Part shown: one piece after another, positions 1 to 30,500 of the stretch
Numbering within the stretch: position 1 is the first letter of the stretch
Layout of the letters: every line of letters begins with the position of its first letter
From: a bacterium
Lineage (GTDB): Bacteria > UBP7 > UBA6624
Assembly: GCA_014384545.1 (NCBI GenBank)
Contig: JACNFQ010000051.1
Location: 1 to 30,500, forward strand
Reading direction: 5' to 3'
DNA length: 30,500 nucleotides
Translations under genes and position numbers: made by a program
The notes under the pieces: generated by a model
Seen by the model: the letters and a program-made list of their open reading frames with translations, nothing else
Databases searched by the model: none
Told to the model about the DNA's origin: nothing

Positions 1-629
1 CCCGAATGGCGACCAAAGCTGGGTGAAGCGGAGAATCCCTTAGCCATTTCATGCCGAATCCTCTCTCCAGAAGTAACCCCAAGGTTGGGTGATTCGTGGC
101 GGAAGGCATCCCAAATCTCTGGTGTCGCCGTCAGGTCATGTGTGGCGATAAGGCGCAGTCCTCTAAGGACTCTCAAAGGGTCATTTGAAAGGGAATCATG
201 ATGGATAGGAACGAGTCTCTTATCCAGCACATCAGAAGCAAAACTGAGAGGGTCAAAGAGACCGTTGCCACCCTTTGTAGGGGGACGCCACAGAAGAGCA
301 TTCACCGAATAATCCCGACGTTTGAGATCTTCTTCTACGCTTCCTTGTGCTACTGTGATATCTACAAGAACGCCATTCTTACCCGTATATCTCGTGGTCA
401 AAAACCGGTCTTTGACTTCGTATCCTTTTCCAAAAGAAGCTGTCAGTATCTCCTTCGCTTTCTCCCAATCTTCTTCTCTAGAAACTAGGTCATATTCCCA
501 AGAACCATCTTTCTGTAGAGTGCCCTCAATAAGTAAGAGGGCGTCTCGCACAGCTCCACCCACAACCCAAACACCTTCTAATTCAAAGAGTGCAGGAGGC
601 AAAGGCGAGAAGAAGCGAGAAAGAGACAC
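1..629 (-). CDS. CCA tRNA nucleotidyltransferase / poly(A) polymerase family protein, 3'-truncated by window edge
   Basis: Reading the minus strand from GTG at 629-627 gives an open frame to base 1 (about 209 codons, C-terminus outside the window). Visible family motifs are VVGGAVRDALL (residues 22-32), RRDYSVNAL (104-112), FDPL (125-128), DPLRVLRGLRL (150-160) and RIRHEM (190-195). These are the head and neck regions of class II nucleotidyltransferases that add CCA to tRNA 3' ends or poly(A) to RNA. Which of the two this is cannot be told from the fragment. One oddity: the metal-binding DxD that normally follows GGxVRD appears as E45-Y-D47, so the first Asp is Glu. The gene starts one codon after the TAG of the preceding exported-protein gene and in the same frame, so the two are probably co-transcribed. 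The start is chosen because GTG is the first start codon after that stop. Confidence 0.85.
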   Translation of the reverse strand, partial: MSLSRFFSPLPPALFELEGVWVVGGAVRDALLLIEGTLQKDGSWEYDLVSREEDWEKAKEILTASFGKGYEVKDRFLTTRYTGKNGVLVDITVAQGSVEEDLKRRDYSVNALLWRPPTKGGNGLFDPLSFASDVLDKRLVPIHHDSLSNDPLRVLRGLRLIATHDLTATPEIWDAFRHESPNLGVTSGERIRHEMAKGFSASPSFGRHS

Positions 630-632
630 AAG

Positions 633-1262
633 CTAGACAAACGGGTAGGGAGAAAGGACAGCCCCATCGTCGGTAATCGTCACTTCGTAAAGCCAGCCAG
701 AGGCAAGATCAACGACCCAACCCTCCTGATGCACTTTGAGACGAGAGAGTGCACGGGAGAGATCTCCAGGAAGAGTGTGATCCTTTAGTGAGCCACCCCA
801 CAGGGAATGCGAGATGCTCAGATCGAGTAGGTTGCCGCCATACCTTTGGAGATCGCCCCACTCGGGAGAATTATCAGATTGGTGGCTCCAAGAAGAACGG
901 ATAGAGCCTAAGAAGCGAGCAAAAGCAGCTCCCAAAGCAACAGGCGAGTTGCGGGTAGCAATAGGTCGCTCCGCCAAGAGGGCGTCTGGTCCATAGAGGA
1001 AGACAACCCCCTCTTCAACGAATAGACCATACCGACCTTCTCCTGCTCCGGAATGGGGCATTACCTTTAGGTCGCGACAACGCAGAGCTTGCCCCAGTGT
1101 ACTTTGAGGAATCATGAACAAGGCAGGTGAACCGACCCAATCGGAGCAGCGGGTAGGGGGATGTCCCTCTACAGAAAGGAATGCATCCCACAAGGGACGA
1201 ATAATCTCGGCAGGTTGGGGAATGGGGCGTGCTGCAAGAAGGAGCAAGAGAAGAGGCGTCAT
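633..1262 (-). CDS. exported protein of unknown function (209 aa)
   Basis: I do not recognise this family. The N-terminus (MTPLLLLLLAARPIP) is a short hydrophobic stretch that looks like a signal peptide ending near residue 11, so the protein is probably exported. The rest is soluble-looking, with scattered Trp and Gly and no catalytic motif I can name. There are two cysteines (CSD near residue 39 and CRD near 62), which could form a disulfide in the periplasm. Its ATG overlaps the stop of mscS by 4 nt (ATGA), and its TAG is followed after one codon by the GTG of the nucleotidyltransferase. It therefore sits in a three-gene unit mscS / unknown / nucleotidyltransferase. The start is set by the ATGA coupling and the signal-like N-terminus. 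Confidence 0.7.
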   Translation of the reverse strand: MTPLLLLLLAARPIPQPAEIIRPLWDAFLSVEGHPPTRCSDWVGSPALFMIPQSTLGQALRCRDLKVMPHSGAGEGRYGLFVEEGVVFLYGPDALLAERPIATRNSPVALGAAFARFLGSIRSSWSHQSDNSPEWGDLQRYGGNLLDLSISHSLWGGSLKDHTLPGDLSRALSRLKVHQEGWVVDLASGWLYEVTITDDGAVLSPYPFV

Positions 1263-2317
1263 TTATCCTCTCCACAAGGCGGGGGGTCAAGCGTGACCGT
1301 GGGGAAGGCAAAACCAAGCCCCAACGCATTGAACTGCTCCAAGATAGAGAGATTCACTTCGTGTCGGACATCTCTCAGCCCTTTGCCCGAGTTCAGTTCT
1401 ATCCAGTAAATCACTTCCAAATCTAGAGAAGAATCCCCGAAGGCTAAAAAGTTCACCCAGCATTCGTCTTGTGTATCGGGATGGCCTTCGATGATCTGTT
1501 CAAGAGTCTCTTTCGCTTTCCGAATCAGGTCGGGAGACGTATCGTAAAGAAGCCCTAGAGAAAGGGCCTGCCTAAATCCTTCTCGACGGCTGAGATTGAT
1601 AATAGTTGATGCTGTAATAACTGCGTTAGGGAGGATGATTTCGGTCTTATCAAAACCGCGGAGCCGCGTTGAGCGAAGACCAATCTGTTTGACCGTTCCC
1701 GCTTCTCCAGCAACTTTGATGGAATCGCCGACTCCAAAGGGACGATCAAGGAAAATAATGACCCCACTAAATGCTTGCGAGAGCGTGTCCTTAGCAGCTA
1801 GAGCAAACGCTAAGCCGCCGATACCTAATCCGGCAACCAACCCCATAATATCGAAGCCAAAACCAGAGATGATGGCGACACCTGCCACAATCCAAACCAA
1901 GAAACCCGTACTGCTTTTTAGGACCGAGATGATCTGGTCGTCCAACTCACCTTCAGTCTTGGCGGCAATCGGTTCTAGAACTGCCGCAAATAAGAATGTA
2001 AGAAGATGTCTAGCTAGCAGGGTTAGAGAGACCGCAATGAGAAGAAAGAGGAGTTTGCCCACCAGTTCAGCACCTTCCCCCTCACTGTATTCACTAGATG
2101 CCCATCCCGAACGGAGGGCAAGGAGAATCAAGAGCCAACTGAGGGGCTTCTCAATAAGAGAAACGACATTTTCAGCATCCTGTGCCTCCTTCTTTTGAAG
2201 AAAGGCAATCAGACGTGGATGGAGAATGGCACGAACGATCGCTACACCGATCCAAGCCACCAAGGGATAGAGAACCAAAGTAGAGGCGGGATGGGCAATA
2301 AGGGTATCAAGGGTCAT
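1259..2317 (-). CDS. mscS: MscS-family small-conductance mechanosensitive channel
   Basis: A 352-residue membrane channel that opens under membrane tension to release solutes during hypo-osmotic shock. There is a hydrophobic helix at about residues 11-30, then helices at about 59-70 and 88-110. The pore-lining helix follows: a Gly/Ala-rich stretch at residues 159-176 (GLVAGLGIGGLAFALAAKD), then the signature QAFSGVIIFLDRPFGVGD (181-198). The beta domain (VAGEAGTVKQIGLRSTRLR) and an alpha/beta C-terminal domain come next. Length and motif order match a standard MscS-type channel with one additional N-terminal helix. The ATG at 2317-2315 has a purine-rich GAGGGT immediately upstream. The gene is divergent from the plus-strand dehydrogenase and is the first gene of its unit. 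The symbol denotes the family; a YnaI/YbdG-type paralogue is equally possible. Confidence 0.93.
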   Translation of the reverse strand: MTLDTLIAHPASTLVLYPLVAWIGVAIVRAILHPRLIAFLQKKEAQDAENVVSLIEKPLSWLLILLALRSGWASSEYSEGEGAELVGKLLFLLIAVSLTLLARHLLTFLFAAVLEPIAAKTEGELDDQIISVLKSSTGFLVWIVAGVAIISGFGFDIMGLVAGLGIGGLAFALAAKDTLSQAFSGVIIFLDRPFGVGDSIKVAGEAGTVKQIGLRSTRLRGFDKTEIILPNAVITASTIINLSRREGFRQALSLGLLYDTSPDLIRKAKETLEQIIEGHPDTQDECWVNFLAFGDSSLDLEVIYWIELNSGKGLRDVRHEVNLSILEQFNALGLGFAFPTVTLDPPPCGEDK

Positions 2318-2534
2318 ACCCTCATTTTACTCTTCACCAACCCTAATGGTTCAACCATCCCCCATGACATCTCCCCAGACTCATCATTTGGCACGGGTCA
2401 ACCCCCCCTTGCCTTTTGGGGGTGGTGTGCTCCGTCCATCCGAGAATCAAAGGTGGAGTGCCTTTGGACCGATTGCTTGCCCCTACAGATTCTCTCCTCA
2501 TTTCATAAAGCCCACTCCCCATAGGATGGGTGGC
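2318..2534. promoter_or_regulatory. divergent intergenic region between mscS and the dehydrogenase
   Basis: This 217-bp gap separates two divergent genes and must hold both promoters if the starts are right. A perfect inverted repeat with 6-bp arms around one base (ATGGTT-C-AACCAT) lies at 2346-2358. A second inverted repeat, ACCCCC (2401-2406) with GGGGGT (2418-2423), could form a hairpin. On the minus strand a TTGAAC / TAAAAT pair with 19-nt spacing overlaps the first palindrome and ends close to the mscS ATG, which would give a very short leader. The dehydrogenase frame stays open back to an ATG at 2346, but that stretch does not look like the family N-terminus. Confidence 0.35.
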
Positions 2535-3653
2535 ATGGCTAAGGTGCTAATCTTTGGGGCAGGGCGACAAGGTCGCGCTATCGCTCTAAACTTGGCGCCC
2601 GACTTTGACTTGTGGGTAGGGGATGGCGATACTTCAAGATTGTTAGCGATCTCGACTTGGTTGCCCCAATTTGTGCCTTCTGTTAATCTTCAGATTCAGT
2701 CTTTGGATGCTTCTCAACCCGAGACTTGGGGGTTTGTGGGCATCCCTGATGTCATTGTGAATGCAGCGTCTTATACATTAAGTGAATCTCTTACGGATTG
2801 GGCGATCGAGAAAGAGTGTCACTTGGTCGATTTGGGGGGCAATCCTGATGTGGTCGCTTCGCAACATAAACGGCATCGTTCTGCGGTAGATGCGGCTGTT
2901 TCGATCATTCCAGATTGTGGTTTAGCGCCGGGTTTGGCTCAGATTCTCGCTGCCGAGGGGTTGCTCCATGTAGAAAACCCCCATTCTGTCTCGCTTACCT
3001 GCGGAGGATTACCCCCAACTGCACCCAACAACCCTTGGCGCCACGCTCTCTATTTTGCGGCAGAGGGATTGCTGAATGAGTACCGAGGCACCGAGACAAT
3101 ATTGGTGGACGGAGAGGCAGTAGAAATCCCTTGTTTATCGGGCAAAGAGAGTGTAGAGATCCCAGGCGTGGGGGTGTTGGAGGCTGCTGTAACACGAGGT
3201 GGCGTAAGCACAGCCCCAGCGACCTTCTTGGGCAGATTGGACAACTACATCTATAAGACACTGCGGTGGCCAGGGCATTGGGATGTGGTGGGAGGGTGGG
3301 CTAGGGATGGGTTCTTAGCCAGCGATTGGCAGGAAGACGCCTTAGGAGCGATCGAAGAGAAGTTGGGGTGTGACCTGCCCACCCCCGACGAAGACTTGGT
3401 GGTATTGAGAGCGGAGGTCAGTGGCAGGGGAGGGATGTGGCAAGCATTGCTTCTAGAAAAGAATGACCCAAAGACAGGGCTAACAGCGATGGAGCGCACG
3501 ACCGGTTTTCCGGCAGCTGAAGTCGTTCGATTGGCCGCGAAGGGTGAACTGAAGCCTGGTGTCCTTCGCCACGAAGCGGATCTACCAACGACCACGATTC
3601 TCCAGCGCCTCGAAAAGGCGGGGCTCTCTTTCCAAACCACCAGCACGCCCTAG
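2535..3653 (+). CDS. saccharopine dehydrogenase-family NAD(P)-dependent oxidoreductase (lysine 6-dehydrogenase-like)
   Basis: A 372-residue cytosolic oxidoreductase. The N-terminus (MAKVLIFGAGRQG) carries a GxGxxG dinucleotide-binding loop at residues 8-13. It is followed by the family block around VIVNAASYT and HLVDLGGNP, and then by PDCGLAPGLAQILA, typical of saccharopine dehydrogenase-related enzymes. The C-terminal catalytic/dimer domain contains CGGLPPTAPNNPWRHALYF and TTGFPAAEV. Enzymes with this layout include lysine 6-dehydrogenases and other amino-acid imine reductases, but the substrate cannot be read from the sequence. I start at the ATG at 2535, not at 2346 or 2526: the dinucleotide fold begins right there, AGGATGGG lies upstream, and the extra 63 upstream codons (rich in Pro, Ser and His) resemble no N-terminus of the family. 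It is the only plus-strand gene in the left half and is convergent with the small membrane protein genes. Confidence 0.85.
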   Translation: MAKVLIFGAGRQGRAIALNLAPDFDLWVGDGDTSRLLAISTWLPQFVPSVNLQIQSLDASQPETWGFVGIPDVIVNAASYTLSESLTDWAIEKECHLVDLGGNPDVVASQHKRHRSAVDAAVSIIPDCGLAPGLAQILAAEGLLHVENPHSVSLTCGGLPPTAPNNPWRHALYFAAEGLLNEYRGTETILVDGEAVEIPCLSGKESVEIPGVGVLEAAVTRGGVSTAPATFLGRLDNYIYKTLRWPGHWDVVGGWARDGFLASDWQEDALGAIEEKLGCDLPTPDEDLVVLRAEVSGRGGMWQALLLEKNDPKTGLTAMERTTGFPAAEVVRLAAKGELKPGVLRHEADLPTTTILQRLEKAGLSFQTTSTP

Positions 3654-3672
3654 CCCCTCATCTCGTTTGGGA

Positions 3673-3721
3673 GACCCTTCCACGCGCCGCCAAATGCGGG
3701 GGCGTGGACATGAGGGACGGA
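3673..3721. repeat. 49-bp intergenic repeat, copy 1
   Basis: Identical base for base to 3842-3890. It contains an imperfect inverted repeat: CCACGC...CCGC pairs with GCGG...GCGTGG around a CAAAT loop. It would therefore fold as a stem with a small internal bulge in either strand. It resembles a short REP-like or miniature interspersed element rather than a CRISPR repeat. Confidence 0.85.
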
Positions 3722-3747
3722 GGGCTTTAGGGCAACCACCACTTTAG

Positions 3748-3769
3748 GGCGACGGTTCCAATCGTCGCC
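3748..3769. repeat. palindromic unit B (REP-like)
   Basis: GGCGACG at 3748-3754 and CGTCGCC at 3763-3769 are perfect complementary arms around an 8-base centre, part of which can also pair. A diverged relative occurs at about 3793-3818 (GGGAGACGGTTCGATCTGTCG, reading from 3796), so this looks like a repeated family rather than a chance palindrome. Confidence 0.7.
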
Positions 3770-3792
3770 ACATCTATTGTCCCTCTACCCCG

Positions 3793-3818
3793 TTAGGGAG
3801 ACGGTTCGATCTGTCGCC
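3793..3818. repeat. palindromic unit B', diverged copy
   Basis: It shares the pattern TTAGGG-x-GACGGTTC...GTCGCC with unit B at 3744-3769, but several substitutions break its arms. It lies between unit B and the second 49-bp repeat. Confidence 0.5.
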
Positions 3819-3841
3819 TACGCCCTCCCTTCCCGTTTGGG

Positions 3842-3890
3842 GACCCTTCCACGCGCCGCCAAATGCGGGGGCGTGGACATGAGGGACGGA
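3842..3890. repeat. 49-bp intergenic repeat, copy 2
   Basis: Exact second copy of 3673-3721 in direct orientation, 169 bp further on. See copy 1 for its internal stem. Confidence 0.85.
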
Positions 3891-3912
3891 GACCAGAGAA
3901 GGACGCTTGCGA

Positions 3913-3957
3913 CCGGCTCTGTGCCGGAGCATCCGACATAGTGGCTGGGAGAGCCAC
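3913..3957 (-). terminator. possible hairpins downstream of the small membrane protein genes
   Basis: Two perfect short stems lie just past the stop codon at 3973 on the minus strand: GTGGCT/AGCCAC (3941-3946 with 3952-3957) and CCGGC/GCCGG (3913-3917 with 3923-3927). Neither is followed by a T-tract, so a classical intrinsic terminator is not shown. They may instead belong to the repeat region. Confidence 0.25.
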
Positions 3958-3972
3958 AACCCCCCGCCTAAC

Positions 3973-4134
3973 TTACTCCGAGGGGATTTTCTTGGGCAAT
4001 GAGCCTCCTGTACAAAGGAGGATAGCCATAGCCACGCTTACCCAAATGGGGCTATGCGACCAAACAAAAACCACGACCCCTACACCAATAAAGACCCAGG
4101 GATTCCACATCCTTTTAGTCTGCTTATCCTCCAT
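3973..4134 (-). CDS. small two-helix membrane protein (53 aa), unknown
   Basis: The open frame runs from ATG at 4134-4132 to TAA at 3975-3973. The product has a charged N-terminus (MEDKQTKRMW), a hydrophobic segment (VFIGVGVVVFVW), a short polar turn (SHSP), a second hydrophobic segment (VSVAMAILLCTGG) and a basic tail (LPKKIPSE). Its layout closely mirrors the 68-residue protein encoded 12 nt upstream, including the SVA motif at the start of helix 2 and a KK just after it, so the two look like paralogues. The ribosome-binding site is weak (AAGAGA about 10 nt upstream); translation may depend on coupling with the upstream gene. I recognise no family. Confidence 0.55.
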   Translation of the reverse strand: MEDKQTKRMWNPWVFIGVGVVVFVWSHSPIWVSVAMAILLCTGGSLPKKIPSE

Positions 4135-4146
4135 AACAACGGTCTC

Positions 4147-4353
4147 TTAATTTGTGGAGCAACACGCACCTTCACCGGCATCAGGATCTTTCTCGCTCTC
4201 ATTAGTGGAGCAACTCTTTTTACAGCAAGGGCAAAGGAACCCCACAAGCACACCAATAGCCACAGATATTGTGACGTTCCTAGTGATTAGCCATGCAACG
4301 ACCATCACCACGAGTGGCATCAACCAACTTTTCTTATCCGAACAACTGTTCAT
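4147..4353 (-). CDS. small Cys-rich membrane protein (68 aa), unknown
   Basis: I start this gene at the ATG at 4353-4351 because a strong GGAGG lies 7 nt upstream; an earlier in-frame ATG at 4422 would lie inside the sugar dehydrogenase gene. The protein begins MNSCSDKKSW. It then has a hydrophobic segment (LMPLVVMVVAWLI), a short TRN turn, a second hydrophobic segment (ISVAIGVLVGFL) and a Cys-rich tail with CPCC, SC and a near-terminal CC, giving seven cysteines in 68 residues. The tail could bind a metal or form disulfides, but no known motif is clear. It follows the PQQ-type dehydrogenase by 32 bp and precedes the similar 53-residue gene by 12 nt. Confidence 0.75.
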   Translation of the reverse strand: MNSCSDKKSWLMPLVVMVVAWLITRNVTISVAIGVLVGFLCPCCKKSCSTNESEKDPDAGEGACCSTN

Positions 4354-4385
4354 GTATAGACCTCCATAGTTTATCTTACAGCTCT

Positions 4386-5531
4386 TTACCCGCGAGGGAC
4401 GATTTTCGCAATCGTTCCCCAATGCGTCACGATATGTATCTCCCCTTCTGCATCCTCTCCAAATCCCACTATGCCCCCACCAAAGTCTATGTCAAGCGTC
4501 ACGGCACCTCGTTGGGGATGGGCAGTATCAATAGCCCGAATCCAGCTTTTGGCAAAATCACTAAAGAGGTACCAACCCACCAACTCTGGAATCGCTTTTC
4601 CTCTGTAAACGAAGCCGCCAGAAATAGATGCCCCTTCAGTATGGTCATATTCGTATAGGGGTAACAACCTCCCTTCTTTCTTACATCCCCATGCGGGCTC
4701 AAAGCAGTGGCTACCTTCTAGAACTTTCCATCCCAAGTCCAATCCAACCGCGCCTGCTGGCACCCTATCCACCTCCTCCCATTTATTTTGACCCACATCA
4801 CCGATCCACAAGTCCCCCGTAGCACGGTCAAATGAAAACCGCCAAGGGTTCCTTACCCCCCAATGGAGAATCTCAGTACGCCCCCCCACGCCATGGGCAA
4901 AGGGGTTGTCCTTGGGAATCTTGTATGGACGTTTCTCCCACGGTGTAGGGTCGATACGAAGAATCGCCCCTAGGAGGGAATCGTTATCTTGTCCACTGTT
5001 CTTGGGGTCTCCACCTGCCCCACCATCACCCATCCCTATATAGAGGAATCCATCGGGGCCAAAAGCGATTTGTCCCCCATTATGGTTCGCCCAGGGTTGC
5101 TCAATGTCCAACAGAACGACTTCCCCCTCTTTGTCCACCTCCAAACAGGTTGTGCCTGGTTTCGGACCCGAAAAAACCCGGCAGCTAGGATCACTGTCCC
5201 AATTGATGGGGAAAGCTGATACAACTGTAGCGCCTCCGCTTTTTCTGTCGGTATAGTTCACATAGATCCATTTGGCTGATGGATGTAAGTAATGCCCCGG
5301 CCCAAAAGCGATTGATAGAAGCCCTCTCTCTCCTCCACTGGCTACACGGTCGGTGATGTCCAAAACAACAGCTCTCTTCTTACCTTCCCATAAAGCGATA
5401 ACGCGCCCTTCTTGTTCCACCGCAAATCCCCACGACCCAACAAAGACGATCGAGACAGGATTCTTTAGCTCCGACCCAGTCGTCTCCACATCCAAAGGAG
5501 GCAATGCGAGAGCTAACAAGAAAAGAACCAT
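4386..5531 (-). CDS. PQQ-dependent sugar (glucose/sorbosone-type) dehydrogenase, exported
   Basis: A 381-residue protein of the soluble aldose/sorbosone dehydrogenase family, a six-bladed beta-propeller that oxidises sugars with pyrroloquinoline quinone in the periplasm. It has an N-terminal hydrophobic signal (MVLFLLALALPP), then ERGLLSIAFGP, the active-site NHNGGQIAFGPDG block, GMGDGGAGGDP, RNPWRFSFD, GDVGQNKWEEVD, and ASISGGFVYRG. A Cys pair in the SHCFEPAWGCKK insertion and another in DPSCRV...TTCLE could form disulfides, consistent with export. The order matches the full-length family, and nothing appears truncated. The true substrate is unknown; many members act on aldoses, and some family members have no proven PQQ use. 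The gene follows uvrC by 10 nt and is followed after 32 bp by the Cys-rich small protein. I see no PQQ biosynthesis genes here. Confidence 0.88.
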   Translation of the reverse strand: MVLFLLALALPPLDVETTGSELKNPVSIVFVGSWGFAVEQEGRVIALWEGKKRAVVLDITDRVASGGERGLLSIAFGPGHYLHPSAKWIYVNYTDRKSGGATVVSAFPINWDSDPSCRVFSGPKPGTTCLEVDKEGEVVLLDIEQPWANHNGGQIAFGPDGFLYIGMGDGGAGGDPKNSGQDNDSLLGAILRIDPTPWEKRPYKIPKDNPFAHGVGGRTEILHWGVRNPWRFSFDRATGDLWIGDVGQNKWEEVDRVPAGAVGLDLGWKVLEGSHCFEPAWGCKKEGRLLPLYEYDHTEGASISGGFVYRGKAIPELVGWYLFSDFAKSWIRAIDTAHPQRGAVTLDIDFGGGIVGFGEDAEGEIHIVTHWGTIAKIVPRG

Positions 5532-5541
5532 CGCTTCTATC

Positions 5542-7182
5542 CTAGTCTTTTCCTAGTGTACGCTTTCCCCATCTCTTTTGGTGGTGGGCGTTTGCTACCC
5601 GATGGGATTCATCTCTTGCTCGCATAAGGAGGTGTTTCCCCGATGAGCGCTTCCCAAAAGGAATCTCACTCATGGGGTCGCCCCCGTAAACTTTCTCGAA
5701 GCGCTTCGCTAATCCCACAACAGGAATCGATAAGAACCACGAATGGACAGCAGCTTGTGCTGCGGCACACTGTGTCTTACCCCCATCTACCAAGAAAAGG
5801 TCGGGCGCCTCTCCCCCTTCGGCAATACCACGGCACCGCCTGTCAATCACCTCGGCAATCATCGCAGGGTCGTTAGCGCCTCCGGTCCAGTTCATCGTGA
5901 AATTCCTCGTAAGAGATTTATCGTATGCACCATCCCGAAACGCTACTTTGGATGCGACTGCCTCCTTTCCCATCAGATTAGAGATATCGAAAGCCTCTAT
6001 CAAGCGGGGCAATGAGCCCAATCCCAAATGTCGGTCTAGGTCTTCCATCGCTTTCTGTTCCCATTCGCCCACTTTCCGATTCTCTCGTCCCAGTAACCGA
6101 TCCAGTTGAATCACACTATCTCTAGATGCTTCCAAGACGCGTTCCTTTTCCCACCTAAAATAGGGCGATCGAATCCGGGTTTTTCTTCGCGGATGTAATG
6201 TCCTTTCTAGCCCCTCCCAGTCCCCTTTTGGAACAGGAACAAGAATCGTCTTTGGAGGTGTCCGCTTGGCATAATGAATCTGAAGAATGCGTTTGACCAT
6301 CTCTTCCACGGACTCGCCCAACGGATTTGTGAGAGGAAACCTCAAAGGATTGAAGGGCGTCCCCTTCCGAATCGCAGTAATGGCGTAATAAGCCTCTACT
6401 TTGTGCCGCGCAAGCGAGATAATATCTAAAGAGACGGTAGGAGGTGCTAACCCTTTCCGCTGTGTCAGGAATCCCTCCAAAGCAGAAATCCTGTTCCTAA
6501 ACCGAGCAGCAGCTTCAAACTGACGTTCTTTCGCCGCCTCTACCATGTCACATCTTAGCCGTTGGAGTGTCTCCGAGACATCTCCCTCCAAGAAAGCCAA
6601 TGCTCCCTTTACCAGATCACCATAGGCTGGGGGAGTAATACGAGCTTCACAGGGGGCAGGACATTGCCCCATGCGGTAGTAGACACACGCTTTGATACGA
6701 CCCGAATCCAAGTTATAGCGACAGGGACGAACGCCAAATGTCTTTTGGAGATGCCTAATCGTTCCCCGCACATTCTTGGCGCTCCCAAAAGGACCCAAAT
6801 GGGTTCCAGGACTTTGAGGCGTTCTCGATAGAGCGAAATAGGGATAGGTGTCGGGTACCACTCTCAAGTAGGGAAAACTCTTGTCATCTCGCAAAGCGAT
6901 GTTTAGGGGAGGACGATGGCGCCGGATCTCTGCGGCTTCTAGAACCAATGCTGCTTCTTCATCCGCTGTCACTGTAAAGGCGACTCGCGAAGCCTCTAGG
7001 CGAATCCGAGACGCTTTTGTTGGTTCTCCCTTCCGTTGAGACAGCCAAGTGGATACTCGATGACGCAGATCTTTTGCTTTGCCAATATACAGAGGTTTAC
7101 CCTTATCGTCCAAGAACCGATAGACACCAGGAAGCCGGGGAAGTCCTCTTGCGGAATCGCTCTTGATCACTTCTTGAGCCAT
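5542..7182 (-). CDS. uvrC: excinuclease ABC subunit C, lacking the C-terminal HhH domain
   Basis: UvrC makes the 3' and 5' incisions in nucleotide-excision repair. With the start at ATG 7182 the product has 546 residues. It shows the GIY-YIG nuclease domain (PGVYRFLDDKGKPLYIGKAKDLRHR, residues 18-42), and cysteines C154, C166, C174 and C178 in the spacing of the UvrC iron-sulfur cluster. It also has a UVR helix pair (AAKERQFEAAARFRNRISALEG) and the RNase H-like nuclease domain with FDIS, NDPAMIAEVIDRR and LVDGGK. The protein ends soon after MRARDESHRVANAHH, so the tandem helix-hairpin-helix domain that usually follows is absent. The longer frame up to 7299 is excluded because those codons lie inside uvrA and are Arg/Gly-rich. 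The ATG overlaps the end of uvrA by 16 nt, pointing to coupled expression. No uvrB is in the window. Confidence 0.93.
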   Translation of the reverse strand: MAQEVIKSDSARGLPRLPGVYRFLDDKGKPLYIGKAKDLRHRVSTWLSQRKGEPTKASRIRLEASRVAFTVTADEEAALVLEAAEIRRHRPPLNIALRDDKSFPYLRVVPDTYPYFALSRTPQSPGTHLGPFGSAKNVRGTIRHLQKTFGVRPCRYNLDSGRIKACVYYRMGQCPAPCEARITPPAYGDLVKGALAFLEGDVSETLQRLRCDMVEAAKERQFEAAARFRNRISALEGFLTQRKGLAPPTVSLDIISLARHKVEAYYAITAIRKGTPFNPLRFPLTNPLGESVEEMVKRILQIHYAKRTPPKTILVPVPKGDWEGLERTLHPRRKTRIRSPYFRWEKERVLEASRDSVIQLDRLLGRENRKVGEWEQKAMEDLDRHLGLGSLPRLIEAFDISNLMGKEAVASKVAFRDGAYDKSLTRNFTMNWTGGANDPAMIAEVIDRRCRGIAEGGEAPDLFLVDGGKTQCAAAQAAVHSWFLSIPVVGLAKRFEKVYGGDPMSEIPFGKRSSGKHLLMRARDESHRVANAHHQKRWGKRTLGKD

Positions 7183-9998
7183 CCCTCCAAAGCGCGCCCT
7201 GTAGGTCCTACACCCTCTTTGGCAATCTCCAAGGGTGCCCCCTCTGCGACAAGTTCTCCCCCACCGTCTCCTCCTCTTGGGCCCAACTCCAACAACCAAT
7301 CTGCATGAGCCAACACCTGCAAGTTATGTTCAATCACCACCAAACTATTCCCTTCCTCAACCAATGTGTCAAAGACCGCCAACAACCGTTCAATGTCGGT
7401 GGGATGAAGCCCCGTGGTCGGTTCGTCCAACAGAATCAGTTGTTTCCCCTTTCTCGTCTTGCCTAGATGTCTGGAGAGTTTCAGGCGTTGGGCCTCGCCT
7501 CCACTTAGGGTCGTTGCTGGCTGACCCAACCGCATATATCCAAGACCGACTTTCTCAAGGACTTCTAATCGCCTCCTAACGGGTCGAGAGTGCTCAAACA
7601 GAGTGAGGGCATCATCCACGGTGGTATTCAGGACTTCAGAGATATCTAATCCGTTGTACTTGATAGCCAACGCTTCGGGACCATATCGATTCCCCTTACA
7701 AACGGGGCAAGGAACCGTGATGTCGGGCAAGAAATGCATCTCAATTTCTCGGACACCGCTCCCCTTACAAGACTCGCATCTTCCTCCCTTTACATTGAAA
7801 CTAAAGAACCCAGGTCCATACCCTTGGGCTTGAGCCTCGGGGACCCTAGAAAAGAGCTTCCTTATCGTTCCAAACAGGTCGGTATAGGTTGCGGGGTTGC
7901 TTCGAGGTGTTCGCCCGATGGGACTCTGATCAATCAAGAGTATCTTCTCAAAGTGGTCCACATTTCTAATCGCTTTCGCTAGAGAAGGGGAGAGCGAGCC
8001 CAGTTGCTCCATCTCTTTCGCCCCCTCGACAAGAACACCCTCTAAGAGAGTGCTCTTTCCAGACCCCGATACGCCTGTAAGAACGACCAATCCACCCGAG
8101 GGGAAATGGAAATCTCCTCCTTTCAGGTTATGGAGTGAGGCACCCTTGATAGAGACTCCCTTCTTGAGTATTCGGGCAGTTCGGGAGGGGGTGGGGTTGC
8201 CCAAGACCCAAGGACCCGTCAAGCTGTCAGGGTGTCGCAATGCCTCTTGAGGCTTACCTTGTGTGACAACCTCTCCCCCTTGTTCACCCGCACCTGGACC
8301 CATTTCCACCAACCAATCTGCAGCCCCTATCGTAGCTGGGTCATGTTCTACCACCACGACGGTGTTACCCAAGACAACCAGCTCCTTTAGGGAGTGAACT
8401 AAGCGTGTGGCATCGTCGGCATGGAGACCTATTGTGGGCTCGTCAAGTACATAGAGAACACCCGTCATCCGTCCCCCCAATTGTCGAGCCAATCGAATCC
8501 GTTTGGCCTCGCCACCCGATAGGGTCCTTGAAAGGCGGTCCAAATCGAGATAACCCACGCCCACCTCTAAGAGGAAGGAAGTGCGATGCTTGATTTCGGT
8601 CAGAATGGGTTTGGCAACGAGAGACTCCCTATCGGGGAGATGACTCAGTTGGTCCTCTACCCATCGATTGAGATCAGTAATACTCCACCCAGACAGGTCC
8701 GAAAAGGAGAGACCCTGAAACTTCGCCGAGCGTGCTTCTGCCCTTAGTCTTTTGCCCGTGCAAAGGGGGCAAACTGATTCTCGAATGTACCGATTCAGCC
8801 TCGTTCGGATGGCGGGACTCTTCGTCGTTGATAACTTTTTCCACAGGGCAGCTGCAATCCCCTTGATAGGGTGGTTGAAATGGAATTTGCGTCCCCTCCG
8901 GCTCCTCAGGACATAGGCGACCTTCTCTCCCTTTGAACCATGGATGAGCAAATCAAGCACCTTAGTAGGGAGTTCACCCATGGGGGTGGTTGGGTCGCAT
9001 CCCATCGCTTCAAGCACCCCCCGTGCCGACGCTTGGTGCCACCGATCTAACAGCCTCTCCTTTAGAGGGCGAAATCCACCCTGCAACAGACTTTTCTTTG
9101 GGTTGATCAAACTATGGCGATGAACAGCTTCTACCAGTCCCAATCCTTTACAGCGAGGGCAGGCGCCTTCGGGAGCATTAAAGGAGAAGAAACGGGGCGA
9201 AAAGGGAGGAATCGTCATTTGGCACTTGGGGCAAGATGCCAATTCGCTAAAGAGAATCTCATCCTCTCCTTGAGGATTCGTTAGGTAGAGATTCCCTTCG
9301 CCCCGATCAAGAGCTGTTCGCAACGCGCCTCGAATGCGCATGGGGTCGGTACTCCCCATCACGATCCGATCAACGACCAAGTCTAGGTCGTGGGGTTTGT
9401 TGGGGTCCAAAACGATTTCTTCATCCAACCGCAAGAGGGTCTTGTCTGCTCTAACCCTAGAGAAACCTTCCGTCTTTAGGGCGGCTAGGAGATTCCCAAA
9501 TGCACCTTTTTTCCCTCTAGCAAGAGGAGCCAATACCATAAGCCTTCGGTCTTTTTCCAGAGCCAAGACACGGTCAAGAATCCTATCCAAGTCTGTTCCA
9601 GAGGCTTCGCAGTCGCATTCGGGGCACCACGGCACAGCGATACGACCATAGAGGAGTCTAAGATGGTCCAGAATCTCAGTACTTGTACCCACCGTGCTAC
9701 GAGGGTTTCTAGAAAGAGGTGCTTGATCAATCGCAATCGCAGGGCTAATCCCCTCAATCCTGTCCACCTCTGGTTTCTGGATTTCACCTAAGAACTGTCG
9801 GGCATATGCGGAGAGGCTATCTAGATAGAGTCGTCTTCCCTCAGCACATAAAGTATCAAAGGCGAGTGAAGACTTTCCCGAACCACTTGGCCCCGCAATG
9901 ACGGTCATCGCTTTATGAGGAATCACAAGAGAGATGTTCTTGAGGTTGTGTACCCTTGCCCCCAATATCCGTATCCCACCGGAGTTTTGGTTAGTCAA
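7167..9998 (-). CDS. uvrA: excinuclease ABC subunit A
   Basis: A 943-residue DNA-damage recognition ATPase that loads UvrB. It is a tandem ABC protein. First Walker A is GPSGSGKSS (36-44), and the second is LTGVSGSGKSTLLEG. Signature motifs are LSGGEAKRIRLARQLG and LSGGEAQRLKLSRHLG, each followed by a Walker B ending in DEPT (VLYVLDEPTIGLHAD, LILLDEPTTGLHPTD). Zinc-binding Cys clusters are present (CPKC...CPRCKG; CESCKG...CPVCKG), along with CPLCTG. Length and order are those of a normal UvrA. The start is TTG at 9998, overlapping the end of the GspF/PilC-like gene by 8 nt; the N-terminal IRILGARVHNLKNI requires a start at or near this point. Confidence 0.97.
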   Translation of the reverse strand: MTNQNSGGIRILGARVHNLKNISLVIPHKAMTVIAGPSGSGKSSLAFDTLCAEGRRLYLDSLSAYARQFLGEIQKPEVDRIEGISPAIAIDQAPLSRNPRSTVGTSTEILDHLRLLYGRIAVPWCPECDCEASGTDLDRILDRVLALEKDRRLMVLAPLARGKKGAFGNLLAALKTEGFSRVRADKTLLRLDEEIVLDPNKPHDLDLVVDRIVMGSTDPMRIRGALRTALDRGEGNLYLTNPQGEDEILFSELASCPKCQMTIPPFSPRFFSFNAPEGACPRCKGLGLVEAVHRHSLINPKKSLLQGGFRPLKERLLDRWHQASARGVLEAMGCDPTTPMGELPTKVLDLLIHGSKGEKVAYVLRSRRGRKFHFNHPIKGIAAALWKKLSTTKSPAIRTRLNRYIRESVCPLCTGKRLRAEARSAKFQGLSFSDLSGWSITDLNRWVEDQLSHLPDRESLVAKPILTEIKHRTSFLLEVGVGYLDLDRLSRTLSGGEAKRIRLARQLGGRMTGVLYVLDEPTIGLHADDATRLVHSLKELVVLGNTVVVVEHDPATIGAADWLVEMGPGAGEQGGEVVTQGKPQEALRHPDSLTGPWVLGNPTPSRTARILKKGVSIKGASLHNLKGGDFHFPSGGLVVLTGVSGSGKSTLLEGVLVEGAKEMEQLGSLSPSLAKAIRNVDHFEKILLIDQSPIGRTPRSNPATYTDLFGTIRKLFSRVPEAQAQGYGPGFFSFNVKGGRCESCKGSGVREIEMHFLPDITVPCPVCKGNRYGPEALAIKYNGLDISEVLNTTVDDALTLFEHSRPVRRRLEVLEKVGLGYMRLGQPATTLSGGEAQRLKLSRHLGKTRKGKQLILLDEPTTGLHPTDIERLLAVFDTLVEEGNSLVVIEHNLQVLAHADWLLELGPRGGDGGGELVAEGAPLEIAKEGVGPTGRALEGWLKK

Positions 9999-11013
9999 TG
10001 ATCTTCATAATCTCGTTGAAATAGTTCGCATAAAACGAGGTGACCACCATCCCCACAAGAACGGCAGCCAACAAGAGGGTTAGGACGCGAACGCCCCCCA
10101 CAATCCCCTTTGCTACCATGCGTGCTTCAGAGCGTTGAAGTTTGGCCAGCGATGCGAGCCCCTCAGAAGATCCACTCTTCCCCCAAGTGGACATCGCCCC
10201 TCGACCCAACAGGTCCATCAACCTGATTCGCTTCATCGCGCTCATCAAGTCTAGTCCCGTTCGTACCCCATCCGCAGCGTGCCTAGATTCCCTTTGGGTG
10301 CGCTTTTCGCCACTAGCTTCTCCTGCCAAGACCAAGGCATCGGGGAGGAGTAGTCCAGCTTCGATTCCCATATGGAGAGTTCCCAAAAGGCGGGCGCGTG
10401 CCAAACGACGACGGTATCCTGCCACGAGGGGCGTGATACCCAAGAGCCCCTCTACGACGGCACGGAGGGGGGGGATGCGTCTCAAGAATGGTTTCCATAA
10501 CAGATGGAGCCCCAAGAGGATGAGGCTAAACCCGCCCGGTCCAGCAGGAATCAACCCTTGGGGTTGATCTACAAGCCCCTCCATACCTTCTGTGAACATT
10601 CCATTGACAAAGGGTCCCAAGACCAAAGTTGTAACCGCAACTCCGCCCAGTACGATACCGGGCCAAATCATGACGCCCTTGATTTGATTCTGGAAACGAG
10701 CTTCTTCGTCAAAGTGATGTGCCAGTTCACGGAGCGTATGGGGGAGATGTCCTGACGACTCTGATGCACCAATCAACTTGGAAACAAAGGGCGGAAAGAG
10801 AGCGTGTTCGGGGAGAAGGGCATTCGCCAACCCCCCCTTAGGTCCTACGCGTTGCGCTAATCTATAGGTCGCTCTTTGATAAGCTCGAGGCGAGGTGCTT
10901 TGGAGTTGCTCTAAAGCGAGGGGAAGCGAAACTCCAGCATGGAGCATAGCCCCCAACGAGCGCAACCACGCAGCCAAATGACCTGGTGGGGCGGCACTAG
11001 GGGCGTGGGACAA
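9991..11013 (-). CDS. GspF/PilC-like type II secretion inner-membrane protein (solitary)
   Basis: About 340 residues with the layout of the type II secretion F / type IV pilus PilC family: a cytoplasmic helical domain (LAAWLRSLGAMLHAGVSLPLALEQL), a conserved KLIGASESSGHLPHTLRELA segment, and a hydrophobic segment (GVMIWPGIVLGGVAVTTLVLGPF). A second helical domain follows (AGLLLPDALVLAGEASG), ending in a C-terminal membrane helix (RVLTLLLAAVLVGMVVTSFYANYFNEI). These proteins form the inner-membrane platform that couples the assembly ATPase to pilin polymerisation. No ATPase, pilin or secretin gene is beside it. The start is uncertain: TTG at 11013 lacks a ribosome-binding site, and an internal ATG at about residue 23 is an alternative. 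The gene follows the 84-residue protein by 9 nt and overlaps uvrA by 8 nt. Confidence 0.8.
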   Translation of the reverse strand: MSHAPSAAPPGHLAAWLRSLGAMLHAGVSLPLALEQLQSTSPRAYQRATYRLAQRVGPKGGLANALLPEHALFPPFVSKLIGASESSGHLPHTLRELAHHFDEEARFQNQIKGVMIWPGIVLGGVAVTTLVLGPFVNGMFTEGMEGLVDQPQGLIPAGPGGFSLILLGLHLLWKPFLRRIPPLRAVVEGLLGITPLVAGYRRRLARARLLGTLHMGIEAGLLLPDALVLAGEASGEKRTQRESRHAADGVRTGLDLMSAMKRIRLMDLLGRGAMSTWGKSGSSEGLASLAKLQRSEARMVAKGIVGGVRVLTLLLAAVLVGMVVTSFYANYFNEIMKIID

Positions 11014-11022
11014 AAGGTGGGG

Positions 11023-11277
11023 CTAGCCCCCCGACTGAGAAAGAAAGCGTCTCTCTAAATACCCAGGGTCTTTTGAACCGTTTTCCTCAACCATTTCACG
11101 GAACGAGACGATAACGTTCTCGTTGTCCATGCCCACCACCAAGCCATAAACACCTTCATGAATCTTCTGAGGATCGTTTTCATCTCGAACGACATCAAAC
11201 CAAAGGATATCTCCCTCGTTGAATACGCCCTCTTGACTGTAAGGCCGTACGGGCTTCTTGCTAATCGTTTTCTTCAT
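11023..11277 (-). CDS. hypothetical protein (84 aa)
   Basis: I do not recognise this family. It is a small soluble protein with a Lys-rich N-terminus (MKKTISKKPVRPY) followed by a compact beta-like core (EGDILWFDVV, HEGVYGLVVGMDNENVIVSF) that could be an SH3-like barrel. It has no signal peptide or membrane segment. The start is well supported: AAGGAG lies 7 nt before the ATG, and the ATG overlaps the stop of the Ig/cohesin-like lipoprotein gene by 4 nt. It lies between two lipoproteins and a GspF/PilC-like protein, so a cytoplasmic role linked to envelope assembly is possible but is inference from position only. Confidence 0.75.
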   Translation of the reverse strand: MKKTISKKPVRPYSQEGVFNEGDILWFDVVRDENDPQKIHEGVYGLVVGMDNENVIVSFREMVEENGSKDPGYLERRFLSQSGG

Positions 11278-12077
11278 CTTATTTCTCCTTGTTGACTTGG
11301 ATCGATGTATGCAACCTGAAGAGGTTGCCCCTTACTGTCCCAAATCCCTTGGTTTTTCGCGGCTGTGGCAAAGCCTATTGAACCCTCTTCGGGCAAGGCG
11401 TTGTCACGGAGTTCATAGCGGATAACCAAGAGAGAACCTCCAACGCGCTCTTCTCTACCGTGGGAGACCAAGGCGATATCTAAAGTTCCTGGCTTTGCGA
11501 GGTCTGTCAAGACGGTCCAGCTACTCTGTTCTTGAGCGGACAAACCGATCAAGCCCACCGATTGCAACCGAAGTGCTGAACTGGGGAACAACACCCTCAC
11601 GAAAGCACCTGATAGAGTCTCTACACCCCGCGTTTTCAGTTGAACAAGATAGGTTTCCCCTTCCTCAACAGAAAGTGGGGGAACGATAATGATCTCAAGT
11701 TCTTGGTGGGTAAGAGTAATCTTCTCGGTTCGTTCTACAAACTGAGCCCTGTCTTTTACCGAAACAGAAATGACGACTTCGTCGGCATCGTCATCAGCAA
11801 CCCAAGAAATCAAGGGCGTTTCTCCCCCCGAGAGAATCTTCCCACCTTGAATATTCCATTGATAAACGAGGCGGTCAAAATCGGGGTCTGTTGCTGTAGC
11901 ACGGGTCGATGCACTACCCCCAGCGGGAACAAATGCGGGAATGGTGGACAACGATTCAATGACAGGTTTCCGGTTGGCGGTGGTCTGTGCACTTGAAGGT
12001 GGGCGAGCTCGACCGGGTTGCGAACCAGAACAGGCTGCCAAAATGGACCCCGCAATAAGGAGAATAGAGCGCTTCAT
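11274..12077 (-). CDS. putative lipoprotein with Ig/PKD-like and cohesin-like domains
   Basis: 267 residues. The N-terminus MKRSILLIAGSILAACSGS is a lipoprotein signal with lipobox L-A-A-C (Cys16). A Ser/Thr/Pro-rich linker leads into an Ig/PKD-like domain (about 38-125, with ATATDPDFDRLVYQWNI and ISWVADDDAD resembling repeated beta-sandwich adhesion folds). A second beta domain (about 130-250) has the feel of a cohesin fold: GETYLVQLKTRGVETLSGAF, then VRVLFPSSALRLQSVG, ending in SIGFATAAKNQG. Cohesin-like domains occur in cellulosome scaffolds but also in non-cellulolytic envelope proteins. No dockerin is visible nearby. ATGA overlap with the propeller lipoprotein gene upstream and with the 84-residue gene downstream shows tight coupling. 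Domain calls are by eye. Confidence 0.7.
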   Translation of the reverse strand: MKRSILLIAGSILAACSGSQPGRARPPSSAQTTANRKPVIESLSTIPAFVPAGGSASTRATATDPDFDRLVYQWNIQGGKILSGGETPLISWVADDDADEVVISVSVKDRAQFVERTEKITLTHQELEIIIVPPLSVEEGETYLVQLKTRGVETLSGAFVRVLFPSSALRLQSVGLIGLSAQEQSSWTVLTDLAKPGTLDIALVSHGREERVGGSLLVIRYELRDNALPEEGSIGFATAAKNQGIWDSKGQPLQVAYIDPSQQGEIR

Positions 12078-13159
12078 CCTGATGTTTCCTTCTCTTTTTT
12101 CTTCCCTCTATTCCTAAAGAAGAGAAAGGCAATAACCCCAAAGGCGACCAAGACTCCCGGTCCCACCGAACGACCCGAATCCGGGATGATAGCGCCACGA
12201 GGCAATGCCTCGAAATCAACGGGAAGCGAGTTCAGTGGAATCCTCTTAGTGACCTCCAATGTGAGGGGATCAGCGCCAAAGAGGAAAGGAGCGTCTACCG
12301 AAACGAGAATCAATCCTTCAGCAAAAGAGAGATGGGTGGGTGCCATATCAAACCGAATCTTTCCCCTAGTTTCACCAGTCAGTGTATCGATAACATGGAC
12401 AAACCGAGTGCGCATATCCGCTGCCATCACCAAAGAGGAATCTTCACTAAAGGTCACATTCTGAGGAGCGTCTGTAACGGGTACGGAATGAGCGAGAGTC
12501 TCGCCCATTGCATCATAAATCTGAACGGTATCTGCTTGAGTGAGGGTCACAGCAAACCACTTGCCATCTGGACTAACAGCTAAGTCACTGGGTGAATGGG
12601 AAAGTTGGCGCACTCTGAGAACTTCTTTCGTTTGAGCATCAATAATATAGACCTTAGCAGAGTTTGCCCGGAGCGCATAAATCAGATGACGGTCGGGACT
12701 AGAACGGAGCATATGAACGGTGTTTCCCAGTTCAATATACCCCGTTCTTTCGCCTGTTTCCACATCAAAAACCGAAACGCCCAGTGCCTCCATCGTATCG
12801 GGGTGGGCAATCGTAGAAAAAACCTCTTTCCCACCAGGACCAATCGCCAAGTTCAACGGAAAGCCTGGTGTCTGAAGTTCTCTCTTTACAGAGCCCTTTG
12901 CCAAGTCCACAATCACAATCGTCCCGCCATGTTGATTGGTGACATACCCAAGCCCCTGTTCGGGGTAGAGATGGATGTCTGAAAGTCCCTCTCCTGCCAT
13001 AAACCGTCTTTGAACTTGCTCTAGGTCTACATCGACAACGAGAACTTCATCGGGGGATCGGTTGACGAGGTATACAAGAGTGTGGTCTAGGTTCACACCT
13101 TGGCAAGAGGTAAAGACTATTCCTAGAATAAGAAAAGAAGCAAGACCCACAGAACGCAT
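12074..13159 (-). CDS. YVTN-type beta-propeller putative lipoprotein with C-terminal membrane anchor
   Basis: 361 residues. The N-terminus is a signal with a probable lipobox, VFTSC (Cys19). Then follow six or seven blades of the 40-odd-residue YVTN/NHL-type repeat, recognisable as YVTNQHGGTIVIVDLAKG, SVFDVETGERTGYI, VYIIDAQTKEVLRV, AVSPDGKWFAVTL, VQIYDAMGETL and VHVIDTLTGETRGKI. The C-terminus is odd for a lipoprotein: a PDSG motif (331-334) is followed by a hydrophobic helix (VGPGVLVAFGVIAFLFF) and a basic tail (RNRGKKKEKE). That is the three-part layout of PEP-CTERM/VPDSG-type sorting signals, or simply of a C-terminal anchor. The ATG has AGGA about 10 nt upstream. Propeller proteins of this type are usually surface or periplasmic binding scaffolds. 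It overlaps the cohesin-like lipoprotein gene by 4 nt. Confidence 0.8.
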   Translation of the reverse strand: MRSVGLASFLILGIVFTSCQGVNLDHTLVYLVNRSPDEVLVVDVDLEQVQRRFMAGEGLSDIHLYPEQGLGYVTNQHGGTIVIVDLAKGSVKRELQTPGFPLNLAIGPGGKEVFSTIAHPDTMEALGVSVFDVETGERTGYIELGNTVHMLRSSPDRHLIYALRANSAKVYIIDAQTKEVLRVRQLSHSPSDLAVSPDGKWFAVTLTQADTVQIYDAMGETLAHSVPVTDAPQNVTFSEDSSLVMAADMRTRFVHVIDTLTGETRGKIRFDMAPTHLSFAEGLILVSVDAPFLFGADPLTLEVTKRIPLNSLPVDFEALPRGAIIPDSGRSVGPGVLVAFGVIAFLFFRNRGKKKEKETSG

Positions 13160-13171
13160 AGGGGTATTATC

Positions 13172-13387
13172 CTACGAGAAAACCCAGAAAAGAATCAATC
13201 CGGCTAAGATGAAAGCGACCGTTGCCATACGGAATCTCTCTTTGGCGACGGGTGTTCCACGCACCAGCATCCCTTCCTTCACCGCTTTGAGCGCTCCAAG
13301 AATCAACAATAGCCCCGAGAGACCCATCGTTAGACGGAGAAGGAAACCAAGGATATCTGTTAACGGTGAAAGATCAGGAGGTGCCAT
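13172..13387 (-). CDS. small two-helix membrane protein (71 aa)
   Basis: The protein has an N-terminal region MAPPDLSPLTDILGF, a first hydrophobic segment (RLTMGLSGLLLILGALKAV), a hydrophilic loop (KEGMLVRGTPVAKERFR) and a second hydrophobic segment (MATVAFILAGLILFWVF). The pattern of two helices with a GxPxxxxK-type loop is like VirB2/TrbC-type small pilin subunits, but length and identity are too weak to call it one. Its ATG lies inside the last codons of lgt (14-nt overlap), and it precedes the propeller lipoprotein by 12 nt. Confidence 0.6.
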   Translation of the reverse strand: MAPPDLSPLTDILGFLLRLTMGLSGLLLILGALKAVKEGMLVRGTPVAKERFRMATVAFILAGLILFWVFS

Positions 13388-14303
13388 CAGGCGACGGCTC
13401 GGACAGTTCTTCTTTCGTTTCCCATTCGCCTACATTGCCCGTCCAAGGGCTGGGACCTTTCCCCTTGGCAGATAAAACCATCCACAAACCCACCAGGGCA
13501 AGGGGGAAAGAGACCAATTGGGTAAGGGTGTAGGACGCACCTCCAAAAGAAGGGTCTTCCCAGACTTTCAGATAAAGTGGGTTATCTCTAAAGGGCTCTT
13601 CAATGACGGAGCGCAACACCGAATACCACATGATGTAAGAACCCGAAAGCCACCCTTCTTCCCTAAGTTTCTTGCCACCCCACCACAAGATTCCAAAAAG
13701 GATAGCACCGACTGCCATCCCATAGAGTTGTGAAAAATGGACGGGTCCCCGAACGATCTCTCCCCCTTGGTTCAAGCAGTCCCAGACCGAAACCCCCCAT
13801 TTGGAACAAGTTCCCGAATACCCGGTGGCACTCTCTGGCCATGTAAACCCAAGGGGTGAATCCGTCAGCCTTCCAGCCGCATCATCCCCATTCATTACAT
13901 TCCCCATGCGTCCCAAGATGATGCCTAACGCAGCAGGGGGGGCTAATAGGTCTAAAAGGCGACGCAAAGGGATCTTCTTTTTGGCACCCCAAACGGCAAA
14001 CGCCAAGATACCTCCAATAATGCCACCGTGAAAGGATAGACCTCCATGCCAAAGGGCGAAAACTTCACCTCCTGAATCTTGAAAATCGCTCCAGTTCGTT
14101 GCCACATAGACGAAACGGGCACCCACAATTCCAGAAATAACCGCCCAAACCAATCCATCCTCAAAGCTCTTAGGCTCTAAACCGCCCCCTCTTGAACGAA
14201 TCGTTCGAGCTGTCCACCAAAAAGCGAGGAAAACGGCAGAGGCCATAAAAAGCCCATACCATCTCAGTGTAAAACTACCGATCGTAAAAATCTCTGGATG
14301 CAT
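13374..14303 (-). CDS. lgt: prolipoprotein diacylglyceryl transferase
   Basis: Lgt transfers the diacylglyceryl group from phosphatidylglycerol to the lipobox cysteine of prolipoproteins in the inner membrane. The 309-residue protein has multiple membrane helices. Motifs are WHGGLSFHGG (with His92), GRMGNVMNGD (131-140, canonical GRxGNFxNGE with Glu replaced by Asp), HFSQLYG, and RSVIEEPFRDNP. An insertion with two Cys (GYSGTCSKWGVSVWDCLN) sits before HFSQLY. The start is ATG at 14303, with GGAG 8 nt upstream; the TTG two codons earlier has a worse position. The C-terminal tail is long and acidic (TGNVGEWETKEELSEPSPD). Two lipoprotein candidates lie just downstream in the same run. Confidence 0.95.
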   Translation of the reverse strand: MHPEIFTIGSFTLRWYGLFMASAVFLAFWWTARTIRSRGGGLEPKSFEDGLVWAVISGIVGARFVYVATNWSDFQDSGGEVFALWHGGLSFHGGIIGGILAFAVWGAKKKIPLRRLLDLLAPPAALGIILGRMGNVMNGDDAAGRLTDSPLGFTWPESATGYSGTCSKWGVSVWDCLNQGGEIVRGPVHFSQLYGMAVGAILFGILWWGGKKLREEGWLSGSYIMWYSVLRSVIEEPFRDNPLYLKVWEDPSFGGASYTLTQLVSFPLALVGLWMVLSAKGKGPSPWTGNVGEWETKEELSEPSPDGTS

Positions 14304-14318
14304 AAGCAAAACTCCCCG

Positions 14319-14984
14319 CTAAAACGTTACCCATTCGCCTGGGGCGGGGGTATGAACGGTAATCTGTGGTCCTACGGCTTCAACGAAAGCATCTGCATTA
14401 TCTTCAATGATGTCAAATGTACCGTAATGCATAGGAATAGCGATGGGTGCCCCCACCATGCGGACAGCTTCGGCAGCGTGGTCGGCACCCATCGTAAAGC
14501 GATTACCACAAGGGACTAGGGCGATTGTGGGGGCATAAAGGGCACCGATAAGAGCCATATCCCCAAATAATCCTGTGTCGCCAGCGTGGTATACCGTCTG
14601 TCCTTCCATCTCAATCACAAAACCTGTGGGGTCGCCAAGGTGGGCTGTATGTTGGGCGTAGACACAGTGAACGATCGTGTCGCCTACTTGTACGGCACCA
14701 CCAATATTCATCGGCTCCACTTTCGATACACCCGCTTCCCCTGCCGCAAGGGCTAACTCAACCTGAGCCACAACTCCGGCACCCGTTGCCTTTGCCAAGG
14801 GGATAACATCAGGCCAGTGATCATGGTGGTCATGTGTCGCTAAAACCCAGTCCACATCAGTAAGGTCTGATAACGGGAAGGGCGCTTTGGGATTGTCCGT
14901 AAAAAAGGGATCAATGACGAGGGTCGTTTCTGACCCTTTGAGCAAGAATCCGGATTGACCTAGGAACTGAAGTTTGAGGGACAT
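14319..14984 (-). CDS. UPF0173-type metal-dependent hydrolase (metallo-beta-lactamase fold)
   Basis: 221 residues with the metallo-beta-lactamase fold. N-terminal KLQFLGQSGFLLKG leads to THDHHDHW (the HxHxDH zinc motif), then HTAHLGDPTGFVIE, YHAGDTGLFGDM and IPMHYGTF. This is the layout of the UPF0173/YtkL family, whose physiological substrate is not established. The start is the ATG at 14984, about 11 nt after AGGAG. That AGGAG is one arm of a second inverted repeat, CTCCT-A-AGGAG (14996-15006), so the ribosome site may be partly masked in the mRNA. It lies 15 nt upstream of lgt and 32 nt downstream of ftsK. Confidence 0.9.
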   Translation of the reverse strand: MSLKLQFLGQSGFLLKGSETTLVIDPFFTDNPKAPFPLSDLTDVDWVLATHDHHDHWPDVIPLAKATGAGVVAQVELALAAGEAGVSKVEPMNIGGAVQVGDTIVHCVYAQHTAHLGDPTGFVIEMEGQTVYHAGDTGLFGDMALIGALYAPTIALVPCGNRFTMGADHAAEAVRMVGAPIAIPMHYGTFDIIEDNADAFVEAVGPQITVHTPAPGEWVTF

Positions 14985-15016
14985 AGATATCACATCTCCT
15001 AAGGAGGAATCCTAAC

Positions 15017-17011
15017 TTAGAGGTGGACCACAAAACCTTTTTGCCCTGCCTTTGAATCGGGATCCTGAGAAACCCACCCCAGTTTTTCCATAAACATCAT
15101 CAACCGGGCTGCCTTGTTATACCCAATCCCAAACTGGCGTTGGAGACCACTGATGGAGAGCTTGTCCATCTCTCCAATCTCACCCCGAATCTGATCAAGG
15201 AAATCTTGGTCTTTCTTAGGTATCCCCTCTCTCATCCCCCCTCCACCACCGCCACCACTCTTGACCACAGTTGAGAGTGATTCATCGTACTTTGCCATGC
15301 CGAATGTGTCCCGCAAGTAATCCAAAACACCGTCAATCTCCTTCGTTTCAACCAAGGGCGCTTGACACCGAACGAGTTCCGGATGGTTGGGTCCATCAAA
15401 GTAAAGGTCGCCCCGACCTAGGAGGTCTTCAGCACCTTTCGTCCCAAAGATCGTAATACTGTCTGCCCGTGTGCCCAATCTAAAACTAATCTTCCCCGGT
15501 AGGTTGGCTTTGATACTCCCATCAAGTTTCTTTGAGTCGGGGCGTTGCATCGTAGCCACCAGGTGGATACCCGCTGCCCGGCTGCGCTCGGAGAGGTCGG
15601 ATAGGTATTCCTGTACTCGTCCTTTGCTCTGGTTGAGCAACGCACTTAGTTCTTCAATAACCACAACGATATAGGGCAAAGGGTCCTCTGCTCGACGGTT
15701 GTATTCTTTGAGGTTCTTTACACCCAAGTCGCCCAATAGGTCGTACCGTCGGTCGGTCTCACGGCAAGCCCAATCGAGTGCATTCAAGGCATGTTCAGTG
15801 GAGGTAATGATAGGGACCAACAGATGGGGAATATCCTTGTAGAGGGTAAGTTCTACCTTTTTCATATCCATGAGAATCAGACGGAGTTGGTCGGGGCTAT
15901 TCCGATAAATAAGGTTTAGGAGGAATGTATTGGCAAAGACGGACTTGCCTGATTGGGTAGCGCCGGCAATCAAGAGGTGGGGCATCTCGGCTAGGTTCTC
16001 CACAAGCAATCCCCCACTTACTTGCGTACCCATCACAAAAGCTAGGGGGTGGTCGTCGTGGGAAAGAGCTTCCGACTCAAGGACTTCTCTTAGCCTTAGT
16101 GTGCTCTTCTTCTTGCGAGGAATCTCAATCGCTATCGTTCCTTTCCCCACCACGGGGGCAATGACGCGGACTTTGCCCGGGCTAGAGACAGCCAAAGCGA
16201 TATTCTCGGCGGCACCCCGCACCTTTCCCAAGTTGGTGCTGTGGGGCACTTCTAGTTCAACCCGAATCACCGTTCGCCCCACATCGGTATTCAACCACAC
16301 AGGTTCTATTTGAGCGATATCTGCCAAGGTGTTCACAATCGCATCTGCAATCGCACTCAGTTCTCTCTTGGGTTCAGAGGGTGCTTTCTCTGCTTTGGTC
16401 AAGAGTTCTAGAGGTATTGCATAGGGGGGTGTTTCAGGAGATGTAGGGGATTCGGGGGAGGAAGCAACCTTCTTCTTTACCCTCTTCCTTCTCTTCTTGG
16501 GGGGCGAGTCTTGACTTTCAGGAAGGGTCGGAGGGACGGTTTGACGTTTTCTTCTTCGTTTGGTTTGAGTTGGGGGTCTGCTTTCGGATTCGCGTTCGTT
16601 TGTGGCACTAAAGAGGGTCCGCCAAAACGCGCCAAAGAAAGTCCAGTTGATGGCGATAATAGCGCCCCAATGGATCGTTTCAACCCCTCCAGACCCTAAG
16701 ATGTAGGTGAGCTTGTCCACGGTCCAATCGCCCATCGCTCCTCCCCATCCCAAACTCCCCAAAGCAAGCGGAAGGTAAGGGAGCAAAGCATACCGCCATT
16801 TCGATTGATCCTCGCCCCATGCTGAGAGAACGATTCCGAAGATGATCAAGGGCAAGAAAGGAGCAGAAGGACCAACGAGTGGGTACCAAGTACTCTTGTA
16901 GAGGCTACCCAAGGGGCCCAGCCAAGTCGTCGTAGTCGCTGTCAAGTGGAGGAGGATAAAGAAGATAACTCCGGGGAGAACCCCGCCATGCAACTTCTTG
17001 ATACTGCTCAT
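15017..17011 (-). CDS. ftsK: FtsK/SpoIIIE-family DNA translocase
   Basis: A 664-residue septal DNA pump. N-terminal membrane helices occupy about 11-135, with fewer clear helices than E. coli FtsK. A Lys/Arg/Pro/Ser-rich linker follows (about 140-200), then the alpha/beta motor domain and a C-terminal winged-helix gamma domain (SISGLQRQFGIGYNKAARLM, 619-638), preceded by an eight-Gly linker. The Walker A is GATQSGKS (350-357) where GATGSGKS is usual. The Walker B is IVVVIEEL (448-455) where VVDEL is usual, so the Asp is Glu453. Other blocks are intact (MDMKKVELTLY, SERSRAAGIHLVATMQRP, KISFRLGTRADS, GRGDLYF). It overlaps uppP by 4 nt (ATGA). Confidence 0.95.
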   Translation of the reverse strand: MSSIKKLHGGVLPGVIFFILLHLTATTTTWLGPLGSLYKSTWYPLVGPSAPFLPLIIFGIVLSAWGEDQSKWRYALLPYLPLALGSLGWGGAMGDWTVDKLTYILGSGGVETIHWGAIIAINWTFFGAFWRTLFSATNERESESRPPTQTKRRRKRQTVPPTLPESQDSPPKKRRKRVKKKVASSPESPTSPETPPYAIPLELLTKAEKAPSEPKRELSAIADAIVNTLADIAQIEPVWLNTDVGRTVIRVELEVPHSTNLGKVRGAAENIALAVSSPGKVRVIAPVVGKGTIAIEIPRKKKSTLRLREVLESEALSHDDHPLAFVMGTQVSGGLLVENLAEMPHLLIAGATQSGKSVFANTFLLNLIYRNSPDQLRLILMDMKKVELTLYKDIPHLLVPIITSTEHALNALDWACRETDRRYDLLGDLGVKNLKEYNRRAEDPLPYIVVVIEELSALLNQSKGRVQEYLSDLSERSRAAGIHLVATMQRPDSKKLDGSIKANLPGKISFRLGTRADSITIFGTKGAEDLLGRGDLYFDGPNHPELVRCQAPLVETKEIDGVLDYLRDTFGMAKYDESLSTVVKSGGGGGGGMREGIPKKDQDFLDQIRGEIGEMDKLSISGLQRQFGIGYNKAARLMMFMEKLGWVSQDPDSKAGQKGFVVHL

Positions 17012-17787
17012 CGACTGAGTGCCGCAACGATACCCAAAATGAGGCAGTAAAGCGCAAAGGGTTCCAAACGACGTTTAGGTACGAACTGGAACATGAATTT
17101 GATGGCGAAGATACCTGTGACCAGTGAGACCAGGAAACCTACAGCTGAAGGCAATGGATTGCTCTTGATGAATGAGAGAATCTCATTGCCATGGAGAATC
17201 GCACCCATCACAATGGGAGGAAAAGCCAACAAGAAAGCAAACCGCACAGATTCCTTCCTGTCAAGCCCTACCAATAACCCACCCGCAATCGTGGCACCGC
17301 TCCTAGAAACACCGGGGAGGATGGCAAAGGCTTGGAGCACCCCCAACATGATCCAGTCAAAGAACCTCGTGTGACGAAGGTGTCTGGGGGCTTTGGCTTT
17401 TCTAAGTTCGGCATAAACGAGTAAGAAAGCCGTAAAAACCAACCCCACGCCCGCAATTCGGGGCGTTGAAAAGGCATCGTCAAAAAAAGACCGAAAACCC
17501 GCATAGATGAGCCCCGTTGTGAGACTCGTAACGAGGAGGGCGTGGAACTCAATATTCCGGAATGGACTCTTGGAAACAACGACCTCCATAAGGTCCTTAC
17601 CGCGACAGAAAGTGAGGCTGACGAGCGTCCCCAAGTGAAGAATGGCGACCGTGGCAAGGTTCCGTTCGGGGTCCATACCCAAATAAGCACGCGCAATCGC
17701 CAAATGCCCCGAGCTTGAAATCGGTACAAACTCGGTAAGTCCTTGAAGCAAACCCAAGAATGCTTGTTGCCAAACGAGAGGCATCAT
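17008..17787 (-). CDS. uppP: undecaprenyl-diphosphatase (UppP/BacA)
   Basis: UppP recycles the undecaprenyl carrier by removing one phosphate, allowing new lipid I/II to be made, and is the classic bacitracin-resistance factor. Motifs are LLQGLTEFVPISSSGHLAIA near the N-terminus, and LPGVSRSGATIAGGLLVGLDRKESVRFAFLLAFP. The protein is strongly hydrophobic throughout, and its 259 residues match the family. The start is placed at ATG 17787 (the next codon is also ATG). The frame is open up to 17910, but those 41 codons overlap the end of yggS and lack the family N-terminus. Membership in a dcw run with ftsK is consistent with cell-wall function. Confidence 0.93.
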   Translation of the reverse strand: MMPLVWQQAFLGLLQGLTEFVPISSSGHLAIARAYLGMDPERNLATVAILHLGTLVSLTFCRGKDLMEVVVSKSPFRNIEFHALLVTSLTTGLIYAGFRSFFDDAFSTPRIAGVGLVFTAFLLVYAELRKAKAPRHLRHTRFFDWIMLGVLQAFAILPGVSRSGATIAGGLLVGLDRKESVRFAFLLAFPPIVMGAILHGNEILSFIKSNPLPSAVGFLVSLVTGIFAIKFMFQFVPKRRLEPFALYCLILGIVAALSR

Positions 17788-17797
17788 GAGGATTGCT

Positions 17798-18421
17798 TCA
17801 TCCGTTACGGTCTCCAAAGAGTGCTGTTCCCAACCGAACAAAGGTGGAACCTTCTTGCAAAGCAATCTGCCAATCTTGGCTCGTTCCCATAGAGAGCACG
17901 GGTGCGTCAAAAAGAGCGTCCCCTAGTTGGCGCAAATGGGCAAACGATGCCCGGTTTGTTTCAGGGTTTTTTGTGGGAGGGGGCATCGCCATCAACCCCT
18001 TCAAAGGAAGCTCGGGGTATTGGTCTCTCACCGAGTCCACAAAAGCGGGAAGTTCTTCTGGGGAAAGACCTCCCTTAGAAGATTCTCCCAAGTTGACCTC
18101 AATCAAGGTGTAGGGATAGGGAGGCTCCGACTTGACCAGTGCGGCTGCTTCTTTGAGCCGAAAGAGACTATGGACCCAAGAAAACCCCTGAGCGATCAAC
18201 TTTGCCTTGTTGGTCTGGATGCGTCCGATGAAATGCCACACAGCTTGGGTGGGGAGTAGGGTGCGGTTCTTATGTTCCTGAACGCGGTTTTCGCCCAGAT
18301 GAACAATCCCATTCTCTAGAGCCCAAGAGAGCTCTTCATCGGTTCTATGCTTTACAGCGGCAACGATGCTTCCTCTTCCCCCAGATTGGGTCTCTACTTC
18401 AGCAACGACATCCGAAATCAA
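17798..18421 (-). CDS. YggS/YlmE-family pyridoxal-phosphate-binding protein
   Basis: 207 residues of the PLP-homeostasis family (fold type III alanine-racemase-like barrel). Visible blocks are IVAAVKHRT (the PLP Lys is in AVKHR), HLGENRVQE, WHFIGRIQTNK, LIEVNLGESSKGG, GLMAMPPP, SMGTSQDW and FVRLGTALFG. This gene often lies next to ftsZ or the ylm genes in dcw-type clusters, as here. The start is TTG at 18421 within a TTGA overlap of the ftsZ stop. An AGGAG lies 11 nt upstream, inside one arm of an inverted repeat. Confidence 0.92.
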   Translation of the reverse strand: MISDVVAEVETQSGGRGSIVAAVKHRTDEELSWALENGIVHLGENRVQEHKNRTLLPTQAVWHFIGRIQTNKAKLIAQGFSWVHSLFRLKEAAALVKSEPPYPYTLIEVNLGESSKGGLSPEELPAFVDSVRDQYPELPLKGLMAMPPPTKNPETNRASFAHLRQLGDALFDAPVLSMGTSQDWQIALQEGSTFVRLGTALFGDRNG

Positions 18422-19443
18422 GATGCGTAGGACTCCTGATACCCCCGGAGTCGAGCTCCGGGTATTGCCTCAGGACTCAGCAAGAGAGAAAGGGTCATCT
18501 TTCCGTTCTTCTGTCTTTGAGCCAAGCGGACCGATCCCGTAAGACCATCGGGAGCGGGAGAAAGTCGAGCAGCCACAGATTCCACCATCGTCTTATGTTC
18601 TTCCGTCGTAATGCCTGGACCATCCACCCAGACAAGGGCGCGGTGGGGTGGACTACGAAGAGGGCGTAGGAAACCGTCTTTCACGGCGCCCTCTAAGGAT
18701 TCCTCCACTCGTTTCGCTCCTTCACCTGTCCCCGTCCCAAAATGGAGTTGTCCGCCAAATCGAAGGAACGACAAGATGTGTCCTGGATCAATCTCTAATG
18801 TTCCTGTCGTTTTGGGTGAGAGTGCATCCAGTAGGTGAACGAGGGTTTGATCAGCTGCATACCACGCATCCTCCAAGAATGTCCCCTTGGGTTGCGTATT
18901 CGCTAGACGATCGTTCAGAACAACCATGTAAGAGTTGAGGTCGTGGGAAAGGTATTCAAGAGTCTGTTCAGAACGGTCTACGGCGAGTGCACTCTCCATA
19001 GCAAGAGGTTGGATAAAGAACCCCAGCAGAATCGTGGAATCGTCGGTGGGGTCGGTGGTATCAGCCAATCGTTGTGTCAACCAGGGAAGGGTAGCCGAAC
19101 CTGTAGCACCCCCCAAAGAGCCCACCAAAACGATGAGATCGGTCCCCAAGGGGTTTGCCTCAAAGGGCAACGATTTCTCACTTTCAAGAAACAAGGCTAG
19201 TCCGTCAGCGTCATCGCCAGCGCCCCGCCCACCAAACCGCTTGTTGGCAAGAAGACAGGTGTGGATACCCGCACCACAAGAAGCAAGGGAATCTTGGCTG
19301 GTGTCAAGGGCGGTCATGACGACGGTAGAGCTAAGGTGACGGCGGAGTCGAAGGAGGGTGTTGCACCCTGCACCACCGACACCGATGATGTGGAGAGAGA
19401 GCCCCGGACGAGGGGCATCATCACCAAATAGATTCTCAGGCAC
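18418..19443 (-). CDS. ftsZ: divergent FtsZ-like GTPase
   Basis: A tubulin-family GTPase in the position of FtsZ, which forms the Z-ring at midcell. I start at GTG 19443: GGAG lies just upstream, it overlaps the FtsA-like stop by 8 nt, and the domain begins shortly after; product 341 residues. Family blocks in order are IIGVGGAGCNTL (19-30), LDTSQDSL (46-53, where NTDxQ(A/S)L is usual), GRGAGDDADG (72-81), VGSLGGATGSATLP (107-120), and a T7-loop region TGTLEIDPGHILSFL (213-227). Compared with GVGGGGGNA, GGGTGTGAAP and NxDxxD, several conserved residues are changed. In the T7 loop the triplet Asn-Asp-Asp reads Glu217-Asp219-His222, so one catalytic Asp is missing. There is no disordered linker or conserved C-terminal FtsA/ZipA-binding peptide; the protein ends soon after the C-terminal beta domain. 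Confidence 0.85.
   Translation of the reverse strand: MPENLFGDDAPRPGLSLHIIGVGGAGCNTLLRLRRHLSSTVVMTALDTSQDSLASCGAGIHTCLLANKRFGGRGAGDDADGLALFLESEKSLPFEANPLGTDLIVLVGSLGGATGSATLPWLTQRLADTTDPTDDSTILLGFFIQPLAMESALAVDRSEQTLEYLSHDLNSYMVVLNDRLANTQPKGTFLEDAWYAADQTLVHLLDALSPKTTGTLEIDPGHILSFLRFGGQLHFGTGTGEGAKRVEESLEGAVKDGFLRPLRSPPHRALVWVDGPGITTEEHKTMVESVAARLSPAPDGLTGSVRLAQRQKNGKMTLSLLLSPEAIPGARLRGYQESYAS
18433..18476 (-). promoter_or_regulatory. inverted repeat over the yggS ribosome site at the ftsZ 3' end
   Basis: CCCGGAG at 18444-18450 and CTCCGGG at 18456-18462 form a 7-bp stem with loop TCGAG. Flanking TCCTGA (18434-18439) and TCAGGA (18470-18475) extend it imperfectly. The minus-strand AGGAG that precedes yggS lies at 18437-18433, inside the distal arm, so a fold could hide it until ribosomes finishing ftsZ melt it. 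This is inference from pairing only. Confidence 0.45.
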
Positions 19444-20257
19444 ACGCTCTCCATCGAGGATCTGTCGCCAAAATCGCTGCTCGCCTAAAAGGAGCACCTG
19501 CTGGTGAGGTCCACCATCCCTTTTGCTCTGCCCACCGTTCACTTGCCGTTGCCGAAAGCACTTCCATCCCTGCCCATCTCTCAATCTCCTCGCGGGCATC
19601 GGGCGAATCGGGTGATTGCCCCGAAAGTTCCCAGCAGGAAATTCCTGCCGGTGCAAAGGGGGCAGACACCTCTTTGACCGTTTGGGTCCATTTCCTGAGT
19701 GCCACCGTGCGGAAACAACCCCGAGTTCCTCTCCCAACATTTCGGCTCAACTGCGTGGAGAGAGAATCTGAAAGCGTCTTGAAGGTCGGCAGGGTGAGAA
19801 CGAGGGGGAAAGGTCCCTCGGGGGTAGATACAGAAAGGTAAGTCGCTTGGGGACTGGTATCCACATGGAGGGTCGCTCGTCCGCTTCCCCCCACAAGGGC
19901 ATGGACCCAAGGTCGAGGGAGGGATCGTTTGGGAGCTGGTTGCGGTAAATGGAACCACCTATCCACTCGAATATATCCCCATTGGGTTGAACTGGGGGCG
20001 ATGGGTATGTTGTCGACCGACGATTCCAATACCCATCCATGCCCCTGCGACTGGGGGGGTTTCGGTTTGAGGAAAAAGGGCAACACCCTCGTTTGAGTTT
20101 CGATCGTTACCATTCCTTCAGAGACCACCTCGCGGAGTGCGACATTGAATGACCGAGCTCTTGGGGGTGTCCCCACCACTCTAAACCGGTTTTCATTCTG
20201 ACAAACATGGAGACAGGTGGCGGGGCGACCTGGTGTATGGACGACGACATTACGCAT
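19436..20257 (-). CDS. degenerate FtsA-like protein (position-based call)
   Basis: 273 residues between murB and ftsZ, where ftsQ and ftsA normally sit. Weak but ordered resemblance to FtsA is visible by eye. The N-terminal block RPATCLHVCQNENRFRVVGT and SFNVALREVVSEGMV parallels the FtsA strand pair and the linker helix. ATLHVDTSPQATYLSVS (128-144) parallels the phosphate-2 motif VDIGGGTTDIAVF, with Asp133 kept but the glycines lost. A late block EEIERWAGMEVLS followed by FRRAAILATDP parallels the FtsA end (AEELFG, then PxFATAxGLL). The usual ATP-binding glycines are missing and no C-terminal amphipathic helix is evident. It could be a non-ATPase FtsA remnant acting as a Z-ring anchor, or an unrelated protein. 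The start at ATG 20257 gives an 8-nt overlap with murB; a TTG at 20281 is the alternative. Confidence 0.5.
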   Translation of the reverse strand: MRNVVVHTPGRPATCLHVCQNENRFRVVGTPPRARSFNVALREVVSEGMVTIETQTRVLPFFLKPKPPQSQGHGWVLESSVDNIPIAPSSTQWGYIRVDRWFHLPQPAPKRSLPRPWVHALVGGSGRATLHVDTSPQATYLSVSTPEGPFPLVLTLPTFKTLSDSLSTQLSRNVGRGTRGCFRTVALRKWTQTVKEVSAPFAPAGISCWELSGQSPDSPDAREEIERWAGMEVLSATASERWAEQKGWWTSPAGAPFRRAAILATDPRWRACA

Positions 20258-21128
20258 GGGTAAAGGTGCCGAAAGTCTCAACTTCTAAGCCCAATCTCAC
20301 CCCAAACTGGGACTGGACTTGGTGGCGAACTTGATGGAGGAGCCGCCAGACTTCGGTGGCAGTGCCCCCCCCTGAGTTCAAGATAAAGTTAGCGTGTTTG
20401 TTGGAGACGGATGCACCACCCACCGTAGTCCCCTTGAAACCCGCTTCGTCGATAAGTCTACCGGCTGCGTCTCCTTCAGGGTTTCGAAAGATACATCCAG
20501 CAGAGGGTCCCGTGGGTTGGGACGAAAGGCGATGGTCTCGGGCAAGGCGTGACGCTTGGTGGACATCACTTCTTTTTCCGGCGACTAGGTCAAACGCGAC
20601 ATATTCAACGACCCAAGCATTCCTAAAGGGACTCGTTCGATACCCACGGGAAATCTCATGGGGAAGAAACCGTCTCGTTCTCCCTCCTGTGCGGGCACGC
20701 GCTTCAACCCAAGCAACCCTATCCAAGCAATCAATTCCTGCGGGACCTGCATTCGTGGCTGCCCATCCTCCAACGGATCCAGGCATCCCTCCAAACGGCT
20801 CCAGACCAGAAAGCCCTGCTTTTTCAGCGAAACGGAGAGCAGTTGCACCCCGCATGGCACCACCACATATCAGGGATGTCCCCTCCGTTCGAGACTCTTG
20901 AAACGCTTCTCCCAACCGAAGAATGGGCGGGACGCCTTCGTCAGCAATAAGGAGATTGCTCCCTGCCCCCAACATCAACCAAGGGGGAGAATCGCTAAGC
21001 CGTTCAAGAGCTTCACCAAGCCCTCTAGAAGATTGTGCTGTCAGGAGTTCAGGAGTTGCTCCTCCTACCTTGAGGGTAGTGAGGCGAGAGGTGGGAACGC
21101 CTTTTTGGATGGCTAGGTGGTTAGGCAA
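20250..21128 (-). CDS. murB: UDP-N-acetylenolpyruvoylglucosamine reductase
   Basis: A 292-residue flavoenzyme that reduces UDP-GlcNAc-enolpyruvate to UDP-MurNAc. FAD-binding blocks are LMLGAGSNLLIADEG, LEPFGGMPGSVGG and RGYRTSPFR. The catalytic block is SAGCIFRNPEGDAAGRLIDEAG, followed by NKHANFILN and a terminal LEVETFG. The proton-donor Ser of the canonical SAGSxFKNP is Cys here, a variant I believe occurs naturally in other MurB proteins. The start is TTG at 21128 with an 8-nt overlap of the murC stop. Confidence 0.95.
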   Translation of the reverse strand: MPNHLAIQKGVPTSRLTTLKVGGATPELLTAQSSRGLGEALERLSDSPPWLMLGAGSNLLIADEGVPPILRLGEAFQESRTEGTSLICGGAMRGATALRFAEKAGLSGLEPFGGMPGSVGGWAATNAGPAGIDCLDRVAWVEARARTGGRTRRFLPHEISRGYRTSPFRNAWVVEYVAFDLVAGKRSDVHQASRLARDHRLSSQPTGPSAGCIFRNPEGDAAGRLIDEAGFKGTTVGGASVSNKHANFILNSGGGTATEVWRLLHQVRHQVQSQFGVRLGLEVETFGTFTHA

Positions 21129-22515
21129 AGGAGTGTTCTCTCATGGTTGCTCGGGCAATCTCATCAATGGGGCCGGCTCCCAAAAAGAGGAGGATACGGT
21201 GGGGATCTTCGTCAATGTGAGCGATCTCTGTAGGTGTTGCTAAAGAGGCCTTCTTGCAGGCGCGCACGACAAGTGAACTATCGATTCCTTCTCGGGGTGC
21301 TTCACCTGCTAGGAAAAGGGGGAGGATATATGCCCTATCCACAGCGCTGTGGTTTAGTGCGTCCCCAAAGCCTTGCCAATGGACTTCCATTCGAGAACTG
21401 CGGTGGGGTTCAAAGACGACGGTGATGCACCGGTTGGGGTATTTCATAGATAAGGCATCAATCGCTTTACGAATAGCTGTGGGGTGGTGGGCGTAATCGG
21501 AGTAGATCGTACCCACTCTTGTAGCACCGAGTTTCTCCATCCGACGGTGAACACCCGGAAATTGAGCCAATCCAAGAGCAATCTCTTCTGCAGTCAACCC
21601 CAGCCTAATGCCCACGGCAATCGCTGAACGGGCATTTCTGGCGTTGTAAGCACCGTGGAACGGAAGCGAAAACTCCCCAAAGGGGATGCCGTAGTAAAGG
21701 ACACTTAGGAGCATCCCTCTTGGTCCTTCTTCGGCAATGAGACCCTCTAGCTGAGCGCGGTCCACCATCGCACCACAACCGAAAGTGTCAAGTGTCCTTA
21801 GTTGTGTGCGGAGGAGGCTTCCCATTCGGAGGCTACCTCGAAGAAGTAGACCGGTTCCTTCACCTTCATCTTGAGGAAGAACGAAGGTCGTCTTCGTTTG
21901 CCTAGAGGCCATAAATGCTAAGATTTTCTCTTGAATGGCATGGAGGTTCTGGTAGTGATCCACATGGTCAAAATCTAGGTTATTGACCACCAGCACATCA
22001 GGGTTCAGGTTTTGATACCCCAAATTGCTTTCATCAGCTTCAGCTACAAAGAGTGTGCCATCACCTTTGTAATACGACCCCTTCCCCATCACCTTTCCCC
22101 CTATGATGGCATCAGGGGTTCGGTGCGCCTCAGACAACATATGGGAGATCATCGAGGTAACCGTCGTCTTTCCGTGGGTTCCTGTAATCGCTATGCGTGT
22201 ACGAGCACCACCAAAGAGTTTGGAGAGGAAGTCTGGGCGTTCCATGACGGGAATACCTATTGCCCGTGCTTGGGCAATTTCGGGATTCGACTTGGGTACA
22301 GCGGTGGAGCAAACGAGCAAGTCTGCATTACGGGGCACCTGTCTGGCACGATGGTCTTGATAGCACTGGAATCCATCCCGCCGCAGACGATTGACCGCAA
22401 CGGGGTCGCGGTCCGAACCTGTTACCTTTACCCCTCCCTCTAAACACCATCTTGCAAGGGGTTCCATACCTGTTCCTCCCATCGCGGTAAAGTGGATTGA
22501 TCTAGGCAGGTTCAT
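21121..22515 (-). CDS. murC: UDP-N-acetylmuramate--L-alanine ligase
   Basis: 464 residues. MurC adds L-Ala to UDP-MurNAc using ATP. The N-terminal Rossmann domain is IHFTAMGGTGMEPLARW. The P-loop is ITGTHGKTTVTS (110-121). EADESNLGYQNLNPDVLVVNNLDFDHVDHY and YSDYAHHPTAIRKAIDA are further Mur-ligase blocks. The start is ATG 22515, with GGAG exactly 6 nt upstream, inside the end of murD (14-nt overlap). The upstream extension of the frame to 22596 lies inside murD and does not look like a family N-terminus. Confidence 0.96.
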   Translation of the reverse strand: MNLPRSIHFTAMGGTGMEPLARWCLEGGVKVTGSDRDPVAVNRLRRDGFQCYQDHRARQVPRNADLLVCSTAVPKSNPEIAQARAIGIPVMERPDFLSKLFGGARTRIAITGTHGKTTVTSMISHMLSEAHRTPDAIIGGKVMGKGSYYKGDGTLFVAEADESNLGYQNLNPDVLVVNNLDFDHVDHYQNLHAIQEKILAFMASRQTKTTFVLPQDEGEGTGLLLRGSLRMGSLLRTQLRTLDTFGCGAMVDRAQLEGLIAEEGPRGMLLSVLYYGIPFGEFSLPFHGAYNARNARSAIAVGIRLGLTAEEIALGLAQFPGVHRRMEKLGATRVGTIYSDYAHHPTAIRKAIDALSMKYPNRCITVVFEPHRSSRMEVHWQGFGDALNHSAVDRAYILPLFLAGEAPREGIDSSLVVRACKKASLATPTEIAHIDEDPHRILLFLGAGPIDEIARATMREHSFA

Positions 22516-23737
22516 AAGCAACTCCGGAATCTGTAAAATGTGTGACCAAGTCTTTGAAATGGTCGCCTCTTTGGGCATAACTGGTGTAGGAATCAAAACT
22601 AGCTGTACCCGGTGAAAGGAGAATCGTTGTCCCCTTAGGGAGGAGGGAAGCGTTTTCTACGCAATCCTCCAAATCTTGTGCAGGTCGACTCTCTAGGTGG
22701 GGAATCTCGCTCGCTTCTTGGGATAATCTCTCACCCACTTCCCCAAAGGGAAAAAGAGTGATGCCTCTTTGGGCAATCTCCCCCAAGAGCTCTCCATAAT
22801 CTAGCTCTTTCTCGGACCCACCCATCAAGAGGACGGCGGGAGACTTGATTCGGTCAAGCGCAGCCATCGTCGCTAGGGGAGAAGTCGCCTTGCTGTCGTT
22901 GATCCAGATCTTACCGTCCGCCGTTTCAAGACGCTCTAAACGATGGGGTAGGGGTTGGAAGGTATTGATTACATGGGCTGTTTTCTTGGGGTCTAGATCG
23001 AGAAGTTTTCCCGTCAAGTAAGCCGCTTCAATCGTCTCATCAAAGAGTTGGGGGTTCTCTAAGGCGTGCGGCGTCATGTAATCCCCAGCCAAGAGATGAG
23101 TGGTCGCTGTTCCCGGCATCGACTCAACGGGGACGGAGATACCTAAGAGGCGATGGTCTTCGCGCTCCTGATGGGCAAAGAGAGCTTCCTTGGCATCTTG
23201 GTAATCGGCAAAGTTTGGGTGCCAATCAAGGTGGTTTTCGTCCAAGTTTAGGTGTATCGCAACCTGGGGATGGAAATCTCCCAACCGTCGTGCTTGAGCT
23301 GATGATATCTCTACGACCCAAGCGTCCCGTTCATCACCAAGGGTGTCAAGGGGAGACGTGCCACAGTTGCCCACCATGTGGTTCGATACCCCAGATGCTT
23401 CAAGGATATCAGAGAGCAAGTGGACGAGGGTCGTTTTACCAGCGGTGCCCGTTACAGCAATCGTTAGCTTAGGAGCGTGAGGAACAGCCAATGCGATGTC
23501 ACAGAGGATGGGGATGCCTTGTTTTTTGGCAGCCTCCAAAAGGGGGTGGTTCTCCTTGATACCTGGAGAAGCGACCAGTGAAACACACCCTTCCCAGTTT
23601 CCTAGGAAAGGAGGGTGGTCTTCTATTGCTTCTGAATGGTCGTCCATAACGAAGTATTCAAGATCGTTCTCTTTTAGATAACGGACAGCCGCCATCCCCG
23701 AGATTCCTAAGCCAAAAACGAGTGTCCAGTTCTTCAT
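22502..23737 (-). CDS. murD: UDP-N-acetylmuramoyl-L-alanine--D-glutamate ligase
   Basis: 411 residues. MurD adds D-Glu to UDP-MurNAc-L-Ala. The N-terminus is LVFGLGISGMAAVRYL, the P-loop is VTGTAGKTTL (95-104), and NLDENHLDWH follows the central domain. The C-terminal ligase blocks are WINDSKATSPLA, LLMGGSEKELDY (usually GGxDKxxDF) and LSPGTASFDSYTSYAQRGD (usually LSPACASFDxxxxFxxRG). The substitutions of Asp by Glu in GGSEK and Cys by Thr in the last block are mild. The start is the ATG of an ATGA overlap with mraY. ftsW, which usually follows murD, is absent; murC comes directly after. Confidence 0.95.
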   Translation of the reverse strand: MKNWTLVFGLGISGMAAVRYLKENDLEYFVMDDHSEAIEDHPPFLGNWEGCVSLVASPGIKENHPLLEAAKKQGIPILCDIALAVPHAPKLTIAVTGTAGKTTLVHLLSDILEASGVSNHMVGNCGTSPLDTLGDERDAWVVEISSAQARRLGDFHPQVAIHLNLDENHLDWHPNFADYQDAKEALFAHQEREDHRLLGISVPVESMPGTATTHLLAGDYMTPHALENPQLFDETIEAAYLTGKLLDLDPKKTAHVINTFQPLPHRLERLETADGKIWINDSKATSPLATMAALDRIKSPAVLLMGGSEKELDYGELLGEIAQRGITLFPFGEVGERLSQEASEIPHLESRPAQDLEDCVENASLLPKGTTILLSPGTASFDSYTSYAQRGDHFKDLVTHFTDSGVAYEPA

Positions 23738-24684
23738 ACCCGCCACCCTGCTAAGACGAATGAGAGAGCGAACTGGGCCAGTCCGAATGTCCAAGCGATT
23801 CTTGGTTCGGACCAGTTGCTCTTTTCCAGATGGTGGTGGAAGGGAGCCATCTTGAAGGGTCGTTTCCCGGTCAAGCGGAACGAACCTACCTGAATAACGA
23901 CGCTAGCGAGTTCTAGGAGAGGAATCGCCAAGAGTCCTAGGGCTAAGAAGGGCTGAACTTGGAGGACCAACAACGCAAGGATGCCCATCCAAGCGCCCAA
24001 GAGATAAGAGCCTGATTCCCCCATAAAGAGCTTAGCAGGGTGGCGGTTGAGAGGGAACCATGCAAGGAGGAGTAACCCCAAGGGGAGGATGCGCCAAGCC
24101 GTATCATCGTTGGCTAGAGTAGGTGCAAAGAGAACGGCAGCCGCCGTTACGCCCACAAAGGTGCCCATCAGTGTGGAGGCAAGTAGACCATCAGCTCCAT
24201 CGGTAAAGTTCACTCCATTGACAGAAGCCCCAAGAATAACGGCTCCCGCGAGGATTCCACCCCATCCCCAATCAGGGAGGAGTGTAGCACCCAAGTAACC
24301 ACCGATGATGAGCTGGAAGGGGAGTCGGTACCTTGCCAGGAGACCAGTCCCCGTTCGCAGCTTCTGGATGTCGTCCCCCAGCCCCACCAAAAAAAGAGTG
24401 ATTCCAGAATAGAGAATAGGGAGCATAATCCCCCCAATAGGCGAACCAGAAGGTTCAACAAGGAGGGCAAAAGCGATGAAGGCGGGCAAGAAAGCCCACC
24501 CAGCAGCCGTCGGTGTACCATCCTTCACTTGATGAGATTGGGGACCTTGATCTCGGATAGGCTGACCCCAGTTTCTCGCTTTAGCCACACGGAGATGGAG
24601 CAGAAGAAACCCAAAAGAGAGGAAGAAGAGACCACCCGATAGGACGATACCGATAGGGGTGGGTGGTCCCCAAGGAAGGGACAT
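23734..24684 (-). CDS. mraY: phospho-N-acetylmuramoyl-pentapeptide-transferase (lipid I synthase)
   Basis: A 316-residue integral membrane enzyme that transfers phospho-MurNAc-pentapeptide to undecaprenyl phosphate. Blocks are HQVKDGTPTAAGW (51-63), GLGDDIQKL (101-109) with Asp104/Asp105, NFTDGADGLLA (159-169), LFMGESGSYLLG (219-230) and FKMAPFHHHLEKSNWSEPRI (277-296). The fourth block is normally FMGDTGS; its Asp, a Mg2+ ligand in the Aquifex enzyme, is Glu223 here. All other signature residues are present. The start at ATG 24684 shares its A with the last base of the murF TGA (1-nt overlap). Confidence 0.95.
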   Translation of the reverse strand: MSLPWGPPTPIGIVLSGGLFFLSFGFLLLHLRVAKARNWGQPIRDQGPQSHQVKDGTPTAAGWAFLPAFIAFALLVEPSGSPIGGIMLPILYSGITLFLVGLGDDIQKLRTGTGLLARYRLPFQLIIGGYLGATLLPDWGWGGILAGAVILGASVNGVNFTDGADGLLASTLMGTFVGVTAAAVLFAPTLANDDTAWRILPLGLLLLAWFPLNRHPAKLFMGESGSYLLGAWMGILALLVLQVQPFLALGLLAIPLLELASVVIQVGSFRLTGKRPFKMAPFHHHLEKSNWSEPRIAWTFGLAQFALSFVLAGWRV

Positions 24685-26042
24685 CAGGCGGCAGCCCCCA
24701 AGAGGGCGTTTACAGCGCGATCCAGGTGGTTGGCTCGGCTCCCCTTTACCAAGACAACCCAACCGTCACCAGACCATTCCTTGAGGGTTTGAACCAAGTC
24801 GTCCACATGGGAGAATGATCCGCCTGGCAACCCTGTCTCTTGACTTGCCAATGCAGCTAGGGGACCGACGGACCAAAGGCGTTTGAAACCTTGGCGTGCT
24901 GCCATTCGCCCAAGGGCAATGTGGGTGCCTGCAGCTCCTGCCCCCAGTTCCAACATATCCCCAAGGATGAGCGCTAGGGGTCGGTTCTTGGCAATCGATT
25001 GCGCCCAAAGGATGCTATCTCGGGTACTCGTAAGACCTGCGTTATACCCATCATCCAAAAGGAGACCTTCTTGAGGGAGGTGATGGACCTCTTTTCGGTG
25101 AGGAAGGGGGGTTACCCCAGTCAACCGTTGGGCTGCTTCACCAAGAGGAATACCGTACGAAAGGGCGGCTCCAAGGGCTAAGAGTGCGTTTTCTACTTGG
25201 AATGTCCCTGGTAAGCGGAGCTTTACCGAATGGGAGCCCTCTTTAGTGTGGGCAATGAACTGGGGGCAAAGGAGTTCGTCATATTGGACATGGGATGCCC
25301 AGATATCCCCGTGGACGCCGCACCGAATCCGGCGGGCTTGTCCCGAGCGTGCATCGAGGACTCTGTGGTGGGTGTGGGTGGTGGAAAGGACGACGGTTTG
25401 GTTCTTTTTCCAGCATCGAGAAAGAGAGGACTTTTCTTCAATGACGCCTTCAATGCCACCAAGGTGCTCTCCATGGCTGACACAGAGTGGGGTGTAGAGC
25501 GCCGTATTCGGATGGGCGAGTTTTCGGAGGTAGTCGATGTCTCCGGGTTTCCCGGCACCCATTTCGGCAACCAAGAACTCATCCTTCTCTTCCACTGATA
25601 ACAGGGTATGTGGCAAACCTACTTCGTTGTTGTAGGACGCCTTGGCAGAGGCAACGGTACTGGGTGTACCCAGAGCCGCTGCAGTCAACTCTTTGACCGT
25701 GCTTTTCCCCAGCGAGCCCGTTACGGCGATGACGGGTCCGCCCCATGCCTTTCTAGAAGCAGCACCAAGTCTGCCGTAAGCGGCAAGGGTGTCGGGTACA
25801 CGAAGGGTCCAAACATTTTCAGGGGCAGGGGTGCCGAGGGGTAGTAGGACGCCAGCAGCCCCTTTTTGGAGTGCGGCTGCCGTGTAGTCCACGCCCTTGT
25901 GATTGGGACCATCCAGCGCGACGAAAAGCTCTCCCTTGTTTAGGGTGCGCGAATCGGTTGACACCGAAAGGGGGTGGGGTGGTGGGGTGCCTACAGAATC
26001 TCGCCCCACAGCGTCTTGTATCTGTTCGGGGGTTAGGCGCAT
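24684..26042 (-). CDS. murF: UDP-MurNAc-tripeptide--D-alanyl-D-alanine ligase
   Basis: 452 residues. MurF adds D-Ala-D-Ala to UDP-MurNAc-tripeptide. Motifs are STDSRTLNKGELFVAL, the P-loop VTGSLGKSTVKE (107-118; GKTT is more usual than GKST), SYNNEVGLPHTLL, VAEMGAGKPGDI, DDGYNAGLTSTRDSI (usually DxYNANPxS) and VLVKGSRANHLD. The length is normal. Its ATG lies inside the end of murE (10-nt overlap). Confidence 0.96.
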   Translation of the reverse strand: MRLTPEQIQDAVGRDSVGTPPPHPLSVSTDSRTLNKGELFVALDGPNHKGVDYTAAALQKGAAGVLLPLGTPAPENVWTLRVPDTLAAYGRLGAASRKAWGGPVIAVTGSLGKSTVKELTAAALGTPSTVASAKASYNNEVGLPHTLLSVEEKDEFLVAEMGAGKPGDIDYLRKLAHPNTALYTPLCVSHGEHLGGIEGVIEEKSSLSRCWKKNQTVVLSTTHTHHRVLDARSGQARRIRCGVHGDIWASHVQYDELLCPQFIAHTKEGSHSVKLRLPGTFQVENALLALGAALSYGIPLGEAAQRLTGVTPLPHRKEVHHLPQEGLLLDDGYNAGLTSTRDSILWAQSIAKNRPLALILGDMLELGAGAAGTHIALGRMAARQGFKRLWSVGPLAALASQETGLPGGSFSHVDDLVQTLKEWSGDGWVVLVKGSRANHLDRAVNALLGAAA

Positions 26043-27508
26043 TTGGTTGAAATCTCCTGAATCGTTTGGCGGGCGATACCGTAATCGGACTGTCTGTGGT
26101 GTGTCGAACCGATAATCTGAACCGATTCGTGCCCCTTCCCGGCTAGGAGGATAGTATCTCCCGGGGAGGCACGCTCAATCGCTCGTCGAATCGCTGTAGG
26201 GCGGTCAGGAATCGCCTCCATCCTCTCTCTGGCTTCAGGTAGGAGCCCTTCGACCATTTCATCTATGATTTCTTGGGGCTCTTCGTTCCGCGGATTATCA
26301 CTTGTCAGGATTGCCCTGTGGGCTTGGAGCGCGGCTCTAGCCATAAGGGGGCGTTTCCCCTTGTCTCGGTCTCCGCCACAACCCACAACGACGGTAAGTT
26401 GCCCTTCGGTCAAGGGAAGAAGAGAGGCGATGGAGTTTTCAAGGGCATCGGGAGTATGGGCATAGTCCACAATCAGATTGAACGGAAGGTCGGTCGTTAT
26501 TGAATCCATCCGTCCTTTGATGGGGCGTAGAGAGGAGAGAGCAGTAAGTGAAGCTTCTCTGGGGATACCCAGCCCTTCAGCAAGGGCGAGAGCGGTCAGG
26601 ATATTCTCTCTCTGGAAGCTACCCACCAAGCGGGTCGTTAGAGGCGCCGTTGAGCCGTCGGGAAAATGGACTAGGAGCGAAATGCCCTTGAGGGAGTCCT
26701 CGGTCAGTTCAGCGTCCAAGTTCCCACCTTTGCCCCAAGTGATCCAGTGGAGATCGGGTCGCATCTCTTGGAGGCGATTCGTCCACCCAGTGGCGTCTTT
26801 GGCGACAGCTAGAGATCCCGCAGTTAGACCCAAAAAGAGGTTGGCCTTTGCCAGGAAGTAGTTCTCCAGCGAGCCGTGGTAATCCAGATGGTCTCGGGTA
26901 AGTCCGGTTAGAGCCGCGGCGATCGGTCTTACGGGACCAAGCCGTCCTTGATCCAGCCCGTGGCTACTACATTCCATGACAGCCCATCCCACCCCACGGT
27001 GAGAGAATGATTCAAGGGCGTGTGCGGTGTCGGCAGGGGCGGGCGTCGTTAGACTGTTGGGTCCGTGGTATCCAGGGGCATCCATCCCTAGGGTGCCGAT
27101 CGTTCCCGTCTTCCTACCCGCAGCTGACATCATCGCTGCCACCATGTGGGTCGTTGTGGTCTTTCCATCGGTACCTGTGATGCCCACCACTTTGACACGC
27201 TCTAGGGTCGTTTTGTGGAATCGTCCTAAGAGGAGAGTGAGGAGGGATTGGGGGTCGCCCAAGACATGGGGAATCGTGATCGTTTCAAGGGGATGAGGTG
27301 TGACAACGGCACAAGCACCCCGTCGGGCGGCATCGCGTGCGTATAGGGGGGTGCGCGAAAGAGGTGCACGGCAAACAAAGAGCGATCCAGGGCGTGCACA
27401 CCTGCTGTCTTCAACGACATGACGCACAAAAGGACCTAGGGAGGTGCCACCCCCCCCAGGAGTATGGATTTGGGCGGGAAGCCCGTGGGTCAGTTGCGCG
27501 AGTCGCAC
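26033..27508 (-). CDS. murE: UDP-MurNAc-L-alanyl-D-glutamate--2,6-diaminopimelate ligase
   Basis: 491 residues. MurE adds the third amino acid of the stem peptide. P-loop ITGTDGKTTTTH (110-121), YHGSLENYFLAKANLF with the carbamylated Lys221 position, VDYAHTPDALE, VVGCGGDRDKGKRP, DNPR (404-407) and LLAGKGHE are all present. DNPR is the motif of meso-DAP-adding MurE rather than Lys-adding enzymes, so the wall is predicted to be meso-DAP type. The start is GTG at 27508, whose first base is the last base of the preceding TAG (TAGTG). ftsI, which normally precedes murE, is absent and only a 38-residue gene is there. Confidence 0.96.
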   Translation of the reverse strand: MRLAQLTHGLPAQIHTPGGGGTSLGPFVRHVVEDSRCARPGSLFVCRAPLSRTPLYARDAARRGACAVVTPHPLETITIPHVLGDPQSLLTLLLGRFHKTTLERVKVVGITGTDGKTTTTHMVAAMMSAAGRKTGTIGTLGMDAPGYHGPNSLTTPAPADTAHALESFSHRGVGWAVMECSSHGLDQGRLGPVRPIAAALTGLTRDHLDYHGSLENYFLAKANLFLGLTAGSLAVAKDATGWTNRLQEMRPDLHWITWGKGGNLDAELTEDSLKGISLLVHFPDGSTAPLTTRLVGSFQRENILTALALAEGLGIPREASLTALSSLRPIKGRMDSITTDLPFNLIVDYAHTPDALENSIASLLPLTEGQLTVVVGCGGDRDKGKRPLMARAALQAHRAILTSDNPRNEEPQEIIDEMVEGLLPEARERMEAIPDRPTAIRRAIERASPGDTILLAGKGHESVQIIGSTHHRQSDYGIARQTIQEISTKCA

Positions 27509-27624
27509 TAGACGACGAGGCTAGAAAGAACGAAGTAGCCTGTCAGGACGACAAGGAAAAAGACCGGAACGAGAAGCTCAAAGAAAACGTCAAAAGTATG
27601 GGGCCGTCGGTTCGTATTCATCAT
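27508..27624 (-). CDS. 38-residue single-pass membrane protein in the ftsL/ftsI position
   Basis: A small gene between rsmH and murE: ATG at 27624-27622 (or the next codon, also ATG) to TAG at 27510-27508. Its ATG overlaps the rsmH stop in ATGA, and its TAG overlaps the murE GTG in TAGTG. A full AAGGAG ribosome site lies 8 nt before the ATG, the best in the whole run. The protein has a short basic N-terminus (MMNTNRRPHTFD) and one hydrophobic segment (VFFELLVPVFFLVVLTGYF), then a few residues (VLSSLVV). The orientation rule predicts N-in. In other bacteria this slot holds ftsL, a single-pass coiled-coil protein. Here no periplasmic coiled coil exists, so it is not a normal FtsL. Function unknown. 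Confidence 0.8.
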   Translation of the reverse strand: MMNTNRRPHTFDVFFELLVPVFFLVVLTGYFVLSSLVV

Positions 27625-28502
27625 GTATGAATCTCCTTATGTTGGATTGGGTAAGCAGTCGCTGGCGACCACTCAATGGCACGCAATCGCGCCGAGCGAG
27701 ATCGAGGGTTCTCCTTGATCTCACTGGGCGTGGGTCTTAGGGGCTTGGGGGTCAGAATCGTTCCTATCCCCATTCGTTCCCACCTCTTGAAACTCCTCTT
27801 CACAGGGAGGTCTTCGTTTTGGTGCCAAGCAATCAACACAGCGATACCGCCTCTGTTGAGGAGTAAGGGTAGGGCGGCAAGGAGGGCACATAGTTCCCCC
27901 TCCTCGTCGTTGACAGCACGGCGCAGCGCCATGAAGGCACGCGTAGCGGGGTGTCGTTTGTGGGTTCCTGGTTCGCTAAGGAGCCTAGCCAAGTCTTGGC
28001 AGTCCATTCTTTCCAATCGGTCGCGGTTCTTGTCAACCCGCGATGAAAGGAGGGAGGCGGCGCGAACACCCCCCTCACAAAAGAGTCTCTTGATACCCTC
28101 TTTGTCAAGACGCAGAAGGAGGTCAATAGCGGTCTCAGTCGTTGTGGGATCAAGACGCATGTCGGGGGGTTCAGTGCTGTGGAAAGACATCCCATCCCCT
28201 TCAAGTTGGTCCAGTCGAATGCCGAGGTCGGCAAGGACACCGTCAAACTTTCTTTCGCCCAAGAGGGCAGGAAGGTCGCTGTGCTTGCCGAGGATCGTCT
28301 CCAATTTGGGGAGGCGTTTTTCGGTTTTGGCCAATGCTTGAGCATCCAAGTCCAAGCCTGTAATGGTGAACCCTGCGTCCAAGAGCGCTTTGGCGTGTCC
28401 GCCATGTCCCAAGGTGGCATCAAGGATTCGGGCGCCTTTCGGAAGACGGTGGAAAAACTCCACTGTCTCCCGTAGTAGGGCGCTAGGGTGATACTCATCC
28501 AC
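27621..28502 (-). CDS. rsmH: 16S rRNA (cytosine(1402)-N(4))-methyltransferase
   Basis: 293 residues (MraW/RsmH). It methylates C1402 of 16S rRNA using S-adenosylmethionine. Blocks are YHPSALLRETVEFF, LDATLGHGGHAKALL (SAM binding), DMRLDPTT, HKRHPATRAFMALRRAVNDE and NPRSRSARLRAIEW. The start is GTG at 28502, with GAGG 6 nt upstream and an 8-nt overlap of the mraZ stop; a TTG one codon earlier is possible but poorly spaced from that site. Confidence 0.95.
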   Translation of the reverse strand: MDEYHPSALLRETVEFFHRLPKGARILDATLGHGGHAKALLDAGFTITGLDLDAQALAKTEKRLPKLETILGKHSDLPALLGERKFDGVLADLGIRLDQLEGDGMSFHSTEPPDMRLDPTTTETAIDLLLRLDKEGIKRLFCEGGVRAASLLSSRVDKNRDRLERMDCQDLARLLSEPGTHKRHPATRAFMALRRAVNDEEGELCALLAALPLLLNRGGIAVLIAWHQNEDLPVKRSFKRWERMGIGTILTPKPLRPTPSEIKENPRSRSARLRAIEWSPATAYPIQHKEIHT

Positions 28503-28977
28503 CAAAGCCCTCTTGCGTAGGGATATCCAATAGTGCCATGCGCTCGTCCCAACTTAGTTCTTGGATAATCCCTTCTCGTTCGGCTTGGCGGTTTTTCCAA
28601 GATTCGGGACTTAGCAGTTTGATCGAGACCGAACCCACAATCACGGCGTTATCGGTGATGCCGGCTTCCCCCAGCATCTCGGGGGGTAAGGTGATGCGAC
28701 CCGAGGGGTCAAAGCGCCGCAAAACAGCACGCTCTTCAATCCCTGAAACGATTGCAGAGACTTCCCGTGCACTTCGCTTTAGACGCCGCAGCAAACTGCG
28801 TAGCCCATTTAACCATCCTTCTTGTTGGTTAGGTTCCATTAGGAGTAGAGGATGAAACGGGTCTAAATCATTCACAAAAGCCACGACCGTATCCCCTGTA
28901 AGAATGCGCCTGCGGTCTGCAGGAACGAGGAGTCGACCCGAAGGTTCAACCGCATGAAAGATGCCTTTAGTTGCCAT
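28495..28977 (-). CDS. mraZ: transcriptional regulator MraZ
   Basis: 160 residues with two SpoVT-AbrB-like halves: GIFHAVEPSGRLLVPADRRR near the N-terminus and ERAVLRRFDPSGRITLPPEM further on. MraZ binds repeats upstream of its own gene and controls the dcw operon. The start at ATG 28977 places the first AbrB motif at the very N-terminus as usual. An earlier in-frame ATG at 29103 would cover the whole intergenic region. It heads the long minus-strand run, so it is the expected regulator of the cluster. Confidence 0.94.
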   Translation of the reverse strand: MATKGIFHAVEPSGRLLVPADRRRILTGDTVVAFVNDLDPFHPLLLMEPNQQEGWLNGLRSLLRRLKRSAREVSAIVSGIEERAVLRRFDPSGRITLPPEMLGEAGITDNAVIVGSVSIKLLSPESWKNRQAEREGIIQELSWDERMALLDIPTQEGFGG

Positions 28978-29129
28978 TTTCTGCCTGTTTCTACCAACAT
29001 CATAAACGATAATCTCGCCTAGATAGGGTGGAACAATCTTCAATGGGGTAGATTTTATCCCGTTTATGGCTAAACCCTCCCAAATTGGGAAAAAACCGAC
29101 CATGCTAGAGCCCAGAATAGAATCCCTTT
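28978..29129. promoter_or_regulatory. divergent mraZ / lpxK promoter region
   Basis: 152 bp between divergent genes. It contains a palindrome with 6-bp arms around one base, TCCCAA-A-TTGGGA, at 29078-29090. On the minus strand a TAAAAT (complement of 29052-29057) is a possible -10 for mraZ, though no good -35 is at standard spacing. GGGA-type words (TTGGGAGGG and ACGGGATAA, about 20 nt apart) may be MraZ-binding repeats, since MraZ is known to bind TGGG-like repeats in E. coli, but this is only a suggestion. Confidence 0.45.
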
Positions 29130-30104
29130 ATGGGAGCAGATACCGTTTCTGGTGGGTTCTTGGGCATTCTTTATGCTTCTGTGCGCGAGGCACGGCGACG
29201 TGCCCATGGTGGTTCGCCTCTAAAACTGGATCTTCCCGTCGTCTCAATAGGGGCACTTCAAGCCGGGGGGGCAGGTAAGACCCCCGTCGCCGTTGCCCTC
29301 TGTAGGGCACTCCAAGAAGAGGGGCTTTTGGTGGGTGTTGCAATACAGGGGGTAGGGGGGCGCTTAGGGAGAGGTGATACCCCACCCAAACTCTCTGCCC
29401 CCGGCAGCACACTTTCGGTGAAAGACGCGGGTGATGAAGCTGTTCTTTTGCGCCGTGAGGCACCCGGTGCAGTCTTAGCAGTGGGTAGGGATCGCATCAC
29501 CGCCGCAACCGCCCTTGCCAAAGGTGGGGTAGATTTCATCCTATTGGAGGATGGTTTCCAGTGGTCGGGGCTGCACCGAGACCTTGATTTCGTCGTTGTA
29601 TCAGGGGCGCCAGGGGGTGAAACAGTCCTCCCAAAGGGCCGTCTTCGCGAATGGCCCAGTGCTTATGGGCGTGCTGATGCGCTTTTGATTATGCCTGGTG
29701 CTAACACCGCTTTTCTAGACGAATGGGCACCCGGCGGCACGAGATTCTCTCTTTCATGGGGCAGCCCTAGGTGGGAAACGCTAGATCACAACGCCACAAC
29801 CGCTCCCCCACCAAACCTCCCTCTCTGTGCTGCTATAGCCGACCCCAACTCTCTTTTAGAAGAGCTTCGTGCCGAGGGATTGGACCCCCTCCTTATCCCC
29901 TTCCCCGACCATGCTCCAATGGATGCTCATCGGAATCGCATGCTTCGCGAAGCCCGCGCATATGGGGGCGTCATCCTGACGACAAAAGATGCAGCGCGTT
30001 GGGGCGATGCTCTTGAGGGTATCCCTACATGGGTGCGTACCCGCACGCTCCTCCTCCCCTCCGAACTCATTCAATACGTCCTCGCAACCACCCCCGCACC
30101 ATAA
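29130..30104 (+). CDS. lpxK: tetraacyldisaccharide 4'-kinase
   Basis: 324 residues. LpxK phosphorylates the lipid A disaccharide at the inner membrane. The N-terminus FLGILYASVREARRRAH is the usual membrane-associated start. Walker A is GALQAGGAGKTPVAVAL. Other blocks are GDEAVLL, LLEDGFQWSGLHRDLDFVVV (usually LDDGFQHxxLxRDL; the first Asp and the His are changed) and PFPDHAPM with the conserved PDH. The presence of lpxK means lipid A is probably made, so the cell is diderm. The start is ATG 29130; its ribosome site is weak. It is divergent from mraZ and followed after two bases by the PPC-domain gene. Confidence 0.9.
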   Translation: MGADTVSGGFLGILYASVREARRRAHGGSPLKLDLPVVSIGALQAGGAGKTPVAVALCRALQEEGLLVGVAIQGVGGRLGRGDTPPKLSAPGSTLSVKDAGDEAVLLRREAPGAVLAVGRDRITAATALAKGGVDFILLEDGFQWSGLHRDLDFVVVSGAPGGETVLPKGRLREWPSAYGRADALLIMPGANTAFLDEWAPGGTRFSLSWGSPRWETLDHNATTAPPPNLPLCAAIADPNSLLEELRAEGLDPLLIPFPDHAPMDAHRNRMLREARAYGGVILTTKDAARWGDALEGIPTWVRTRTLLLPSELIQYVLATTPAP

Positions 30105-30106
30105 GG

Positions 30107-30439
30107 ATGAATCCCCTCCTCGCGTCCTTGCCTCACAACGCCGATCTCCTCGACGCCCTTCTCACGGTCGCAAAAGAACATGATGTGGCGGGTGGTTGGG
30201 TCGTGGGCATCGGCGCTTTGTCCGCTGCCCGAGTCGCGTTCTACGACCAAACGACTAAGGAGTACATCCCCATCGAACTCCCCGGCGAGTGGGAGATTGT
30301 CTCCCTGTCGGGAAACCTATCCCCCAAGGATGGCGAACTCTTCCCACACATCCATCTCATCCTCTCCGACCGCAACGGCAATACGAAGGGGGGGCATGCT
30401 CTCCCTGGCTGTCGCATCTTCGTCACCGAAATCGCCATC

Positions 30440-30440
<1 letters not shown>
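30107..30440 (+). CDS. PPC/DUF296-domain protein, truncated at contig end
   Basis: The frame starts at ATG 30107, two bases after the lpxK stop. The visible 111 or so residues fit the plant-and-prokaryote-conserved (DUF296) domain: WVVGIGALSAARVAFYD, then EIVSLSGNLSPKDGELFPHIHLILSD and GGHALPGCRIFVTEIAI. The HxH and GGH histidines are the likely metal ligands of the family. The true C-terminus is lost in the poly-C run; the family domain is nearly complete at that point. Function in bacteria is poorly known; some members are thought to bind DNA or a metal. Whether it works with lpxK is unknown. Confidence 0.75.

Positions 30441-30500
<60 letters not shown>

Follow-up and report, generated by a model that had tools for sequence, protein, structure and literature searches.

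By position, profile and fold, the gene at positions 18418..19443 (minus strand) of the window, the 30,500-nucleotide stretch of DNA analysed here, is the ftsZ orthologue of the reduced-genome marine UBP7. It encodes a protein of 341 amino acids from a GTG start codon, with a ribosome-binding-like GGAG sequence upstream, and is the sole FtsZ/tubulin gene found in its genome. With most of the known catalytic losses combined in one protein, the guanine pocket kept and the gene under purifying selection, the product is best read as a nucleotide-binding FtsZ that hydrolyses GTP slowly or not at all, and we give slightly better than an even chance to its serving as a static scaffold for a pared-down division machinery. 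The window is contig C19 of a genome of 1.39 Mb that is 79% complete. UBP7, or Candidatus Bimafiota, comprises six genomes of 0.83–1.39 Mb from saline and marine water (PMC11382960). Only two genomes (G001 and G002; sister records PBAU01000003.1 and DLTY01000053.1) were available as relatives below domain rank, both from one other genus of the same family. The comparisons within the phylum are therefore based on three incomplete genomes, two of them from one genus.

The gene lies in a contiguous dcw cluster on the minus strand. The cluster opens with a mraZ-like gene (28495..29103), assigned by position and by a syntenic gene in G001 with no NCBIfam match, followed by rsmH (27621..28505). The genes murE (26033..27508), murF (24684..26042), mraY (23734..24762) and murD (22502..23794), all assigned by NCBIfam profiles, precede murC (21121..22596) and murB (20250..21128; TIGR00179, over cut-off). 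An open reading frame of 273 residues, ORF_X (19436..20257), lies between murB and ftsZ, where ftsA would normally be. Downstream are a yggS-type gene (17798..18421; TIGR00044) that overlaps the ftsZ stop, uppP for undecaprenyl-diphosphatase (17008..17910; profile match) and a gene for an ftsK-type DNA translocase (15017..17011; NF007615, E 1.8e-88). Neither ftsL nor ftsI was found between rsmH and murE, and neither ftsW nor murG between murD and murC; ddl, ftsQ and ftsA are likewise absent from the cluster in the window. The sister cluster has the same set minus rsmH and ORF_X, and ftsL, ftsI, ftsW, ftsQ and ftsA are absent from it in both genera. In both, on long contigs, ftsZ lies downstream of murB, which is the ftsZ position of dcw clusters. 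The gene order of the region is common to the two genera despite a GC gap of about 16–20 points (53% versus 33–37%), and the place of rsmH between mraZ and murE is empty in the sister genus (G001, L032 2216–2461). A run of CCN proline codons fills the last ~70 bases before position 30500 on the plus strand; the C-terminus of the syntenic protein in the sister genus shows nothing unusual, and the run is possibly a low-complexity or assembly artefact.

Profile searches identified the product as a member of the FtsZ/tubulin family. The window protein matched PF00091 with 49.5 bits against a cut-off of 33, and all three UBP7 proteins matched this profile. The score against the ftsZ equivalog model TIGR00065 was 76.7 bits, which is 26% of the cut-off of 295.2 and does not reach it, whereas the wall-synthesis proteins of the same cluster score at roughly 70–155% of their own cut-offs. 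Comparison with hhalign gave 99.1% to canonical FtsZ. The AF2 model (pTM 0.81) has the FtsZ fold with both domains and superposes on S. aureus FtsZ with Z 32.9 and an rmsd of 2.6 over 299 aligned residues, a likeness towards which the canonical FtsZs in the alignment behind the model pull it. Its confidence is low (pLDDT < 50) at residues 212–216, just before T7, and at the C-terminus. The best PDB matches by sequence and by structure were FtsZ, with CetZ2 (4b45) at Z 29.0. The FtsZ-like domain order described in the first-pass annotation agrees with the PF00091 match, the dcw position and the fold. As its score falls short of the equivalog model and it has neither the T4 and T7 signatures nor the tail, the protein is best named a divergent FtsZ homologue and not a typical member. 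A weak phosphate-loop match to Tubulin_2 (PF13809; residues 19–41, E 0.005) was also obtained. It reached 16.6 bits against a cut-off of 27 and covered 23 residues (profile positions 2–24 of 356), while the gene's position and the similarity along the whole protein favour FtsZ; membership of Tubulin_2 was rejected.

The first-pass annotation had offered two readings of the gene, a second, non-canonical tubulin or a heavily modified Z-ring. The former finds no support, as each of the three UBP7 genomes showed a single PF00091 gene, at the ftsZ position. A canonical ftsZ could in principle lie in the missing parts of the assemblies, which are 79, 86 and 62% complete, so that the gene in the window would be an accessory paralogue. 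Nevertheless, a search for a second canonical ftsZ elsewhere in the genome found none in the assembly, nor in either sister genome, and no second tubulin-family gene was seen in the three assemblies. If the gaps are independent, such a gene would have escaped all three assemblies with a probability of about 1% (0.21 x 0.14 x 0.38). Together with the ftsZ position held in both genera on long contigs, this makes an accessory paralogue very improbable. No viral relatives of the UBP7 FtsZ were found. Viral contigs of IMG/VR (up to ~66 kb; L061–L085) carry, as putative phage genes, FtsZ relatives whose T4 and T7 motifs are canonical.

The divergence of the protein is large. In a survey of 231 genomes, of which 221 had a PF00091 match, the best match was at E 1e-12 to 1e-13 for UBP7 and at 2.1e-29 or lower for every other matching genome. 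Ten of the 231 genomes (85% complete or more) had no PF00091 match, and FtsZ-free genomes are thus not rare in this sample. Among 16 genes compared between the two UBP7 genera, FtsZ was the least conserved, with 34.6% identity; canonical FtsZs of different families have 42–51% identity to the reference row. Such divergence, along with the weak coding score of the adjoining ORF_X, might suggest a pseudogene, a frameshift or an assembly artefact. The sister genomes refute this reading, to which we attach next to no probability. The frame is intact in three independent assemblies, and the alignment of the sister genes runs unbroken across T7 to the same downstream operon junction. An NxDxxD motif or a tail peptide was absent from every minus-strand frame between positions 18000 and 19800, so that no nearby frame restores the motif. 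Moreover, ftsZ had a dN/dS of 0.045 between the two sister genomes, the second lowest among nine genes compared, which argues that it is no pseudogene.

The GTPase site of FtsZ is interfacial, the T7 loop of one subunit meeting the nucleotide of the next. In the window protein, the T2, T4 and T7 loops are altered. The T2 loop reads DTSQD (residues 47–51; 19291..19305, minus strand) in place of NTDxQ, with S. aureus D46 changed to S and Q48 to D. The T4 tubulin-signature loop reads GGATGSA (residues 111–117; 19093..19113, minus strand) in place of GGGTGTG. The longer block GGATGSATLP, given in the first-pass annotation as the replacement of GGGTGTGAAP, is an exact match at residues 111–120; the sister proteins have GYGSGSA here, which is also non-canonical. 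Where canonical FtsZ has its catalytic arginine (S. aureus R143, numbered R142 in the reference row), the window protein has A154 (18982..18984, minus strand) and the sisters have S. The T7 loop reads E217-I-D219-P-G-H222 (18778..18795, minus strand) in place of NxDxxD.

Alignment with 16 canonical FtsZs of different families supported the reading of the T7 Asn-Asp-Asp as Glu-Asp-His and placed D219 at E. coli D209 and H222 at D212. One T7 acid (D212) is therefore gone, along with the Asn (N207 to E). The first-pass annotation had called the T7 loop broken and noted that the family normally needs both acidic residues; of these the second is lost, and the first is kept as D219. The close relatives also lack the second T7 Asp (N-L-D-K-A-N). 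Crystallography of S. aureus FtsZ singled out six conserved residues of the interface, D46, Q48, R143, N208, D210 and D213, as key to association or hydrolysis; D210 (E. coli D209) positions the catalytic water (PMC8936486). At these positions UBP7 has S, D/S, A/S, E/N, D and H/N, respectively. Four of the six (D46, Q48, R143 and D213) are lost in all three UBP7 genomes, and D210 is the sole one common to all, whereas all six, NxDxxD included, are present in every one of 29 canonical FtsZ controls. One row (L097), whose true frame reads NLDFAD at T7, was left out of this comparison. With D46, Q48 and R143 also gone, the erosion is wider than had been claimed. Over the 58 columns invariant in the 16 canonical FtsZs, the three UBP7 proteins all keep 17 and all lack 27, and D46, Q48, R143 and D213 are among the latter.

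All three UBP7 proteins retain E138, N165 and D186 of the guanine pocket. In addition, the T7–H8 segment is conserved between the genera at D219, I223, L224, F226, R228 and GQxHFGxG. Thus the pocket and the interface region remain constrained, whereas the set of catalytic residues has been lost. The three proteins share D47-T48-S49 and H234-F235 unchanged. This invariance and the low dN/dS fit remodelling under selection better than random decay, and D219, the equivalent of the water-positioning residue, is kept throughout. The active site might have been rebuilt, with D47 (former N43), the DTS triplet, H234 and D219 hydrolysing GTP in another geometry and a Z-ring that still treadmills. Nevertheless, the sisters have no substitute for the catalytic arginine or for the K+-site glutamine, and H222 is replaced there by N, so that the T7 replacement is not conserved even within the phylum. 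A rebuilt site is accordingly considered unlikely.

The effects of single substitutions at the interfacial positions are known from other bacteria. In S. aureus, the changes D46A, R143Q, N208L, D210N and D213N suppress assembly, while Q48A and R143K lower the GTPase activity about 6-fold and stabilize filaments (PMC8936486). E. coli D212A retains 7% of the wild-type GTPase activity (PMC8142252), and the vortices formed by D212G are static and do not treadmill (PMC7320174). Where residues lost in UBP7 FtsZ have been mutated in the laboratory, the proteins are inactive or static, and by analogy the GTPase activity of the UBP7 protein would be reduced or absent. The protein keeps its nucleotide pocket, with the interfacial GTPase site largely dismantled, and as a static scaffold would most likely self-associate longitudinally in a nucleotide-dependent manner with very slow or no hydrolysis. 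The resulting static or slowly exchanging filaments could serve as a positional scaffold for FtsK and a SEDS–PBP2 pair, and would be attached to the membrane through something other than FtsA or SepF. The chief point against filaments is the loss of assembly in S. aureus mutants of the D46A type. As D46A, R143Q and D213N each stop assembly of the S. aureus protein, one that carries all of the changes may not polymerize by the known interface.

The C-terminal end of the protein is short. Residues 327–341 and the stop (18418..18465, minus strand) are modelled with pLDDT < 50 and contain neither a linker nor the conserved tail peptide. These last ~15 residues weakly resemble an IPxFLR tail peptide. 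The sister FtsZs end right after the last core strand, and the absence of a C-terminal tail noted at first pass holds in both genera.

ORF_X overlaps both murB and ftsZ by 8 bp, has a weak coding score and is absent from the sister genus; it had no Pfam match and no FtsA match. A degenerate FtsA, as its position and two beta-hairpin repeats might indicate, gained little support from a profile comparison that gave 0.4% probability, and a single-sequence structure model reached a pLDDT of 34. ORF_X is possibly a remnant or a fast-evolving replacement of FtsA.

Other division and wall-synthesis partners were sought by family (profile) searches of the three incomplete UBP7 genomes, and the absences given here are to be read on that basis. 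FtsA was not found. Pfam matches to FtsA were present in all three genomes, and the two proteins that were classified, those of the window's genome and of G001, proved to be MreB, the only FtsA-family match. The nucleotide motifs of MreB are preserved, and its scores are those of MreB. SepF and a FtsQ-type POTRA domain were not found in these searches. FtsK is present, as is MurG outside the dcw cluster. Each genome has one SEDS protein, which is nearer to RodA than to FtsW, though weakly so in G001 (165.9 versus 163.8 bits), and the matches to PBP transpeptidases were PBP2 and PBP1A only, with one in G002. A second pair of SEDS and class-B PBP (FtsW/FtsI) was not found in the three genomes, and a single SEDS–PBP2 pair might serve elongation and division alike. 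The single SEDS gene adjoins tpiA/pgk-like genes and not mreB and PBP2 (L038 1417–2553, L040 1459–2571). A DivIC/FtsB match occurred in G001 only (L100, G001:C12), between enolase-like and amidase-like genes; this stretch has 28% GC compared with 33–37% elsewhere and is possibly a contaminating contig. As for a dynamin-like replacement, just a sub-threshold match of 37 residues was obtained in G000, and this candidate was dropped; the long frame that holds it (G000:C5) resembles, on visual inspection, a two-domain GTPase of the Der type.

This gene set bears on whether FtsZ still drives division in UBP7. MreB, FtsK and RodA–PBP2 might organize constriction, with the FtsZ remnant in another scaffold or regulatory role. 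The presence of FtsK, the nucleotide motifs kept by MreB and the failure to find FtsA, SepF, FtsQ or a SEDS/PBP pair specific to division would suit such an arrangement. It has a parallel in the FtsZ-less Chlamydiae, where the division plane has been proposed to be set by MreB together with FtsK (PMC5147048). Nevertheless, the gene stays in the dcw operon under strong purifying selection, and Chlamydiae themselves retain FtsI (PMC5147048); we regard a role outside division as quite unlikely. The heavily modified Z-ring remains the better supported of the two options first proposed, in view of the single FtsZ and the partners not found; the ring and a role in division are both putative. Either the cells divide with a non-dynamic Z-ring or FtsZ serves something else. 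That the whole phylum divides with a single nucleotide-binding, non-hydrolysing FtsZ and does so without FtsA, SepF, FtsQ and a dedicated FtsW–FtsI pair is a tentative extension, which we judge somewhat less than evenly probable.

GTP hydrolysis and treadmilling of FtsZ hold a central place in accounts of bacterial division. If the catalytic interface, FtsA, FtsQ and the division SEDS/PBP pair are truly lost, UBP7 is a natural experiment on the dispensable parts of the Z-ring, and with a non-hydrolysing FtsZ its septation would need neither treadmilling nor the classical divisome. We know of no natural lone FtsZ with such a set of losses; a search of the open-licence literature found none, nor any paper on division in UBP7, including biochemistry or imaging.

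Relative to canonical FtsZ (TIGR00065, PF00091), the UBP7 protein shares the dcw position, the fold, the glycine-rich phosphate loop, the guanine pocket and D209, but lacks the equivalents of D46, Q48, R143 and D213, the canonical T4 loop, and the C-terminal linker and tail. Eukaryotic tubulin offers a natural case of a longitudinal interface without hydrolysis, at its non-exchangeable (N) site. In beta-tubulin a Lys stands where alpha-tubulin has the catalytic Glu254 in T7, and the GTP thus covered is not hydrolysed. Tubulin alternates hydrolysing and non-hydrolysing interfaces, whereas in UBP7 all of them would be non-hydrolysing. The E. coli mutants D212A and D212G (FtsZ2) share the loss of the second T7 Asp. 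These are single laboratory changes in a protein that is intact elsewhere, while the loss in UBP7 is natural, fixed in the phylum as sampled and accompanied by three further catalytic losses. The FtsZ-less Chlamydiae and Planctomycetes resemble UBP7 in their reduced division gene set, and Chlamydiae keep MreB and FtsK (PMC5147048, PMC12283558). They have lost FtsZ outright, with FtsI kept in Chlamydiae, whereas in UBP7 FtsZ persists in eroded form and a second SEDS/PBP pair was not found. The state of UBP7 may be an intermediate towards the FtsZ-free division of these groups.

A partial parallel was found in family f35 (G036, G178 and G235; loci L093/L103, L102 and L104, respectively), which is unrelated to UBP7. 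Its FtsZ is also a lone one, with T7 reading K/S-I-D-F-G-S, so that the second Asp is replaced by Ser and the Asn by Lys or Ser, and R143 is replaced by Lys. Unlike UBP7, the family keeps D46, an adjacent FtsA upstream and a tail-like end, and is nearer to canonical FtsZ, with about 101–130 bits against PF00091. In G235 (L104), a stop and a frame change interrupt the ftsZ reading frame. The partial erosion in f35 indicates that T7 has probably been eroded on more than one occasion, most extremely of the two in UBP7.
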